Assembly: GCF_001571325.1 (NCBI RefSeq)
Contig: NZ_BCTO01000023.1
Location: 1 to 64,000 of the forward strand
Source: Delftia tsuruhatensis NBRC 16741
GTDB lineage: Bacteria > Pseudomonadota > Gammaproteobacteria > Burkholderiales > Burkholderiaceae_C
Reading direction: 5' to 3'
DNA: 64,000 nucleotides
The position numbers and the translations under genes are program-made. The notes below the pieces were generated by a model that had not been told where the DNA came from, searched no databases, and saw only the letters and a list, made by a program, of their open reading frames with translations. Below are positions 1 to 64,000 of the stretch, one piece after another. Every line of letters begins with the position of its first letter. Position 1 is the stretch's first letter.

Positions 1-1119
1 CCCCCTGTAGAGGGCGGTATCGGCCTGTCGAAGGGCCTCTTCCATATCATGCGTGCCATGGAAAGGAGGCGAGATCCCGATGGTGACCGTGCAGCGCAGC
101 GGATGACTGGAGCCAGCAACCGAGACCGCCTGGCTTGCAATGCCGGTGCGCAGCCGTTCTGCCAACTGTGTGGCGCCCCTGGTGTCCGTTTCCAGGCAAA
201 TGACTACGAATTCTTCGCCTCCAATGCGGCCTGTCAGGTCGCCGTGGCGTACGGTGGCGCGAAGCAATGCGGCCACGTGCCGCAGAACTTCATCCCCTGC
301 CTGGTGTCCATGGGTGTCATTGATGCGCTTGAAATGGTCGACATCCATCAGTAGCAGGCATGTCGGCGCAGCGTTTCGGCTGTTGAAGTACAACTGCATC
401 GCTTCTGAAATCCCTCTGCGATTGAGCAGATGGGTCATGGGATCGCGTGCCGCCATTGTGCGCAGGTCATCCGTCAGGCGCCGCAACACCAGCCAGACAA
501 TGGAGGGAGGCAGCACGGTCGCCAGGGTGGACATGTAAATGTAGAAAACCATCTGAAAGCGGCTTTCCATGTGCAGTGCTTCCAGGCCGCTGTCCATGAT
601 TTTCAAGAATTTCAATGCATTGAGCACACAGATGCCGCCAATCACAAAAGCAAAGAAAATCATTTCCCCGTAGAAATCCTTGGCAAAAGTGCGTAAGCCA
701 TAGATGACGTTCAGTGTCATGGCGAAGAAGAGCACTGCCGACATTGCTGCGAGCATCGCGTAGCGTGCCACAGGCCCGGCGCTCCAATGCACCAGCCATT
801 GCGCCATGCCGTAGGCCACTGAAAACGCGATCAACGGGCGCCACACTGGAACGGGCTGCCCAAAAAAACGCATGGCACCGAGCCAGTAGGCGATGGGCGC
901 TGCCAACGTGAGGGTGTGGTTGACCACGCTCATCACGCTCCAGGCGGGCTCTCCTTCAACCAACTGCAGCACATAGGCCGACCCCAGCAGGAGGTCGCCC
1001 AGGGCAAAGACATCCATTCCCATCCTGTTGCCTTGCAGGCGTCGGCTGATGAGCAAGAACATGACCGAAAAGCACAGCAGGTGTGCGCAGAGCATGCCGA
1101 CGAGAATGGTTGCAACCAT
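1..1119 (-). CDS. membrane diguanylate cyclase (GGDEF), C-terminus cut by window edge
   Basis: The frame from ATG at 1119 is open for 373 codons to position 1 and continues outside the window. The N-terminal half (about residues 1-200) is a run of hydrophobic segments, roughly six predicted membrane spans. A GGDEF domain follows, with the metal/substrate motif DVDHFKRIND, the active-site motif GGEEF and, five residues before it, an RxxD inhibitory site (RHGD). An intact active site and I-site predict a c-di-GMP synthase with product inhibition, sensing through its membrane part. The input signal cannot be read from the sequence. The DNA up to 1403 shows no recognisable gene. Confidence 0.88.
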   Translation of the reverse strand, partial: MVATILVGMLCAHLLCFSVMFLLISRRLQGNRMGMDVFALGDLLLGSAYVLQLVEGEPAWSVMSVVNHTLTLAAPIAYWLGAMRFFGQPVPVWRPLIAFSVAYGMAQWLVHWSAGPVARYAMLAAMSAVLFFAMTLNVIYGLRTFAKDFYGEMIFFAFVIGGICVLNALKFLKIMDSGLEALHMESRFQMVFYIYMSTLATVLPPSIVWLVLRRLTDDLRTMAARDPMTHLLNRRGISEAMQLYFNSRNAAPTCLLLMDVDHFKRINDTHGHQAGDEVLRHVAALLRATVRHGDLTGRIGGEEFVVICLETDTRGATQLAERLRTGIASQAVSVAGSSHPLRCTVTIGISPPFHGTHDMEEALRQADTALYRG

Positions 1120-1403
1120 GGGGATGTCAGGTGGGAAGTGCTTTGTCTAAAAGGGTGTTGCCGGGCTGCGGCCACTGTCGCATCACCAGGAAAATGTTGG
1201 GTGCCAGGTGCATGCTTTGGCAATGCAGCCGACATGGGGGCTAGCAGATGGCCCAAGGTGCTTCGGCTGCTCTTGGCGAACAAGGCGTGCATGCGCTCGT
1301 GGGACCAGTCCATCGATGTGATGAAGGTGGCGGCGCGCTGCAGCTTCTGCATGGCTCGATCCCTGTCTTCATCTGATGTTGCCCCCAAATTCCCGCCCCC
1401 ACC

Positions 1404-2116
1404 CTATTCGCAATAAAGCATCTGGTCAGCCGCTGCAGCCTGTTGCCGCCTGAACCCCCGAGGCGACCGCATTTTCAGCGAAGAATGCGGATGCACCTCG
1501 TTGAAGTGCTCGAAGGCAGCTGGCAGTTGTGCCACTACCGTCACCAAGCCACAGGCACGTCGGTAGCCATGGCTGGGCAAGTCGGCAATTTCCTGGCGCA
1601 GTTCGGCGAGCAGCCCTGCATCGTCGCTGGGTGTGCGATGGCTGCGGCCATCGGCCCAGTCTTCACCGCGCCCAATCAGGTCGGGCACATGCGAGCGCGC
1701 CAGCCCCATCATCCGCAGACCAGTTTTCACTGGTCGTCCCGGGCAACAAGGGCGAGCGCGCAATCCACTTTTTTCTGCGACGTACTCCACGGCTTCCTTG
1801 AGGATTTCGTTCTCCAAGGTCTTCTTGTCGAGCACGCGCTGCAGCTTGGCGATTTCTGCGCGTGCAGCCGCCAGCTCGGATGCCGGCACGACTGCCTCGC
1901 CAGCGGAGACGGCGGTCAAAGCACCCTGGCGTTCGAGCTTGCACCACTGGCACAGCAGTCCAGCGAAACGCCTTCCCGCCGAGCGACCAATGACACGCTC
2001 ATGCCCGGTTCGTAGGTTCGGCGCACCAGCGCCGCCTTCTCTGTGAAGGGCCAGCGCCTGAGGCGCTGATCCTTCACGACTACCTCTATTGACTCCGTAT
2101 GCTTAGTCATATGCAC
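1404..2116 (-). pseudogene. decayed IS3-family (IS2-like) transposase, orfA/orfB remnant
   Basis: Reading leftward from 2116, the first 50 or so residues match IS3-family OrfA (EPGMSVSLVARREGV, helix-turn-helix). The frame then shifts near 1950, and a second frame carries the leucine-zipper part (LQRVLDKKTLENEILKEAVE). A further shift exposes an OrfA end (KKWIARSPLLPG). The start of OrfB (IADLPSHGYRRA) is joined directly to the OrfB C-terminus (FEHFNEVHPHSSLKMRSPR). The whole central DDE catalytic region is missing, so the element cannot transpose. No clean terminal inverted repeats or target duplication were found. Confidence 0.82.
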
Positions 2117-2164
2117 AGTCCTGTTCCTATCTCAGAAGACAAGCGATAGGGCGGGGCCGGGGAA

Positions 2165-2898
2165 TTAAGGGGTTAACTCAGGGGCTGACAGCTGCAGAGC
2201 TGCCTTGGTTGTGGGCTGACCCCTGTATTCGTCTATTGAACGTAGAAGCTCTCCAGCTTTGCTTGGCTCGAGGACTGCTGCCATGTGCTTCACCACGATT
2301 GGCTCAAGAGCACCTTGCAGGTCAGAGACCGGGCGCGCTCACATCGTCCCGTCTGGATGCCGTAGCGAAACACCTGCCCTGCTGTCTGGCGAAGCGTGTG
2401 GGCAGTTTCGCGTGCCCCTCGTTTTTCGACCTTGCGGAGCACGCCCAGCAGCAGGGGAGGGGTGATCTCAGGAAGCAACATGCGGCCCACATGCGGGAAC
2501 AGATCCTTGGACATGTTGCGCAGCCATTTCTCTGCGTAGGTGTCGCTCCATGCACCGGACTTGACGCCATGAAATTCAAGCGCGACAGCCTCAAAAGTGC
2601 TCTCCTGGGCATGGGCGAGGGCGAGCTTCTGGACTTGCTTTGCAAGGCTGGGGTCGATGCTGGATGCGAGCTGTTCTCTGGCTTCATCGCGGCGACGGCG
2701 GGCCTGGGCGAGTCCTACAGTGGGATACACCCCTAGTGCAAGCGTCTTCTGCTTGCCTGCAAAGCGGTACGCCATGCGCCAGTACTTGCCAGACTCCTTC
2801 ACGTGCAGGTACAAGCCATGCCCATCGGAGTGCTTCGATCCAGCGCTCTTGCTGGGGTCGTGTCTGAGGGCTTTGATGAAGGTGTCTGTCAGGGGCAT
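2165..2898 (-). pseudogene. P4-type tyrosine integrase, frameshifted and truncated
   Basis: From ATG 2898 the product reads as a P4-like prophage/island integrase: DUF4102 N-terminal domain (SDGHGLYLHVKESGKYW, LALGVYPTVGLAQAR), then the core-binding domain (WLRNMSKDLFPHVG). Near 2333 one base has been lost. The correct continuation (SDLQGALEPIVVKHMAAV) lies in the next frame and ends at TAA 2165, where family similarity stops at about the IS boundary. The catalytic domain with the Arg/His/Tyr residues is gone. It starts 160 bp from the tRNA-Arg 3' end, the usual position of an island integrase, so it marks an older insertion at this site. Confidence 0.85.
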
Positions 2899-3057
2899 TC
2901 AGGTCGTGTTGGCATCTTGCGTGTCAAGTACACGGGATACCAACAAACATCCTGGATGTCCCCGGATGCCGTTGGACGGCTTTGAACGCTGGATGTCCTT
3001 GAAGCCCAAGGCCAGCGCCTATTCTTGGACTTCTTTGAACTTCTTGGGATGCCAGGA

Positions 3058-3111
3058 TGGCCTGCCCGGAGGGACTCGAACCCCCGACCTATTGCTTAGA
3101 AGGAAATTGCT
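3058..3111 (-). pseudogene. tRNA-Arg(UCU) 3' half left at attL
   Basis: On the minus strand this segment holds the anticodon loop with TCT, the 3' side of the anticodon stem, the variable loop, the T arm, the 3' acceptor strand CGGGCAG, a discriminator G and an encoded CCA. The 5' half lies at 22014-22054. The element DNA to the right of 3111 does not restore a D arm or 5' acceptor strand, so this is not a working tRNA gene. Joining both halves gives a canonical 77-nt cloverleaf with a perfect 7-bp acceptor stem. Confidence 0.9.
3094..3111. repeat. attL
   Basis: GCTTAGAAGGAAATTGCT matches attR at 22014-22031 in 17 of 18 positions. The one mismatch (3104 versus 22024) carries the element base here and the tRNA base in attR. 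Strand exchange therefore fell within the ten bases 3094-3103, which cover the 7-base anticodon loop, a typical crossover place for tyrosine integrases. Confidence 0.9.
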
Positions 3112-3160
3112 ACATTTCAGCAACTTATTGAATTTGCTTGATTTTTCTACTCTAAAATAT

Positions 3161-3182
3161 TTTTGGGAAATATTTTGGGAAA
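3161..3182. promoter_or_regulatory. candidate integrase arm-type sites, left end
   Basis: Two exact copies of TTTTGGGAAA lie at 3161-3170 and 3173-3182, between attL and the integrase start. The same TTGGGAA(A) core recurs at the right end (21877, 21887, 21909). Repeats at both ends next to the core are what arm-binding sites of a tyrosine integrase look like. They may also help autoregulate int. Confidence 0.5.
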
Positions 3183-3212
3183 GTAGATGAAGAAAAAGCA
3201 TAAGGAACTGAA

Positions 3213-4412
3213 ATGAAAGAACTTTCTGTAATTAAGACAAACGTGGTGGGGGCTACGATTGTTCCTAGAGAGGGTAAAAAAGGGACTACCTATCAAGCCC
3301 GATTTTTGCGTGATGGCTTCCAGACTTCCAAGACATTCAAGACTCTTGATGAAGCCCAAGCATTCATTGTTGCTATCAATACCAGTCTCAAGAACAGAGA
3401 GCCTGTGAATCCTGCTTCTGTTGGTCGTTTGACACTTGGGCAAATCTTCTTGGACTACATCAGCAAGAATGAGTTAGGGCGTGAAGAACATAACAGAGTT
3501 GAGCGTCTTGCTGATGAACTAAAAGATGTTCCTCTTGAAAAATTTACAGAAGATAATTTTGAAAAATATCTTTTAGCGAAAAAAGATTCTTATGTTCCTG
3601 TTCCTTTGCACTATAAAAAGAAACATAAGAATTTCAATTCAAATAGAATCAATATTGATGGAATAGAGTATTACAATAAAAAGTATTCTTCAAGACATAT
3701 TAGATCAATATTTTTTAGTATTAAAAAGGCTTTGAAGTGGCACGCTAAAAAATATAAATATGCTTTTAATGAAACACCTTTTAAAGAAGTAAAGACCCCT
3801 TCCGCTTGGGAAAAACCAAGAACAAGAGAGGTTGAACCTTTTGAATTTGATGCATTGTTAGATGCAACAAATGGACTTTATAGGAATCAAGAGCAAACAA
3901 GAATTATGCTCAAATTCTTGTATCTTTCCGCTTTCCGAATTGGTGAAACAATGCTTATAAAATGGAAAGATTTTTATGATGGTGCAAAAGGTGTTGAAAA
4001 GAATCCTCTTGCTTCATACATTCATATACCAAAAGAAAACCAAAAAACAGGCCATCACGACGGTGTGAATGATAGAAAAGCAGCGTTGAGGCCAGAACTT
4101 TATAAATTGATTACAGAGGAATTGATAAAGTTCAAAACAAGTGATGATGATTTGATGTTTCCTTTTTGGAAAAATGCTCATTACTTTTATACAAGATTCA
4201 AATCATTGTGTGCAAAGAAAAAAATTGAAGGTCTTACATTGCACGATTTTAGGCATACAGCGGTTAGTTGGTTCTATACGAACACTTGGCTGACAGACTT
4301 AGAAATTATGAGCATTACAGGCCATCTAGACGCTAATACATTGCGCAGATATGCAAAGTTTAGAAGTTCTTCAATTGGTCATAAAATCTCCGTAGGTTTG
4401 AATAAAACTTGA
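3213..4412 (+). CDS. int: tyrosine recombinase integrase of the element
   Basis: A 399-aa phage-type site-specific recombinase that should integrate and excise this element at the tRNA-Arg(UCU) anticodon loop. Residues 1-60 resemble an arm-binding domain, about 70-180 the SAM-like core-binding domain, and 200-395 the catalytic domain. The catalytic set is visible: R242 in FRIGE, a lysine near 278, H344-x-x-R347 in LHDFRHT, H371 in TGHLD and the nucleophile Y380 in RRYAKF. The start at 3213 follows a GGAACTGAA stretch 102 bp inside attL. All key residues are present, so it looks functional. It is unrelated in detail to the broken P4 integrase at 2165-2898. Confidence 0.93.
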   Translation: MKELSVIKTNVVGATIVPREGKKGTTYQARFLRDGFQTSKTFKTLDEAQAFIVAINTSLKNREPVNPASVGRLTLGQIFLDYISKNELGREEHNRVERLADELKDVPLEKFTEDNFEKYLLAKKDSYVPVPLHYKKKHKNFNSNRINIDGIEYYNKKYSSRHIRSIFFSIKKALKWHAKKYKYAFNETPFKEVKTPSAWEKPRTREVEPFEFDALLDATNGLYRNQEQTRIMLKFLYLSAFRIGETMLIKWKDFYDGAKGVEKNPLASYIHIPKENQKTGHHDGVNDRKAALRPELYKLITEELIKFKTSDDDLMFPFWKNAHYFYTRFKSLCAKKKIEGLTLHDFRHTAVSWFYTNTWLTDLEIMSITGHLDANTLRRYAKFRSSSIGHKISVGLNKT

Positions 4413-4548
4413 CAAAAGTAATTTTATATATTATTAATAAAGAACGTCATAAGTTTTCCTTTCTAATTGTTTGTTTTATGTGCTTTGACGTATTAAGGAG
4501 ATTGCCTCACTTGTGGGGCTTGAAAGAAAAGTGAAGTAGAAGTATTAA

Positions 4549-4573
4549 GGAGCCTAACGGCTCCTTTTTTTTT
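4549..4573 (+). terminator. intrinsic terminator after int
   Basis: Perfect 6-bp hairpin GGAGCC-TAAC-GGCTCC followed by nine T. It lies between the convergent int and relaxase genes. Confidence 0.85.
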
Positions 4574-4574
4574 A

Positions 4575-5954
4575 TTAAAAATCAAAATCCATATCAATTT
4601 CTTTTTCTTTTTCTGCTGCAATTTGCTGAATTAAATTATTCTTCTTTTCTTCATAACTCGCAGTTTCTTGTGATAATTTATCTAATGAATTTCTTTTAGA
4701 AGAAGTTAATTCAACAATTTTATTTTGATGTTCTCTCTCCAATTCTTGAAGCATTTCTTCTGAATTTTTTAATTTTACTTCTGATGTTTTATTTGATTTC
4801 TGCCTATAACTCTTGCCAACTCCACCGGCCATTTTATTTAATGAACCTTTTGCAAAATTCCTTTCAAATTCTTTTCCACCCTTGTGACTTAAATTAATAT
4901 AATTGCCTTTTCTAAATTCTTTCAAATGCCCCGATTCTTTGAACTCTTTAAGAATTTGTTCACTTGATTTAGTTGAGTATTTACTTTCACTTAATGCATA
5001 AATTTTAAGAAGTTTTTCACTGATAAACCTAACATCTTTAAATACTTCCTTGAAATCTCTTGATTGCTCAATCTGACCTTTGGGTAAATCTGAAATTTTC
5101 TCTAACCCAAGACTAGACATTTTTTCTTGCCAGATTCCACGCAATTCATTTAAATCATAACTATGTTTTTTATTTCTTCTTGTGATTGCAATTTTTTGTT
5201 TTGCATAAGAAGAAGCATTTTCACCTGCCGCTGCATTTATGTCTTCACTTCTTTGTGAGAATGCTTTTCTTATTTCATCTGTTAATCCATTAACTTTAAA
5301 GTTATCTTTTCCATCATTTTCTATTTGAAGATTAAATTTATTCTGCAATCCTTTTGCTAATTCGCTTTGAAATACTTGGTCAAAGTAGTGCAATGTTTCT
5401 TGAAGTTTAGTTGCATCCCCACCTTTTTCTGTTGGTAATTCTTTTAATGTATGTTTGTAAAGTTTTCCATCTTTGCCCATACATAAAGGACTAATAACAA
5501 TATGGCTGTGTTTATGGCAATCTGGAACATCACCAACAGACCTTGCTGTGTGGTGATCATAAATTGCAACCTTTATTCCTTCCGCTCTAACATATGTAGT
5601 TTTTCCATTTACCGTTTTTCTGTAATAAGTATTGTTTTCTATAGCGTCAACAGTATTAAATATTGCATCCCTCCAAATCTTATCAAAAAATTTTCTTTCT
5701 TCATCTGTTGCTCTATTTTCTAATATCGTCCAATCTTTAGGAGGTGCTGGAGTTAATTCTATTCCTTGATTTTTTTCATCATCACCCATCATTTTATGCA
5801 ATGATTCTGTAGTCGTATTGGTTCCATAAGAACCGTCCCTAATTGACATTTTTCCAGCAAAAAAGCCTCTTTTATTATCCCCTTCTGAATTGTATTCATC
5901 TTTTGTATGCTTATCCAAATAGTCAGATTTTTTATTATTTGCAAATCCTATCAT
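4575..5954 (-). CDS. MobF (TrwC/TraI)-type relaxase without helicase domain
   Basis: A 459-aa protein with the layout of the TrwC relaxase domain. It has N-terminal tyrosines in the usual region (Y12, Y21), the histidine-rich metal site (DHHTAR near 134 and CHKHSH at 146-151, the HUH motif), then DGKLYKHT and a KAFSQRSEDI segment found in MobF relaxases. It should nick one strand at oriT and pilot it into the recipient. MobF relaxases usually continue into a helicase of several hundred residues. Here the last 130 residues are charged and coiled-coil-like, so unwinding must come from elsewhere. It is last in the leftward operon, 18 bp after the coupling protein. Confidence 0.82.
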   Translation of the reverse strand: MIGFANNKKSDYLDKHTKDEYNSEGDNKRGFFAGKMSIRDGSYGTNTTTESLHKMMGDDEKNQGIELTPAPPKDWTILENRATDEERKFFDKIWRDAIFNTVDAIENNTYYRKTVNGKTTYVRAEGIKVAIYDHHTARSVGDVPDCHKHSHIVISPLCMGKDGKLYKHTLKELPTEKGGDATKLQETLHYFDQVFQSELAKGLQNKFNLQIENDGKDNFKVNGLTDEIRKAFSQRSEDINAAAGENASSYAKQKIAITRRNKKHSYDLNELRGIWQEKMSSLGLEKISDLPKGQIEQSRDFKEVFKDVRFISEKLLKIYALSESKYSTKSSEQILKEFKESGHLKEFRKGNYINLSHKGGKEFERNFAKGSLNKMAGGVGKSYRQKSNKTSEVKLKNSEEMLQELEREHQNKIVELTSSKRNSLDKLSQETASYEEKKNNLIQQIAAEKEKEIDMDFDF

Positions 5955-5972
5955 TTTTAATTCTCCTTATTT

Positions 5973-8048
5973 TTATTCTTTTGTATCCATTATATTAAGC
6001 ATTGCTTCAAGATCATCTGATGGATTTACTATTGATGTTTCTTGAAGTTCCTCAATCTCTAGGCCGTCTGCTTGATTGATTTCCTCTTGAAGTTGTTCAG
6101 CCTCCGGGCTGTCCACTTGGGATACCAACTCAACCAGTTCAGGAGCCACCAAATCGGGGCTAGGCGCGATTTCTTGGGCCTGGCTAGGTGTTGGCACATC
6201 TTGAACAATTTCTTGTGTTTCTGTGGCTTCTAGTGCGTTCTGTGCCCTAGTTCTCTTTTTTAATCTAGCCAATTTATTTTTGTGCTTCTTTTGAAGTTCA
6301 GAAACATCAACAGGAGTTCTTATAAAAGTAAATACTTCTTCATATCCTTGAATGAAGTAATACATTTGAACCCCCAAGAACTTTTCATTTCTTAATTTTG
6401 CACCGCAATTTAAAGATAGTTCATTAGGTTTCATTACCTCTATATCGTGAACCTTTTTTTCAAAAACAGATGAAAATTTTCCATTTTCCTGCATTGTTTT
6501 TTTGATTAAAGTATCTTCAACAGTTGTTTTTCCAATTGTTTCTTTAATCAATGAAAAATCGGCTTCTGTCATTCTTCCCAAAACTTTATTGTGAAAAGCA
6601 GAATAAAAATTTAGTGGGTCTGCATTGAAGTTTTCTTTTATTTGTGCAAATCGTTGCAAAGCAACAATGCAGCGTATTCCTTTTGAACGTCCAACGTCTG
6701 GAAGTTTTAAAAAGGTTTCAATATCAACTGATGTAAGTTGAGGAAATTCATCAATTACAAAATATACTTTTCTTTTAAAAGGATTTGTATAATTTGGAGA
6801 AACAAGGAATCTTGAAGAAAGATTAATGATTGCAGAAATATAAGAATTACAAACATCTGCCTGATTGGGATTGTTTGTGAGAACTAAAAATTTTCTTGCT
6901 TTTTCTTTTAGTAGAAAATCTTCTTTAATATCTATGTGTCTTGCATCTTTCCAAAAATCTGCCAATATTTGAAATTTTTTAATGACGTTAATGCAAGAAG
7001 CAATAACAGACATTGTTGCTTTTGGATTGTCTGGATTGATATATGCAGCCGCTGCAGGATTGTGAGTCATTAAATAAGTATTTAAATCTCTTATTTGCTG
7101 CTCCGGTTCTTTGCTGAATAAATAAACAATAGAAATAAGAAATATGTTTGCCTCTGGATTGAATGAAAGAACTTCTTGAATTAATGCTCTAATAACTTCA
7201 ATTGCACCTAAAATAAAATAATCATCATTCTTTTGCTTTGGCAAAAATGCTCTTACAAATGTATAGATGTTTTGTATTTCAAGATTTTTATCTTCATCTT
7301 TTATTAATGCAACAAAATTAATTGCGTGAATAGTTTCATCTTTTAAAGATGTGACGGCAATGTTATAGACTTGAGAAAAAGAAGAAACAAAATCTAATTC
7401 ATCGCCTTTAGTATTATGAACAATGGAAATACTATTTTTTGTTAACGCTATATCTTTGTAAAAATGATTTATGATTACTGATTTACCTGAACCCGCGTCA
7501 CCTGCAATAATCAATCCTTTTTCTTGACAAGCAACAGAATAATATTGACTTACATTTAATGGTTTTTCCGTTATAACTGATAAATCATTTGGTTTAACAA
7601 TTGTTATTCCTTCATTCTTTGGAAATCCCGATGTTTTATTGAAATGTGATTCATATCTTTGAATTACATTCTCTTCATTGTTTACAGTTCTTCCAGATTT
7701 ATAAACTCTTCTTGTTACTGGTTTTGTTATTAATTTAACAACCGTTAAAGATAGAGCCAATGGGATAAATATTGATAAGTAAAAACTTATCATCAACGTT
7801 TCTATTTTCTTAGTTCCATAAATTAATTGAGTTAAATAAATCATCCCTTCTCTATCTTTTGTGAAAAGATTCCAAATTATTTTTGGAATCGCTTCAAAAT
7901 GATTGTTGAAAAGAAATGAAATAACAGGAAGTGAGAAAAGAATGAAAAATAGAAGTGTATTTGTAAAAATACTTCTAATATAAATTCTTGGAACTTCTGG
8001 AGTTAATTTATCATCGTGGAATGGGCTTTGAATTATTCTTGTTTTCAT
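5973..8048 (-). CDS. VirD4/TrwB-type conjugative coupling ATPase (T4CP)
   Basis: A 691-aa inner-membrane protein that links the relaxosome to a type IV secretion channel. Membrane segments are at about residues 28-48 and 83-105, followed by the cytoplasmic ATPase. Walker A is GDAGSGKS (183-190) and Walker B VYFVIDEF (428-435). The stretch around DVGRSKGIRCIVALQRFAQI matches the TraD/TrwB pattern. The tail from about 610 is rich in Glu, Gln and Val with repeated ELQE-like segments and may be an acidic docking tail. Its ATG overlaps the stop of the 50-aa gene before it (ATGA), indicating translational coupling. A T4CP paired with a MobF relaxase is the expected match. Confidence 0.88.
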   Translation of the reverse strand: MKTRIIQSPFHDDKLTPEVPRIYIRSIFTNTLLFFILFSLPVISFLFNNHFEAIPKIIWNLFTKDREGMIYLTQLIYGTKKIETLMISFYLSIFIPLALSLTVVKLITKPVTRRVYKSGRTVNNEENVIQRYESHFNKTSGFPKNEGITIVKPNDLSVITEKPLNVSQYYSVACQEKGLIIAGDAGSGKSVIINHFYKDIALTKNSISIVHNTKGDELDFVSSFSQVYNIAVTSLKDETIHAINFVALIKDEDKNLEIQNIYTFVRAFLPKQKNDDYFILGAIEVIRALIQEVLSFNPEANIFLISIVYLFSKEPEQQIRDLNTYLMTHNPAAAAYINPDNPKATMSVIASCINVIKKFQILADFWKDARHIDIKEDFLLKEKARKFLVLTNNPNQADVCNSYISAIINLSSRFLVSPNYTNPFKRKVYFVIDEFPQLTSVDIETFLKLPDVGRSKGIRCIVALQRFAQIKENFNADPLNFYSAFHNKVLGRMTEADFSLIKETIGKTTVEDTLIKKTMQENGKFSSVFEKKVHDIEVMKPNELSLNCGAKLRNEKFLGVQMYYFIQGYEEVFTFIRTPVDVSELQKKHKNKLARLKKRTRAQNALEATETQEIVQDVPTPSQAQEIAPSPDLVAPELVELVSQVDSPEAEQLQEEINQADGLEIEELQETSIVNPSDDLEAMLNIMDTKE

Positions 8049-8197
8049 ATATTGTCCTTATTATTCTTTTCATCGTAATGCTCAAAAGGTTGGTGAAATT
8101 CTTCTTCATCGTCTGAATCGTATTCATTAAAAATAATTCCTTGCTCTTTTAAATTTTGAAGAACATCTTCTTCTTTAATTTCATTATTAATATTCAT
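8045..8197 (-). CDS. small acidic protein of the relaxosome operon (50 aa)
   Basis: A 50-codon frame starting at ATG 8197 behind a very strong ribosome binding site (AAGGAGGAGG). It ends in a TGA that overlaps the ATG of the coupling protein. The product is strongly acidic, with the run DSDDEEEF near residue 30. I do not recognise a family. Position, ribosome binding site and overlap argue that it is real. A relaxosome accessory or coupling-protein partner is plausible from context only. Confidence 0.7.
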   Translation of the reverse strand: MNINNEIKEEDVLQNLKEQGIIFNEYDSDDEEEFHQPFEHYDEKNNKDNI

Positions 8198-8209
8198 ATT
8201 GCCTCCTCC

Positions 8210-8461
8210 TTACTTTTTTTCATTCATTACTTTCAAGAATGAAGCAATGTTTTTTATGTTCGTGGAAATTATTTCTATGTTCTCTGAGTTTTTTTCAGAT
8301 TGCTCTTTTATCTTTTCTTGCTCATTAACTTGTTTAATTAATTCAAGAAATAAATCATTTAGAGCCTCATTGAAAGAGCCAAGTTTTTTGTTTATTTTAT
8401 GGCTTTCAATTTTTCCATAAACATACTCATTAAATCTAACAGTAACCGCTTTTTGCTTCAT
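8210..8461 (-). CDS. ribbon-helix-helix-like relaxosome/regulatory protein
   Basis: An 83-aa protein. Residues 4-10 (KAVTVRF) form the kind of short beta strand seen in ribbon-helix-helix DNA-binding proteins, followed by two helices, and residues 45-80 form a polar coiled coil. Small proteins of this kind head many mobilization operons, bind oriT and repress their own promoter. It is first in a leftward operon with the 50-aa protein, the coupling protein and the relaxase. A near-palindrome at 8480-8497 directly upstream is a candidate operator. Assignment is by fold pattern and position, not by a named family. Confidence 0.6.
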   Translation of the reverse strand: MKQKAVTVRFNEYVYGKIESHKINKKLGSFNEALNDLFLELIKQVNEQEKIKEQSEKNSENIEIISTNIKNIASFLKVMNEKK

Positions 8462-8957
8462 AGTTTTTCTCCTTATATTACTAACTATATAATTAGTTTT
8501 ATATTAAAAAAAACTATAGTCAACTTGCGAAGCGTGGTTCAAAACTAAATTACTTAATGTTTTCAATACTTTGATAAACAAAAAATTCACTTATGAATTT
8601 TTATGAATTTTCGTGAACCACGAAAAAACCCAGCATTAGCAAGAGTTAAAGACAAAAACCATCGCGATTTACGTTAGTAAATTGCAAGTGTGTAAGAGGA
8701 AAAGGTAAGCTTTTTCGATAGGTATTCGGGGGTTTAGTTTCTTATACAGAGTAAGACTTGACTCTCTTAAACTCTCGCTGCAAGTTCTATGTCTTGCACA
8801 ATGTACGAAAGTTGTTATTTAGGTTGTTAAATTAGTTGTTTTGTTTCTTGTTTGCTCTTTGTTTTGTGTAATGCACATACGCGCTTATTTTTGTTGGTTG
8901 ACTTTATGTATATTTGTGCGAACATAAATAGATACATAACAACAAAAAGGAGCGCGT
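8462..8957. other. candidate oriT and divergent promoter region
   Basis: A 496-bp gap between the leftward mobilization operon and a rightward gene, the usual place for oriT. It contains a near-palindrome ACTAACTATATAATTAGT (8480-8497), a tandem 10-bp repeat TTATGAATTT (8591-8610), a 7-bp hairpin TTTCGTG-AAC-CACGAAA (8609-8625), an inverted repeat TGCAAG-N8-CTTGCA (8779-8798) and a leftward -35 box TTGACT (8517-8522). A second CGTGGTTCA arm near 8533 is the inverse of part of the 8609 hairpin. No nic site can be assigned by eye. Confidence 0.5.
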
Positions 8958-8960
8958 ATG
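8876..8960. repeat. inverted repeat overlapping the start of the 108-aa gene
   Basis: CATACGCGC (8876-8884) is the exact reverse complement of GCGCGTATG (8952-8960), which contains the ATG of the 108-aa gene. A second matched pair lies outside it: the inverse of an AAACAAAGAGCAA block at about 8851-8866 and its direct form at 8967-8979. A transcript starting upstream could fold and hide the ribosome binding site and start codon. Confidence 0.6.
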
Positions 8961-9284
8961 AAGATAAACAAAGAGCAAGTAAGAAACGTGTATTTAACAA
9001 GAGGAAAAGTAGAGATATACAAATATCAATACTTTGAACATGCCGTTGAAATTGGCGCGTTACGTTCGTTAGGAGTGAAGCACAGATTGATTGCTACACT
9101 TCTCAATGAATACATTACTGATAGAACAATAGATAGAGATGGCGTAGGCAGAATGTGGCGCAGATGGGAAGAATTAGGTTACATCACTGATGTTTTAAAA
9201 GAACAAATAGAAAGATATGCAGAGAGTCTTAAACGTGATGATGAAGAGGAAAATCAAACAAATTCACAGTGGAAAGATGTTTGA
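8958..9284 (+). CDS. small predicted DNA-binding protein of unknown function (108 aa)
   Basis: The ATG at 8958 follows AAAAGGAGCGCGT, a good ribosome binding site. The central part (GVKHRLIATLLNEYI, then RDGVGRMWRRWEELG) looks like a helix-turn-helix similar to those in plasmid transfer or resolvase-tail proteins, and the C-terminus is acidic (RDDEEEN). I do not recognise a named family. It is transcribed divergently from the relaxosome operon across the candidate oriT and ends 17 bp before a strong terminator. An oriT-binding or regulatory role is likely from position. An alternative start 106 bp upstream in another frame is a shadow. Confidence 0.6.
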   Translation: MKINKEQVRNVYLTRGKVEIYKYQYFEHAVEIGALRSLGVKHRLIATLLNEYITDRTIDRDGVGRMWRRWEELGYITDVLKEQIERYAESLKRDDEEENQTNSQWKDV

Positions 9285-9300
9285 TTTGATGAACGTAAGA

Positions 9301-9326
9301 AGCCCCAAGAATGGGGCTTTTTCTTT
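9301..9326 (+). terminator. intrinsic terminator of the 108-aa gene
   Basis: Perfect 7-bp hairpin AGCCCCA-AGAA-TGGGGCT followed by a T-rich tract. Confidence 0.88.
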
Positions 9327-9341
9327 TGGTGTGTTGTGGAA

Positions 9342-9385
9342 CGCTTCGCTATGAACTGCTACGCAGAACAGCCTGTCCACTTCGC
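9342..9385. repeat. 44-bp segment found inverted at 13199-13242
   Basis: The 44 bases beginning CGCTTCGCTATG and ending CCACTTCGC are the exact reverse complement of 13199-13242. Partial similarity extends into a flanking GCTCG/GAGCACCC block. About 80 bp further right, both copies continue in direct orientation (9463-9585 and 13259-13380). Confidence 0.9.
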
Positions 9386-9462
9386 CCCTTTGGGTGCTCG
9401 CTCTTAGTTCGTTGAGGAACGAACGGGAAACCTTGCCAGAATGGCAAAAACAGGGGCTAGGA

Positions 9463-9585
9463 GCGTTTTTTTTACTCTTACCCATGCCTACCCCTTAGCC
9501 ACCCTAAAAAAATGCGTTATGGCTCGATCTGGTGGGTTGCTTGAAATCTATGGACGAAAAAAAAGCACCTCCGGGTGCTTGTTTT
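9463..9585. repeat. about 122-bp direct repeat, copy 1, ending in a terminator
   Basis: Matches 13259-13380 with one substitution and one T-run length difference. It contains no open frame of note and ends in the hairpin AAGCACC-TCCG-GGTGCTT (9563-9580) preceded by eight A and followed by T-rich DNA, a terminator usable in both directions. The minus-strand gene at 9596-9844 ends just beyond it. Confidence 0.9.
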
Positions 9586-9595
9586 GTTTTGGACA

Positions 9596-9844
9596 TTAGA
9601 TTTTCTTCTTTGGCTGCTCAACTTTATCTTTTTTAATTTCTGAAAGAGTTTTAAAAACCTCCACTTCTCTTTCAATCAAAGAAATTTGTTCAAGAGGTAT
9701 GTAAGAATAATAGTTATACCCTGCAAAACCATATCCTTTATATTGAGGAACACAAAAATAATCAACATTTCTTAAAAGAAATTTTTTACCTTTAAGTTCG
9801 TGATACTGCTCTCTTGTAATTTTGATTCTTTTATTATTATTTAT
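9596..9844 (-). pseudogene. 82-codon frame with ATA in place of its start codon
   Basis: An open frame of 82 codons (TAA at 9596-9598) sits behind a full promoter and leader nearly identical to that of the neighbouring gene at 9964-10212. Where that leader has ATG, this one has ATA (9844-9842). The product has sensible composition (REQYHELKGKKF near the start). Its last 25 residues (FKTLSEIKKDK to PKKKI) resemble the C-terminus of the 360-aa protein at 19032-20114 (LKTIAEIPKEK to KKKKI). Either a single base change killed the start, or a rare AUA/AUU start is used. Confidence 0.55.
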
Positions 9845-9960
9845 ATATTTTCCTTTTTTGTTGTTTGTTCTATTATACTAAACTAAAATAGAAAATAATC
9901 AAGCATTTTCAATGATTTATTTTAATTATTTTTAAAATAAAAAGCACCCGAAGGTGCTTA
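9843..9960 (-). repeat. promoter/terminator module, copy A
   Basis: About 118 bp nearly identical to 10211-10329. Reading leftward it holds a terminator hairpin (AAGCACC-CGAA-GGTGCTT, 9942-9959), a promoter with TTGATT (9897-9902), a 19-bp spacer and TATAAT (9872-9877), and a leader with GGAAAA as ribosome binding site. A shorter diverged version precedes the gene at 11564-12043 (12050-12120). Confidence 0.88.
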
Positions 9961-9963
9961 TAT

Positions 9964-10212
9964 TTAATTATTTGTCTTGTAAACATATTCACAAAGTTCT
10001 TTAATTAGTTTTTCATTTGGAAATTTGCTTGTGAATTCTTCAAAATATTCCATTGAGTTCATATATGAAATTATTTCTTTTTCCATAATTTCATATCCAT
10101 CACCTTTGGATTTTTCATAAACACTGCAAAATAATTCAATATCAAAATAACTATTTATTTTAATATTGTCTTTAACTGCATCAATCATTTCTTTCATTGT
10201 AATTTTTTTCAT
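9964..10212 (-). CDS. 82-aa protein of unknown function
   Basis: An AT-rich gene starting at ATG 10212 behind module copy B (10211-10329) and ended by the hairpin at 9942-9959. The product is small, acidic and probably helical (KEMIDAVKDNIKINSYFDIELF) with no signal peptide or membrane segment. No family is recognised. Having its own promoter and terminator, it is a self-contained transcription unit like its neighbours. Its predicted helical character and compactness would fit a small regulator or anti-defence protein, but nothing in the sequence decides this. Confidence 0.6.
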   Translation of the reverse strand: MKKITMKEMIDAVKDNIKINSYFDIELFCSVYEKSKGDGYEIMEKEIISYMNSMEYFEEFTSKFPNEKLIKELCEYVYKTNN

Positions 10213-10329
10213 ATATTTTCCTTTTTTGTTGTTTGTTCTATTATACTAAACTAAAATATAAAATAATCAAGCGTTTTCAATGATTTATTTTAATTATTTT
10301 TAAAATAAAAAAGCACCCGAAGGTGCTTT
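10211..10329 (-). repeat. promoter/terminator module, copy B
   Basis: Second copy of the 9843-9960 module. Terminator hairpin AAGCACC-CGAA-GGTGCTT at 10311-10328 for the gene to the right; TTGATT (10265-10270), 19 bp, TATAAT (10240-10245) driving the 82-aa gene to the left. Confidence 0.88.
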
Positions 10330-10333
10330 AATT

Positions 10334-10807
10334 TTAATAAGTAAGAATTAATTCAAATCCACCATAGTAATTTCCAAATGTTGGATTGTATTGGCTTGGT
10401 GTTATTGAAATATCAAGAGGAAAAGTTCTTAACCTTCCCGACGATGTTTCAATAATGTATTTTCCATAAATTAGGCTTCCTGTGCTGCTAACAGTGTATT
10501 GTATTTTTGATGAATTATCATTATTTTTTAAATTAAAATATTGATTCGTACTTGTTAAGTCAATATCTTTAATGTCCACTTTAAATCTAGTGCTTTTACT
10601 GCAAATTATGTTTAAATCAACAGTTTTAAACTTTCCGCCAAGAGTGTCTTTTTTAACTGGATAGTCTGCACTATTAAAGTTAACCTTATCGTTACTAACA
10701 GATAGTAAACATCCGTTTTCTATATTTGCATTTAATTTAATATCAGCATTGTTTGCAAAAACAGATGTTGATATAAGCGCAATTGAAAATATTAAAAGTT
10801 TTTTCAT
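10334..10807 (-). CDS. secreted spore-coat-U-like (SCPU) fimbrial-type protein
   Basis: 157 aa with a clear signal peptide (MKKLLIFSIALISTSVFA, cleavage about residue 18). The mature part follows the SCPU/pilin-like pattern: a cysteine after an early strand (NIENGCLLSV), a second in LNIICSKSTRF, and a C-terminal strand FELILTY, as in chaperone-usher subunits. SCPU proteins are secreted and form surface fibres, usually with a chaperone and usher, neither of which is present here. On a mobile element it could be a surface adhesin, mating aid or receptor mask. Terminated by 10311-10328; its own terminator-flanked unit. Confidence 0.6.
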   Translation of the reverse strand: MKKLLIFSIALISTSVFANNADIKLNANIENGCLLSVSNDKVNFNSADYPVKKDTLGGKFKTVDLNIICSKSTRFKVDIKDIDLTSTNQYFNLKNNDNSSKIQYTVSSTGSLIYGKYIIETSSGRLRTFPLDISITPSQYNPTFGNYYGGFELILTY

Positions 10808-10861
10808 TTTTCTTCCTTTTAGTTGTTACTTACTTAATTTACATAAAAATAAAAATAAAAA

Positions 10862-10881
10862 AAGCACCCGAAGGTGCTTAT
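10862..10881 (-). terminator. terminator of the 220-aa secreted protein
   Basis: Hairpin AAGCACC-CGAA-GGTGCTT (10862-10879) preceded by an A-run, which is the T-run on the minus strand. Same sequence as the hairpins at 9942 and 10311. Confidence 0.85.
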
Positions 10882-10888
10882 TTTCAAT

Positions 10889-11551
10889 TTATTTATAAAT
10901 AATGAATTGATAGCCCATAGAATAACAATCTCCATTAGCATAAGTTTTTTGTGTTACCCAACTTGGTAATGCTTCTCTTGTGACGAATCCCATACACCAA
11001 TTAGCAAGAGATGGGTTCTCACTAAGGATGCCTCGTGCTATATAAGGTGGAACTGATGCACATTGAGAGCCGACCATATTCGCTACATTGGCAACTGTGC
11101 TATTTGTGGACGGTGAAGCCCCCATCCAAGTTGTTAAATTGCTCTTGTATTCATTACAAATAGGGCCAGATGGAGCCGGAGGGGGTGGAGGTGGTGGAGG
11201 TGGTGGAGGTGGTGGAGTTGGAATAACTTCACAATTATCATTTAAAGCAATCCATTCACCTACCTCCGTATTTCCATTGTTAAATTTAACAATTGTTCTT
11301 CTTTCATTAATTGAACCTGCTGCACCACCTCGACCTTGATAACCAGCAGGACAATTTAATGTTTGATACTCATATGTAATTACATAGTCATCAAATTTAT
11401 GATTAATTTTTCCATTTGATTTTTTCAAGGTTTTATTAGTATCCTTCAAACTTATTGCAGCATTGCAAGTGCTATCACAAGACTCTTGCGCATAACTTGC
11501 ATTAATTATTATAAAAATTGCAGGTAATAAAAATATTGTTTTTGTTTTCAT
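10889..11551 (-). CDS. secreted proline-hinge protein of unknown function (220 aa)
   Basis: Signal peptide at residues 1-21 (ending ASYA-QES). Then a first Cys-containing domain, a hinge containing 13 consecutive prolines (about residues 113-125), and a second domain with several cysteines (WCMGF, GDCYSMGY). The proline run is encoded by GGTGGA-type triplet repeats that could change length by slippage without shifting frame. Two disulfide-rich domains joined by a rigid hinge suggest an exposed surface or envelope protein. No family is recognised. It sits between the SCPU-like gene and the IcmV-like gene, 12 bp downstream of the latter, so it may be cotranscribed with it. Confidence 0.6.
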   Translation of the reverse strand: MKTKTIFLLPAIFIIINASYAQESCDSTCNAAISLKDTNKTLKKSNGKINHKFDDYVITYEYQTLNCPAGYQGRGGAAGSINERRTIVKFNNGNTEVGEWIALNDNCEVIPTPPPPPPPPPPPPPAPSGPICNEYKSNLTTWMGASPSTNSTVANVANMVGSQCASVPPYIARGILSENPSLANWCMGFVTREALPSWVTQKTYANGDCYSMGYQFIIYK

Positions 11552-11563
11552 AATGTCTCCTTT

Positions 11564-12043
11564 TTATTTTCTTGTTATGAATCTTCTTACTAAATACTCA
11601 CTTAAAAAACAAAGTCTTTTGTTTTCAATTTGCCACACTCTTAAATCATGATGCATTGCAATCATAAGTAATGTAAATATTGATATAGAATAAATTACAT
11701 AACTAATTTTATCATTGAAAAATAATGCAAACACTAAATCTAGTAGAGTGACAATTAAAAAGAAATTTCTTAAAAAGATATGTGTTTTCTGTCTTTGCTT
11801 CATATCTTCATTTGATAAACCATTTCTTTTCATAGAATCTTTGTAAGATTCTATTTTTTGTTCTGGAAATGCACTTTTAATCAAAGAACCTAGGATTTTT
11901 AAAGGCGCTAATATTATTGGAATAAGAAAAGCATTTTTTACTGAATTGATCATTCTGTCTTTAAATCTTCTTTTAAATGCCTTCTTTTCTTTTTGCCTAC
12001 TTAATAAATCATCAAGTTTGATTTTTAGTTTTTCTTTTATCAT
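11564..12043 (-). CDS. IcmV/TraX-like inner-membrane protein of an IncI/Dot-Icm-type T4SS
   Basis: 159 aa: a basic N-terminus, an amphipathic hydrophobic stretch (about 37-58), then the segment ESYKDSMKRNGLSNEDM, two membrane spans (about 90-108 and 113-133) and a tail HHDLRVWQIENKRL. IcmV of Legionella and TraX of IncI plasmids share this order: an E-[FY]-x-x-[AS]-x-x-x-x-x-L-[ST]-x-x-D-[LM] segment, two spans, then an aromatic FW-x-FQI-x-x-[KR]-[KR]-L motif. I infer membership from this pattern. IcmV and TraX act with DotA/TraY, and a DotA/TraY gene is present at 15430-18111. Its promoter region is a diverged copy of the 9843/10211 module. Confidence 0.62.
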   Translation of the reverse strand: MIKEKLKIKLDDLLSRQKEKKAFKRRFKDRMINSVKNAFLIPIILAPLKILGSLIKSAFPEQKIESYKDSMKRNGLSNEDMKQRQKTHIFLRNFFLIVTLLDLVFALFFNDKISYVIYSISIFTLLMIAMHHDLRVWQIENKRLCFLSEYLVRRFITRK

Positions 12044-12122
12044 AAAGTCTCCTTTGTTGTTGTTTGTTCTATTAGAATAAACTATATTGCAAAATAATCA
12101 AGCGTTATCAATAATTTATTTA

Positions 12123-12920
12123 TTAAGCCGCTTTTTTAAATACATCATCCAACATTGAAATTACTTTATTTGCATTGATTCTAAAATTTGGATTATTTAT
12201 TGATTTTGATTCAATATCTATGTTTGCAATAAAAACCATTTGATTTTTTGCAATGGAAAATTCAGTAATAATATTTTTTGCTTCTACAATAATTTTTCCA
12301 AGTGGTTTAACGTGAAGAAAACTATTTAAAAGAACTTGAAAAAATGCAATTTTTGCCAAATCTTCATCAATATCAACCATATAGACATCTATTGATTGAT
12401 AGTGCGCGTCTGTAAATCCTTCAATATTCTTTAATTTTTGAAGTGAAGCAAGAATTAAAGAACCTGCTCCACACCCTCCAGGGTCAGAAATAACTTTACG
12501 TTTTTTCTCTTCAAACTCTTCAATTGATGAAGATGAATAAATCAAAGTTGCAAGCAATTTTGATACATCATTTGGCGTAAAATATTGACTTAAACGCTTA
12601 TTAGAACTTTCATTTTCCTCAATAAAATTACTCATCAAATCATTGAATGCATCATCTTCTTTGATTACTTTAATCAAAAGATGCCCTAAATCATTAATTT
12701 CATTATGAAATTTTTTTAGAATTTCTTTTTTTACATGAATAGGCCCATAAGAATAGTTCATTGGCTGAACAATGCAATTTGTTGCTTCCAGCATCTTAAA
12801 TGCAACTTGATAAATCAAAGAAATAGTTCTTGTTTCCTTAACACCCTCATTGTGAAATTTATTAATAATATTTGATAGATGTTTAAAAAATGTCTGCTTA
12901 TTGGTCAATTCTTTCTTCAT
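12123..12920 (-). CDS. N6-adenine methyltransferase-like protein lacking the catalytic motif
   Basis: 265 aa. It contains the segment QYFTPNDVSKLLATL and a SAM-binding loop SDPGGCGAGSL, both typical of HsdM/N6_Mtase proteins (usually DPACGSG), and an acidic strand end YMVDIDEDLA. The catalytic (N/D)PP(Y/F) motif expected 50-100 residues later is not present; the region reads VFIANIDIESKS instead. The fold is therefore likely kept but methylation is doubtful. Related proteins occur on plasmids and phages as anti-restriction or orphan methylases. Transcribed as a single unit leftward; no specificity or restriction subunit lies nearby. Confidence 0.65.
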   Translation of the reverse strand: MKKELTNKQTFFKHLSNIINKFHNEGVKETRTISLIYQVAFKMLEATNCIVQPMNYSYGPIHVKKEILKKFHNEINDLGHLLIKVIKEDDAFNDLMSNFIEENESSNKRLSQYFTPNDVSKLLATLIYSSSSIEEFEEKKRKVISDPGGCGAGSLILASLQKLKNIEGFTDAHYQSIDVYMVDIDEDLAKIAFFQVLLNSFLHVKPLGKIIVEAKNIITEFSIAKNQMVFIANIDIESKSINNPNFRINANKVISMLDDVFKKAA

Positions 12921-13198
12921 AAAATTCCTTTCATTGTTGCGATGAAATGAATTGTACGGAAAGAAATTTATTTTTATTTATTGATAAATTTACATTGTTA
13001 TTTAAAACAAACAAATAAATATTTATTTTTAAAGAAGTTATTTCTTTAAATTGATTTGAATTTCTTCAAATTTCTTTGAGTTACCTTGAATTACCTGAAC
13101 TTTTTTTTCTAAGTAAAAACACGATTGCATATACGTTGGAAACGTGGTATTTGCATTTTTCTGGAATCTTCCAGAACCAAGAACGAGCACCCGGAGGT

Positions 13199-13242
13199 GC
13201 GAAGTGGACAGGCTGTTCTGCGTAGCAGTTCATAGCGAAGCG
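13199..13242. repeat. inverted copy of the 9342-9385 segment
   Basis: Exact reverse complement over 44 bp of 9342-9385, set 17 bp before the direct repeat copy that starts at 13259. Confidence 0.9.
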
Positions 13243-13258
13243 TTTAAAGGGTCTACAA

Positions 13259-13380
13259 GCGTTTTTTTACTCTTACCCATGCCTACCCCTTAGCCACCCT
13301 AAAAAAATGCGTTATGGCTCGATCTGCTGGGTTGCTTGAAATCTATGGACGAAAAAAAAGCACCTCCGGGTGCTTGTTTT
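13259..13380. repeat. about 122-bp direct repeat, copy 2, ending in a terminator
   Basis: Same sequence as 9463-9585 with one substitution and one indel. It ends in hairpin AAGCACC-TCCG-GGTGCTT (13358-13375), which serves as the terminator for the leftward gene 13391-13762. Confidence 0.9.
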
Positions 13381-13390
13381 TTATTTACTC

Positions 13391-13762
13391 TTATTGATAA
13401 AAACTCATTTCTTGTTTATCTGCAGCAGTTGGTTTTATATTTGAAAAGTGAAGTACATTTAAAGTTTTATCTTCATAATCCACAAAAACATATTCAGTTA
13501 TTCTTATATTCTTTTTTGTTCCATCTTTCAAAGTTATTTCTTTTTCTTCTTTGTAGGAAATTTCAAGCAATATACCTTTTTTAGTTGAATCAATAGTAAA
13601 AGTTAAATCTTTTATGGGTTCAGTATCAAGATAACCATTCTCCTTCAATCCTTTTATTTTATTTATAAATGACACACCATTTTTCTTGAAATTTAATTGC
13701 TCTTTTTTTGTTAATGGATTTTTTCCAAAAGTTATTACATCTTCTATTTTTATAACAGTCAT
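13391..13762 (-). CDS. 123-aa cytoplasmic protein of unknown function
   Basis: The ATG at 13762 follows AAGGAGACTAT, a strong ribosome binding site. No signal peptide or membrane segment. The middle is rich in alternating strands (DLTFTIDST, ILLEISYKEEKEITL, ITEYVFVDY), suggesting a small beta-rich domain. No family is recognised. Its promoter contains a 35-bp box that also lies, inverted, in the promoter of the rightward TraY/DotA operon about 900 bp away, so the two units are probably coregulated. Confidence 0.6.
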   Translation of the reverse strand: MTVIKIEDVITFGKNPLTKKEQLNFKKNGVSFINKIKGLKENGYLDTEPIKDLTFTIDSTKKGILLEISYKEEKEITLKDGTKKNIRITEYVFVDYEDKTLNVLHFSNIKPTAADKQEMSFYQ

Positions 13763-13792
13763 ATAGTCTCCTTATTTAGTTGTTATGTTTTA

Positions 13793-13841
13793 CTTATAAC
13801 ATCTTATTTTTAAATTGCAACAATTATTTGCGTTATTTGTT
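13793..13841 (-). promoter_or_regulatory. promoter of the 123-aa gene with shared 35-bp box
   Basis: -35 TTGCAA (13815-13820), 16-bp spacer and -10 TATAAG (13793-13798) on the minus strand. Bases 13807-13841 are the reverse complement of 14713-14747 in 34 of 35 positions. Inside the box, GCAA-N7-TTGC is a dyad that overlaps the -35. Confidence 0.7.
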
Positions 13842-14468
13842 TGCACAAATCAAATTAATTTCATTCAGCAGGAAAATTTGTTTTTAAAAATCGGTGCGCG
13901 AGGAAATTTATTTTTACATCATTCTTCAAGTTGAAGTTATCAATATATTTAATTTATTAGTTGATAATCTTAATATGTGCTTGCGCTAGAGTTTATATAT
14001 CTATGTATCTTTAATCTTTAACTCATCTTTTAATCTCTGGCGTTTAGCATCGTTTTGCTTCGCAACCTCGCCTTACGCTTGGAGATTAAAAGCAAAGTCT
14101 CCCCTACCGCAGTTTAAAAAAACTTTGGGGACTTCGCTTATTCTGTCTTATATGTTTGTAATGTTCTTACGCCCGTTTGACCGAAAGCATTGATAACTTA
14201 ATAGAGCGTATCAACTCGCAAATTCGTGAACTCTATTTCACACTAGCGGGGTTTTGCTTTAGTCTTCCCTTGTTGCTTTGCTAGTCTCCCATTCTTGCAA
14301 CTTGTTATCTTTATATCGAACCGAGTCGGAGGACGCATAAATATAAAGAGTTCCGTGTAACTTCATCAATTGCCCCTTATGGCATCTTCAATTTAATTGC
14401 TCCGTGTAGCATCATTTTTTATCTTCTTTTATCAATCTTTTTTGCTGGCTTGCATTTCAATTACCAAT

Positions 14469-14612
14469 AAAAAAACCACTCGTTTTAAAGCGAGTGGCTA
14501 TGTGTTCTTGACTTATTCTAATATTATATGTATAAATTAATTAGAAAGTAAGTGAGGCGGCCTTGAAACGCTTTATCTTATGGGTAAAAACAAACTGGTC
14601 ATTTGTTCTTAC
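14469..14612 (-). ncRNA. candidate antisense small RNA, leftward (about 143 nt)
   Basis: A consensus sigma-70 promoter reads leftward: TTGACA (14642-14647), exactly 17 bp, TATTTT (14619-14624), giving a start near 14612. Transcription would end at hairpin CCACTCG-N8-CGAGTGG (14476-14497), followed on this strand by seven T. No convincing reading frame lies inside. Its first 70 nt are complementary to the rightward RNA. Confidence 0.65.
14508..14536 (+). promoter_or_regulatory. consensus promoter of the rightward small RNA
   Basis: TTGACT (14508-14513), exactly 17 bp, TATAAA (14531-14536). Confidence 0.75.
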
Positions 14613-14678
14613 TTAATAAAAATAGCAAATCAATAATTGCTTGTCAAGAGGATAACTAGAAATAGTTATCCTTTTTTT
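14543..14678 (+). ncRNA. candidate small RNA, rightward (about 136 nt)
   Basis: Starts about 7 nt after the promoter at 14508-14536 and ends at a perfect 9-bp terminator, GGATAACTA-GAAA-TAGTTATCC plus seven T (14650-14678). An internal AAGTAAG/CTTACTT stem is possible. Only very short frames exist inside (17-18 codons, one from a TTG behind GTGAGG), so a regulatory RNA is more likely than an mRNA. It overlaps the leftward RNA by about 70 nt at their 5' ends. Confidence 0.68.
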
Positions 14679-14712
14679 ATTGTTTTTATTATTAAAATAC
14701 AAGTTTTGATGT

Positions 14713-14762
14713 AAATAAATAACGCAAATAATTGTTGCAATTTAAAATCAATAGTGTATATT
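14713..14762 (+). promoter_or_regulatory. promoter of the TraY/DotA operon with shared 35-bp box
   Basis: -35 TTGCAA (14735-14740), 16-bp spacer, -10 TATATT (14757-14762). The 35-bp box 14713-14747 matches the inverted box at 13807-13841 and should be an operator for a common regulator. Confidence 0.7.
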
Positions 14763-14795
14763 ATTATTTATAAACCATTATTTAAAGGAGACAAT

Positions 14796-15020
14796 ATGAA
14801 AAACAATTCAAAACTAAACGAATTTATGAAAGTGAACAATGATAGAAGAATCTATTTCACTCTAACAGAACCACAATTTAAAATTATTCAAGAGCATAGA
14901 GACTTGAAGAAATTAAAGTCAAGCAAGCATATGAAAATGCTGGTTGCTTGGGCTTTTTCAAATACTGAACGTATCAAGTCATTTGATAACTTCATTGAAC
15001 AAAACAAGAAATCTATTTAA
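14796..15020 (+). CDS. 74-aa small protein, possibly ribbon-helix-helix
   Basis: The start at 14796 is chosen because AAAGGAG lies 6-8 bp upstream; the earlier in-frame ATG at 14754 has no ribosome binding site and overlaps the -10 box. Residues 17-24 (RRIYFTLT) form a strand, followed by two helices (EPQFKIIQEHRDL, SSKHMKMLVAWAF), an arrangement reminiscent of ribbon-helix-helix proteins. It is first in the rightward operon that leads to TraY/DotA, 12 bp before the next micro gene, and may be its regulator. Family assignment is tentative. Confidence 0.6.
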   Translation: MKNNSKLNEFMKVNNDRRIYFTLTEPQFKIIQEHRDLKKLKSSKHMKMLVAWAFSNTERIKSFDNFIEQNKKSI

Positions 15021-15032
15021 AGGAGAACAATT

Positions 15033-15149
15033 ATGAAAATTACTGACAATCAGAAAAAAGAATTTAAACTTGGATTTATAAAATTTATTGCTGTACTTTT
15101 TGCTGTCCCTGTGATTTACTTTCTTTTTATGCTTCTTACACTAATTTAA
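15033..15149 (+). CDS. 38-aa micro membrane protein
   Basis: A 38-codon frame with ribosome binding site AAAGGAGAAC. Residues 1-15 are charged (NQKKEFKLG) and the rest is one membrane span (FIAVLFAVPVIYFLFMLL). It resembles the next micro gene: both carry NQKK-x-FK at the N-terminus, AVP/AIP in the span and MLLT near the end. Tandem duplicates directly before TraY/DotA suggest a small partner of that membrane protein. No family is recognised. Confidence 0.62.
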   Translation: MKITDNQKKEFKLGFIKFIAVLFAVPVIYFLFMLLTLI

Positions 15150-15166
15150 TTTAAGGAGGAATAATC

Positions 15167-15346
15167 ATGGAATCAAATGAAAACCAAAAGAAAGCATTTA
15201 AAGCATTGAAATTCGGCATTGGAAAATTGCTTGTTCTTTTCTTTGCAATACCTGCAATGTATGTGATTTATATGCTTTTAACTGCATTGCCAATGGTCAT
15301 GCATGTTATTGAATTTATATTTAAAAGGCTTACGGGCGCTCTTTAA
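15167..15346 (+). CDS. 59-aa micro membrane protein, paralogue of the 38-aa one
   Basis: Starts at ATG 15167 behind AAGGAGGAA, 17 bp after the 38-aa gene. N-terminus NENQKKAFKALKFG, then a span (LLVLFFAIPAMYVIYMLL) and a second amphipathic or hydrophobic stretch (MVMHVIEFIFKRL). It looks like a longer tandem copy of the preceding gene. A gap of 83 bp separates it from the TraY/DotA start. It has no known relative I can name. Function is inferred only from co-location. Confidence 0.62.
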   Translation: MESNENQKKAFKALKFGIGKLLVLFFAIPAMYVIYMLLTALPMVMHVIEFIFKRLTGAL

Positions 15347-15429
15347 GCAATCAACAATTTTCTTCACTATTCTTATTTAACAAAGAAAGTAAAAAATGAA
15401 ATTAATAATAAAACTAAAAAGGAAACCTT

Positions 15430-18111
15430 ATGAAAAAAATAATTATTTATGTATACGCTTTATTGTTTAGCACTTTTGCAAGTGCAGAAAGCATTTTCAC
15501 TCATCCACCAACTGATAAGTTAGACCAAATTTTCGGTGCAATGTTTGGTGGCCTTGGTGTCTTTGGCACGAATGGCTCAAATCCATTTACTGCGCAACTG
15601 CAAGTTTTAAATGAAGCATTGTTAGTATTTGCAGGAATTATCACTGCATATCTTGTATTGAACTGGATAATAAAAACAGCACACGAAGGAGAAACAGGAA
15701 AAACTGCAGCGGGAGCGTGGCACTTAATTAGATATGTTATTGCCTGCGCTTCAATTATTCCTGTGCCAACATTAAATGGTTATACAACTGCTCAACTTCT
15801 TGTAGCAAAACCTATAAGTATTGGAATTTCTTTTGCTTATAACACTGCAAACTATGCATTTAATGCTACTTCAATGAAAGAGATTGCTACATCAAACCTT
15901 TCATTGCAAAAAGTTGATAGTGTTGCTCACAATCTATTTTTAAGTGCTGTTTGTGTTAATGCTTATGAAGATTTTTATAAGCAAAATACTTTTGCAAATT
16001 CTTCTGGGAATCAAGTTCCAAAATTTGGCATAACAACAGAAAAAGGAATATTTACAGATGATATTCACTTTGGACAAGTTAGCAAATTTGGACAATACGA
16101 AAAAGACACTTGCGGAACTTATTCAATTCATCGTTATGAGTCAAATAGAAGAGTAGTTAAAGGCTCTAATTATGATAGTGATGTAATTGATGGTTTGATT
16201 AGTGTAAACAATGGAAAACTTGCTGCTAAATTATTTAATGATGTTAATAAATTAGCAAAAGAATTTATGACAAAAAGAGACCTTGCAACATATCAAAAAG
16301 CAATTGATGCAGGGGCTGAATATAGTAAGAACTCAAGAGAATACGCATTCAATCTAGTTAAGAATGATACGAAAATTGAACAAATGCTTAACGCTGTAAA
16401 AGTAGATGGTTCTTTATATGTCGGCGCTTACTATATGAGAATCACTGATTTGCAATCAAAAACCAATGCTGCAATTGCAAGAATCCCGTCTGCAACAGGC
16501 ATAAAAAAGATTGATCCATCTTTATCTAGTGAGATTTTTTCGCAATATATCCAGCCGATCAATGGATATGTGAATCAATTAAATTCTCCAATGGCAACTT
16601 TTGGAATTAACACAATAAATGGAAATCAAGATTCTAGTTGGTGGGAAGGTATTAAAGCAAGTGTAAAAGGTGACCCGAATGTTATTTTAAAGAAGATGAT
16701 TTCATCTGGAACTGAACCATTTATTTTTAATGAAAAAGACAATCTTGTAACTTCTATGCAATCATTAGGTGCATGGGCATTAGCTTTTACTGCCGCGTTA
16801 ACAATGACAACTGGCTTTATTGTTTTATTCTTTGGAATTCACAATGGGGTTACGGCATTTTCAATGCATGTTTTAGAATTGTTTGGAACTCCTTTAGGAA
16901 TTTTTGGTAGTGCTCTTTTATTTATCACACCTATGATTCCATTTTATGTTTATATTGGAGCAATGATTACTTGGATATGTTCAGCAACTGCAACAATATT
17001 AATTGCAAACTTTATTCCTGTTTGCATGATGTTTGCGGGCAGTAATTCAATGGGGCAAGCATCAAATGCATTTAAACAATTATTATCTATTGTCTTTAAA
17101 CCTTCATTGTTAGTTATTTCATTCACTGCGGCAATTGTTTTAACTAATTTATTAGGTCAAGCAATAATGCCAATTTTTATGAGTGTTTGGAACTTATCAC
17201 AGGACAATTCAAGCATTGTTACTTATTTATTTTCATTATTATTTATGATTGCTTCTTATTCCTTATTTGGTTCATATTTGATTCTTCAAATTAATTTAAT
17301 TTGCCATAAATTACCAGACCAAATGATTAGTTTTTTAGGCGGAAGCGGTACGATTATGTCCGGTGAAGCAAGTTCATTCGGTGCTGCTGGTGGCTCATTT
17401 GCAGGCGGTTTGGCCGGTGGTGCGATAGGTTCATCAATTAAGAGCCTGGATGAAATGAGGAAGAAAAATGAAGAAATGGATGAAAAAGGGTCTACAAGCG
17501 CTTTAAAGAACAAAGCAATGGGTAACACTAGCCCAAGCGGTTCGGGCGATTCTGGGGCCTCTGGTGGCGTTGCAGGTAGAGGAAAGAATGCTAATTCTTT
17601 ATCTTCTGCAATGAATGCAAGTTCTGCAGGTGATTCTTCCGATAATGAATTAGATGCAGATAATGAAAACAAGCATAGTTTTGAAGATTTCAATATTGAT
17701 GATTATGAAGATTTAAATAAATCAACAAAAGATAATCAACATTTTGAACCATACCAAAGTGCTTATGATGCTTTTAAAAATGAAAATCCTAACGCAACTG
17801 AAACAGAAGCAAAGTTTTATGCAACTGATAGTGCTATAAGTTGGAAATATGGTGCAGGCGCTGGAAAGGCTGTTGCTGCTGCTGGTGGTGGTTCTTACAA
17901 TAATGACGATGCAAAATTTCTTTATAAAATGTATGACACTGCTTCAATTTCAAATTTTAAAAGAAGTGAATTAAAAAACATTTCAAAAGAAATTAATGAC
18001 AATAATTTAAAGGGAGATGAAGCATTGCAATCATTCTCCAAAAATTTTGCAAAAATCCAAAATAAAAAGATTGAAGAATATAAAAATGAAAGTAATGGTT
18101 TTTCTGAATAA
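15430..18111 (+). CDS. traY: DotA/TraY-family inner-membrane T4SS protein
   Basis: 893 aa. A signal peptide (residues 1-19, ending TFASA) is followed by the family's N-terminal pattern: FGAMFGGLGVFG, two spans (about 57-80 and 98-117) around a conserved loop IIKTAHEGETGK. A large periplasmic domain (about 130-440) comes next, then several spans between about 440 and 640. The tail from 650 is Gly/Ser/Asp-rich. DotA (Legionella) and TraY (IncI) are large polytopic components of IcmB/IcmC-type T4SS. In IncI plasmids TraY is the target recognised by the exclusion protein ExcA. It stands alone here with the IcmV/TraX-like gene, without the rest of the apparatus. The 18128 terminator ends the operon. 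Confidence 0.82.
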   Translation: MKKIIIYVYALLFSTFASAESIFTHPPTDKLDQIFGAMFGGLGVFGTNGSNPFTAQLQVLNEALLVFAGIITAYLVLNWIIKTAHEGETGKTAAGAWHLIRYVIACASIIPVPTLNGYTTAQLLVAKPISIGISFAYNTANYAFNATSMKEIATSNLSLQKVDSVAHNLFLSAVCVNAYEDFYKQNTFANSSGNQVPKFGITTEKGIFTDDIHFGQVSKFGQYEKDTCGTYSIHRYESNRRVVKGSNYDSDVIDGLISVNNGKLAAKLFNDVNKLAKEFMTKRDLATYQKAIDAGAEYSKNSREYAFNLVKNDTKIEQMLNAVKVDGSLYVGAYYMRITDLQSKTNAAIARIPSATGIKKIDPSLSSEIFSQYIQPINGYVNQLNSPMATFGINTINGNQDSSWWEGIKASVKGDPNVILKKMISSGTEPFIFNEKDNLVTSMQSLGAWALAFTAALTMTTGFIVLFFGIHNGVTAFSMHVLELFGTPLGIFGSALLFITPMIPFYVYIGAMITWICSATATILIANFIPVCMMFAGSNSMGQASNAFKQLLSIVFKPSLLVISFTAAIVLTNLLGQAIMPIFMSVWNLSQDNSSIVTYLFSLLFMIASYSLFGSYLILQINLICHKLPDQMISFLGGSGTIMSGEASSFGAAGGSFAGGLAGGAIGSSIKSLDEMRKKNEEMDEKGSTSALKNKAMGNTSPSGSGDSGASGGVAGRGKNANSLSSAMNASSAGDSSDNELDADNENKHSFEDFNIDDYEDLNKSTKDNQHFEPYQSAYDAFKNENPNATETEAKFYATDSAISWKYGAGAGKAVAAAGGGSYNNDDAKFLYKMYDTASISNFKRSELKNISKEINDNNLKGDEALQSFSKNFAKIQNKKIEEYKNESNGFSE

Positions 18112-18127
18112 ATTTTGAACGAAAAAA

Positions 18128-18150
18128 AAGGCTCCTCCGGGAGCCTTCTT
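18128..18150. terminator. bidirectional terminator between traY and the 236-aa gene
   Basis: 8-bp hairpin AAGGCTCC-TCCG-GGAGCCTT (18128-18147) with an A-run before and a T-run after. The preceding ACGAAAAAAAAGG phrase also precedes other hairpins of the element. Confidence 0.85.
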
Positions 18151-18165
18151 TTATTGGTGCAAATT

Positions 18166-18876
18166 TTATTGTGCTGCTGTGGGCTTGGGTTTTTCTTCCT
18201 TAGTCTTGTAAAGAATGGCTGATTTTTTTGCAGGAACCATTTTCTTGAAGGCATCAAATTGCTTTTTCATTGTTGCCTTGATGGTTTCACCTTCTTTTTC
18301 CATCAGTTCTTTAACCTCTGGTGTCTGAATCTGATATTCAAAAATTTCATCAATGCTATCTACCAATTCAAAGATAGACAAAAGTTTGATTTTTGTATCT
18401 TTGTTGTATGCAAGATATTCTTTGCAATATGCACTAGGACGAATTGATGTGCTCTTATAAATTTTGAAAATTTCAAAACCGCTTGCCTTTGTTGCTTTTT
18501 CTTCTGCTGGTTTTGTTACTTCAATTTTTTGAGCATACATTGTTTTGATTCCTTCACCAAAAATTTCTTCCGGTGTGACATTGTGGAATGTCACCATATC
18601 TTTAATTTTCAAAATCTCTGCACCACGTTGGCGTTTGATTTTGTTGCGCTGCAGAAAAAGTTGTGCATGTTCAGCCTCTTCATCTTCTGTAAGTCCAAGA
18701 GAATCAGCCTTTTTTACCAATTCTTGATAACGCTTTTCAATCTCTTTTGCCTTATCAACTTCCAGTGAAGCAACAGGATTTGTCTCTACTGCAACAACTG
18801 GCGCAATGGCTTGTGTTGCTGTGGTTTCAGTTGTTTGTTCTGCTGTTGTCATAGAAGCCTTCTTTGCATTAGCCAT
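18166..18876 (-). CDS. abundant-type cytoplasmic protein, unknown; weak H-NS-like helix
   Basis: 236 aa, Ala/Thr-rich for the first 40 residues, then helical and charged. The segment RQRGAEILKIKDMVTFHNVTPEEIFG resembles the oligomerisation-to-linker part of beta-proteobacterial H-NS proteins (AEVIAKIRQMMADYGLTVEDL type), but the AWTGRG-type DNA-binding motif is absent. The C-terminus is Lys/Pro/Ala-rich. It has the most consensus promoter of the element (18925-18954), so it is probably strongly expressed. A silencing or structural nucleoid role is possible but weakly supported. Codon composition is less AT-rich than its neighbours, hinting at a different origin. Confidence 0.55.
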   Translation of the reverse strand: MANAKKASMTTAEQTTETTATQAIAPVVAVETNPVASLEVDKAKEIEKRYQELVKKADSLGLTEDEEAEHAQLFLQRNKIKRQRGAEILKIKDMVTFHNVTPEEIFGEGIKTMYAQKIEVTKPAEEKATKASGFEIFKIYKSTSIRPSAYCKEYLAYNKDTKIKLLSIFELVDSIDEIFEYQIQTPEVKELMEKEGETIKATMKKQFDAFKKMVPAKKSAILYKTKEEKPKPTAAQ

Positions 18877-18924
18877 TGCATTTTCCTTTGTGCAATAGAT
18901 TGATGAAAATTAAAACGTGAGTGA

Positions 18925-18954
18925 ATTATAAGTTAATTTAAAAACTGCAGTCAA
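18925..18954 (-). promoter_or_regulatory. near-consensus promoter of the 236-aa gene
   Basis: Minus strand: TTGACT (18949-18954), 18-bp spacer, TATAAT (18925-18930), about 50 bp upstream of the ATG. Confidence 0.75.
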
Positions 18955-18996
18955 CAACTTTTTAAATAAATTTTCAAAATTGTTTGGATGTAAAAA

Positions 18997-19020
18997 AAGC
19001 ACCTCGCGGGTGCTTATTTT
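18997..19020 (-). terminator. terminator of the leftward five-gene block
   Basis: Hairpin AAGCACC with GGTGCTT (18997-19015), A-run on its left (T-run on the minus strand). Another member of the repeated terminator set. Confidence 0.8.
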
Positions 19021-19031
19021 CTTTGTAGTCA

Positions 19032-20114
19032 TTAGATTTTCTTCTTCTTTGTTGACTGAATTTTTTCTTTTGGAATTTCTGCAATAGTCTTTAAAAGCTG
19101 ACTCTCTCTATTCTCTCTATATTCATTTAAAAACATAAAATGAACATCAATTTCCTCATCTTCTTCACCGCTAAACAATCTTCCTTTAATATTTTTGCAT
19201 TGATAGCCTAATTCAATATATCTACTGACAAAATCTTTATCTTTTATTAATTCATTTATTGTTTCAATAATTGCATCATTCTCTCTTTGATAATCATCAC
19301 CTATAGCAATCAAGTAACTTATTTCACAATCTATTTTTGCCGCATTATCAATTAAATCCATATAAATATCATAAAAACTATAATGAATTGCATTAATTGC
19401 AACTTTTTGAATATTGCTTTTATTACCTGTTTTTAATGCTATTTTTGATAAATTTCTCATAAAATCTTTATTTTCTAGTAAATAGTAACTTGCAAATTCG
19501 AAATGTGAAAAATCTTCTTTTATTAAATGTGTCATTAAATCTATATTATTTATTTTGCTATTTCTGTTGCTATAAACACCGGCCTTTACAGCGTTGTAAA
19601 TTATATTTTTATTATTTATTCCATATTTTTTAAGTTTTCCCCAATCTTTTTTTACGTGTTTTCCTTGTTGAAAATACTCAATCGCATTAAAAGAACCATT
19701 TCTATTTATGTAATGTTTATTTGTTTTTTTAAGCAGCCTTTTTTCATATCTTGATTTATCTTTTTTGTAAAATTCCGACAACTCAAAGTTATTCAATGCA
19801 TTTATTTTTTTGAGTTTTTGCAATTTTTCTTTTTTTAGTTCAACATCAAGAGATTTTTCTTTATATTTTTTTGGAATATATTTGAGAAAATTCATCAATG
19901 ACAATAAAGAATAAGCAATGCAATTAAAAATATATTTTAATATTTCTATCGATAACTCTTTTAAAATTGAAAAGATAGAATTATTGCCTAAACCTATTTT
20001 ATTTCTAGAAACGTATTCACTATAATAATCCGTCGAATCTAACGACACTTCATTACAAATATCTTTAAAATCACTGCAAATGTAGTCTTCTTTTTTTATT
20101 TTTTTATTAAACAT
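19032..20114 (-). CDS. 360-aa protein of unknown function with one membrane segment
   Basis: A lysine-rich, AT-rich gene. A hydrophobic segment at about residues 55-78 (ILKYIFNCIAYSLLSLMNFL) suggests membrane anchoring. The rest is helical with repeated units of about 30-35 residues between 160 and 290 (e.g. FEFASYYLLENKDFM, IQKVAINAIHYSFYD), resembling solenoid repeats such as ankyrin-like ones. The basic C-terminus (TKKKKI) is shared with the start-less frame at 9596-9844. No named family is recognised. It is last in a leftward block headed by the helix-turn-helix gene at 20926. Confidence 0.58.
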   Translation of the reverse strand: MFNKKIKKEDYICSDFKDICNEVSLDSTDYYSEYVSRNKIGLGNNSIFSILKELSIEILKYIFNCIAYSLLSLMNFLKYIPKKYKEKSLDVELKKEKLQKLKKINALNNFELSEFYKKDKSRYEKRLLKKTNKHYINRNGSFNAIEYFQQGKHVKKDWGKLKKYGINNKNIIYNAVKAGVYSNRNSKINNIDLMTHLIKEDFSHFEFASYYLLENKDFMRNLSKIALKTGNKSNIQKVAINAIHYSFYDIYMDLIDNAAKIDCEISYLIAIGDDYQRENDAIIETINELIKDKDFVSRYIELGYQCKNIKGRLFSGEEDEEIDVHFMFLNEYRENRESQLLKTIAEIPKEKIQSTKKKKI

Positions 20115-20135
20115 AACTATTCTCCTTTATTGTTT

Positions 20136-20384
20136 TTATATCACTCTTTGGCTTTTCATTAATAAATACAAAGAAATTAATGAAATAATAAAAAGTATCA
20201 AATATGGTTCGTATGGAATTTTTTGGTATTCGTTCACCAACATAACAATAGCGTCAAAAACCAGTAACAACAATGCATATACTTCATATTTTTTTAATTT
20301 TTTGCTTTCCTTTCTAAATCTATCTTCTTCATCTATTTGACAAACTAATTTATCAAAATCTATATTGTTTTTTTCTTCTTTCAT
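20136..20384 (-). CDS. 82-aa membrane protein of unknown function
   Basis: Charged N-terminal 30 residues (IDFDKLVCQIDEEDRFRKES), then two predicted spans, about 32-47 (YALLLLVFDAIVMLV) and 56-74 (PYLILFIISLISLYLL), and a short basic tail. Twenty-one base pairs separate it from the 360-aa gene and 18 bp from the gene upstream, so it is part of the same leftward operon. No family is recognised. It may form a membrane pair with the 360-aa protein. Confidence 0.58.
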   Translation of the reverse strand: MKEEKNNIDFDKLVCQIDEEDRFRKESKKLKKYEVYALLLLVFDAIVMLVNEYQKIPYEPYLILFIISLISLYLLMKSQRVI

Positions 20385-20402
20385 AATTAATCTACTTTGT
20401 TT

Positions 20403-20654
20403 TTATTGAAGCAATGATTTTCCATTTTTTGCAGCCTCTATGCAGTCTTTTAGCATTCTTATTGCGTCTATTTTTCTAGTTTTTTCATCAACATAATTTG
20501 TTGACATTGCATTTATTATTACTCCATCTGATTCTTCTGAAAATTCAATTGAGCAAGAATAGAAATCACCTGAAATAAATATTATTGGATAAAGTATCGT
20601 AAAATCCAAGAACCCTTGATAAATACATTTAATTTTGTTTTTTTGTTTGCTCAT
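20403..20654 (-). CDS. 83-aa protein of unknown function
   Basis: A small gene whose start (ATG 20654) lies 2 bp after the stop of the helix-turn-helix gene, with a GGAGAG-type ribosome binding site inside that gene. The N-terminus is basic (MSKQKNKIKCIYQGFLDF), and the middle has alternating strands (SCSIEFSEESDGVIINAMS). The end is a helix (DAIRMLKDCIEAAKNG). It is probably cytoplasmic. No family is recognised. Tight coupling to the regulator suggests a joint function. Confidence 0.55.
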   Translation of the reverse strand: MSKQKNKIKCIYQGFLDFTILYPIIFISGDFYSCSIEFSEESDGVIINAMSTNYVDEKTRKIDAIRMLKDCIEAAKNGKSLLQ

Positions 20655-20656
20655 AA

Positions 20657-20926
20657 TTACTCTCCTTTTTCTTCTTTATACTTATATTCAATTGTTTTTT
20701 GCTTATTTTTTAAGTTATTTTTAATTCTCTGTCTTATTGATTTCATCTGGAAATCTTTAAGATAGTTAGATACAGTCTTTTGAGAAACACCTAACTTATT
20801 TGCAATCTCTTGCTGCGTTAAGTTTTCATTCAAATACATATCTAAAGCAATTGATTGATTGGCTTGTCTATTAAAGTTTTTTGCGTTTGCAAGACCTGCT
20901 TTTTTTGCTCTATCACTTTTATTCAT
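20657..20926 (-). CDS. helix-turn-helix regulator (89 aa)
   Basis: Residues 30-58 (NENLTQQEIANKLGVSQKTVSNYLKDF) are a clear helix-turn-helix of the sigma-region-4/ParB-tail type. The flanks are basic (MNKSDRAKKAGLANAKNFNRQ at the start, RQRIKNNLKNKQK after the motif). It is first in a four-gene leftward block and has its own promoter (20960-20984) with a TTCTAATAGAA palindrome at the -10. Relatives of that palindrome occur upstream of other element genes (9867, 10235, 12068). It is a good candidate for the element's own regulator. Confidence 0.7.
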   Translation of the reverse strand: MNKSDRAKKAGLANAKNFNRQANQSIALDMYLNENLTQQEIANKLGVSQKTVSNYLKDFQMKSIRQRIKNNLKNKQKTIEYKYKEEKGE

Positions 20927-20946
20927 TGGCTCTCCTTATTATTTAG

Positions 20947-20984
20947 TTTGTTCTAATAGAATAATCTAAATAATATTTAAGTCA
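20947..20984 (-). promoter_or_regulatory. promoter with palindromic -10 region for the HTH block
   Basis: Minus strand TTGACT (20979-20984), 16-17 bp, TATTCT. The -10 lies beside TTCTAATAGAA (about 20951-20961), a perfect palindrome around its central base. The phrase GTTTGTTCTA next to it also occurs at 9862, 10231 and 12063. Confidence 0.6.
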
Positions 20985-21098
20985 ACTTATATTTAGAAAT
21001 TAATTAAGATTGTTTATTTTGAAAATAGAATATTTTTAAAATGAATAATCCCGGCCCTCCGAGGCTCACAACTTTGATAGACAACAGGCATAAAAAAA

Positions 21099-21122
21099 AG
21101 GCTCCTTGCGGAACCTTTATTG
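21099..21122 (-). terminator. imperfect terminator of the excisionase-like gene
   Basis: Hairpin AAGGCTCC-TTGC-GGAACCTT with one mismatch, A-run at its left side (T-run on the minus strand), 18 bp after the stop of the gene at 21140. Confidence 0.65.
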
Positions 21123-21139
21123 AATCATTCGACGTATTG

Positions 21140-21628
21140 TTAAACTGTTCTTTTTTTCTTCTTGATTACATCATTCTTTGAAATTTTAGATAGTTCTTTT
21201 ATTAGTTCTTTTTCTCTTTGTTCTCTTTGATGAACTTCTAAACTATCGCGTAAAGATACAAGTAAGTTTGCTTCTTTTGTAATCTTTTCTAGCAATGTTG
21301 AGAATGTGAAGAGATGAGATAGATTCTTCACTGGTGCGTTTGTTCTGCTTCCAGTAGCAACAGGCTTCAATGCTTGTGTTTGTGCTGCTGTGGCCTGTTC
21401 TGGTGCGTTCTGTGACCCATCTAACAGATGTTTAGCAACATCGTGGATAGAGTAGAAGATACTACGACCCATGTTCTTAAACGGAATCGGGAAGTCTCCG
21501 CGTTTTCTTAGAACACATTGCTGCTTTGCACTCACACCAACAACTTTTTCAAGTTGGGCCGGGGTCATCACTTCTTTGTTATCTGTGAGATTGCGCAGAT
21601 AAGAAAGCAAGTTTTCATAAGTGTTCAT
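21140..21628 (-). CDS. AlpA/MerR-like helix-turn-helix protein, likely excisionase
   Basis: 162 aa from ATG 21628, chosen over an upstream ATG at 21715 because GCAGGAGGAAC lies just before it and the upstream start lies inside the tRNA. Residues 20-60 (TPAQLEKVVGVSAKQQCVLRK, then PFKNMGRSIFYSIHDV) follow the AlpA/excisionase pattern: a winged helix with an arginine before the wing. The middle is a Gln/Ala/Thr linker and the end a basic coiled coil (KKKKRTV). Location at the right end, beside attR, fits a recombination directionality factor. A replication or transcription regulator is the alternative. Confidence 0.62.
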   Translation of the reverse strand: MNTYENLLSYLRNLTDNKEVMTPAQLEKVVGVSAKQQCVLRKRGDFPIPFKNMGRSIFYSIHDVAKHLLDGSQNAPEQATAAQTQALKPVATGSRTNAPVKNLSHLFTFSTLLEKITKEANLLVSLRDSLEVHQREQREKELIKELSKISKNDVIKKKKRTV

Positions 21629-21661
21629 TGTTCCTCCTGCTGCAATTTTGGACGAAAAAAA

Positions 21662-21680
21662 AGCACCTGGAGGTGCTGTT
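21662..21680. terminator. terminator hairpin between the tRNA and the excisionase-like gene
   Basis: AGCACCT-GG-AGGTGCT (21662-21677) with an A-run to its left (T-run on the minus strand). It should end the tRNA transcript. Confidence 0.75.
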
Positions 21681-21688
21681 TTAGTGTG

Positions 21689-21765
21689 TGGTGCCCCGTA
21701 GTGGATTCGAACCACTGACCTACGGTGTAGAAGACCGCTGCTCTATCCAGCTGAGCTAACGAGGC
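21689..21765 (-). tRNA. tRNA-Arg(UCU) carried by the element
   Basis: Reads leftward as a complete 77-nt cloverleaf: acceptor GCCTCGT/ACGGGGC, D stem GCTC/GAGC, anticodon stem GCGGT/ACCGT, anticodon loop CTTCTAC (TCT), T stem AGTGG/CCACT with loop TTCGAAT, discriminator A and encoded CCA. It decodes AGA and, by wobble, AGG. Its sequence differs clearly from the split host tRNA-Arg(UCU), so it is not a duplicate of it. It lies 250 bp inside attR. It replaces the host gene destroyed by the insertion and would also serve the AGA-rich genes of the element. Confidence 0.95.
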
Positions 21766-21876
21766 GTTTATGCTATTGCAATGATAGCGTAATTTTAGGT
21801 CAACAGTCTACATTAGCAAACTCAAAATTGTTGACTTAAAATTGTGGTTAATCTGCTATCGATTCCTTTGGATTCC

Positions 21877-21917
21877 TTGGGAAAGTTTTTGGGAAAAACT
21901 GCACGGAATTGGGAAGA
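21877..21917. promoter_or_regulatory. candidate integrase arm-type sites, right end
   Basis: Three copies of the TTGGGAA core (21877-21884, 21887-21896, 21909-21915) within 40 bp, matching the two copies inside attL. The block 21841-21950 is also rich in GGAATTC/GGATTC phrases that may be Xis or integrase sites. Otherwise 21766-22013 holds nothing recognisable. Confidence 0.5.
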
Positions 21918-22013
21918 ATTCAGAGGAATTCAAAGGGATTCTGCTATCTTTTTTTTATCCTAAATCTCTTTAAAATCAATGCCTTACAGAGACTTCAAAA
22001 CAATTTATTGACG

Positions 22014-22031
22014 GCTTAGAAGGCAATTGCT
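22014..22031. repeat. attR
   Basis: GCTTAGAAGGCAATTGCT, 17/18 identical to attL 3094-3111. It has the tRNA base at the mismatch position. Confidence 0.9.
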
Positions 22032-22054
22032 CTATCCGGTTGAGCTACGGGCAG
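22014..22054 (-). pseudogene. tRNA-Arg(UCU) 5' half left at attR
   Basis: Minus strand from 22054: acceptor 5' strand CTGCCCG, D arm GCTC/GAGC and the 5' side of the anticodon arm up to the crossover. The element DNA that follows does not provide a T arm or 3' acceptor, so a transcript from the native tRNA promoter would be a truncated fragment. It pairs with 3058-3111. Confidence 0.9.
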
Positions 22055-22139
22055 GTATGGCCGCTGACGGGCCAGCGCGGATCATACCCGCAATGGGCGG
22101 GCGCTCAGGGCTTGGCGGCGTGCCCTGGCGCCCTTGCCG

Positions 22140-23897
22140 TCATTCGGCGTCTTCTTCTTCCTCGAACACCACCGAAGGGGGGGCCATCACGCGCGCCATG
22201 TCGCTCAGCGTGGGCACCAGGCCGCGTGCGAGGTAGCTGTAGGGCGTGTCGGGCTCCAGCGCCGCAGCGGCAATATTGGCCATGGGCTGGTTCATCGACA
22301 GGTAGTAGCTGCCCACGGGTGCTTCGACGGCGCCGCGCGTGAGCGCATAGGCGCCGCTGGCGGGCGTGGCCGAGCGGGCCTCGTTGTACGAGTCGGCCAG
22401 CAGCTGGCCGGGCTCGGCCACCTTGAGCACTTGCAGGCCCAGCAGGCGCAGCCTGTCCACGGCGGTCTGGGCGCTTGCGGACAGCCAGTAGCCGCAGGAG
22501 CGCGGGCGCGACAGCGTGGTGCGGGCCTGCAGGGAGGCATTCCAGTCCACGCGCACCTGCTGGTCGGCACCCGTGTCGGGCTGGATCATGGTGAGCGTGC
22601 GCTGCTCGGGCGTCTGCTCGGCCTGGACGGCGAGTTGCTGGTGGCAGGCGAGAGAGGCGGTCTCGCGCGCCACGAAGGCCTGCACCTGGGTGAGGTCCTT
22701 GGCGCGCTCGGCGCTCGAATGCAGCATGCGTGTGGCGGCGGTGACCAGGGTGTGCACGCGCCGCTGGATGTGGGCGCGGCCCAGGTCCGAGCCACGGCTG
22801 CTGACCAGATAGCCCACCGAGTTCTTGAGTCCGCTGATGTTGCGCAGCGAATCGGGCGCCAGGCTGCCCATGGAGATGGACTTGTCCTGCAGCTCCTGGC
22901 TGGTGGTGTAGTACCAGTCGCTGCTCAGGCCGGCCTGCGACAGCGCGGTGCGCAGCGGTGCCGTGTACCACTCGCGCGCAGCCTTGGTCACGAATTCATT
23001 CTGGTTGGCCGTGGCCGAATACTGCAGCAGGGCGTCGTAGCGCTGTATGGCCTGGTACTTCTGCAGGAAGATGCTGGCGGCCGGGAATTCCTGCAGGTCC
23101 ACCACGGCGACGGGGCGGTAGTCGCGTGCCAGCGTGGCCAGGGCCTTGGCCTCCGGCGTGTTCAGGAGCAGGTGGTCATGGGCGATGTCGGTGCCATCGG
23201 CTGCATTGCGCGTGCCGGCTTCCACGGCATCGGGGTTGGCGCGCGGCACGAGGATCACGTTGATCTGCTGCAGCAGCGGCTCCAGCAGGCCGCCGGGAGC
23301 GAGTTCGCGGGCAATGATGAGCAATGCCTCGGTCCCTGCAGGCTCGTCGCCATGCTGGCCGGCCACGAGCATGACCGTGGGGCGGCGGCTGTCATAGAGC
23401 GCCGACGGCTGGATGCCGGGAGCGCGCGTGGCCACCAGGGCCTGGATGGGGCTGCCGCGCTGCGAGCTGCCGGGCTGCACGATTCCCAGGCGCGTGTCGC
23501 GGCCCAGGGATTTGCTGGCCTGGCTGTTCAGCCAGGAAGACAGTTCGCTGGCCGTGGTGAACTGGTTGCGCTGCGGCGCCAGGCCGGGCGTGTCATAGCG
23601 CGTGGCCGGGTCGGGGAAGCGCGCCGCCACGGCCGCGTTGTAGGGCAGGGGGACGAGGTTGTTGGCCGGTGCGATCGGCTGCGTGGTCGCCTGGGGCACC
23701 ACGGGTATTTCCGGGGCCGGGCGGGTGGGCGTGGCCACCTGGGGCTTGGAGGACGTGGGCCAGGGCGGCAGCGGCGTGCTGGAGCAGGCGGCCAGCAGGG
23801 CGGTGCATGCCAGGGCCGACCACCGCAGCCGGCCCTGTGGCAGCTCCGGATCGGGGCGCTGGCTGGAGGGTATGGCGGGTGGAGTCAGCAGTGTCAT
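22140..23897 (-). CDS. M14 (zinc carboxypeptidase)-like lipoprotein
   Basis: 585 aa. Residues about 28-41 carry a lipobox (ACTALLAACSS), so the protein should be lipid-anchored in the periplasm or outer membrane, after a Pro-rich linker (about 45-75). The M14 fold is suggested by the zinc-ligand motif AGQHGDEPAGTEALL (H-x-x-E) and, about 65-70 residues later, HDHLLLNTPEAKAL, with an Arg/Asn-rich stretch VPRANPDAVEAG between. It probably trims peptidoglycan peptides or other peptides. A rhlE-side terminator at 24050-24083 separates it from the gene to its right. It is the first host gene beyond the element. Confidence 0.75.
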   Translation of the reverse strand: MTLLTPPAIPSSQRPDPELPQGRLRWSALACTALLAACSSTPLPPWPTSSKPQVATPTRPAPEIPVVPQATTQPIAPANNLVPLPYNAAVAARFPDPATRYDTPGLAPQRNQFTTASELSSWLNSQASKSLGRDTRLGIVQPGSSQRGSPIQALVATRAPGIQPSALYDSRRPTVMLVAGQHGDEPAGTEALLIIARELAPGGLLEPLLQQINVILVPRANPDAVEAGTRNAADGTDIAHDHLLLNTPEAKALATLARDYRPVAVVDLQEFPAASIFLQKYQAIQRYDALLQYSATANQNEFVTKAAREWYTAPLRTALSQAGLSSDWYYTTSQELQDKSISMGSLAPDSLRNISGLKNSVGYLVSSRGSDLGRAHIQRRVHTLVTAATRMLHSSAERAKDLTQVQAFVARETASLACHQQLAVQAEQTPEQRTLTMIQPDTGADQQVRVDWNASLQARTTLSRPRSCGYWLSASAQTAVDRLRLLGLQVLKVAEPGQLLADSYNEARSATPASGAYALTRGAVEAPVGSYYLSMNQPMANIAAAALEPDTPYSYLARGLVPTLSDMARVMAPPSVVFEEEEDAE

Positions 23898-24049
23898 GGC
23901 GTGGCCTTGAGGAACCAGTCGTGGGGAATCTTGGGGAATCCGGGAAAAGGGGTGCGGCCTTCAGTCGCCGCAGGCCGCAATGCTATCGGGATGATAGCCA
24001 TGCAGGCTTGCGGCGCGCTGTCGGCTGAAGGCGCAATCTGTGCAATGCA

Positions 24050-24083
24050 AAAGGGCTGCAGCCCCGGGGAGATGCAGCCCTTT
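24050..24083 (-). terminator. intrinsic terminator after rhlE
   Basis: 8-bp stem GGGCTGCA (24053-24060)/TGCAGCCC (24073-24080), followed on the minus strand by TTTTGCATTG. Confidence 0.7.
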
Positions 24084-24136
24084 GGGCTGGTGCAATGCCC
24101 GGCATGCCGCCTGGCACGCCGGGTATTCAGTGCAGG

Positions 24137-25933
24137 TCAGCGACCGTAGCCGCCGCGCGAGGAGCCGCCACGGCCACCGCCGCCGAAGCCACCACCGCCG
24201 CCGCCGCCACCGCGGTTGAAACCACCGCCGCCGCGGCGGCCGCGTTCGGCCATGGTGTCCACGCTGGTGCGCATCGGGTCGGGTTGGCCGCCACCGGCGC
24301 CGCCGCGCGGTCCGCTGCTGCGTGCATGGCCGAGCTGCGTGCCCAGGTGGGCATCAGCGCGCGGGGGCTGGTCGTCGAAGCGACGGCCACCGCCGCCTTC
24401 GCCGTCAGGACGCGGGCCGCGACGGGGGGCGTTCTGGGGACCTGCCTTGGGGCGGTGAGCAGCGCCGGAGCCGTTGCCCGGACCGTCGAAGCGGTCGCGG
24501 CGCGGCTTGTTGTTGGCGCCTGCGCCGGCGTGGTTGCGGCCACGGCCCTGGCCGCCTGCGCTGCCTTCGGAGCGGCCTTCGTCCGAGCCTGCCTTGGGTG
24601 CTGCCTGGCCACGGCCGCCTGCACGACCGCCGCGGTCGGGCTGGGCAGCCTTGTTGGTGCGGATGCGGTCCATCATTTCCTGGCGCGCGGCCTTGGCGGC
24701 GGCCTGCATGACGTCACGGCTGGGCGGCTTGCCCGCGCCGCCCCAGATGGTCTGGCGGCCCATGGCGATGGGTTCGGCCACTTCGCCTTCTTCCGGGCCG
24801 AAGCCTTCGAGCACCTGCACGGGGATTTCCTGCTTGGTGAAGCGCTCGATGTCCATCATGAAGCCTTCTTCGTCCATGCACACGAGGCTGACGGCATGGC
24901 CTTCGCGCCCGGCACGGCCCGTGCGGCCGATGCGGTGCACGTAGTCTTCGGAGACGTTGGGGATTTCGTAGTTCACGACGTGCGGCAGCTCATCGATGTC
25001 GATGCCGCGTGCAGCGATGTCGGTGGCCACCAGTGCGCGCAGCTCGCCGGTCTTGAAGCCGGCCAGTGCCTGGGTGCGTGCGCTCTGGCTCTTGTTGCCG
25101 TGCAGCGCCATGGCGCTGATGTTGTTCTTGGTCAGGAATTCGGCAACGTTGTTGGCGCCGAACTTGGTGCGCGTGAACACCAGAACCTGGCTCCAGTTGT
25201 TCTCGTTGATGATGTGCAGCAGCACCTGCTTTTTCTTGCCGCGGCCCACGGGGTGGATCACCTGGGTGATGCGCTGCACGGTGGTGTTGCTGGGCGTGAC
25301 CTGGATGGACTGCGGATTGCGCAGCAGGCCGTTGGCCAGGTCGCGGATCTCGTCGCTGAAGGTGGCCGAGAACAGCAGGCTTTGCTTTTCCTTGGGCACC
25401 AGGGCCAGCACCTTCTTGACGTCGTGGATGAAGCCCATGTCCAGCATGCGGTCGGCTTCGTCGAGCACCAGGACTTCGACGGTGGACAGGTCCATGAAGC
25501 CTTGCTGCTGCAGATCCAGCAGGCGGCCCGGCGTGGCGACCAGGATGTCCACGCCCTTCTTGATGCGGTCGATCTGGGGCTTCATGCCCACGCCGCCGAA
25601 GATGACGGTGGAGTTGATGTCCAGGTACTTCGCGTAGCTGCGCACCGATTCCTCGACCTGCGCTGCGAGTTCACGCGTGGGCGTCAGCACCAGGGCGCGG
25701 ATGCCCTTGCCGCCGAACTTGTTGCGCGGCACCTGGCCTTGCGAGAGGCGGTGCAGCATGGGCAGGGTGAAGGCCGCGGTCTTGCCGGTGCCGGTCTGGG
25801 CGCCTGCCAGCAGGTCGTGGCCGGCGAGCACCGCCGGAATGGCCTGTGCCTGGATGGGAGTCGGGTTCTCGTAACCCTCCTCAAGCACGGCCTTCAGAAT
25901 GGCGGGAGCCAGATTCAGTTCTTCAAATGTCAT
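24137..25933 (-). CDS. rhlE: DEAD-box ATP-dependent RNA helicase RhlE
   Basis: 598 aa. Motifs in order: Q motif [10 protein letters not shown] (24-33), Walker A AQTGTGKT (45-52), PTRELA (85-90), DEAD (158-161), SAT about 190, and [13 protein letters not shown] near 335. The core ends at about residue 375. The tail is long, Arg/Gly-rich and disordered, closing in RGGYGR repeats, and should bind RNA. RhlE-type helicases remodel RNA in ribosome assembly and in RNA decay, especially in the cold. The start is the first ATG of the conserved TFEEL N-terminus. It is divergently oriented to ettA with a 267-bp gap in which nothing else is seen. Confidence 0.92.
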
Positions 25934-26200
25934 GTGATCAAAGATGCGCCCGTCCGGGGCGCTGGGTATCAGCCTGCCGAGGCAACCAGGGCGGTTGCCG
26001 GACCAGTCGTAGGCGGATGAGGTTCAATGTCGGGAGCCTGGAAAACAGCGTCCATCGTCCCCAGCTGGAATGCTGATGTCACGGGCAACTGGAACCCGCA
26101 ACGCAGGGTATTGTCGCATGCGCCGATAATCACGGCTGGCGTGCAACCGATTTGTTGCCCGGTTTTTGCAGAAATCAACGATTCAAGTACTCGGACCAGA

Positions 26201-27862
<1,662 letters not shown>

Positions 27863-27922
27863 GCATCAAAGGCAAGCCTCAAAGCGCCTCCGGCACGGGC
27901 TGGAGCCTGTATTCTTCGGGCC

Positions 27923-30526
27923 ATGAATCCTCCACCCGTTTCTGTTGCCGCGTTGCAGGCCTGCCTGGTGCAGGCTGTCCGCGGCTCGGAGGCGCTGATC
28001 CTGCGGCTGCTGCAGCGCACGGCTCATGCCATGGAGCAGGCCGAGCTGCCTGGCTCCGGCCTGCCGCGCCGCGCTGAAATCCCCGAGGCGCTGGAATTGC
28101 TGGCCCGCCACCGGGCCGCCATGCTCAAGGGTTATGGGCTGGCGCTGCTGGAATGCTTTGGCCAATCCGGTGGCGCTGCCGCCTGGCCGCCGGTGCCGGG
28201 CATGTCCGGTGCGTCCGGTGTGCCCGGCACCACCGATTTCGCCTCCCTCTCCCTGCTGGATGACTCCGTGCTGCAGTCGCAGCTGGCCCACCAGCGCCTG
28301 CTGCAGCATGTGGCGCCGCAGGTGGAGATCGCACTGGCCGAGCTCGATGCCCTGGTCAGCGCCATCCAGGGCCTGGACCGTGTCCAGCCCGAACGCAACC
28401 CGCTCAGGCCCCACAACTATGTGCAGGCGCTGCAGCGCGTGATCGACGACACCGGGGTCGAGCCCGAATGCGCCGCCTGCTGGCTGGGCTTCATGCGCGA
28501 GCATCTGGGCGCATTGCTGGTATCCGAGTACGGCCATGTGGCCCAGTCCCTGCGCGACCAGGGCGTGCAGCCTGCCGCCTATGGCGTGGCACCGCCGCCC
28601 GAGCCGGGCCGGCGCCAGACCGACATGCCGGGGCCGAACCGCTGGCGTGCGCCTTCACACTATGGCGATGCCGTGGCACAGAGCCGCGCCTACGGCGCCT
28701 TCGGCCAGCAGGCGCAGGAAGATGAGCTGACGCGGCGCCTGGTGGCCGCCCTGCTGTCCGACCCCCGCTGGATGGATTCACACCGCGAGGCGCCCGCTGC
28801 GGCGCCTTCTTCCATGCTGGCGCTGGCCCAACCATCCGCCTATTCCGTGCCCGGGCAGTTTGCGCCGGCCATGGACGGCGCAAGCCGGCTGCAGACCACC
28901 GCCTGGCAGGGCAGCGAGACGGCACCCACCGTGCTGGCGGCGCTGCCCGAAGGCTGGACCTCGCTGAGCTGCATGGCGCTGGAGTCCGTGCAGCACCACT
29001 CGGCCCAGCTGGAGCAGCTGATGCAGGCCCTGCAGCCGCAGGAGCCGCAGGAGCCTCCCCCGGGCGCGCGCGCCGACGACGGCGCGGCGCTGCATACGCT
29101 GCAGCGCATGATGCGCTTCATGGCCGCCGACACGCGCCTGCTGCCTTCCGTGCAGCGCACGGTGGGCCGGCTGGAGCCGCTGCTGCAGCAGCTGGTGGTC
29201 CAGGACACGCGCTTTTTCGAGGACCGCAATCACCCTGCGCGCCAGTTGCTCGACGAGCTGACGGCGCGCAGCCTGTGGTTCGACAGTGAATCCGCACCGG
29301 GCTATGGCCAGTTCCTGCAGGTGGCCGATTCCGCTGCCATGCGGCTGGCGGCCCTGCAGCGCGCCGATGCATCGGCCTTTGCCACGGTGCTGCAGCAGCT
29401 GCGTGACGGTTGGGGCGGCAGCGGCATGCAGCCCGTGGGCCCGAGCGAAGCACCTGAAGATGGCACGGTGACCGGCCCCGTCTCGGCCGCGCTCCGGCGC
29501 GTGGAAGGGCGGCGTGCGGACCCGCGCTGGCCGGAAACCGCCATGCCCCGGGCCGAGCAGATCGCAGCCGCCATCCGGCGCCTGCCCAGTGCCCAGGGCG
29601 TACCCGATGACATCCTGGAATTCGCCACGGGGCCGTGGGCCCAGGTGATTGCCAGCGTCCAGGAGCCTGTGGACGGCAGCGAGGCCCGCGACCCCGGCGG
29701 CTACCTCGCCCTGGTGCCCAGCCTGCTGTGGAGCGTGTCCGCACACGCCGGCCGCGATACCGACCGGCTGGTGGCGCTGGCGCCGCGCCTGCAGGCCCGG
29801 CTGCGCGCCGGCCTGCGCAGCGTGGGGCGCACGGAGGAGGAGATCCAGGCCTTTGCCGCGCGCCTGGCCGGCCTGCACCAGGATGCGCTGGATGCCGGTG
29901 TGGTCCGCCAGCCCATAGAGAGCGTGGATATTTATCTGGACTCCGTGCCGCCCACCGTCTATGGGTCGGACTCGGTGCTGGCGTCCCTGCCTTCCCGGTT
30001 CGATGCTGCCGGGCCCGGCCAGGCCAGGCCCGTCCAGGCAAGGCCCGGCTCCTCGGCAGCGCGCCTGCCACAGTCGTTGTTCGGCGTGGCGGCCTCCATG
30101 CCGGTGCCGCTGGATGTGCCGCAGCCCATGGCGAGCGATATGGCGCACGAGATGGCCACCCTGACCGAGCAGGACCTGGAGCTGCCCGAGGCGCTGCAGG
30201 ACGAGCTGCCTGCCCCCCCGGCCGTTGCGGCGTCGCTGACCAGGATGCCTGGCGAGCCTGCCGGGCCCCAGGTGACGCCGCATGCGACATCCGTGGCACC
30301 TGCACCTGCACCTGAACCTGTGGCGCCCGTGGTCTCCGAGGACTGGGCGCTGGGCACCTGGGTGGAGCTGTCCAATGCCCGGCAGAGCATCCGCACCCAG
30401 CTGACCTGGGTCAGCCCGCAGCAGACGCTGTTCCTGTTCACGGCCACGGATGGCAGCACCCAGTCCATGACGCGCCGCATGCGCGACAAGCTGCTGGCGC
30501 AAGGGCAGCTGCGGCGCGTGGACTGA
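27923..30526 (+). CDS. DUF1631 family protein
   Basis: 867 aa, a family common in Burkholderiales and pseudomonads and often misannotated as thymidine phosphorylase. Early recognisable segment NPLRPHNYVQALQRVI (about 155-170), then long Ala/Leu/Gln-rich helical stretches with low-complexity linkers (about 690-790). The C-terminal domain (WALGTWVELSNARQ to LLAQGQLRRV) resembles a PilZ-like beta barrel, which would fit a c-di-GMP-linked role, but the RxxxR motif is not clear. Cytoplasmic, no signal peptide. It follows ettA by 60 bp and may be cotranscribed. Function is unknown. Confidence 0.8.
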   Translation: MNPPPVSVAALQACLVQAVRGSEALILRLLQRTAHAMEQAELPGSGLPRRAEIPEALELLARHRAAMLKGYGLALLECFGQSGGAAAWPPVPGMSGASGVPGTTDFASLSLLDDSVLQSQLAHQRLLQHVAPQVEIALAELDALVSAIQGLDRVQPERNPLRPHNYVQALQRVIDDTGVEPECAACWLGFMREHLGALLVSEYGHVAQSLRDQGVQPAAYGVAPPPEPGRRQTDMPGPNRWRAPSHYGDAVAQSRAYGAFGQQAQEDELTRRLVAALLSDPRWMDSHREAPAAAPSSMLALAQPSAYSVPGQFAPAMDGASRLQTTAWQGSETAPTVLAALPEGWTSLSCMALESVQHHSAQLEQLMQALQPQEPQEPPPGARADDGAALHTLQRMMRFMAADTRLLPSVQRTVGRLEPLLQQLVVQDTRFFEDRNHPARQLLDELTARSLWFDSESAPGYGQFLQVADSAAMRLAALQRADASAFATVLQQLRDGWGGSGMQPVGPSEAPEDGTVTGPVSAALRRVEGRRADPRWPETAMPRAEQIAAAIRRLPSAQGVPDDILEFATGPWAQVIASVQEPVDGSEARDPGGYLALVPSLLWSVSAHAGRDTDRLVALAPRLQARLRAGLRSVGRTEEEIQAFAARLAGLHQDALDAGVVRQPIESVDIYLDSVPPTVYGSDSVLASLPSRFDAAGPGQARPVQARPGSSAARLPQSLFGVAASMPVPLDVPQPMASDMAHEMATLTEQDLELPEALQDELPAPPAVAASLTRMPGEPAGPQVTPHATSVAPAPAPEPVAPVVSEDWALGTWVELSNARQSIRTQLTWVSPQQTLFLFTATDGSTQSMTRRMRDKLLAQGQLRRVD

Positions 30527-30696
30527 GGCGCCTGCCGGACATGCGCCGGCGCCGATGGGGACGAATCGTGCCCAATTCGGGCGTTGCGGAGGTTGAGGCT
30601 TGAGGCGCGTCAAAAAGACAATGTCCTGCATCGATGCGCCCCGGATCATGGGGCGCATCACCACCGAATAGACCCCACCAGCAGGAGACAGGAACC

Positions 30697-31842
30697 ATGG
30701 CGCGTTTGAGGATAGGCATCGTCGGAGCAGGCATTGGCGGATTGGCGGCAGCCAATGCGCTGCACCAGGCAGGGCATGAAGTATTGGTGTTCGAGCAAAG
30801 CCGGCAGTTCCTGCGCGTGGGCGCGGACATCAACCTCACGCCCAATGCCGTGCGCGCCCTCGATGGCCTGGGCGCCGACATCGCCGCCGCCGTGCGTGCC
30901 AGCGCCGCACGGCCCACGCACCGCATCAGCCGCAACTGGGACACGGGCGAGGAAACCTCACGCCTGACCATGGGTGACGAGGCCGAGCGCAAATACGGCG
31001 CGCCCCAGCTCACCATCCACCGCGCGGACCTGCTGGCGGCCCTGGCCGATGCCTTTCCGCTGGACCAGGTGCAGTTGGGCAAGCGCGCCAGCCAGATCAC
31101 GCAGACGGGGCAAGGCGTGGACATCGCCTTCACCGATGGCAGCGAAGTGGCCGGGCTGGACGCACTCATTGGCGCGGACGGCATCCACTCCGTGGTGCGC
31201 GCGGCCCTGTTCGGCGCCGAAAGCCCGCGCTTCACGGGCGTGGTGGCCTTCCGCGCGGTGGTGCCTACCGAGCGCGTGCGCCATGTGCCCGACATCCAGG
31301 CCTTCACCAAATGGTGGGGCGCCACGCCGCAAAGCCAGATCGTGACCTTTCCGCTGAACCAGGGGCGCGATACCTTCATCTTTGCCACCACGGCCCAGGA
31401 ATCGTGGCATGAGGAATCCTGGACCACGCCGGGCAGCGTCGAGGAGTTGCGCGGCTTCTATGCCGATTTCCATCCCGACGCGCGGGCGCTGCTCGACGCC
31501 TGCGACACGGTGCTCAAGACCGCGCTGTACGAGCGCGATCCCCTGCCGGCCTGGTCGCAGGACCGCATCACGCTGCTGGGCGATGCCTGCCACCCGATGA
31601 TGCCCTTCATGGCCCAGGGTGCGGGCATGGCCATCGAGGATGCCGTGGTGCTGGCGCGCAACCTGGACGCTGCCCAGGGATCGCAGCAGGTGCCCGCTGC
31701 CCTGGCGCGCTACCAGGCCATGCGCATGCAGCGCACCAGCGAGATCCAGATCGGCTCGCGCGGCAACAACTGGCTGCGCGCCGGTGGCAATGCCGATGGC
31801 GTCTACGGCTACGACGCCTGGGCGGTGGCACTGCAGGCCTGA
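30697..31842 (+). CDS. FAD-dependent aromatic-ring monooxygenase
   Basis: 381 aa from ATG 30697, chosen for AGGAGACAGGAACC upstream and because family similarity begins there. N-terminal FAD-binding Rossmann motif GIVGAGIGGLAAANAL (6-21), a second dinucleotide motif ALIGADGIHSVVR near 155, and the late FAD motif LLGDACHPMMPFMAQGAGMAIED (about 293-315, contains GD). This is the salicylate/3-hydroxybenzoate hydroxylase (UbiH-like) family, which hydroxylates aromatic acids with NAD(P)H and O2. The exact substrate cannot be read. It is a single gene converging on the P1 peptidase with 6 bp between stops. Confidence 0.85.
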   Translation: MARLRIGIVGAGIGGLAAANALHQAGHEVLVFEQSRQFLRVGADINLTPNAVRALDGLGADIAAAVRASAARPTHRISRNWDTGEETSRLTMGDEAERKYGAPQLTIHRADLLAALADAFPLDQVQLGKRASQITQTGQGVDIAFTDGSEVAGLDALIGADGIHSVVRAALFGAESPRFTGVVAFRAVVPTERVRHVPDIQAFTKWWGATPQSQIVTFPLNQGRDTFIFATTAQESWHEESWTTPGSVEELRGFYADFHPDARALLDACDTVLKTALYERDPLPAWSQDRITLLGDACHPMMPFMAQGAGMAIEDAVVLARNLDAAQGSQQVPAALARYQAMRMQRTSEIQIGSRGNNWLRAGGNADGVYGYDAWAVALQA

Positions 31843-31848
31843 ACCCGG

Positions 31849-32859
31849 TCAGGGCCGGCAGGCGGCCAGCTCCCTGGCACAGGGCAGCTCCAGCCCTTCG
31901 GCCGTGGTCAGCGACTGCGCGGCCAGCACGGCGCGCACCGTGGCCAGGGCCACGGCCTCGGCGGCCATGGCGGACAGGGTCAGCATGCCCAGCGAGTGCT
32001 CGGCCAGGCCCGTGCCCAGGGCGAACAGGGTGTCGCCATCGCTCATGGTGTGCACGGGTCGTATGGCGCGTGCCAGGCCGTCATGGGCCACCACGGCCAG
32101 GCGCTGGGCCTGGGCCTTGGTGATGCGTGCATCGGTGGCAACCACGCCGATGGTGGTGTTGGTGCCTGCCAGCAGCGGCCGGGGCTCTTCGCCGCGCAGC
32201 AAGGCACGGCAGGTGTCGTGCAGCTGGCGGCCATCGGGGCTGCGCGCGCCGGCCAGCAGCACGCCGCTGTGGGGATCGACCACATCGCCCACGGCATTGC
32301 AGGCGATCAGCGCGCCCACGGTGACGCCGTGCACGGTGAGCGAGGCCGTGCCGATGCCGCCCTTCATGGCGCGATCCATGCCGAAGACCTTGCCCACGCA
32401 GGCGCCCATGCCGGCGCCCACATTGCCCTCGGCAGGCCGCGCGGCGCTGGCGGCCTGGCAGGCCGCATGGCCGGCATCGGCACCCGGGCGGATGCGGCTG
32501 TCGCCCACCGCCAGGTCGAACAGCACGGCGGCCGGCACGATGGGCACGCGGCCCACGCCCACATCCAGCCCTATGCCCTGCTCGTCCAGCCAGCGCATGG
32601 CGCCGCTGGCCGCGTCCAGCCCCCAGGCACTGCCACCGGAGAGCATGACGGCATGCACCTGCTGCACCAGGTTGGAGGGATGCAGCAGGTCGGTCTCGCG
32701 CGTGCCGGGGGCGGCGCCACGCACATCGCAGCCTCCCACGGCACCGCCGCGCGCCAGCACGACGGTGCAGCCCGTGGGGCGGCGGGCATCGGTGTGGTGG
32801 CCTACCTCGATGCCCTGTACGCGGGTGATGGAGCCGGGGTCTGAGTCGGTGCTTGGCAT
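31849..32859 (-). CDS. P1/DmpA-type (S58) aminopeptidase
   Basis: 336 aa. The start of the fold (GIEVGHHTDARRPTGCTVVLA) and the segments AVMLSGGSAWGLDAASG and GAGMGACVGK are typical of S58 peptidases. These are self-processing N-terminal-nucleophile enzymes; the likely nucleophile lies in KGGIGTASL (about residue 167-175), which would become the beta-subunit N-terminus after cleavage. Activity would be on N-terminal residues of peptides, D- or beta-aminoacyl in some members. No signal peptide, so cytoplasmic. Confidence 0.85.
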   Translation of the reverse strand: MPSTDSDPGSITRVQGIEVGHHTDARRPTGCTVVLARGGAVGGCDVRGAAPGTRETDLLHPSNLVQQVHAVMLSGGSAWGLDAASGAMRWLDEQGIGLDVGVGRVPIVPAAVLFDLAVGDSRIRPGADAGHAACQAASAARPAEGNVGAGMGACVGKVFGMDRAMKGGIGTASLTVHGVTVGALIACNAVGDVVDPHSGVLLAGARSPDGRQLHDTCRALLRGEEPRPLLAGTNTTIGVVATDARITKAQAQRLAVVAHDGLARAIRPVHTMSDGDTLFALGTGLAEHSLGMLTLSAMAAEAVALATVRAVLAAQSLTTAEGLELPCARELAACRP

Positions 32860-32925
32860 GCGCTGCTCTGCTCTGTGATGGACAGGCCTTCACCTTAGCC
32901 GAAACGGCAGCCCTGCACCCGGTCT

Positions 32926-33318
32926 TCAGCGCAGCACTTCCAGCTGCGTGACCACGAAGGCGCCCTGGTCCTGCTCGGCGCGAAAGCGCACCTTGTCGCC
33001 CGCCTTGAGGGCGGGATCGGGTGCTGCCACGCGCAGCTGGAAGACCATGGTCATGGGCGGCATGCCCAGGTTCTTGAGTTCGCCGTGGCGCAGCGTGACC
33101 TTGCTGGTGCGTGCATCCCAGCGCGTGACCTCGCCTTCGCTGAGGTCCTGGCTGGCGGCGGCGGGTGCGGTTTCGGCAGATTGCGCGCCATGCGCCGCAT
33201 GGTCGTGGGCCGTGGCCTGGGCACAGGCCCAGGCCGGGATCAGCGCGGCGGCAAGGGCCAGGCGCACGGCAAGGGCGGTACGGGACGTACGGGAAACAAG
33301 GAGGGCTGTGTTGTGCAT
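32926..33318 (-). CDS. periplasmic CusF-like copper-binding protein
   Basis: 130 aa with a signal peptide (about 1-33, ending WACAQA), a His-rich linker (HDHAAHG), and a CusF OB-fold domain: GEVTRWDARTSKVTLRHGELKNL and the metal site MPPMTMVF, which matches the CusF W/M/M pattern. It should bind Cu(I)/Ag(I) in the periplasm and hand it to an efflux system or oxidase. It is the last gene of a leftward copper operon that includes a multicopper oxidase and a CusC-like factor, though no CusA/CusB is in view. Confidence 0.88.
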   Translation of the reverse strand: MHNTALLVSRTSRTALAVRLALAAALIPAWACAQATAHDHAAHGAQSAETAPAAASQDLSEGEVTRWDARTSKVTLRHGELKNLGMPPMTMVFQLRVAAPDPALKAGDKVRFRAEQDQGAFVVTQLEVLR

Positions 33319-33333
33319 GGTGTGCTCCGGGGT

Positions 33334-33843
33334 TCAGCGGTAGCTGGTGAAGGTGCGGGTGGAAACGTCGCTGTTCATGAGGTTCTTGGTGATGAGCAGC
33401 ACCTCGTAGGGGTCCTTGCGGCCGCCGTACTCGGGGCCGTCCATGCCGGGGCTGCCCACGGGCATGCCGGGCACGGCAATGCCTACCGCCTTGGGCTTTT
33501 GCTTGAGCAGCTTGTGCACGTCGGCCGCCGGCACATGGCCTTCGAGCGCATAGCCTTCGACCAGGGCCGTGTGGCAGGACCCCAGGCGCGCCGGAATGCC
33601 CAGCCTGGCGCGCACGGCGCTGTTGCCGGTGTCGTGCACGGTGACGGCAAAGCCGTTGTGCTCCATGTGCACCACCCAGTCCTGGCAGCAGCCGCAGTTG
33701 GGGTCCTTCCAGACCTCGACCGGGATGCGGGCCGTGGGTGCAGCCGCCCACAGCGAAGGGGCGGCGAATGCCGTGCAGGCCAGGGCCATGCGGCGCAGCG
33801 CACTGCGGCGCGGGTGGGCGGATGCCATGCGTTCATGTTTCAT
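33334..33843 (-). CDS. DUF411 periplasmic metal-binding protein
   Basis: 169 aa with a twin-arginine-like N-terminus and signal sequence (about 1-34, ending SLWAA). The DUF411 core shows VWKDPNCGCCQDWVVHM (a CGCC metal site) and, later, LGSCHTALVEGYALEGHVPA. Family members are exported and sit in copper- or mercury-resistance loci, where they are thought to bind metal. Fifteen base pairs separate it from the CusF-like gene; part of the same leftward operon. Confidence 0.85.
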   Translation of the reverse strand: MKHERMASAHPRRSALRRMALACTAFAAPSLWAAAPTARIPVEVWKDPNCGCCQDWVVHMEHNGFAVTVHDTGNSAVRARLGIPARLGSCHTALVEGYALEGHVPAADVHKLLKQKPKAVGIAVPGMPVGSPGMDGPEYGGRKDPYEVLLITKNLMNSDVSTRTFTSYR

Positions 33844-33877
33844 GGGGTGCTCCTGAAGGGGGGAAGAAGTGGCGCGC

Positions 33878-34369
33878 TCATTGCGTCACGGTGATGGTTC
33901 CGCGCATGCCGGCCTGGTAGTGGCCGGGGATGAGGCAGGCAAAGTCGAAGCTGCCTTCGCGGTTGAAATTCCAGACCAGGTCGCCGGATTGGCCGGGCGA
34001 GACATGGGCCATGTAGGGCTCGCCGTGCTCCATGGTGGGGAACTTGAGCATCATCTGCGCGTGCTCGTCCAGCGAGGCCGGCGTGCCCAGCACGATCTCG
34101 TGCATCACCTGGCCCTTGTTGGCCACGCGCAGGCGCACCGTCTCGCCGCGCCTGACGCTGATGCGCTCTGGTGTGAAGCGCATGTTGTCGCTCATGTCCA
34201 GGGTGATGGTGCGCCGGGCGGCCGAGGCATCGCCGGCGATGCCCCAGGGCTTTTGCTCCTTGACCGCGGCGGCCTTGGGAGCGTCATCGTGGGCCCCGCT
34301 GCCATGGGCGAAGACGGCAGCGGGGCCGGCGAGCAGTGCCGTGGCGAGGAGGAGGGCAAAGGTGTTCAT
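33878..34369 (-). CDS. periplasmic cupredoxin (CopI-like)
   Basis: 163 aa from ATG 34369 (preceded by AAGGAGCACCTC; the upstream in-frame ATG overlaps the neighbouring gene). Signal peptide 1-22 (ending AVFA-HGSG). The plastocyanin-like domain follows, with ligands visible in VMHEIVLG and, near the C-terminus, FDFACLIPGHYQAGM, i.e. His, Cys, His and Met of a type 1 copper site. A Met/His-containing insert (MMLKFPTMEHGEPYM) is typical of CopI-like proteins that give copper tolerance. It lies between the multicopper oxidase and DUF411 genes. Confidence 0.87.
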   Translation of the reverse strand: MNTFALLLATALLAGPAAVFAHGSGAHDDAPKAAAVKEQKPWGIAGDASAARRTITLDMSDNMRFTPERISVRRGETVRLRVANKGQVMHEIVLGTPASLDEHAQMMLKFPTMEHGEPYMAHVSPGQSGDLVWNFNREGSFDFACLIPGHYQAGMRGTITVTQ

Positions 34370-34389
34370 GAGGTGCTCCTTGGATGGCA

Positions 34390-35772
34390 TCAGTGGTGCT
34401 CATGGCCCGCACCGGGCTTGCGCACGCTGGGTGCGCCGGGGGACTGGCCGGGCGTGGTCTGGCGCGGTGCGGAGGCCTCGGCCGCCGGCCCCTTCCATTC
34501 ATAGGCCACGCGGCCCTTGGGGTGGTTGAACCAGCCCGGGTCGCCGTAGTCGTTGGCGCCCAGCTGCTCGCGCACCTTGAGGGTGGTGAACATGCCGCCC
34601 ATCTCGAGGGGGCCGAAGGGGCCCGTGCCGGTCATCATCGGGAAGGTGTTGTCGGGCAGGGGCATCTCCATGGCGGCCATGTCGCCCATGCCGCGCTCGC
34701 CCATGACCATGTAGTCGGGCACGATCTTCTGGATCTTGCCGACCAGGCCCCGGTGGTCCACGCCGATCATGGTCGGCGTGTCGTGGCCCATGGCGCCCAT
34801 GGTGTGGTGGCTCTTGTGGCAGTGCAGGGCCCAGTCGCCCAGCTCGTCGGCGATGAACTCCACCTGCCGCATCTGGCCTACGGCCACGTCCGTGGTCACC
34901 TCGGGCCAGCGTGCGGACCGGGGCACGGGGCCGCCGTCCGTGCCCGTGACCTCGAACTCGTGGCCATGCACGTGGATGGGGTGGTTGGTCATGGTCAGGT
35001 TGCCCACGCGCAGGCGCACGCGGTCGCCGCGCCGGGCGACGACGGGGCTGATGGCGGGGAACACCCGGCTGTTGAAGGTCCAGATGTTGAAGTCCGTCAT
35101 CTCGGCCACGCGTGGGGTCATGGAGCCGGGCTCCACGTCGTAGGCCGACAGCAGGAAGGCGTAGTCGCGCTGGACCTCGGCGATCTGCGGGTGCGCCGCC
35201 TTCGGGTGCGTGATCCACAGGCCCATCATTCCCATGGCCATCTGCACCATCTCGTCGGCATGCGGGTGGTACATGAAGGTGCCGGGACGGCGCGCCGTGA
35301 ACTCGTAGACAAAGGTCTTGCCGGGCGGGATGTGCGGCTGGGTCAGGCCGCCCACGCCGTCCATGCCGTTGGGCAGGCGCTGGCCGTGCCAGTGCACGGT
35401 GGTGTGCTCGGGCAGGCGGTTGGTCACGAAGATGCGGACCTGGTCGCCTTCCACCACCTCGATGGTCGGTCCCGGGCTCTGGCCGTTGTAGCCCCACATG
35501 TTGACGAAGAAGCCCGGTGCCACCTCGCGCACCACGGGCTCGGCCACCAGGTGGAATTCCTTGACGCCTGCGTTCATGCGCCAGGGGGTGGTCCAGCCGT
35601 TGAGCGTGACCACGGGGCGGTAGGGGCGGCCGTTGGGCGGGGCCAGCGGGGCGGCGGTCTCGGCCGAGGACTGGGTCGCTGCCTCGGGCAGGGCGGCCAG
35701 GGCCACGCGGCTGACGGCGGCACTGGAGACGGCGGCCACGGCGGCGCCGGTGAAGAAATTGCGGCGGTTCAT
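34390..35772 (-). CDS. Tat-exported multicopper oxidase
   Basis: 460 aa. N-terminal Tat signal (RRNFF, h-region ending about 27). Copper motifs: HWHG (127-130), HPHADE (169-174), HPIHVHGHEF (about 253) and HCHKSHH (about 308), covering type 1, 2 and 3 sites. The order fits a two-domain-plus laccase-like cuproxidase; shorter than CopA (about 600). A Met-rich stretch (MGDMAAMEMP, FGPLEMGGMF) may sequester Cu(I). It would oxidise Cu(I) in the periplasm. It starts 1 bp after the stop of the CusC-like gene, so they are cotranscribed. Confidence 0.9.
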   Translation of the reverse strand: MNRRNFFTGAAVAAVSSAAVSRVALAALPEAATQSSAETAAPLAPPNGRPYRPVVTLNGWTTPWRMNAGVKEFHLVAEPVVREVAPGFFVNMWGYNGQSPGPTIEVVEGDQVRIFVTNRLPEHTTVHWHGQRLPNGMDGVGGLTQPHIPPGKTFVYEFTARRPGTFMYHPHADEMVQMAMGMMGLWITHPKAAHPQIAEVQRDYAFLLSAYDVEPGSMTPRVAEMTDFNIWTFNSRVFPAISPVVARRGDRVRLRVGNLTMTNHPIHVHGHEFEVTGTDGGPVPRSARWPEVTTDVAVGQMRQVEFIADELGDWALHCHKSHHTMGAMGHDTPTMIGVDHRGLVGKIQKIVPDYMVMGERGMGDMAAMEMPLPDNTFPMMTGTGPFGPLEMGGMFTTLKVREQLGANDYGDPGWFNHPKGRVAYEWKGPAAEASAPRQTTPGQSPGAPSVRKPGAGHEHH

Positions 35773-35773
35773 G

Positions 35774-37222
35774 TCAGTGGCTCGCTTCGTTGGTGGGGGT
35801 GGGCGCGGCAGCGCTGGCGGCAGCCTGGATGGCTCCCGGCGACGTGCCGGTCAGTGCCAGCTGCAGGTCGGTCTCTGCCAGCCAGAAGTCGCGCTGCGCA
35901 TCGGTGGCGGTGGCCACGGCCTGGGCGCTGCTGCGGGCCTCGGCCAGCAATTGCCAGACGCTGACGAACATGCCGTTGTAGCGAAGCATGGTTTCGTCCT
36001 GGATGAAGCGGCGCAGCGGCAGCACCTCGGCCTGCTGCTGGTGGGCCAGGTCCCAGGCCGTGCGGTAGCGCATCCAGCTGCTGCGCGCCTCGGCGCGAGC
36101 CTGGATAGCGCCTTGCTGCAGCTGGGCCGCGCTGCGCTGCAGCTCGGCGCGCGCGCGGCCGCTGGCAGCGCCGCCCCAGTCGAACAGCGGCAGGGGCAGG
36201 TCGATCTCCCAGCCGCGTGTCACATCACTGTGGCCAGTGGCCCGGTCCGTGGCGGTGTTGCGGCTGTAGCCCAGGCCGATGTCGCCGAAGATGGCGCCGG
36301 CGCGCGCCCAGCCCCGGCGCTCGCCCAGATGGTCCAGGTCGCGGCGCAGGGCGCGCAGGTCCAGGCGCTCGCGCAGCGCGGTGGCCTCGGCATCGTCCCC
36401 GGCGCGCAACTGCGTGGCGGCCTGCGGGATGGCGGGCAACTGGTCGGGCAGCTTGAAATCGAGGCGCCGTCCCCACAGGCCCATCAGGCGGGCCAGTTGC
36501 TCATGCTCGGCCGTGGCGGCCAGGCGCGCACGCGCCAGCTGGGCTGCGGTGTCCTGCTGGATGCTGAGCTCGCGCGCCTGCTGCAGCCGGCTGAAGTTGC
36601 CCACGCGGGCCATGCGCCGCGCCAGCTCGGCACCGGCCTCGGCCGCCTCGTGCATGCGCTCGCTGGACGCCAGCTGCTGGCGTGCGGCCACGGCGCGCAG
36701 CCAGGCGCGGCGCGTGTCGGCGGCCAGCCGCAGCACGTCCTGCGCGGCGGTCAGCGTGGCCTGTTCCATCTGCATGCCCTGCCAGCGACTGCGCCAGGGC
36801 AGGGTGATCAGGCTGACCAGGCCGAAGCTCAGCTGGCGCTCGATCTCGCGCTCGTCGCTGTTGACCATGCGGCCCAGGGTCAGCGTGGGGTTGGGCAGCG
36901 TCAGGGCCTGCACGCGGTCTGCATCCTGCACGCCCAGTTGCGCCAGGCGCGCCTGCAGGCCGGGATTGTTGAGCAGTGCGATGCGCACGGACTGGTCCAT
37001 GTCCAGCGGCTGGCGCAGCCACTCGTCGATGCGCTGCTGCGCCGCGTCGCGGGCCTGCAGATCGGTTGGTGGCAGTTGGGCGCCGTCCGGCAGGCGGCTG
37101 GCGGTATGGGACTGGACCGCGCCGCGCAGGCCGTCGGGTGAGATGCTGGCGCAGCCGGCCAGGGCCAGCACGGCAGCCATGGCGCCGACCAGCCGGGTGG
37201 GGGCGAAGACGGTGCGCTTCAT
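35774..37222 (-). CDS. outer-membrane efflux lipoprotein (TolC/CusC family)
   Basis: 482 aa with a lipobox (AVLALAGCAS, acylated Cys near 25). Two repeats of outer-membrane factor helices with conserved LPNPTLTLGRM and WEIDLPLPLFDWGG (the latter typical of the second repeat's strand). It should form a trimeric outer-membrane channel for a metal-efflux RND pump; none is encoded next to it. Its start overlaps the stop of the gene upstream by four bases (37219-37222). Confidence 0.88.
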   Translation of the reverse strand: MKRTVFAPTRLVGAMAAVLALAGCASISPDGLRGAVQSHTASRLPDGAQLPPTDLQARDAAQQRIDEWLRQPLDMDQSVRIALLNNPGLQARLAQLGVQDADRVQALTLPNPTLTLGRMVNSDEREIERQLSFGLVSLITLPWRSRWQGMQMEQATLTAAQDVLRLAADTRRAWLRAVAARQQLASSERMHEAAEAGAELARRMARVGNFSRLQQARELSIQQDTAAQLARARLAATAEHEQLARLMGLWGRRLDFKLPDQLPAIPQAATQLRAGDDAEATALRERLDLRALRRDLDHLGERRGWARAGAIFGDIGLGYSRNTATDRATGHSDVTRGWEIDLPLPLFDWGGAASGRARAELQRSAAQLQQGAIQARAEARSSWMRYRTAWDLAHQQQAEVLPLRRFIQDETMLRYNGMFVSVWQLLAEARSSAQAVATATDAQRDFWLAETDLQLALTGTSPGAIQAAASAAAPTPTNEASH

Positions 37223-37587
37223 GGCCGGCCTCCGTGCTGCATGTGAGAGCCGTGCGGGGACGGCGCAGGCGTGGATCGGCCGGCCTGGGCCGCCTCCCAG
37301 CGCAGGATGTCCATATGGCCGTTGGGAAACTCGGCCACGGCAGCGTTGGCCTGGCGCCAGTCGGTCAGCTCGGTTTCCACGGCGCCGCTGGGCGGCAGGG
37401 CCGCATGGCGCAGGGGCAGGCTGGCGGCTGCCGGATCGATGGCGCCGGTCAGGCCAGCGGAGGAAGAGGCCGGGGGGAGGCTGCCGTCATGGGCTTGGGC
37501 CCAGGCAGCAGGGCTGGATGCGGCAAGGGCCGCCAGCCCGAAATGGATGAGGGGGATGAGGGGGGCGAGAAAATGCGCTCGGCGCAT
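37219..37587 (-). CDS. small secreted protein heading the copper operon
   Basis: 122 aa from ATG 37587, chosen for CAGGAGATCACC just upstream. Signal peptide about 1-30 (ending AAWAQA). The mature part is Ala/Pro-rich with a short conserved-looking core (DWRQANAAVAEFPNGHMDILRWEAA) and a His/Met tail (HGSHMQHGG) that could bind copper. Similar small proteins precede CusC-like genes in Burkholderiales copper clusters. No named family is assigned. A 4-bp overlap with the CusC-like gene indicates coupling. Confidence 0.7.
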   Translation of the reverse strand: MRRAHFLAPLIPLIHFGLAALAASSPAAWAQAHDGSLPPASSSAGLTGAIDPAAASLPLRHAALPPSGAVETELTDWRQANAAVAEFPNGHMDILRWEAAQAGRSTPAPSPHGSHMQHGGRP

Positions 37588-37708
37588 GGTGATCTCCTGA
37601 AGGCGTAACGGGTGACGCATCCGCAGCCAAGCGCCCTGCCATGCCCGAGAACGGGCTGCCCATGGGCGGGCGGCAGGGTGGGCGCGGACGCACTTCGGGC
37701 GTCAGGCT

Positions 37709-38185
37709 TCAGGAAATGGGTGGCTTGATGGCCTGCAGCTTGGCCGCGCTGGCAAAGCGCGTGCTGCCTTGGGGGCGCAGTGCGGCGGACGGCGCAGCGC
37801 CGTCCGAACCGATCTGGCCAGGGGTGAAAAGGGCCGAATGGCAGATGCCGCACAGGGTACAGCTGGGGCCGTGTTCATGCTCGCCGCAGCCGCCGCCCGC
37901 AGGGCTGCCGGCCTGGGGGGAGCAGTCTGCACTGTGCTCGGCGTGCGACGTATGCGAGGGGTGAGAGGGCTGCTCCGTGGCGTGTGCCGGATGCCGTTCA
38001 TGGCTGTCCGGCGTCTGCGCTATCTCCGGCGCATGGTGGTGGAGTGCGGAGTCCGACGCCAATGCGACGGCCGGAGCCGGGACGCCCATCACCGGAGCCG
38101 CCCCCATGGCCATGGCATCGCCCAGCAGGCCACGCAGGACCAGCAGCAAGACCAGGACAATGGACAAGGGGCGACGCATAGGCAT
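37709..38185 (-). CDS. DUF2946-like His/Cys-rich envelope protein
   Basis: 158 aa. N-terminal membrane or signal segment (about 5-28), followed by a long His/Ser/Pro-rich region (HHHAPEI, HERHPAHATEQ, HTSHAEHSADC) and the motif CTLCGICHSAL (CxxCxxCH). This layout fits DUF2946 proteins found beside copper genes. The residues suggest metal binding in the periplasm or membrane. It is set off from the oxidase operon by 120 bp with no terminator seen, so it may be the first gene of that operon. Confidence 0.65.
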   Translation of the reverse strand: MPMRRPLSIVLVLLLVLRGLLGDAMAMGAAPVMGVPAPAVALASDSALHHHAPEIAQTPDSHERHPAHATEQPSHPSHTSHAEHSADCSPQAGSPAGGGCGEHEHGPSCTLCGICHSALFTPGQIGSDGAAPSAALRPQGSTRFASAAKLQAIKPPIS

Positions 38186-38215
38186 GGATGATACCGGACG
38201 GTGCCACGAAGTTCC

Positions 38216-38602
38216 TCAGGTGCGGGCCCTCTGCCCGGGCGGGCGGCGCGTGGTGCGCAGTGCCTCGGCGATCAGCGCCGATATGGCGGGTGGCATGTCC
38301 ATGGGCAGGGTGGCCGGCACCGTGGTGCGGCCGGTGTTGCCGCGCGGCAGCCGGTCCAGCAGATGGCCTGCGGGCACCAGGGCCAGGCGCAGCAGCTGGC
38401 CGGCGACCTCCCTGCCGTCGCGCAGCTGCAGCGCGTGGCGCAGCATCCAGCAGTGGGATCGCCAGTGCAGGCCCAGCAGCTGCTGGCCCAGCACATGGCT
38501 GGCCTCCAGCAGCAGCCAGCGCTGTGCGGGCGCCTGGTCCTGGCTTGAACGGAAGCTGTGCAGCAGGTGGGTGAAGGCGGCACGGCGCTGGGCGTCGGTC
38601 AT
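38216..38602 (-). CDS. DUF3703 protein
   Basis: 128 aa. The start at ATG 38602 overlaps the stop of the P1B-ATPase (ATGA), indicating translational coupling; the longer in-frame extension into the ATPase gene is rejected. Sequence RRAAFTHLLHSFRSS and ASHVLGQQLLGLHWRSHCWMLRHA match the DUF3703 helical family that accompanies metal-transporting ATPases. Two His residues in the HWRSHCWMLRH segment could bind metal. Role unknown. Confidence 0.75.
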   Translation of the reverse strand: MTDAQRRAAFTHLLHSFRSSQDQAPAQRWLLLEASHVLGQQLLGLHWRSHCWMLRHALQLRDGREVAGQLLRLALVPAGHLLDRLPRGNTGRTTVPATLPMDMPPAISALIAEALRTTRRPPGQRART

Positions 38603-40803
38603 GCCGCCTCCCTGTCGCTGCCCCAGCGGCGCAGCCGCAGGCCGTTGCCGACCACCAGCAGGCTCACGCCCATGTCGGCGAGCACAGCCAGCCACATGCT
38701 GGCGTTGCCGGCCAGGGCCAGCGCGAAGAACACCAGCTTGACGCCCAACGACAGGGCGATGTTCTGCCAGAGCACGGCGTGGGCGCTGCGTGACAGCTCC
38801 ACCACCTCGGGCAGGCGGCGCAGGTCGTCGTTCATCAGCACCACGTCGGCGGTTTCCATGGCCATGCCCGTGCTGTGCATGCCGCCCATGGCAAAGCCGA
38901 TGTCGGCCTGGGCCAGGGCCGGCGCGTCGTTGATGCCGTCGCCCGTCATGGCGGTGGGGCCTCGTGTGCGTTGCAGCTCGGCCAGTGCGTCGAGCTTGTC
39001 CTGCGGCAGCAGGCCGCCGCGCGCGTCCTGGATGCCGGCTTCGGCAGCGATGGAGCGCACGGTGGCCGTGTTGTCGCCGCTGAGCACCACGGGCTGCACG
39101 CCCAGGGCCTGCAGGCGTGCCACGGCCTCGCGGGCCTGGGGCCGCAGCGGGTCGGCCACGGCGAACAGGGCCCGCACGACGCTGCTGTCGGCCAGCAGGG
39201 TCACGGTGCGGCCCTGGGCTTCGTGCATGGCCAAGCCGGCGCGCAGCGCGGCGCTGTCCCAGCCTTGCTCCTGCACCCAGCGCAGGTTGGCCAGGGTCCA
39301 GAGCTGGCCGTCGATCTCGGCCCGCACGCCACGGCCGGGCAGGGCCAGCAGCTTGCTGACCGAGGCCCGCGCGGCATCGGCGGCCACGGCGGCATCAGCC
39401 TGGAGGCCGGAAGCAATGGCGCGCGAGACCGGGTGGTCCGAGCGGCCGGCCAGGGCCAGGGCGCGCGCGGCGGGCAGGGCGGGGCCAGGGGCGGTGTCCC
39501 GGGCTGCATCCTCTTCGCTCCAGGACTTCCATTCGACCAGCTTCGGGCTGCCCGTGGTCAGCGTGCCGGTCTTGTCCAGGGCAATGGCGCGCAGCTTGCG
39601 CGCCGATTCCAGCGCCTGGCCTCCCTTGATCAGCAGGCCGCGGCGTGCAGCCGCCGTCAGCGCGCTGACCACCGTGACGGGGGTGGACAGCACCAGGGCG
39701 CAGGGGCAGGAGATGACCAGCAGGGCCAGGGCCTGGTAGGCCGCGTCATGCCAGCTCCAGCCCATGACCAGCGGCGCCAGCACCGCCAGCGCAATGGCCA
39801 GCACCAGCACGATGGGCGTGTAGACGGCGGCAAAGCGATCGACAAAGCGCTGGGTGGGCGCCTTGGAGGCCTGGGCTTGCTCCACGGCGTGGACTATGCG
39901 CGCAATCAGGCTGTCATTGGCCGCCGAGGTGACGCGCATCTGCAGCTCGCCATCCTGGTTGATGCTGCCGGCATAGAGCTCGTCGCCCGGGGCCTTGTCG
40001 GCCAGGGCGCTTTCTCCGGTGATGGGCGCCTGGTTGACCGAGCTTTGGCCTCGCAGGACCACGCCGTCCAGCGGCACGCGCGCGCCGGGGGCCACGCGCA
40101 CGGTGGCTTCCAGCGCCACGTCGGCGGCCGCCACGCGCTGAACGCTGCCGTCGGGCTGGAGCACGTCGGCCGTCTCGGGCGCCATCTGCAGCAGGCTGCG
40201 GATGGCATTGCGCGCGCGGTCCATGGCCTGGTCCTCGATGCGCTCTGCCGCGGCGTACAGGGCCATGACCATGGCGGCCTCGGGCCACTGGCCGATGGCG
40301 AAGGCTCCCGTGACGGCAATGGCCATCAGCGCATGGATGCCCAGCTTCAGGCGCAGCACGTCGCGGATGCCGGCCTTGTAGACGCCCAGCCCCGACAGGG
40401 CAATGGCCAGCACGGCCACGGCCATGCCGCCGTATTGCAGGGCCGGCACGCCGCCCTGGGAGCCGCTGAGCCAGTGGGCGGCTTCGGCCAGCACGGCTGC
40501 AATCAGCGCGGCCGTGATGCGCGGCCAGCCGGGCAGCACGCTGTGGTCATGGCCGGCATGGGGATCGCTCTCGTCGTGATTGTGGTCGTGATCGTGGCCA
40601 TGGGCGTGATCGTGGCCCTCGCCATGCGCATGCGAGTGGCCATGGGCCTTCTTGCGGGCCGGCGTGGGCTGGGTGATGGTGAAGGGCGCGCAGCAATCGG
40701 TGCCGCAGGCGGAAGACGGCGAAGTCGAGGCGGGCGTGGAATGGGCTGGGAAGGCTTTCAGGGCCTCGTTGCCCTGAGGGCTTGGCAGGCGATTGGAGTT
40801 CAT
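38599..40803 (-). CDS. cadA: P1B-type Zn/Cd/Pb-exporting ATPase
   Basis: 734 aa. Residues 32-38 give a Cys cluster (ACGTDCC) and 53-88 a His/Asp-rich metal region in place of a full HMA fold. Then transmembrane helices, TGES (262-265), the CPC metal site (366-368) and the phosphorylation motif DKTGT (410-414), plus GDGIND late in the protein. CPC with a CadR partner points to Zn(II)/Cd(II)/Pb(II) export across the inner membrane. The start is the ATG at 40803, only a few bases from the predicted transcription start, so the mRNA may be leaderless. Divergent cadR lies 39 bp away. Confidence 0.9.
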   Translation of the reverse strand: MNSNRLPSPQGNEALKAFPAHSTPASTSPSSACGTDCCAPFTITQPTPARKKAHGHSHAHGEGHDHAHGHDHDHNHDESDPHAGHDHSVLPGWPRITAALIAAVLAEAAHWLSGSQGGVPALQYGGMAVAVLAIALSGLGVYKAGIRDVLRLKLGIHALMAIAVTGAFAIGQWPEAAMVMALYAAAERIEDQAMDRARNAIRSLLQMAPETADVLQPDGSVQRVAAADVALEATVRVAPGARVPLDGVVLRGQSSVNQAPITGESALADKAPGDELYAGSINQDGELQMRVTSAANDSLIARIVHAVEQAQASKAPTQRFVDRFAAVYTPIVLVLAIALAVLAPLVMGWSWHDAAYQALALLVISCPCALVLSTPVTVVSALTAAARRGLLIKGGQALESARKLRAIALDKTGTLTTGSPKLVEWKSWSEEDAARDTAPGPALPAARALALAGRSDHPVSRAIASGLQADAAVAADAARASVSKLLALPGRGVRAEIDGQLWTLANLRWVQEQGWDSAALRAGLAMHEAQGRTVTLLADSSVVRALFAVADPLRPQAREAVARLQALGVQPVVLSGDNTATVRSIAAEAGIQDARGGLLPQDKLDALAELQRTRGPTAMTGDGINDAPALAQADIGFAMGGMHSTGMAMETADVVLMNDDLRRLPEVVELSRSAHAVLWQNIALSLGVKLVFFALALAGNASMWLAVLADMGVSLLVVGNGLRLRRWGSDREAA

Positions 40804-40809
40804 GCGAGC

Positions 40810-40840
40810 ATTGGAAACGGTGAAGTCACTTCAAGGTCAA
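40810..40840 (-). promoter_or_regulatory. CadR-type operator/promoter for the P1B-ATPase
   Basis: Minus strand TTGACC (40835-40840), a 19-bp spacer and TCCAAT (40810-40815). The over-long spacer is typical of MerR-family promoters. It contains the palindrome TGAAGT-G-ACTTCA (40821-40833), the likely CadR site. It lies directly between cadR and the ATPase gene. Confidence 0.72.
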
Positions 40841-40842
40841 GC

Positions 40843-41307
40843 ATGTCACAGCATGAATCTGCGCGCTGGCGCATCGGCGAGGCGGCCAAGCGTTCCGGCG
40901 TGGCCGCCGCCAACATCCGCTACTACGAGAAGGAAAGGCTGCTCAGTGCAGGCGCGCGCGAGGACAACCAGTACCGGCTGTACAGCGACAGCGATGTGCA
41001 CCGGCTGCGCTTCATCCGCCTGTGCCGCGCCATGGACATGTCGCTGGACGAGGTGCGCACCCTGCTGGCGCTGGACGGCGCCAGCAAGGCCGACTGCGTG
41101 GCCGCCAACGAAACCCTGGATGCGCACCTGGGCCATGTGCGCGAGCGCCTGGCCGAGCTGCGCGCGCTGGAGCATGAGCTGATGCAGCTGCGCAGCCAGT
41201 GCGACGGGTCGGCCAGCTACTGCCATCTGATCGAGGCCCTGCACGCCCAGGCCGACGAGCCGCTGGCGCCTGCCCTGGGCAGCACCGGCGCCAAGCGCCA
41301 TGTGTAG
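40843..41307 (+). CDS. cadR: MerR-family Cd(II)/Pb(II)-responsive regulator CadR
   Basis: 154 aa. Winged helix-turn-helix at 8-50 (RIGEAAKRSGVAAANIRYYEKERLL), dimerisation helix, and three cysteines C85, C120 and C127 whose spacing (35 and 7) is that of CadR/PbrR metal sites, with H134 nearby. It represses and, with metal bound, activates the divergent ATPase gene by twisting the 19-bp-spaced promoter. The ATG at 40843 is chosen over long upstream frames because similarity to MerR proteins begins there. Confidence 0.92.
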   Translation: MSQHESARWRIGEAAKRSGVAAANIRYYEKERLLSAGAREDNQYRLYSDSDVHRLRFIRLCRAMDMSLDEVRTLLALDGASKADCVAANETLDAHLGHVRERLAELRALEHELMQLRSQCDGSASYCHLIEALHAQADEPLAPALGSTGAKRHV

Positions 41308-41379
41308 CGCCGTCCGCGGCTGCCTGTCTTGCGCCGGCGTCCGACGGACCGTCCCGGTACGGCTCGCTATCATCGACCG

Positions 41380-42183
41380 ATGAGCCTCAGCCACGCAGCC
41401 CTGTCCCTTCCCGACCGCATCTGGGCGGCGCTGCGCGACCATGCGCTGGCCTGGTGGCGCAGCGTCTACCTGGGCGCCGTGTTGCTGGTGCTGGCCATGT
41501 CCCCTTCCAGCTACCGGCGCGGCGCGCGGCGTGCCATGGCGCACCAGATCTATGTGCAGACCGGGCCCATCCTGCTGGGTTTCACGGCGCTGGCGGCGCT
41601 GTTGTGCGCGGTGATCACGCGCATCGTCATCGTCACGGCGCTGAGCTATGGGCTGTCGCGCTATGCGCTGGAGATGGTGGTGCGCGTGCTGGTGATCGAG
41701 CTGATCCCGCTGACGGCCGCACTGTTCGTGGCCATGCGCTGCACCATTCCCAACGGCACGCTGATTGCGCAGCTGCGCGCGCGGGGCCAGCTCCAGGCCT
41801 GGCAGGAGCGCGGCTCCGATCCGCTGCGCATGGCCCTGGTGCCGCGCGCCGCCGGTGGCGTGTTTGCCTCGGTCACGCTGGCCGTGCTCAGCTGCGTGGT
41901 GGCCCTGGTCACCGTCTACCTGAGCGTCTATGGCTTCACGCTGGCGGGCCTGCCCGGCTACACGCGCATCTTCGGCCAGATCTTCACGCCGGCCGTGACC
42001 CTGGTCTTCGTGCTCAAGACCTGGTTCTTCAGCCTCACCGTGGCCATCATGCCCATGGCTTCGGGCCTGTATGCGCCGCTGCGGCGCCACCGGCTTGGCG
42101 GCGCGGCGCTGGGCGGCTTTGCGCGCATGTTTGCCGTGCTGCTGGTGATCGAGGTGATCTCGCTCATGGGCAACTACTACTGA
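41380..42183 (+). CDS. mlaE: MlaE-like ABC permease of an MCE lipid transporter
   Basis: 267 aa from ATG 41380 (the upstream 17 codons lack similarity). Five to six membrane segments, and the family segment LIAQLRARGQLQAWQERGSDPLRMALVPRAAGGVF (positions about 127-161 overall), containing the MlaE coupling-helix-like EQ/ER-G-DP phrase. MlaE proteins form the membrane core of retrograde phospholipid transport (with MlaF ATPase, MlaD, MlaB). It heads an operon with an MCE protein and a lipoprotein, but no ATPase gene follows or precedes it here. The ATPase must come from elsewhere or may not be used. Confidence 0.8.
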   Translation: MSLSHAALSLPDRIWAALRDHALAWWRSVYLGAVLLVLAMSPSSYRRGARRAMAHQIYVQTGPILLGFTALAALLCAVITRIVIVTALSYGLSRYALEMVVRVLVIELIPLTAALFVAMRCTIPNGTLIAQLRARGQLQAWQERGSDPLRMALVPRAAGGVFASVTLAVLSCVVALVTVYLSVYGFTLAGLPGYTRIFGQIFTPAVTLVFVLKTWFFSLTVAIMPMASGLYAPLRRHRLGGAALGGFARMFAVLLVIEVISLMGNYY

Positions 42184-42248
42184 GCACGCCCGCTGAACTC
42201 CACGAACCCCACATGCACGGCAAGGCCCGTGCCAGAACAAGGAATGCC

Positions 42249-43241
42249 ATGACCGATACGCGGCGCCCGCCGCCAGACCCCTGGGACGGCGAGGAAATCG
42301 AGGCCCTCAAGCCCGTGGCGCACCTGCGCGCCAAGGCGGCGGGCCTGCTGCTGTTCACGCTGGTGCTGATTCTTGGATCGGCCCTGTACCTGCTGTACTC
42401 GCGCGGCGTGTTCGACGCCACGCAGCGCCTGGTGCTCACGGCCGACGACTCCGAGGGCGTGAGCGTGGGCATGGACATGACCTTCTCGGGCTTTCCGATC
42501 GGGCGCGTGCGCCGCATCGAGCTGGCCGAGGACGGCAATGTGCGCATCCTCATCGACGTGCCGCGCAAGGACGCGCACTGGCTGCGCGAGTCCAGCGTCT
42601 TCACCCTGGTCAAGGGGCTGGTGGGTGGCACCACCATCAAGGCCTACAGCGGCATCCTCAGCGATCCGCCGCTGCCCGACGAGGCCGTGCGCCCCGTGCT
42701 GCGCGGCGATGCCACGGCCGAGCTGCCGCAGATCATGTCCACGGCCAAGGAAGTGCTGGGCAACATCGCCCAGCTCACCGCGCCGGATTCGGCCCTGGGC
42801 GGGTCGCTGACCGAGCTGCGCGGCCTGGCCGGCCGGGCCCAGGGGCCGGGCGGCGTGCTGGGCGTGGTCATGGGCAGCGAGCAGGAGGCGCGCAAGGTCA
42901 CGGCCCTGCTGGACCGCGCCAATGCCACGCTGGCCCGCATGGAGCGCATGGTGGCGCGGGCCGACAGCCAGGTGTTCGACGCCGGCGGCGTCATGCCCGA
43001 GGTGCGTTCCACCGTGGTGCAGCTCAACGGCCTGCTGGCCGATACGCGCCGCACGCTGGGCAAGGTGGACGCCGTGCTGGCCGAGGCCCAGGCCGTGGGC
43101 TCCAATGCGCGCGAGGCCACGGCCGACCTGGGCGCCCTGCGCGCCGAGGTGGAGGGCAACCTGCGCCGCCTCGAAGGCGTGCTGGCCGACCTGCAGCGCA
43201 AGTGGCCGTTTGCCCATCAACCGGAGTTGAAGCTGCCATGA
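42249..43241 (+). CDS. mlaD: MlaD/MCE-domain periplasmic substrate-binding protein
   Basis: 330 aa. One N-terminal membrane anchor (about 30-52), then the MCE domain (about 60-145; FDATQRLVLTADDSEGVSVGMDM, FSGFPIGRVRRI), then long amphipathic helices with heptad periodicity to the end (EVRSTVVQLNGLLADTRR), as in MCE proteins that form a lipid-conducting barrel. It starts 66 bp after the permease stop. Its stop overlaps the start of the lipoprotein gene (ATGA). Longer than E. coli MlaD (183 aa), closer to PqiB/YebT-like tails. Confidence 0.8.
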   Translation: MTDTRRPPPDPWDGEEIEALKPVAHLRAKAAGLLLFTLVLILGSALYLLYSRGVFDATQRLVLTADDSEGVSVGMDMTFSGFPIGRVRRIELAEDGNVRILIDVPRKDAHWLRESSVFTLVKGLVGGTTIKAYSGILSDPPLPDEAVRPVLRGDATAELPQIMSTAKEVLGNIAQLTAPDSALGGSLTELRGLAGRAQGPGGVLGVVMGSEQEARKVTALLDRANATLARMERMVARADSQVFDAGGVMPEVRSTVVQLNGLLADTRRTLGKVDAVLAEAQAVGSNAREATADLGALRAEVEGNLRRLEGVLADLQRKWPFAHQPELKLP

Positions 43242-43990
43242 GTGCTGCCGCCAAGAAACTTTCTGCCGCAACCCTCCTGGCGCGCCATGCCGGCGCCGTG
43301 CTGACCGTGGTGCTGGCCGGCTGCAGCAGCCGCCCGCCCGCACCGGACTGGGCGCTGAATGCCGAATCTGCGTCCCAGCGCGCATCCACCGCCTACCTGG
43401 AAGGCCGCCAGCGCGTGCAGGCCCTGGAATGGGACAAGGCCCGCGCCGAAGTGGCCGCCACGGGCCGCACCGACCTGGCCGCGCGTCTGGAGCTGATGCG
43501 CTGCGCGGCCCAGGTGGCCAGTCTCGAATGGGACGACTGCCCCGGCTACCAGGCGCTGGCGCTTGACGCGGCGCCAGCCGAGGCCGCCTATGCGCGCTAT
43601 TTGCAAGGCAGGCCCCGGCCCGAAGACATTGCGCTATTGCCGGAACTACAGCGCCCCGTGGCGCAGGCGTTGCTGGGTGTGCCTGCCTCGGCGCTGGCTG
43701 CCGTGGGCGCCATCAAGGAGCCGCTGCCCCGGCTGGTGGCGGCCGGCGCGGCCTTGCGGGCGGGGGCGGCACAGCCGCAGTTACTGGAGCTGGGTGCCGA
43801 GACCGCCTCGGCCCAGGGCTGGCGCCGGGCGGTGATGGCCTGGCTGCTGCTGCAGGCCAGGGCCCATGATCAGGCGGGCGAGGTGGACAAGGCCCAGGCC
43901 GTCAGGCGCAGGCTGGCGCTGCTGGAGAAGACGGCCAGCGGTGGGGGCGCATCGGCAGGTACATCAACCGGCACATCGGCCGGCAAATGA
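43238..43990 (+). CDS. outer-membrane or periplasmic lipoprotein of the MCE operon
   Basis: 250 aa from ATG 43238; the earlier in-frame ATG at 43202 is inside mlaD. Lipobox LTVVLAGCSS (Cys near residue 29). The mature part is Ala-rich and helical, with repeated ALAL/AAQ-type helices suggesting TPR-like or helical scaffolding (LELMRCAAQVASLEWDDC). The C-terminus is a Gly/Thr-rich tail. No named family. Its overlap with mlaD suggests it works with the MCE protein, perhaps as an outer-membrane partner. Confidence 0.68.
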   Translation: MSAAAKKLSAATLLARHAGAVLTVVLAGCSSRPPAPDWALNAESASQRASTAYLEGRQRVQALEWDKARAEVAATGRTDLAARLELMRCAAQVASLEWDDCPGYQALALDAAPAEAAYARYLQGRPRPEDIALLPELQRPVAQALLGVPASALAAVGAIKEPLPRLVAAGAALRAGAAQPQLLELGAETASAQGWRRAVMAWLLLQARAHDQAGEVDKAQAVRRRLALLEKTASGGGASAGTSTGTSAGK

Positions 43991-43992
43991 AA

Positions 43993-44022
43993 ACAGCGCC
44001 AGTCCGAAAGGGATGGCGCTGA
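43993..44022 (-). terminator. terminator of the 54-aa gene
   Basis: 7-bp stem CAGCGCC (43994-44000)/GGCGCTG (44015-44021) followed on the minus strand by TTTTCATTT. The lipoprotein gene ends just to its left, so it may serve both. Confidence 0.6.
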
Positions 44023-44049
44023 GCAGGCATTTGCAGGCGCTTGCAGGGC

Positions 44050-44214
44050 CTACATCGACGACAGCAGGGCGCCCGGGTCTTTTTGCAGCAAGGTGTCTGC
44101 GGCCGGGGCGGCGCTGTCCAGCCACAAGGTGGCAACGCTGGCGGCGACGGCAAGCAATACCGTGGCGGTGAAGGCAATGAAGGGATGACGTCCGAAGGGG
44201 CTGGGTCTGCGCAT
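44050..44214 (-). CDS. 54-aa single-span membrane protein
   Basis: The start at 44214 follows AGGAGGTGCACC, an excellent ribosome binding site. A basic N-terminus (MRRPSPFGRHP) leads into one hydrophobic span (FIAFTATVLLAVAASVATLWL), then an acidic extramembrane tail (APAADTLLQKDPGALLSSM). No family is recognised. An upstream in-frame extension is a shadow. The remaining 44215-44450 holds only the porin terminator. Confidence 0.62.
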   Translation of the reverse strand: MRRPSPFGRHPFIAFTATVLLAVAASVATLWLDSAAPAADTLLQKDPGALLSSM

Positions 44215-44380
44215 GGTGCACCTCCTGTCTGGCAGCGCAGGCAGAGCATGGGGCTGGGCCTGGACTCCATTGCACACCGGATTGCGCAGCGTGGCTGTCG
44301 GACAATCGCTTTCTCTCTTGACGTTCGTGAAAAAAGCGGTGGGAGAAATTCCCTATCGATCTTCAGAAGGCCGAAAAAAA

Positions 44381-44401
44381 AGCGAGGCAGGGCCTCGCTG
44401 A
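44381..44401 (-). terminator. porin terminator
   Basis: 8-bp hairpin AGCGAGGC-AGG-GCCTCGCT (44381-44399) preceded by eight A, which are T on the minus strand. Confidence 0.85.
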
Positions 44402-44450
44402 AAGTTCGGGACGTAAGTCCCCGGCCCGTGCTGGCAGGCCAGGCGTCGCC

Positions 44451-45479
44451 TTAGAAACGGTGGCGGATACCCGCGATCAGGCTGGTGCCCGACTTCAGGT
44501 CCGTGATGCGGTCGTGCATCAGCACGGTGTACACATCGGTGCGCTTGGACAGGTAGTGGTCGTAGCCCAGGCTGGCCGTGGTGCGCGTGGAGTCCACGGC
44601 GCCGATCTCGGCCTTGGTGCGGGCCAGGGCGGCCTTGATGGTGCCGGCGCTGCTCACGGGCACGTCCAGGCCCAGCGAGTAGGTGCTGTTCTTGCGGTCC
44701 AGGTCCTTGACCTTGGCCTGGCCATAGGTCGCGTACAGCTTGGCCACTTCGAAGTTGTAGGTGCCGCCCAGCATCCAGTCGGTCTTGGTGGGCATGACGG
44801 CCAGGCTCACGGGGTTGCTGATCTGGGCGCGCTCGTAGAAGGCCACCAGGCTCAGCGGGCCGCCGAAGTACATGGCGTTCACGCCGATGTTCTTCTTGCC
44901 GGAGTCGCCGCCCTTTTCACCGAACTGGTAGTGGACGTTGGCCTGCAGGCCGCCGAACTTGGGCGTGCTGTAGACGATCTGGTTGCTCCAGCCGGTGTCC
45001 GACGGCGTGGTCAGGTTGGCCGAGCCCCAGGCTGCCGTGCCCACGTTGGCGTGCAGCACCAGCGGGGAGATGGTGAAGGAGTCGCCGAAGGGGTTGGTCA
45101 GGATGGTGGGCAGGAAGTTGGGCGCCATGCCGCGGCCCAGGCGCACCGTGCCGAAGCCGCCGGACAGGCCGACGTTGGCATCGCGCGAGAAGTACGGGTC
45201 GCCGTCGAAGCGGCCGGGGCTGCCGGTGTCCACGCGCATGAAGGCCGTCAGCTGGAAATCGACCTTCAGGCCGCCGCCCAGGTCTTCCTGGCCCTTCATG
45301 CCCCACCAGGAGGTGGTCATGCCGCCCGAACCCACGACGCCCTTGCCGCTGGCGTCGCCAGCCATGCGCATGGAGCCGGCATAGGCGTCCACCAGGCCTG
45401 TCAGCTGGACCGAGCTTTGGGCGTGTGCTGCGCCGGCGCAGGCCAGTGCAGCGGCCAGTGCGATGAAGGAACGTTTCAT
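44451..45479 (-). CDS. outer-membrane porin (Gram-negative porin_4 family)
   Basis: 342 aa with a signal peptide 1-20 (ending GAAHA-QSS). The first strand is VQLTGLVDAYAG. Typical stretches are WWGMKGQEDLGGGLKVDFQL and FSRDANVGLSGGFGTVRLGRG. The last strand ends in the aromatic RHRF, the outer-membrane insertion signal. It would form a 16-strand trimeric channel for small hydrophilic solutes. Single gene with its own terminator. Confidence 0.92.
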   Translation of the reverse strand: MKRSFIALAAALACAGAAHAQSSVQLTGLVDAYAGSMRMAGDASGKGVVGSGGMTTSWWGMKGQEDLGGGLKVDFQLTAFMRVDTGSPGRFDGDPYFSRDANVGLSGGFGTVRLGRGMAPNFLPTILTNPFGDSFTISPLVLHANVGTAAWGSANLTTPSDTGWSNQIVYSTPKFGGLQANVHYQFGEKGGDSGKKNIGVNAMYFGGPLSLVAFYERAQISNPVSLAVMPTKTDWMLGGTYNFEVAKLYATYGQAKVKDLDRKNSTYSLGLDVPVSSAGTIKAALARTKAEIGAVDSTRTTASLGYDHYLSKRTDVYTVLMHDRITDLKSGTSLIAGIRHRF

Positions 45480-46007
45480 GTTGAGGAGTCTTTCATTGTT
45501 GGATAGTGGAAACGGTTGGCCAGTGCTGTGACCGGGGCAGACGATGAGGCAAACGCCCTGGGCGGGCTATGTGGCAAACCTGGGACAGTGGCGTTTTCGC
45601 ATCAGGGTCCGGCCGGTGTCGGCGTGCCTTTGCGGTGCGCGCGCGAGGCAGTCCAGACTGGCTAAGCCGCGTATTACAACGCATCCCAGCCATTGCACCG
45701 GCCAGAAAGTGGTGTCTTTGACACAGTTATGACGAAACTTAATTTGTGTTTTGCACTCTCGCGGCTTGAACGCTGCCGTGCACTGGGTTGGGGCCGGGGC
45801 ACCAGGCCTGTGCAGCAGGTCCTTGCAAGAGGGCTCAAAGGTCAATTCAGGGCTCCTTGTTCGTCGGTTGGAGGAAGATTTCCGCCTGTTGCCAGGCCTG
45901 TGGCTGCAACTGATTGCAAACGGCGTGCCAGCCTGCAACCCGGCCACCGGCCTCCACGGGGGTCCATGAGCCGGGCATGTGTTTGCAGACGTGTCAGACT
46001 CGCGCCC
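45480..46007. other. intergenic region between porin and response regulator
   Basis: 528 bp with no supported gene. A rightward promoter candidate is TTGACA (45718-45723), 16 bp, TAATTT (45740-45745), which would give the response regulator a 260-nt leader. The leftward porin promoter must also lie here but no clear boxes are seen. Confidence 0.5.
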
Positions 46008-46646
46008 ATGTCCGAATCCACCCTGCTCGTTGCCGATGACCACCCGCTGTTCCGCGCTGCGGTGATCCATGTGTTGCGCGAGGCCCTGCCGCAGTTCGCC
46101 GTGCTGGAGGCCGCAAGCGCTGCGACCCTGGGGGCGGCGCTGCAGCAGCACCCCGAGATCGAACTGGTGCTGCTGGACCTGGCCATGCCGGGCGCGCGCG
46201 GCTTCTCCGCGCTGCTGCATGTGCGCGGCGAGTACCCCGACATTCCGGTGGTGGTGATCTCATCCAACGACCATCCGCGCGTGATCCGCCGTGCCCAGCA
46301 GTTCGGTGCCGCGGGCTTCATTCCGAAATCGGCGCCGGCCGAGGCCATAGGCACGGCCCTGCAGGAAGTGCTGGACGGCGGCAGCTGGTTCCCGCCCATG
46401 GCCGCCGAGCGCTCCGAGGCCGACGCCGCGCTGGCCGCGCGGCTGGCCCAGCTCACGCCCCAGCAGTTCCGCGTGCTGCTGTGCCTGGCCGACGGCCTGC
46501 TCAACAAACAGATCGCCCATGAACTGGGGCTGGCCGAGAACACCGTCAAGGTGCATGTGACGGCCATTCTCAAGAAGCTGGAGTGCTACAGCCGCACGCA
46601 GGCTGCCGTGCTGGTCAAGAGCCTGGAGAACGACGGCACGGCCTGA
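46008..46646 (+). CDS. NarL/LuxR-type response regulator
   Basis: 212 aa from ATG 46008; the 105 upstream codons of the open frame lack similarity. Receiver domain 1-120 with the acidic pocket ADDHP (9-13), phosphorylation site D57 (LLDLAMPG) and a lysine near FIPKSAP. Effector helix-turn-helix 150-205 (LTPQQFRVLLCLADGLLNKQIAHELGLAENTVKVHV). It is convergent with a hybrid sensor kinase (46673-49324), the likely partner, and lies near dctA, suggesting control of C4-dicarboxylate uptake. Confidence 0.85.
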   Translation: MSESTLLVADDHPLFRAAVIHVLREALPQFAVLEAASAATLGAALQQHPEIELVLLDLAMPGARGFSALLHVRGEYPDIPVVVISSNDHPRVIRRAQQFGAAGFIPKSAPAEAIGTALQEVLDGGSWFPPMAAERSEADAALAARLAQLTPQQFRVLLCLADGLLNKQIAHELGLAENTVKVHVTAILKKLECYSRTQAAVLVKSLENDGTA

Positions 46647-46672
46647 ACTCCATGCCGCGGCGTGCCGTGCCC

Positions 46673-49324
46673 CTACCGGTGGCGCAGCAGCATCTGGCTC
46701 ATGAGCGCGCGCAGCGCGGGCGGGCGCACGGGCTTGGCCAGAAAGCCCCAGCCGCGCTCGGCCGCCTGGCGGCGCAGCATGCCGTCGCGCTCGGCCGTGA
46801 CCAGGATCACGGGCGGCGACTGGCCCCAGCGCTGGCACAGCTGCGCGTAGACATCGGGGCCGTGCAACTGGCCCAGGCGCACATCGAGCAGCACCAGTTG
46901 CGGTGCCTCGCCGGGCGCGGCCAGCGCCAGCGCCTCGGCCGGGCCGCCGGCCAGCGGCACGCTGCAGCCCCAGCGCTGCAGCAGGGCGCGCATGGCGGTG
47001 CAGGACTGGGGATCGTCCTCCACATACCAGGCGTTCATGCCCTGCAGCGGTGCATCCTGGTCCGGGTCGCCGGTCTGCGCGCTTGCGGCGATCTGCGGCA
47101 CGGCGCCCGGGTCGCCCAGCGGCACGCAGACCCAGAACACGCTGCCCCGGCCCAGTTGCGAGCGCAGGCCGATCTCATGGCCCAGCAGCCGGCCCAGGCG
47201 CTCGACGATGGCCAGGCCCAGCCCGGCACCACGGTCGTCGCCATGGCCCTCGTCCAGGCGGCGGAATTCCTCGAAGATCTCGTGCTGCAGGCTCTCGGGA
47301 ATGCCCGGTCCCTGGTCGTGCACCTCGATGCGCAACTGCTGGCCCTGGCGCCGGCAGCCGATGACGATGCGGCCCTGGCGCGTGTAGCGTATGGCGTTGG
47401 ACAGGAAGTTCTGCAGGATTCGGCGCAGCAGGGCCTCGTCGCTGCGCACGACGCAGCGCGTGTCCACCGCGCTCAGGCGCAGGCCCCGGCTTTCGGCCAG
47501 GATGCCGAAGTTGTGGCGCATGACCTGCAGCAGCGGGCCCAGCGCGAAGTCGCGCACGCGCACCTCCAGCTGGCCCGATTCCATGCGCGAGATGTCCAGC
47601 AGGCTGCCCAGGATGGCGTCCTGCGCGGCCAGGGCGCCGTCGATGCTGTCGGCCACGTGGCGGCCCGCCTCGTCATGCAGATGGCTGCGCAGCAGGGAGC
47701 TGAACATGCGCGCGGCGTTCAGAGGCTGCAGCAGGTCGTGCACCGCAGCGGCCACGAAACGGGTCTTGTAGCGGTTGGCCTGCTCGGCCTCGCGCTTGGC
47801 CTCGGCCAGGTCGCGCGTGCGCTCGGCAATGCGCTGCTCCAGCGCATCGGCCAGCGAGCGCAGCTCGCGCGCGGCGTTCTTGTAGCTGGTGATGTCGGCA
47901 TAGCTGGTGACGAAGCCGCCGTCGGGCAGCGGGTTGCCGCGGATCTCCAGCACCGTGCCGTCGTCCTTGGTGCTTTCGCGCAGGTGCGGGCTGCCGCTGC
48001 GCAGATGCTGCAGCCGCCGGTGGATGGCCTCTTCGATGGGGCCGGGCCCCAGCAGGCCGCGCCGGGCGTTGTACCGAAACAGGTTCTCTATGGGCTGGCC
48101 CGTGCGCAGCAGTTCGGAGGGAAAGCGGAACAGCTCCACGTAGCGCGAGTTCCAGGCCACCAGGTTGAGGTCGGCATCGATCACCACCACGCCCTGGGGC
48201 AGGTGCTCCAGGCTGCGGCTCAGTCCCGTGTCGGCCTGGCGCGCGGCCTGGACGATGCCGTCCTGGGCCGTGCGCAGCTCCTGGGCATGCTGGCGCAGCA
48301 CGGTCTCCAGCTCCAGGCGGCTGCGCAGGCGCAGCGCGGCCAGCCGCCTGCGCTGGCGCACGAACAGCACCAGCATGCCCAGGGCCAGCCAGCCGCCCGC
48401 AGCGGCCGCCGCCGCCCAGCGGCTGGCCACGGTGCTGGCCTGCGTGTCATGCAGCAGGTGCAACTGCCAGTCGCTGCCGGGCAGGGGCAGGGTCTGCCAC
48501 AGCGTGGTGCCGGGCAGGGCGGGTTCCTGCATCTGCACCAGGCGGCTGCCTTGCTCCAGGCCCTGGCGCACCCGGTAGCGCATGGGGTGCAGTTCCTGGT
48601 CGATGTACTGGCGCGTGGCGGCCAGGTCCGCCTCGTCGGCGGGGCTCAGGGGTGACAGCAGGCGGTAGCGCCAGTCGGGCTGGCTGGCCAGGAAGACCAC
48701 GCCGTGCTCGTCCGAGGCCATGACCACGTCAGGCGTCTGCAGCCATTCGCGCTCCAGCTCCAGCAGCGCGATCTTGATCACCACCAGGCCCGCGACGGCG
48801 TTGTGCTCGTCCAGGATGGCCTGCGACAGGAAGTAGCCCGGCAGGCCCGTGGTCAGGCCGATGCCGTAGAAGCGCCCGCTGCCGCGCGACAGCGCCTGCT
48901 GCACATAGGGCCTGAAGCTGTAGTCCACGCCCACGTTGCTGCGCGTCTCGCGCCAGTTGCTGGCGGCCAGGGCCGTGCCGTGGCGGTCGATCAGGGTCAG
49001 CGTGGACGATTGGCTGGCGCCGTTGGCCTGCTCCAGCTTGCGGTTGAGGGCATCGACCTCGGCGGGAGACAGCGGGTGGGTGAGGGCGGCACGCAGCTGC
49101 GCATCCAGCGCCAGCACCTCGGGCAGGGTTCGGTAGCGGTCTATGCGCTGGCCCAGGGCCTGGGCGTAGAGGCTGAGCTGGCGCTGCACGCTTTCGGCCT
49201 CGCCGCGCAGGGCGCGGTGGTAGACCAGCTCCCCGGCCAGCAGCATGCAGGCGAGCATGCCGCCGAATAGCAGCAGCAGGGTCCAGAAGGAGCGGCGTGA
49301 AGGGCGTCGAACGGGTTGGGGCAT
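46673..49324 (-). CDS. hybrid sensor histidine kinase (PAS, HisKA, HATPase, receiver)
   Basis: 883 aa. Membrane spans at about 12-33 and 305-328 enclose a periplasmic sensor resembling the DctB-type double Cache domain ([28 protein letters not shown] and [11 protein letters not shown] are family-like). Cytoplasmic PAS domain about 375-475, coiled coil, HisKA with [11 protein letters not shown] (about 550, the phospho-His), HATPase with N box [10 protein letters not shown] and G boxes ([16 protein letters not shown]), then a C-terminal receiver (about 765-880, [10 protein letters not shown] in LLDVRLG). It should sense a small molecule, plausibly a dicarboxylate, and pass phosphate to its neighbour at 46008. 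It lies 223 bp from dctA, transcribed away from it. Confidence 0.87.
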
Positions 49325-49547
49325 GGTGGTCTGGGCCCGATTGGGCGCCAGCTTGGTGCCTTCCAGGGACGGGAAGGGGTTGGGGATTACCCTGATTCTG
49401 CGTCCATTCTCCCTGGGAGAGCGCCTGCGCCTAATACCAATAGGTTATCGGCGCCGGAGGATGCCAGCGGTACAACCTGCACCTTCCCGCAACTTGCCGC
49501 ACCTCGGTGGTGCGTCAACCCCACAGAAATCCTGCCGGAGCCGCACC

Positions 49548-50876
49548 ATGCATGCCGTCCCCACCCACGCCGCCAGCCCCGAGCGGCTGCCCTTCTACCG
49601 CCAGCTGTATTTCCAGGTGGTGGTCGCCATCGTGGCGGGCGTGCTGCTCGGCCACTTCGAGCCCCAGTACGCCGAGCAGTTCAAGCCGCTGGGCGACGCC
49701 TTCATCAAGCTGGTGAAGATGATCATCGCGCCGGTGATCTTCCTGACCATCGTCACCGGCATTGCGGGCATGACGCACCTGCGCACGGTGGGCCGGGTGT
49801 TCCTCAAGGCCATGGCCTACTTCCTGTTCTTCTCCACGCTGGCCCTGGTGGTCGGCATGGTGGTGGCGCACGTGGTGCAGCCTGGCGCGGGCATGAACAT
49901 CAACCCGGCCGACCTGGACCAGGCCGCCGTCAAGGGCTATGTGGCCAAGTCGCATGAGCTGACGCTCACCGGCTTTGCCATGGACATCATCCCCAAGACG
50001 CTGGTCAGCCCCTTCGTGGGCGACAACATCCTGCAGGTGCTGTTCGTGGCCGTGCTGTTCGGCATCTCGCTGGCCATGGTCGGCGACGCCGGCAAGCCCG
50101 TGCTCAACTTCCTGGAGGCGCTGACGGCCCCCGTGTTCAAGCTGGTCGGCATCCTGATGAAGGCTGCGCCGCTGGGCGCCTTCGGCGCCATCGCCTTCAC
50201 CATCGGCAAGTTCGGCCTGGGTTCGCTGGTCAACCTGGCCTGGCTGGTGGGCTCGTTCTACATCACCTCGCTGCTCTTCGTGGTCGTGGTGCTGGGCTTC
50301 GTGGCGCGGCTGTGCGGCTTCTCGGTGCTCAAGCTGGCACGCTACCTGAAGGCCGAGCTGCTGCTGGTGCTGGGCACCTCGTCCTCGGAATCGGCCCTGC
50401 CTTCGCTGATGCAGAAGATGGAGCGCGCCGGCTGCGGCAAGTCCGTCGTGGGCCTGGTCGTTCCCACGGGCTACTCCTTCAACCTGGACGGCACCAACAT
50501 CTACATGACGCTGGCCGCGCTGTTCATCGCCCAGGCCACCAACACCCACCTGACCCTGGGCCACGAGATCGCGCTGCTGCTGGTGGCCATGCTCAGCTCC
50601 AAGGGAGCTGCCGGCGTGACCGGCGCGGGCTTCATCACGCTGGCCGCCACGCTGGCCGTGGTGCCCGAGGTGCCCGTGGCCGGCATGGCCCTGATCCTGG
50701 GCGTGGACCGCTTCATGAGCGAGTGCCGCTCGCTGACGAACTTCATGGGCAACGCCGTGGCCACCGTGGTGGTCTCGCGCTGGGAAAACGAGCTGGACTA
50801 CAGCAAGCTCAACGCCGCCCTGGACGGAGAGCCCGTGCAGGCCCTGCCTGCCGAGGCCGCCGTGGCCAAGGCCTGA
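49548..50876 (+). CDS. dctA: C4-dicarboxylate/proton symporter DctA
   Basis: 442 aa, near the usual 428. The start at 49548 is chosen because the membrane protein begins soon after ([21 protein letters not shown]). Eight membrane segments plus two hairpins; signatures [63 protein letters not shown]. Imports fumarate, succinate and malate. It sits next to the hybrid kinase and response regulator that probably control it. Followed by a strong terminator. Confidence 0.93.
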
Positions 50877-50929
50877 GAACGCCCTGGCCAGGGCAAGGGC
50901 CGGCAACGGCCCCTGCCTGCCCCACCGCT

Positions 50930-50957
50930 GCGCCACCCCAGGGTGGCGCTTTGCTTT
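50930..50957 (+). terminator. dctA terminator
   Basis: 9-bp hairpin GCGCCACCC-CA-GGGTGGCGC (50930-50949) followed by TTTGCTTT. Confidence 0.82.
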
Positions 50958-50959
50958 GT

Positions 50960-51841
50960 CTACTCGCCTGCCAAGCTGCCGGGCGCGGCGGACGAGCGCA
51001 GCGACAGCTCCAGCCGGTAGGCCAGGGCCACGAAAAGGCTTTGCGCCAGCCCCATGGCCGCCGTCAGCGCGCGAAAGCCGAAGGTGGCGCTGTCCTGCAC
51101 GATCAGGGCCGCCTCGGCCTCGCGCGCAATGGGGCTCATGCGGCTGTCGGTCATGGCGATCAGGTGGGCGCTGCGCTGCCTGGCCCACTGCGCCACCTGC
51201 ACGGTTTCGTCCGCATAGGGCATGAAGGAAATGGCGATCATCACGTCGCCGCTGCGCACCGACCGGATCTGCCCCTGCTGCATGCTGCCCAGCGCGCTGA
51301 ACAGGCCTATGCGCTTGTCGGTGTGTTGCAGCGCATATTCCAGATACACGGCCACGGGAAACGAGCGGCGCGAGCCGGCGATCCAGATCGCCTGCGTGCC
51401 GGCCAGCAACTCCACCGCCCGGTCGAATGCCTGACCGTCCAGGTTCTGGCGCAGCTGCTGCATGCCGGCCATGCCGCCTTTGAGGAATTCGTCGGCAATC
51501 TGCACGGGCTCCAGGGCGGCGGGGCCGGCCTCGACCATGTCGCGCACGCGCAGTTCATAGGCGCGGCCCGGCGCGATCTGCTCGGCAAGGCCTTCGCGGA
51601 ACAGGCGCTGCATCTCGGAAAAACCCGAGAGCCCGAAATGCTTGGCAAACCGTACGACGGCCGAGGGCTGCACACCACATTGCGCGGCAAGGGACTGTAT
51701 GCCTTGCAGGCCGAGCTGGTCGCGGTGGACCTCGATGTGGCGGGCAATGGCCTTGAGCTGCCGGCTCAGGCCATCGTATTCCTGGGCAATCTGCTGCAGG
51801 AGTCGGTCCACGGATGCGGGGGGCGGCGGGGAAGGGCTCAT
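50960..51841 (-). CDS. RpiR/MurR-family regulator (HTH plus SIS)
   Basis: 293 aa from ATG 51841; an upstream ATG at 51901 is an alternative. N-terminal helix-turn-helix of the RpiR type (IQSLAAQCGVQPSAVVRFAKHFGLSGFSEMQRLFR, about residues 45-85 overall), then a SIS domain binding a sugar phosphate (IWIAGSRRSFPVAVYLE, DVMIAISFMPYADETVQV). It is at the downstream end of a leftward inositol/sugar catabolic cluster and probably regulates it. Two GGAA-N6-TTCC-like sites precede the cluster's first gene. Confidence 0.85.
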   Translation of the reverse strand: MSPSPPPPASVDRLLQQIAQEYDGLSRQLKAIARHIEVHRDQLGLQGIQSLAAQCGVQPSAVVRFAKHFGLSGFSEMQRLFREGLAEQIAPGRAYELRVRDMVEAGPAALEPVQIADEFLKGGMAGMQQLRQNLDGQAFDRAVELLAGTQAIWIAGSRRSFPVAVYLEYALQHTDKRIGLFSALGSMQQGQIRSVRSGDVMIAISFMPYADETVQVAQWARQRSAHLIAMTDSRMSPIAREAEAALIVQDSATFGFRALTAAMGLAQSLFVALAYRLELSLRSSAAPGSLAGE

Positions 51842-51961
51842 CGCAGGCGGGCCGGTGGGCGATCCCGGGGCAAGGGATCGACTGATTTCTGGATGGGCCA
51901 TGATGCCATGGCGATCCCCGGGTCCCGGGCCGCTGGCAGCCCAGGCGGGGCATGGCATTCC

Positions 51962-53143
51962 CTAGCAGTAGTCCACCCAGATCCCGCCGGCATCGGCCGA
52001 GCGCACGCAGTTCTCCACCCAGCGCACGCCCTCGATGCCAGCGTGGATGTCCGGATGGAGGATGGTTTGCAGCGCCTCGCGATCGCGCCTGTCCGTGGCC
52101 TCCATGGCCAGCGCGAAGCGGTGGTAGAGGTTGGACCATGCTTCGAACAGGCCTTCCGCATGGCCTGCGCTGATGCGGTCTTCCTGCAGCGCGGCGGGGT
52201 GCAGATAGCCCATGCCGCGATCGAGCACCTGCGCCGGCTGGCCCTGGACTTCGTGGCGCAGCTGGTTGGGGTGTTCGTCCCACCATTCGAGGCTGGCCCT
52301 GGCGCCGATGACGCGCAGCTTGTGCCCATGCATGGAGCCGCTGTTGACCGCGCAGGCCCACAGGTAGCCCATGGCGCCGCCCTGGTACTGCATGAGGGTG
52401 AAGGCGTTGTCCTCCAGCGGGGCGCGGCTGCTGACGAAGCTCTGCCGGCTGCACATCAGCCGCTCGATCTTCAGCCCCGGCAGCATCACCTGGGAAAGGT
52501 ACAGCGGATGCGTGCCAATGTCGCCCAGCACATAGCTGGGGCCGGCAAAGGCCGGGTCCATGCGCCAGCGCGCGGCGGGGCTGGACTGCTCCACCGCCTC
52601 GCTGTGAAAGCCGTGCGAGAACTGCATCTGCACGATGCGGATGTCGCCCAGCTCGCCCCGCGCGATCATCTCGCGCGCCTGGGCGATGAGCGGGTGGCCG
52701 GCATAGCCGTAGGCCACGCCGACCATGCGGTTCCTGGCAAGGGACAGCTCCAGCAGCTCCTTGGCCTCGGCCGTGGTGAAGCACAGCGGTTTCTCGCAGA
52801 CCACGTGCAGGCCTGAGAGCAGGGCGGCCTTGCAGATCTCGAAATGGGTGTTGTTGGGCGTGGCGATGGATACCGCGCGAATGCCGTCCGGGCGGCCGGC
52901 CTCGGCCTCGAACATCGCCCGGTAGTCGGCGTAGCAGCGCTGCACGTCCACGCCCAGTTGTTCGCCGAACCGGCGCCCGCGCGCGGCATCGATGTCGAAC
53001 GCCCCGGCCACGAGCCGGAAATTGTGGTCGCGCAGCGCCGCCGACCGGTGCACATGGCCGATCTGGCTGTTGTGTCCGCCGCCGACCATGCCCCAGGCAA
53101 TCGGGCGGCCGGGCAGAAGGGTTCCGTCGATCATGGTGTCCAC
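51962..53143 (-). CDS. Gfo/Idh/MocA-family NAD(P)-dependent oxidoreductase
   Basis: 393 aa. The Rossmann motif WGMVGGGHNSQIGHVHR (about 18-34) is preceded by a short non-conserved N-terminus, and EKP (in CEKPLCF) marks the substrate-binding lysine. The C-terminal beta-sheet domain includes GDIGTHPLYLSQVML. It should oxidise a sugar or inositol at the expense of NAD(P)+. It is one of two such enzymes in the cluster; its substrate cannot be told from sequence. Confidence 0.85.
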   Translation of the reverse strand: MDTMIDGTLLPGRPIAWGMVGGGHNSQIGHVHRSAALRDHNFRLVAGAFDIDAARGRRFGEQLGVDVQRCYADYRAMFEAEAGRPDGIRAVSIATPNNTHFEICKAALLSGLHVVCEKPLCFTTAEAKELLELSLARNRMVGVAYGYAGHPLIAQAREMIARGELGDIRIVQMQFSHGFHSEAVEQSSPAARWRMDPAFAGPSYVLGDIGTHPLYLSQVMLPGLKIERLMCSRQSFVSSRAPLEDNAFTLMQYQGGAMGYLWACAVNSGSMHGHKLRVIGARASLEWWDEHPNQLRHEVQGQPAQVLDRGMGYLHPAALQEDRISAGHAEGLFEAWSNLYHRFALAMEATDRRDREALQTILHPDIHAGIEGVRWVENCVRSADAGGIWVDYC

Positions 53144-53173
53144 CTTTGTGTTGCGTCTTCAGCAAAAGCGTCT

Positions 53174-54118
53174 TCAGCAAAAACCTGTGCGGGCCAGGAA
53201 GGCGCGGCTGGCGGCCACGTCGGGCAGGCTGGCACCCGCATTGCGCGGGTCGCGCTCCTGCTCCACCGTGATGCAGCCTGCATAGCCGATCTCCCGTAGC
53301 GTGGCGCCTATGGCCGGATAGTCGAGCACGCCTTGGCCGATGGGGCACATCACGCCCCGGGCGCAGGCGTCGAAGAACGCAATGCGCTCGCCCATCACCT
53401 GCCCGTACACCTGGGCGTCTATGTCCTTGAAATGCACGTATTCCAGCCGTGCCGCATGCCGGCGCAGCCAGCTTGCCGGGTCCATGCCGCTGTAGTGCAG
53501 GTGGCCGGTATCCAGGCACAGTCCGGCGGCCTGCGCCGGCACGTCGGCGGCGATGCGGTCGATCTCGTCGGCAAATTCGATGTAGCCGCCCGCATGCGGA
53601 TGGATCACCGCGCGCACGCCGAAGCCGCTCCAGGCAAGGTGCGCTATCTGGCGTATGTGATCGACCATGGCGGCCCAGCGTGCATCGGACAGGCGCGGGG
53701 CGCGGTCCGGGTGCCCGGCCTCGAAGTCGCGCTCGGGGTGGCCCCAGTCCATCACCACGAGATAGGGCGCCGGGTAGCGTTGCCCGGCTGCAGCGGCCGG
53801 CCTGGGAAGCTGGCTGATGAGTCCGCAGATCTCGCGAGTCTGGCGCAGCAGCTGCGGCAGCCGGGCCGGCGAGACGAGATCGTCGAAGATCGTGCCGGCG
53901 GTGATGCACAGGCGCCGCTGCGTGAATTCCGTGCGTACCAGGGCCGCCTCGAGCGGGATGTAGCCGCAGGGGCCGAGTTCCATGCCCCGAAAGCCCGCCT
54001 CGCAGGCCTCGTCCAGCACCTGGCGCCAGGGCGGCAGGTGCGGGTTGTCCACGTTGTCCACGCCCCAGCAGCAGGGCGCGCAGCCAATGGTCAGGGTCGC
54101 TGTCATGGTCGCAGTCAT
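53174..54118 (-). CDS. TIM-barrel sugar-phosphate isomerase/epimerase (IolE-like)
   Basis: 314 aa of the AP-endonuclease-2/xylose isomerase-like fold. Metal-site residues appear in IHPHAGGYIEFADEID, LCLDTGHLHYSGMD and VHFKDID, and late in CPIGQGVLDYPAI and ITVEQERDP. Relatives in inositol loci act as inosose dehydratases or isomerases; many others are simply annotated isomerase/epimerase. A 15-bp tandem duplication (53153-53182) covers its stop codon. Part of the leftward cluster. Confidence 0.75.
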   Translation of the reverse strand: MTATMTATLTIGCAPCCWGVDNVDNPHLPPWRQVLDEACEAGFRGMELGPCGYIPLEAALVRTEFTQRRLCITAGTIFDDLVSPARLPQLLRQTREICGLISQLPRPAAAAGQRYPAPYLVVMDWGHPERDFEAGHPDRAPRLSDARWAAMVDHIRQIAHLAWSGFGVRAVIHPHAGGYIEFADEIDRIAADVPAQAAGLCLDTGHLHYSGMDPASWLRRHAARLEYVHFKDIDAQVYGQVMGERIAFFDACARGVMCPIGQGVLDYPAIGATLREIGYAGCITVEQERDPRNAGASLPDVAASRAFLARTGFC

Positions 54119-54130
54119 GGCGTCAGCGGC

Positions 54131-55144
54131 TCAGGGCTGGTAGAACGCCGGGCGCGCTGCGCTCGCCATGCGCTCTATCGCGCCGGAGGACTGCGCCAGC
54201 AGGCAGGCATCGGCAGCCACTGCGGCGGCGTAGCCGTCCCAGGCCGAGGGACCTGTCAGTTGCCGGTCGCGCACGCCGTCGATGAAGGCCTGCAGCTCCG
54301 CGTCGTAGGCGGCGATGAAGCGCTGCTTCCAGTCGGTCAGCAGGGGCGTGCAGCTGCTGGCCGCGCGCTTCATGGGCACGGCCGCAGGCTCAGGCAGGCG
54401 CGCGATGCCCGTCTCGCCCACCACTTCGCACTGGATGTCGTAGCCGTACCGGCAGTTGACGAATACCTCCACGTCGATGCGCACACCGCCCACGGTCTCC
54501 AGCAGGATGATCTGCGGATCGTTCAGATGCGGCAGTGCGTGGCGCGTCTTCCTGGGGAACACCACCTGGGCGCTGGCGTAGTCGTCGTCCAGCAGCCAGC
54601 GCAGGACATCGAGCTCGTGGATCAGCGTGTCGGTGATGGCCATGCTGGTGGTGTAGCCCCCGGCCACCGTGGGATTGCGGTGCGCGCAGTGCACCATCAG
54701 GGGCGCGCCAATCTCGCCGGCGGCGATGACATGGCGCAGCGCACGGTAGCCCGCGTCGTAGGGGCGCATGAAGCCGACCTGCACCAGGCGCCGGCCCTGC
54801 GCCACCTCCGCTTGCACGATGCGCATGCAGCCTGCGGCGGTCACCGCCAGCGGCTTTTCACAGAACACGGGCTTGCCGTGGGCGATGGCCTCCAGCACCA
54901 GTTCCTCGTGCGAGGGACCCCAGGAGGTGACCAGCACCGCCTGCACCTGTGGCGCGGCGATCAGTGCCCGGCCGCTGTCCATGATCTCGATGGCCGGATC
55001 ATGTCTGGCCACCACGTCCCGCGCCTGCTGCGCATCGATGTCTGTCACCGCCACTACCCGGGCGCCCGACATCACCCGGGAGATCCTGCGGATGTGGTCT
55101 TGTCCGATGGCTCCGCAGCCTATTGCTCCGATCTGCAGCGTCAT
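54131..55144 (-). CDS. iolG: inositol 2-dehydrogenase (IolG-like)
   Basis: 337 aa from ATG 55144, with similarity beginning at once ([17 protein letters not shown], GxGxxG Rossmann motif). EKP in FCEKPLAV, then [13 protein letters not shown] and [14 protein letters not shown] with the His of the active site. The pattern matches myo-inositol 2-dehydrogenase, which oxidises inositol to 2-keto-inositol with NAD+. The longer open frame to the right is a shadow of the isomerase gene. Cotranscribed with its neighbours (14-bp gap). Confidence 0.82.
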
Positions 55145-55158
55145 ATGGTTCCCTTCTT

Positions 55159-55980
55159 TCAAAGCAATGAATGGCGGATGAATTCCATGCTCTGGCGCAG
55201 CAGGGCTTCGTTGCTGTCCGCGTCCGTGATCCGGGCCGCGAACGGCTCGAACGAGACCGGGCCGCCATAGCCGCGATCGAGCAGTTCTCGCAATTGGGCG
55301 ATGTTGCCCAGGCGGTCTCCTTCGCCGACCAGCACGCGGTGGCCGTCGCGCATCTGGCCGTCTTCGAGCCGGTGGTCCTCGACGCCCGAGACATGCACCA
55401 GCCCGGTCAGGTCGGGAAAGAAGATGTCTTCGCCGGCCAGGTAGTGGTGGAAGCTGTCGTGCACCAGCCTGAAGTGGCGTTCGCAGGCTGCGCCGTAGAT
55501 CGCCTCGACGGCATCGGACTTGCGGCGCAGCGCGCACTCGGCAAAGCCCAGGGGCTCGACCAGTCCCTGCACGCCATGGCCATCGAGGAGGGGGCGCAGC
55601 TGCCTGAGGGCATGCACCAGGTCGCGCCGCCGCTGGCCGGGCGTGCGCGGGTCGGCCCTGTCGTTCAACGGGCACATGACCAGGGCCCGGGCGCCGCAGT
55701 CACGCGCATACGCCGCCATCGCGCGCGCCTTGCGCTCCAGGCCGGCGTCGAAAACGTCGAAGGGATACAGCGCGTTGATGGACACGATGGTGATGCCGGC
55801 CTGCCGCGCCGCGGCCTGGATGGCGGCGGGCGCCGTGCCGTCGCAGGTCTCGGCATGGGACAGGTCGTTGCGGATCTCGATGGCCGACACGCCCAGGCGC
55901 CGGCACATGGCCAGGTAGCCGGCAAACGGCATGCGAGAGGCGCTGATGCGGTTGATGGCGAAATGGATGGGATTCGTCAT
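55159..55980 (-). CDS. iolI: 2-keto-myo-inositol isomerase-like TIM-barrel (IolI-like)
   Basis: 273 aa from ATG 55980; the start overlaps the stop of the next gene upstream by 4 bp. It begins [17 protein letters not shown] and contains [31 protein letters not shown] and [16 protein letters not shown], as in IolI-type inosose isomerases. These interconvert 2-keto- and 1-keto-inositols. Fits with iolG and the two other TIM-barrel enzymes. Confidence in the exact reaction is moderate. Confidence 0.78.
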
Positions 55981-56924
55981 GGGCCGGGACTCGGGTGGGA
56001 AGCGGTGGTCAGGGGCGCAAAGCGGTCCGGGAAATGCCTTTCCAGCTGTTGCTGTATCTGCTGGCGCATGAAGCGGCTGGATTCGGCCGCACGCTCTTCC
56101 CAGGCGAACACGCAGGACGACAGAACGCCGTCGAAGCCGGCGCTGCCCAGCGTGCCGAAGAACAGGTCCCAGTCGATCTCGCCCTGGCCCATGTCCAGGT
56201 GCTGGTGCACGCGGATGTGGTGCGAGCCCGGCGGGTTGACGATGTAGCGCAGCTGGCTGCTCTTCCTGTGGTCGAAGGTGTCGGCCACGCGTACATGGGC
56301 CAGCAGCGGCGCGGCTTCGCGCAGCATGGCGGCCATGTCGCCGCCGTAGTGGAAGGTGTGCGGGGCGATATAGGACAGCCGCAGCGCCTTCGAGCCCATG
56401 TTCCTCACGATGTCCATGGCCGGCCGCAGCTGCTCTATCCAGTCCTCCGGATGCGGCTCCACGGACAGCGTGATGCCTTCGCGCTCCAGGATGGGCAGCA
56501 GCTCGTCCATGGAGCGGAACCAGGCGGCCTCGCACATCTCCTTCGGATTCGCGCCGGCAGGACCGTTCACCGAGCGCTCGGGCGAGGCTCCACGGCCGAA
56601 CTCCGAGACCATCAGCGCGCACTCCATCTCGATGGCCACCTCGATGGCCTTCTTCCAGCAGCGCATCGCCCATTGCCGTTCGTCCTCGAACGGGCTGGCC
56701 CAGCGGTACATGGGCTGCAGCGATGCCAGTGCCACGCCGCTGGCGCGCATGGCCTGGCGGAATGCGGCCATGCGCTCCTTGGTGGCGCGCGGCATCACCC
56801 ACCAGTCCAGGAAATCGCTGCGCGGCGACAGCTCGATGTGCGCATAGCCCAGTTCGGCCACGGCCTGCGGCAGCCGGTCCAGCGGCTCGTGCCGGATCAT
56901 GTAGGGATCGAGGGCGATTTTCAT
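55977..56924 (-). CDS. IolH-like TIM-barrel sugar isomerase/epimerase
   Basis: 315 aa, third TIM-barrel enzyme of the cluster. N-terminus KIALDPYMIRHEPLDRLPQAVAELGYAHIELSPR is typical of IolH proteins, with metal-site residues in VSEFGRGAS, SVEPHPEDW, HVRVADTFDHRKSSQ and the late ERAAESSRFM. IolH is an isomerase of uncertain substrate found in inositol operons. It overlaps iolI by four bases and lies 24 bp after the permease gene. Confidence 0.78.
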   Translation of the reverse strand: MKIALDPYMIRHEPLDRLPQAVAELGYAHIELSPRSDFLDWWVMPRATKERMAAFRQAMRASGVALASLQPMYRWASPFEDERQWAMRCWKKAIEVAIEMECALMVSEFGRGASPERSVNGPAGANPKEMCEAAWFRSMDELLPILEREGITLSVEPHPEDWIEQLRPAMDIVRNMGSKALRLSYIAPHTFHYGGDMAAMLREAAPLLAHVRVADTFDHRKSSQLRYIVNPPGSHHIRVHQHLDMGQGEIDWDLFFGTLGSAGFDGVLSSCVFAWEERAAESSRFMRQQIQQQLERHFPDRFAPLTTASHPSPGP

Positions 56925-56948
56925 GGTGTCTGCCTGCAGGGCGCGCCG

Positions 56949-57986
56949 TCAGCGCCGCGCCTTCTTGTTGCGGTACTGGTCGGCGACCACGGCCGCGACG
57001 ATGATGGCGCCCTTGACCATCTCCTGGTAGTAGGCGTCGATGCGGATGAAGGTGAAGCCCGAGGTCATGACGCCCAGGATCAGCACGCCGATCACCGTGC
57101 CGGTGATGCGGCCCATGCCGCCGGCCAGCGAGGTGCCGCCGATCACCACGGCGGCAATCGCATCGAGCTCGTACATGACACCCATGCCCGACTGGCCCGA
57201 GATGGCCCGCGCCGCCGTCACCGTGCCGGCGATGCCGCCGAGCAGGCCGGCAATCATGTAGACCCAGACCAGATGCCGCTGCACGTTGATGCCCGAAACC
57301 ACGGCTGCCTGGCGGTTGGAGCCGATGGCATAGGTGAATTTGCCGAAGCGCGTATGGCGCAGCACCACGTGGAAGACGGCGGCGAGCACCAGAAAGATGA
57401 TCACCGGATGGGCGCCGGAGCCGATCGCTGCGAAGTCGTCGGTCAGCATGGAGACGGGCGTGCCGTTGGTGAACCACTTGGCAAAGCCGCGTGCGGCCAC
57501 CATGGTGCCCAGCGTGGCGATGAAGGGCGGAATGCCCGTGAAGGCGATCAGCGAGCCGTTGAGCAGGCCGACCATCAGGCCCACGCACATGCCGGCCGCC
57601 ACCGGCCAGACCACGGGCAGGTCGGTCAGCTGCGGGAACACGGCACGCGGAAAGTCGGACACCTGTGCCAGGCTGGCGGACACCACGGCGGTGGCGGCCA
57701 CCACCGAGCCCGACGACAGGTCGATGCCGCCGGTGATGATGACGAGGTTGACGCCCACGGCGATGATGCCGATCACCGCCATCTGCAGCACGATGATCTG
57801 CAGCCGCTCGGCGTTGAGCAAAAAGCTCTGGCCCACGGTGAGCCAGCCGGCCGCCTCGAAGAACAGTGCAATGCCCAGCAGCACCAGAAAGATGCTCAGT
57901 TCCGGCGGCCGCCTGGCCCGGTGCAGCGGGCCGGTGCCCGGGCCGGGCGGGGAGGGGGCCTGCGAAATCGATGGGGTATTGCTCAT
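56949..57986 (-). CDS. sugar/inositol ABC transporter permease (RbsC family)
   Basis: 345 aa, a membrane protein with eight or more predicted spans between residues 30 and 335. Family segments: NLVIITGGIDLSSGSVVAATAVVSA (about 80-105), GTMVAARGFAKWFTNGTPV and IAAVVIGGTSLAGGMGRITGTVIG (near 285-310), the cytoplasmic loop that docks to the ATPase. It forms the pore for a carbohydrate importer of the CUT2 class. Its neighbours supply the ATPase and the binding protein. Confidence 0.9.
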   Translation of the reverse strand: MSNTPSISQAPSPPGPGTGPLHRARRPPELSIFLVLLGIALFFEAAGWLTVGQSFLLNAERLQIIVLQMAVIGIIAVGVNLVIITGGIDLSSGSVVAATAVVSASLAQVSDFPRAVFPQLTDLPVVWPVAAGMCVGLMVGLLNGSLIAFTGIPPFIATLGTMVAARGFAKWFTNGTPVSMLTDDFAAIGSGAHPVIIFLVLAAVFHVVLRHTRFGKFTYAIGSNRQAAVVSGINVQRHLVWVYMIAGLLGGIAGTVTAARAISGQSGMGVMYELDAIAAVVIGGTSLAGGMGRITGTVIGVLILGVMTSGFTFIRIDAYYQEMVKGAIIVAAVVADQYRNKKARR

Positions 57987-58015
57987 CTTGCCTGTCTCCG
58001 CTTGGGGTCCCCGGC

Positions 58016-59572
58016 TCAGCGGGAAGCCAGTTCCATGATCCGTACCTGGTCTGCGTCCCTGCGCTCGACGATGCCCGTCATGCGTCCCTCATGCATGACC
58101 AGGATGCGGTCGCTCATGCCCAGCACTTCGGGCATCTCCGAGGAAATCATCAGCACGGCCGCGCCCTCGGCGGCCAGCGTGCCGACAAGGCGGTGGATCT
58201 CGGCCTTGGCGCCGACATCGATGCCGCGCGTGGGCTCGTCGAGGATGAGGATGCGGGGCCGCGTCAGCAGCCAGCGGCCGATCAGCAGCTTTTGCTGGTT
58301 GCCGCCCGACAGGTTCTGTATCTGTTCATGCAGGCCGGGCGACTTGATGCGCAGCGTGCGCGCCATGTGCTCGCAGTCGCGGCGCAGCGCAGCCCGCTCG
58401 ACGAAGCCGCACTTCACATGGCGGCTGCTCAGCACCGCCATCTCCATGTTGGCCTGCAGGTCCAGGCCCGTGAAGCAGCCGGTGTCCTTGCGGTCCTCGG
58501 TGAGAAAGGCCATGCCGTGCCGCATGGCCTGCGCGGGCGAGTCGATCTTCACCGGCCGGCCGTCGATGCGGATCTCGCCGCTGGTGGCGGGCACCACGCC
58601 GAACAGCGCCTCGGCCAGATTGGAGCGCCCGGAGCCCACGAGGCCGGCCACGCCCAGGATTTCCCCGGCGCGCAGCTCGAAGCACAGACCGCTGAACACG
58701 CCCTGCACGCCCAGCCCGTCCACGGACAGCACCACGTCGCCCAGGGCCACGTCCTGCTTGGGGAACATCTGTGTGATCTCGCGCCCCACCATCATGCGGA
58801 TGATGTCGTCGCGCGTGACGTCGGCGGCCGCATGCGTGCCTATGTAGCGGCCATCACGGAACACCGAGAACTCGTCGGCGATCTCGAACAGCTCGTTCAT
58901 CTTGTGCGTGATGTAGACGATGCCTTTGCCCTGGCTGCGCAGGTGGCCGATGATGCGAAACAGGTGCTCCACCTCCCTGTCGGTGAGCGCGGAGGTGGGC
59001 TCGTCCATGATCAGCACCTCGGAGTCGAAGGACACGGCCTTGGCGATCTCCACCATCTGGCGGCTGGCCACGGTCAGCGTGCGCACCTCGGCCCCGGGAT
59101 CGATGCCGATGGCCAGCCGGTCGAACAGCGCCTGCGTGCGCTGGCGCAGCTGGCGGTGGTCGACCAGGCCGAGGCGGTTGAGCGGCTCGCGGCCAATCCA
59201 GATGTTCTCGGCCACGCTCATGCCGGGCATGAGGTTCAGCTCCTGGTGGATCATGGCAATGCCCTGCTGCAGCGCATCCAGCGGGCCGTGCAGCGTGACG
59301 GGCCTGCCCCTGAGGCGGATCTCGCCCTGGTCGGGCGCATGCATGCCGGCAATGATCTTCATCAGCGTGGATTTGCCGGCGCCGTTCTCGCCCATCAGCG
59401 CATGCACGCTGGCGCTGCGCACGCGCAGCTGCACATCGGCCAGTGCCACGACGCCGGGAAACGACTTGCCCACGCCACGCACTTCCAGAAGCCAGTCGCC
59501 AGCAGGGGATGGGGAAGCTGCAGGCCAGGGGGCGGCCTGCGGCCTGCCCGGCGAGACGGTGGGCATGGGCAT
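58016..59572 (-). CDS. double-domain sugar ABC transporter ATPase (RbsA/MglA family)
   Basis: 518 aa with two ABC domains: the first has GENGAGKST (about 60-68) and Walker [12 protein letters not shown], the second a degenerate Walker [10 protein letters not shown] and LSGGNQQK with [11 protein letters not shown]. Such fused CUT2 ATPases have one active and one degenerate site. It powers the importer with the permease to its left. Thirty base pairs separate them. Confidence 0.92.
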
Positions 59573-59639
59573 TCCTTGGAGGACAGGTTGTGAAGAGGTG
59601 GCGGGGGTGACGGGGCGACGCGGACCAGGCGAGGCCGGC

Positions 59640-60626
59640 TCAAGGCCTGGCGTACTGGTCCATGTTCTCGGGCGTGACCAGTTCGAAGGGCACGTTCACG
59701 AAGCGCTCCACGGCCTGCTTGCCGGCCAGGCGCAGGGCGGCATCGACGGCATTGGCGCCCTGGCCCGCCAGGTTCTGGAAGACGGAGACCTTGAGGTCGC
59801 CGTTCTTCATGGACGCCAGCCCGTCCGGCGTGGCGTCTATGCCGGCCACGATCATGTCGGGCGTCCATTTCCTGGCCGACTTCAGCGCGTTGATGGCGCC
59901 TATCGCCATCTCGTCGTTGTTGGCGAGGATGGCGTCGAACTTCATGCCCGAACTCAGCCAGTTCATGGTGATGTCCTGGCCCTGCGTGCGGCTCCATTTG
60001 CCTTCGCGCTTGTCCAGGATCTTCATGCCTGCGCACTCGCGGGTCGCCAGCACTTCCTCGATGTCGCGGGTGCGAACGCGCGCCGAATCGTTGGACAGCT
60101 CGCCCATCAGCACCAGCAGGTCGCCCCGGCCGCCCAGCAGCTTGCAGACCTGGCGGGCCTGTAGCGTGCCCGACAGCTTTTCGTCGGACGCGACCACGGC
60201 AGTGCCTGCGGGCAGCTTGTCGAAATCCACGGGCTGGCGGTTCACGTAGACCAGCGGAATCCGGGCGGCGCTCACCATGCGGGTGATCTTGGGCGTGGCG
60301 TCGGTATCGACCGGGTTGACGATGATGGCGTCGGCCCGCTGGGCAATCATGTTCTGGATCTGGCTCAGCTGCTTGCCCACGTCGTTGCTGGCGTCCTCGA
60401 TCTGCACGCCGGCTCCGTGCTTTTTCGCTGCATCGACGATGCCGTTGCGCAGGATGGTCAGGCCCGTGTCGTCAAACAGCGCCATCGCCACGCCGATCCT
60501 GAGGGGCTGCACCGGGGCCTGGGCCTGCGCTGCCCGTGGCTGAGCCTGAGCCTGAGCCTGGCCATGCAACGGCAGGGCGGCCAGAAGGGCTGCGGCAATG
60601 GCAGCCAGCAGGTGTCTTTTACTCAT
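59640..60626 (-). CDS. periplasmic sugar/inositol-binding protein
   Basis: 328 aa from ATG 60626, chosen for CAAGGAGACGAGGG upstream; the earlier in-frame start at 60692 lacks a ribosome binding site. Signal peptide about 1-25 (ending GQAQA). Periplasmic binding protein type 1 fold: [58 protein letters not shown]. It captures the substrate for the CUT2 importer; the rest of the cluster argues for inositol or a related cyclitol. First gene of the leftward operon, below two operator-like repeats. Confidence 0.88.
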
Positions 60627-60743
60627 CCCTCGTCTCCTTGTTCCTGAGCGGCAGCGGGGCGCATGCAGGCCTCGCATGGACTCGCCACACACCGGATTGC
60701 ACCGGACCGTGAGGGGAACTGTAGTTCCGCGCCGTGAAATTTT

Positions 60744-60787
60744 GGAAGTTAATTTCTAAGTGATTACACCTAAGGAAAATAATTTCC
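60744..60787. promoter_or_regulatory. two GGAA-N6-TTCC-type operator sites
   Basis: GGAAAATAATTTCC (60774-60787) is an exact GGAA-N6-TTCC dyad, and GGAAGTTAATTTCT (60744-60757) a one-mismatch copy exactly 30 bp away (about three helical turns). I recall this motif as the site of IolR, an RpiR-type inositol regulator in rhizobia. They sit upstream of the binding-protein gene and of the iolD/iolE scar, and match the RpiR gene of this cluster. Confidence 0.65.
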
Positions 60788-60845
60788 AATAGTTTTAATC
60801 TTTTGACCATGTTCTGAACGGCGGACATCGGAGACAAGGCAAGCC

Positions 60846-61038
60846 ATGACAAGCACTGTGAGATTGACCGTCAGCCAGGCGCTGGTCCGAGGCGGTGCTG
60901 CGCACGCTCAGGGATGCCGGCTACCAGGGCTGGCTGGTGGTCGAGGCCGAGCAGGACCCCGCCATCGCGCCCGGCTACGCATACGCGAAAAAGGGCTACG
61001 AGACGCTGCGCGCGCTCGTGGAGCGGCTGGGCGCCTGA
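60846..61038 (+). pseudogene. deletion scar joining the iolD start to the iolE end
   Basis: From ATG 60846 the first 15 codons (STVRLTVSQALVR) match the conserved N-terminus of IolD (trihydroxycyclohexanedione hydrolase). At about 60888 the sequence jumps, in another frame, to EAVLRTLRDAGYQGWLVVEAEQDP and AYAKKGYETLRALVERLGA, the C-terminus of IolE (inosose dehydratase), ending at TGA 61038. Everything between is missing. This is a remnant of a former rightward inositol operon divergent from the importer genes. Confidence 0.75.
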
Positions 61039-61082
61039 GGCCATCCGGCATCGAGGCATGAAAACCAAGGGAGGACAACGTC

Positions 61083-62180
61083 ATGACATCTGCAATCCAC
61101 CACGCCCTGTGGGGCCCTGCGGCCCGGGCCACCCTACCTTGCCTGTGCGCTGCGGCGCTGGCCGGCGCAGCCAGTCTGGCCGCGGCGCAAGGCAGCGTCA
61201 CGCTGTATGGGCGCATCGTCAGCGGTGTCGACTATATGAACCGCATTGCCGGGGGGCCGGGCCGGTCTTCCGATCAACTCCGGCACGCCGGGCAATGGGG
61301 CGCGACCTGGTGGGGGATGCGCGGGGCCGAGGACCTGGGTGGCGGCCTGAGCGCCGTCTTCCATCTCGAAAGCCAGTTCTCCGCCGACGATGGCACGGTG
61401 GGCGACAGCTTCTTCAGCCGCTATGCGGTGGTCGGCCTGCGAAGCCAGACGTACGGCACGCTGCTGCTGGGCCGGGCCATGGGCATTCCGGACGGCGAGG
61501 TCTGGGCGCTGGACCCCATGGGCCTGCAGGCCATGGGCGCGGGCACGCTGCAGGGCAACCGGACCTGGGGGTCGCGCCCCAATGCCATCAGCTACCAGTC
61601 GCCTGCCTGGGGCGGGCTCTCGTTTCGCACCCAGCTGGGGCTGAACGGGGAGGCGGGCCGTTCCCGGGCCTGGCGCCAGGCCGCCGCCAGCGTGGGCTAT
61701 GAGCAGGGGCCGCTGGTGCTCAAGGCCTTCTACGAAGAAATCCGCGACGGCAACGGCGCGTTCAGTTCGCTCTACACGGCATCGCGCCTTTACACGGTGG
61801 GCGCAACCTACCGCGTGGGCGGCCTGAAGCTGTTCACGGGCTACAGCCAGATCCGGTCAGGTGCGCTGACGGTGGCCGAAGCCGACAACCCGGCAGGCGC
61901 CCGCAGGCAGCAGACCTACTGGATGGGCGCCAACTACCAGGCCACGCCGGCGCTGGTGCTGGTGGGCGGCGCCTACCGCGCCAACCGCAGTGGCGGCGGC
62001 GCCAGCCTGCTGAGCCTGGGTGCCAATTACCATCTTTCCCGGCGCACCATGCTGTATGGCACGGTCGGCACCCTCTCCAACGGGGGCACAGCCTCGTTCT
62101 CGGTGGAGGCCAACAGCGGCAAGCCGCTGCCCGGCTCCGGCCAGCAGGGGCTTTACGCGGGCGTCGTGCACTCGTTCTGA
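61083..62180 (+). CDS. outer-membrane porin
   Basis: 365 aa. Signal peptide about 1-35 (ending SLAAA-QGS) and first strand VTLYGRIVSGVDYM. Repeated strands: WWGMRGAEDLGGGLSAVFHLES, FFSRYAVVGLRSQTYGTLLLGR. It ends in VVHSF, an outer-membrane insertion signal. A second member of the porin_4 family in this window, distinct from the one at 44451. Its place right after the iol scar suggests that it was the last gene of the lost iol operon, perhaps letting inositol through the outer membrane. Confidence 0.88.
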   Translation: MTSAIHHALWGPAARATLPCLCAAALAGAASLAAAQGSVTLYGRIVSGVDYMNRIAGGPGRSSDQLRHAGQWGATWWGMRGAEDLGGGLSAVFHLESQFSADDGTVGDSFFSRYAVVGLRSQTYGTLLLGRAMGIPDGEVWALDPMGLQAMGAGTLQGNRTWGSRPNAISYQSPAWGGLSFRTQLGLNGEAGRSRAWRQAAASVGYEQGPLVLKAFYEEIRDGNGAFSSLYTASRLYTVGATYRVGGLKLFTGYSQIRSGALTVAEADNPAGARRQQTYWMGANYQATPALVLVGGAYRANRSGGGASLLSLGANYHLSRRTMLYGTVGTLSNGGTASFSVEANSGKPLPGSGQQGLYAGVVHSF

Positions 62181-62315
62181 AGCCGCCTTTGCCGCGCATC
62201 AACCCTCAGCCCGGCCGGGTCAACCCCCGCTGGGCCGGCCCCCTTGGGGCGGGGCGATGCCGCTTGGCTGTATTCTTGGCGCTTGCCTTCACGCAGCCTT
62301 GCGGCCGTCCCCAAC

Positions 62316-63290
62316 ATGCATTTGTCCAGACGCGAATTCCTCGGCGCCGGCGTGGCCGCCGCCTGTGCCTCGCTGGTCGGTTGTGCGGCCTCGGCGCCCG
62401 TGTCGGGCAGTTTCCTGCAGCCGTGGCGCAGCCATCTGGAGATGCCGCGCGACCAATGGCGCCAGCGCCTGGCCGCCACCCAGGCGCTGGGCTGCCGCGA
62501 GCTGTTCGTGCAATGGAGCGGCCTGCTGGGCGATACCGAGGCGGACAGCTGGATGCTGGCCGACGCGCAGATCGCCGACCTGCTGGACATCTGCACCGAA
62601 CTGGGCATGGGCGTGCACCTGGGCCTGCCCTATGACGAGCGCTGGTGGAAGCAGATCAGCCTTGACAACGCCGCAGGCCCTGCGCCCTACCTGGTGCATA
62701 TCGCCGAGCTGGGCGCCAGCCACATGTACGCCAGCACCTGGCCGCGCCATGCGGCCTTTCGCGGCTGGTACATCCCCTACGAGCTGGAGCAGTACCACTG
62801 GGCCGCGCCCGAGCGCATCGAGCTGCTGGTGAGCGCGCTGCAACCGCTGGCCCAGGCGGCAGCGGCCACATCCGGCCAGGTGCCCGGCATCTCCACCTAT
62901 TTCAGCCAGCTGCAGACCCTGGGCAGCCTGCCCACGCTGTGGAGCATCCTGCTGGACCGCGTGTCCCTGCGCCCCATGGTGCAGGACGGCGTGGGCGTGG
63001 CGGGCCTGGGCAACTACGAGGCGCTGGCGCCGCTGCAGCAGATGCTGCTCGAGCGCAGGGCGCCGTTCGATCTCATCGTGGAGCTGTTCGAGCAACTGCC
63101 GCCCGCGCGGCCCGATGGCTCGGACTTCCAGGCGCGCACGGCCAGCTTCGAGCGCGTGCGTCGCCAATGGGACGTGGCCCGCGACTACGGCGCCCAGCGC
63201 GTCGTTGCCTTCGCCATCGATCCCTGGGTGCTGAACGACACGCCCGAAGCCCGGCAACTGCTGCGCGGGTGGAAATCCGCCGCGCGCTGA
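62316..63290 (+). CDS. Tat-exported lipoprotein, DUF4434-like
   Basis: 324 aa from ATG 62316 (MHLSRREFLGAGVAAACASLVGCAAS in parts: SRREFL Tat motif, then a lipobox LVGC). The mature part looks like a TIM-barrel hydrolase of the DUF4434 type (WRQRLAATQALGCRELFVQWSG, MGVHLGLPYDERWWK, FRGWYIPYELEQYHW). DUF4434 proteins resemble glycosidases; activity is unproven. Single gene, flanked by the porin and the acyl-CoA dehydrogenase. Confidence 0.72.
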   Translation: MHLSRREFLGAGVAAACASLVGCAASAPVSGSFLQPWRSHLEMPRDQWRQRLAATQALGCRELFVQWSGLLGDTEADSWMLADAQIADLLDICTELGMGVHLGLPYDERWWKQISLDNAAGPAPYLVHIAELGASHMYASTWPRHAAFRGWYIPYELEQYHWAAPERIELLVSALQPLAQAAAATSGQVPGISTYFSQLQTLGSLPTLWSILLDRVSLRPMVQDGVGVAGLGNYEALAPLQQMLLERRAPFDLIVELFEQLPPARPDGSDFQARTASFERVRRQWDVARDYGAQRVVAFAIDPWVLNDTPEARQLLRGWKSAAR

Positions 63291-63306
63291 GCGGCAGGCG
63301 GCCGGG

Positions 63307-64000
63307 TCAGAAGCGCTTGGCGATGATCTCTCGCAGGATCTCGCTGCTTCCGCCGAAGATGCGCAGTGCCCTTGCATCGGCCCAGGCACGGCCGATGCCG
63401 TATTCCGCCATGTAGCCGTAGCCGCCGTGCAGCTGCAGCAGCTCGTCCAGCACCTGGCCCTGCAGCTCGGTGGCGTTGAGCTTGGCCATGGCGGCGGTGA
63501 CGGAGTCCAGCGAGCCTTCCATGTGCTGGGCCAGGCAGTCGTCCAGGAAGACGCGCAGCATGGTGGTCCTGGCCAGGGCGTCGGCGAACTTGAAGCGGGT
63601 GTTCTGGTAGTCGAGCACGCGGCGCCCGAAGACCTTGCGGTTGCGCACGAACTCGGCAGCCTCGTCCAGCATGCCTTCGGTGGAGGCCGCCGCACGCAGC
63701 GCGATCGCCAGCCGCTCCTGCGCCAGCTCCTGGGTCACATGCTCGAAGGCTGCGTTCTCGCGCCCCAGCAGGTGGTCGGCCGGCAGGTGCAGCTCGTCGA
63801 AGAACAGCTCGCAGGTGTCCTGGCTGTGCTGGCCTATCTTGCGCAGCGCCGGGCCCTTGCCCAGGCCCTTCATGCCTTCTTCCACCACGAACAGCGACAG
63901 GCCGCGCGCGCCCAGGTCGGGCTCGGTGCTGGCCAGCACCACCATCAGGCCGGCGTTGACGCCGTTGGTGATGAAGGTCTTCTGGCCGTTGAGCACGTAG
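63307..64000 (-). CDS. acyl-CoA dehydrogenase, N-terminus cut by window edge
   Basis: About 230 codons of the C-terminal two thirds are visible. The frame continues past 64000. Family motifs: NGQKTFITNG (FAD site), EERLAIALRAAA-like LAQERLAIALRA, LDYQNTRFKFAD, LQLHGGYGYMAEY and the C-terminal RIFGGSSEILREIIA. The catalytic glutamate of medium-chain types is not obvious near the end (GYGYMAEYGIGRAW), consistent with one of several subclasses. It oxidises an acyl-CoA with electron transfer flavoprotein as acceptor. Confidence 0.9.
   Translation of the reverse strand, partial: YVLNGQKTFITNGVNAGLMVVLASTEPDLGARGLSLFVVEEGMKGLGKGPALRKIGQHSQDTCELFFDELHLPADHLLGRENAAFEHVTQELAQERLAIALRAAASTEGMLDEAAEFVRNRKVFGRRVLDYQNTRFKFADALARTTMLRVFLDDCLAQHMEGSLDSVTAAMAKLNATELQGQVLDELLQLHGGYGYMAEYGIGRAWADARALRIFGGSSEILREIIAKRF

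Follow-up and report, generated by a model that had tools for sequence, protein, structure and literature searches.

An integrative element of Delftia tsuruhatensis inserted in a host tRNA-Arg(UCU) gene and carrying a complete tRNA of the same anticodon

The dependence of lysogeny on a phage-carried tRNA has been proven experimentally in mycobacteriophages, with mutants in phage Fionnbharth (Guerrero-Bustamante and Hatfull, 2024, PMC10865867), and the authors of that study raised the question of how common tRNA-dependent lysogeny is outside the actinobacteriophages. Phage Daredevil, described in the same work, breaks a tRNA gene and carries no tRNA (PMC10865867). Canonical tDNA islands inserted at subsite A, the anticodon loop (Islander, PMC4383910), have a tyrosine integrase and an anticodon-centred crossover, as does the element described here; however, Islander-type islands carry the missing end of the tRNA and restore the gene, whereas here the target tRNA is restored nowhere. 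Searches built on the restored-tRNA signature, such as Islander, should therefore miss elements of this kind.

The window—that is, the whole stretch of 64,000 nucleotides from D. tsuruhatensis NBRC 16741 that was analyzed—contains an apparent integrative mobilizable element that very probably breaks the single tRNA-Arg(UCU) gene of its host, supplies a tRNA-Arg(UCU) of its own, and thereby binds the host to it. The insertion site, the carried tRNA, and related loci in other genomes are described below.

Broken host gene and carried tRNA in the window

The element measures 18,920 bp (18.9 kb) from core to core, and its GC content is 31%, compared with 59–69% in the flanks (Table 1). The only sequence common to both ends is the 10-bp core, GCTTAGAAGG. 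When rejoined, the two host halves form a 77-nt tRNA that is identical at 77/77 positions to the intact tRNA-Arg(UCU) of three genomes of the same genus (G014, G022, and G036), and a fourth genome (G061) shares both this gene and, at 96% identity, the right flank found in the window; these intact sister genes identify the empty insertion site. According to the preliminary description, the host gene is destroyed by a crossover within the anticodon loop, with neither junction rebuilding it. This account was borne out: both halves are broken, the core lies over the loop, and neither ARAGORN nor Rfam detected a tRNA at the attL or attR junction in the window. Recognition of an anticodon stem-loop was reportedly the subject of a study on Acidithiobacillus elements. 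Just outside attL, at 2290–2898 (−), the sequence reads as a fragment like the N-terminal part of a P4-type integrase, which suggests an older island 3′ of the same tRNA.

Table 1. Features of the element and of its insertion site, in window coordinates.
Feature	Position	Strand	Basis
attL: 3′ half of host tRNA-Arg(UCU)	3058..3103	−	Encoded CCA ends at 3058; identity to intact sister-species tRNAs
10-bp core GCTTAGAAGG at attL, over anticodon loop	3094..3103		
Tyrosine integrase, 399 aa, adjoins attL	3213..4412	+	Pfam PF00589 E 3e-13; phrog_1 integrase E 8e-30; relatives
MobF/TrwC-type relaxase	4575..5954	−	PF08751 E 6e-33; NF041492 MobF 103 bits, cut-off 100
VirD4/TraD-type coupling protein	5973..8048	−	PF10412 E 1e-22
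N-6 DNA methylase-like protein (cargo)	12123..12920	−	PF02384 E 2e-9
DotA/TraY-family membrane protein	15430..18111	+	TIGR04346 211 bits, cut-off 100
Excisionase/AlpA-like regulator	21140..21628	−	phrog_66 E 3e-6; homologues beside tRNA in G306, G397, G403
Terminator-like hairpin and T run just 3′ of substitute tRNA	21662..21677	−	Similar hairpin in G005, G015
Substitute tRNA-Arg(UCU), 77 nt including encoded CCA	21689..21765	−	ARAGORN, Rfam
Sigma70-like promoter candidate for substitute tRNA, TAGACT-18-TATCAT	21781..21810	−	Consensus match only
10-bp core GCTTAGAAGG at attR, over anticodon loop	22014..22023		
attR: 5′ half of host tRNA-Arg(UCU)	22014..22054	−	Identity to intact sister-species tRNAs

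The single tRNA detected by ARAGORN in the whole window is the substitute, with an Rfam tRNA score of 67.4 bits (cut-off 29). It lies 248 bp inside attR, in agreement with the earlier report of a complete, divergent tRNA-Arg(UCU) with CCA about 250 bp from that end. The excisionase/AlpA-like gene adjoins it, with the terminator-like hairpin between the two, and the same neighbourhood is found in the CCU-carrying relatives described below; the promoter-like site also occurs upstream of the corresponding tRNA in a congener, G015. The anticodon loop of the substitute reads CUUCUAC, as compared with the ordinary CUUCUAA. Shielding of the substitute from the element's own integrase by this altered loop was considered and rejected, since the substitutes of the CCU relatives keep the 9-bp core.

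Among the 51 tRNA matches in the host genome, ARAGORN assigned the UCU anticodon solely to the element's tRNA, which agrees with the host having no other UCU isoacceptor; because the assembly is a draft of 135 contigs that yielded no tRNA-Ala, -Asp, -Glu, or -Ile, this count is strong but short of final, and a second UCU gene could sit in a gap. Across the genus, a pattern search recovered a single UCU gene of the usual kind from each genome that yielded any. Three genomes (G013, G031, and G067) contain an additional, odd UCU-type tRNA with a TTCTA anticodon region (GCTGAATTCTAGTCAG; L190 in G013, G013:C1:3909484), perhaps carried by another mobile element. The same search found no UCU tRNA in G003, at one locus of which (L194, right end of G003:C8) the 3′ end of a tRNA, broken off in the T loop, stands beside the homologous flank gene, with the contig end nearby.

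With respect to gene content, no phage structural protein was found among the 17 ORFs scanned, the phage-type matches being those of the integrase, the excisionase-like protein, and general HTH or methylase families. An 89-aa HTH protein at 20657–20926 matches many HTH families weakly, terminase small subunits included. Instead of the genes of a temperate phage, the element encodes a coupling protein and a DotA/TraY protein, the only transfer apparatus recognized, as well as a MobF relaxase; several ORFs are unassigned. With an integrase and a relaxase inside defined att sites, as expected of an integrative mobilizable element, this designation appears to be the best label.

CCU-carrying relatives and remnants in congeners

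Nine related integrases were found in other Betaproteobacteria—Diaphorobacter caeni, Comamonadaceae OS-4, Acidovorax SUPP3334, Deefgea salmonis, Duganella qianjiadongensis, Pseudoduganella danionis, Zoogloea LCSB751, and two metagenome-assembled genomes—with approximately 37–38% identity to that of the window (measured for three of them). All nine elements carry a tRNA-Arg(CCU) at the place equivalent to that of the UCU substitute. Furthermore, eight of these nine elements split the host tRNA-Arg(CCU) in the anticodon loop, leaving both halves broken, and have a complete CCU tRNA approximately 250–330 bp from attR. The seven elements with both ends measured span 10.7–25.6 kb. The two systems together comprise at least three distinct substitute sequences, and the carried anticodon is in each system the broken one: UCU for a broken UCU gene in the window, and CCU for a broken CCU gene in the relatives. 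Such a recurrence of the same layout with another anticodon pair in independent relatives makes coincidence very unlikely. The view that a full substitute is carried in place of canonical restoration of the target is thus sustained both directly by the window and by these CCU-for-CCU relatives.

The CCU substitutes are identical at 75/75 or 74/75 positions within one type (seven elements) and at 76/76 within a second (two elements), their flanks are 58–99% identical, and the host halves vary by host; judged from these sequences, the substitute tRNA is under purifying selection. The CCU tRNA is oriented relative to the element in the direction opposite to that of the window's UCU tRNA, has the ordinary anticodon loop CUCCUAA, and is accompanied in eight of the nine elements by a promoter-like sequence, TTGTCT-18-TATAGT/TACAGT. 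The set of mobilization genes is not constant: the element of Deefgea encodes an MbeA-like relaxase and a NikA/MobC-like protein, along with a restriction-modification system of the TdeIII type. The cargo of this 11-kb element (L161:2290–4587) comprises a TdeIII-type restriction enzyme and a C5 methyltransferase. The CCU-type integrase showed no relative among plasmids, and a single distant match was obtained among viral contigs.

The remaining CCU element, that of P. danionis, used another site, inside a transposase-like sequence, which has left the tRNA-Arg(CCU) gene of the host intact elsewhere; this genome is a natural control. The proposition that the host CCU gene is always missing where a CCU element is present was dropped on account of this intact gene, which had been missed by the strict pattern search, a method that can overlook host CCU genes.

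Elements of 84 kb in Burkholderia stagnalis (L148–L151 and L165–L166) and 81 kb in Cupriavidus pauculus (L152–L154 and L167–L168), with integrases sharing 48–49% identity with the CCU type, split the host CCU gene just as the CCU-carrying elements do. No tRNA was detected inside either element by ARAGORN or Rfam, and no further CCU gene was found in either genome by pattern search, indicating that a broken tRNA does not need a substitute in every case and that the partnership is not universal. The codon AGG can also be read by tRNA-Arg(UCU) via wobble. In principle, therefore, a cell could probably do without the CCU gene, whereas the UCU gene has no such backup. The contrast between these two elements and the UCU element resembles the case of Daredevil, in which a tRNA is broken and no substitute is carried (PMC10865867).

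Two congeners, G005 and G015, have the same type of UCU substitute. G005 contains a related element in a different neighbouring sequence, with a UCU tRNA identical to that of the window at 77/77 positions and the host halves split, on two contigs. In the near-complete genome of G015, IS-like sequence truncates both the integrase, of which a short N-terminal piece remains, and the regulator, but the UCU tRNA is intact, with three differences from that of the window, two of which constitute a compensated pair in the acceptor stem (C2-G71 to U2-A71). The host 3′ half in G015 contains CAGTTCAGAAGG and TTTGATCCC, as compared with CAGCTTAGAAGG and TTCGATCCC in the intact genes of related species; these changes, in the T loop and the anticodon loop, indicate that the host remnant is decaying. 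G015 can thus be regarded as the fossil of a permanent tRNA replacement, in which the tRNA has outlived the genes of the element, and it is consistent with the predicted harm of losing the substitute.

G001 is related to G015 (80% in the neighbouring gene) and has, in ordinary host sequence, a UCU tRNA identical to that of G015 (77/77), with no tRNA found at the usual UCU locus; the substitute may have come from G001 or have settled there later. At another locus of G015 (L134, G015:C1:553550), an AT-rich tRNA-Arg(CCU) of unusual sequence is followed by an AGCACCT...AGGTGCT terminator-like hairpin, as in the element tRNAs, and possibly represents a second, older replacement.

Alternative readings and proposed mechanism

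AGA had been described as the favourite arginine codon of the element, and the counts agree, with AGA accounting for 110 of 153 arginine codons (72%) in the element versus 6 of 733 (<1%) in host ORFs. On this ground, the tRNA could be taken for a codon-supply gene of an AGA-rich element, the break in the host gene being coincidental. We regard this as improbable, given that the CCU-type elements carry a reader of AGG even though AGG makes up 250 of their 1423 arginine codons against 383 for AGA, that the anticodon carried matches the one broken in both systems despite the distinct substitute sequences, and that the tRNA in G015 survives beyond the element genes. AGA supply is at most a side benefit, since the tRNA of the CCU relatives does not read their favourite arginine codon. 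It is very improbable that the tRNA is mainly a variant resisting anticodon nucleases or other tRNA-targeting defences, a role that would fit the altered loop of the UCU substitute and the reported escape of loop-changed phage tRNAs from anticodon nucleases (van den Berg, 2023, as cited in PMC11476347); the CCU substitutes retain an ordinary loop, and resistance of this kind predicts no match between the carried tRNA and the broken host gene.

Finally, the insertion might be a damaging accident that is tolerated, either because loss of the UCU gene is bearable or because another one lies in an assembly gap, with the carried tRNA having no special role. Both the draft state of the assembly, with its missing tRNA isotypes, and the absence of a substitute from the two elements of B. 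stagnalis and C. pauculus would suit such an accident, to which we nevertheless assign next to no probability: matched substitutes recur across several families of Betaproteobacteria, the tRNA shows purifying selection, and G015 provides a fossil, all of which argue for a role.

For the preferred reading, in which the element breaks the host gene and replaces it, the insertion site, the core, the destruction of the gene, the cognate substitute, the purifying selection on it, and its persistence after decay can be read from the DNA, and the later steps are proposed. The tyrosine integrase recombines a core of approximately 10 bp with the single tRNA-Arg(UCU) gene of the host at its anticodon loop, and integration destroys that gene because attP contains no tRNA half. 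The element tRNA, which evidently forms a unit of its own between a promoter-like site and a terminator-like hairpin, would be expressed, charged, and able to take over AGA decoding, allowing integrants to survive. Clean excision would, judging from the junctions, join the halves and regain the host gene, and loss of the substitute in any other way would leave no AGA reader in the cell, which would make the tRNA essential and the element addictive. Lacking any other AGA reader, the host would stay tied to this tRNA gene also once the remainder of the element had decayed, as in G015.

Relation to known systems

These findings suggest that the disruption and replacement of a host tRNA is no phage peculiarity and represents a general means by which integrative elements establish themselves in single-copy genes. 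Such a process would offer a route for the horizontal replacement of essential tRNA genes, an outcome seen in the fossil, and it makes a testable prediction, namely addiction without a toxin. More tentatively, and with slightly more doubt than confidence, we propose that a family of non-phage elements takes single-copy tRNA genes hostage by design, changes its integrase target and the tRNA that matches it as a pair (UCU or CCU), and leaves essential tRNA genes of the host permanently replaced when its members die, some "native" tRNA genes (perhaps that of G001) being derived from mobile elements.

Like the systems of tRNA-dependent lysogeny (phages Fionnbharth, Gabriela, Mollymur, and Gaia; PMC10865867), the element has a tyrosine integrase, an attB in a tRNA gene with the site in the anticodon loop, which is common in those phages, a short core (approximately 8–17 bp in the phages and 10 bp here), no tRNA rebuilt at attL or attR, and a cognate tRNA of its own. 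The defining features of tRNA-dependent lysogeny thus appear to be present except for the phage carrier, with essentiality of the substitute predicted. However, those systems are temperate phages that infect Actinobacteria and target Lys-UUU, Ile2-CAU, or Leu-CAA (PMC10865867), whereas those described here are relaxase-encoding elements of Betaproteobacteria with Arg-UCU or Arg-CCU targets, one of them decayed with its tRNA kept. In the phage-related sequence at tRNA-Leu(UAG) of S. meliloti (PMC11476347), likewise a proteobacterium, the target has lost its function and the inserted sequence provides, in its place, a divergent tRNA with the same anticodon, as in the window; that case differs in having been described as an intact prophage similar to Mesorhizobium phage Lo5R7ANS, with a single target and no fossil evidence. 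According to the citation in PMC10865867, Lj965 of Lactobacillus johnsonii likewise encodes a cognate tRNA for one that its integration fails to rebuild; it differs in being a prophage, and in a Firmicute. Overall, the principle is already published as tRNA-dependent lysogeny (PMC10865867) and is not unprecedented. Subject to a possible earlier account for conjugative elements in subscription journals, which lay outside the search, what is new here is the relaxase-bearing, non-phage class of element, its arginine tRNA targets, and the fossil of a permanent replacement.
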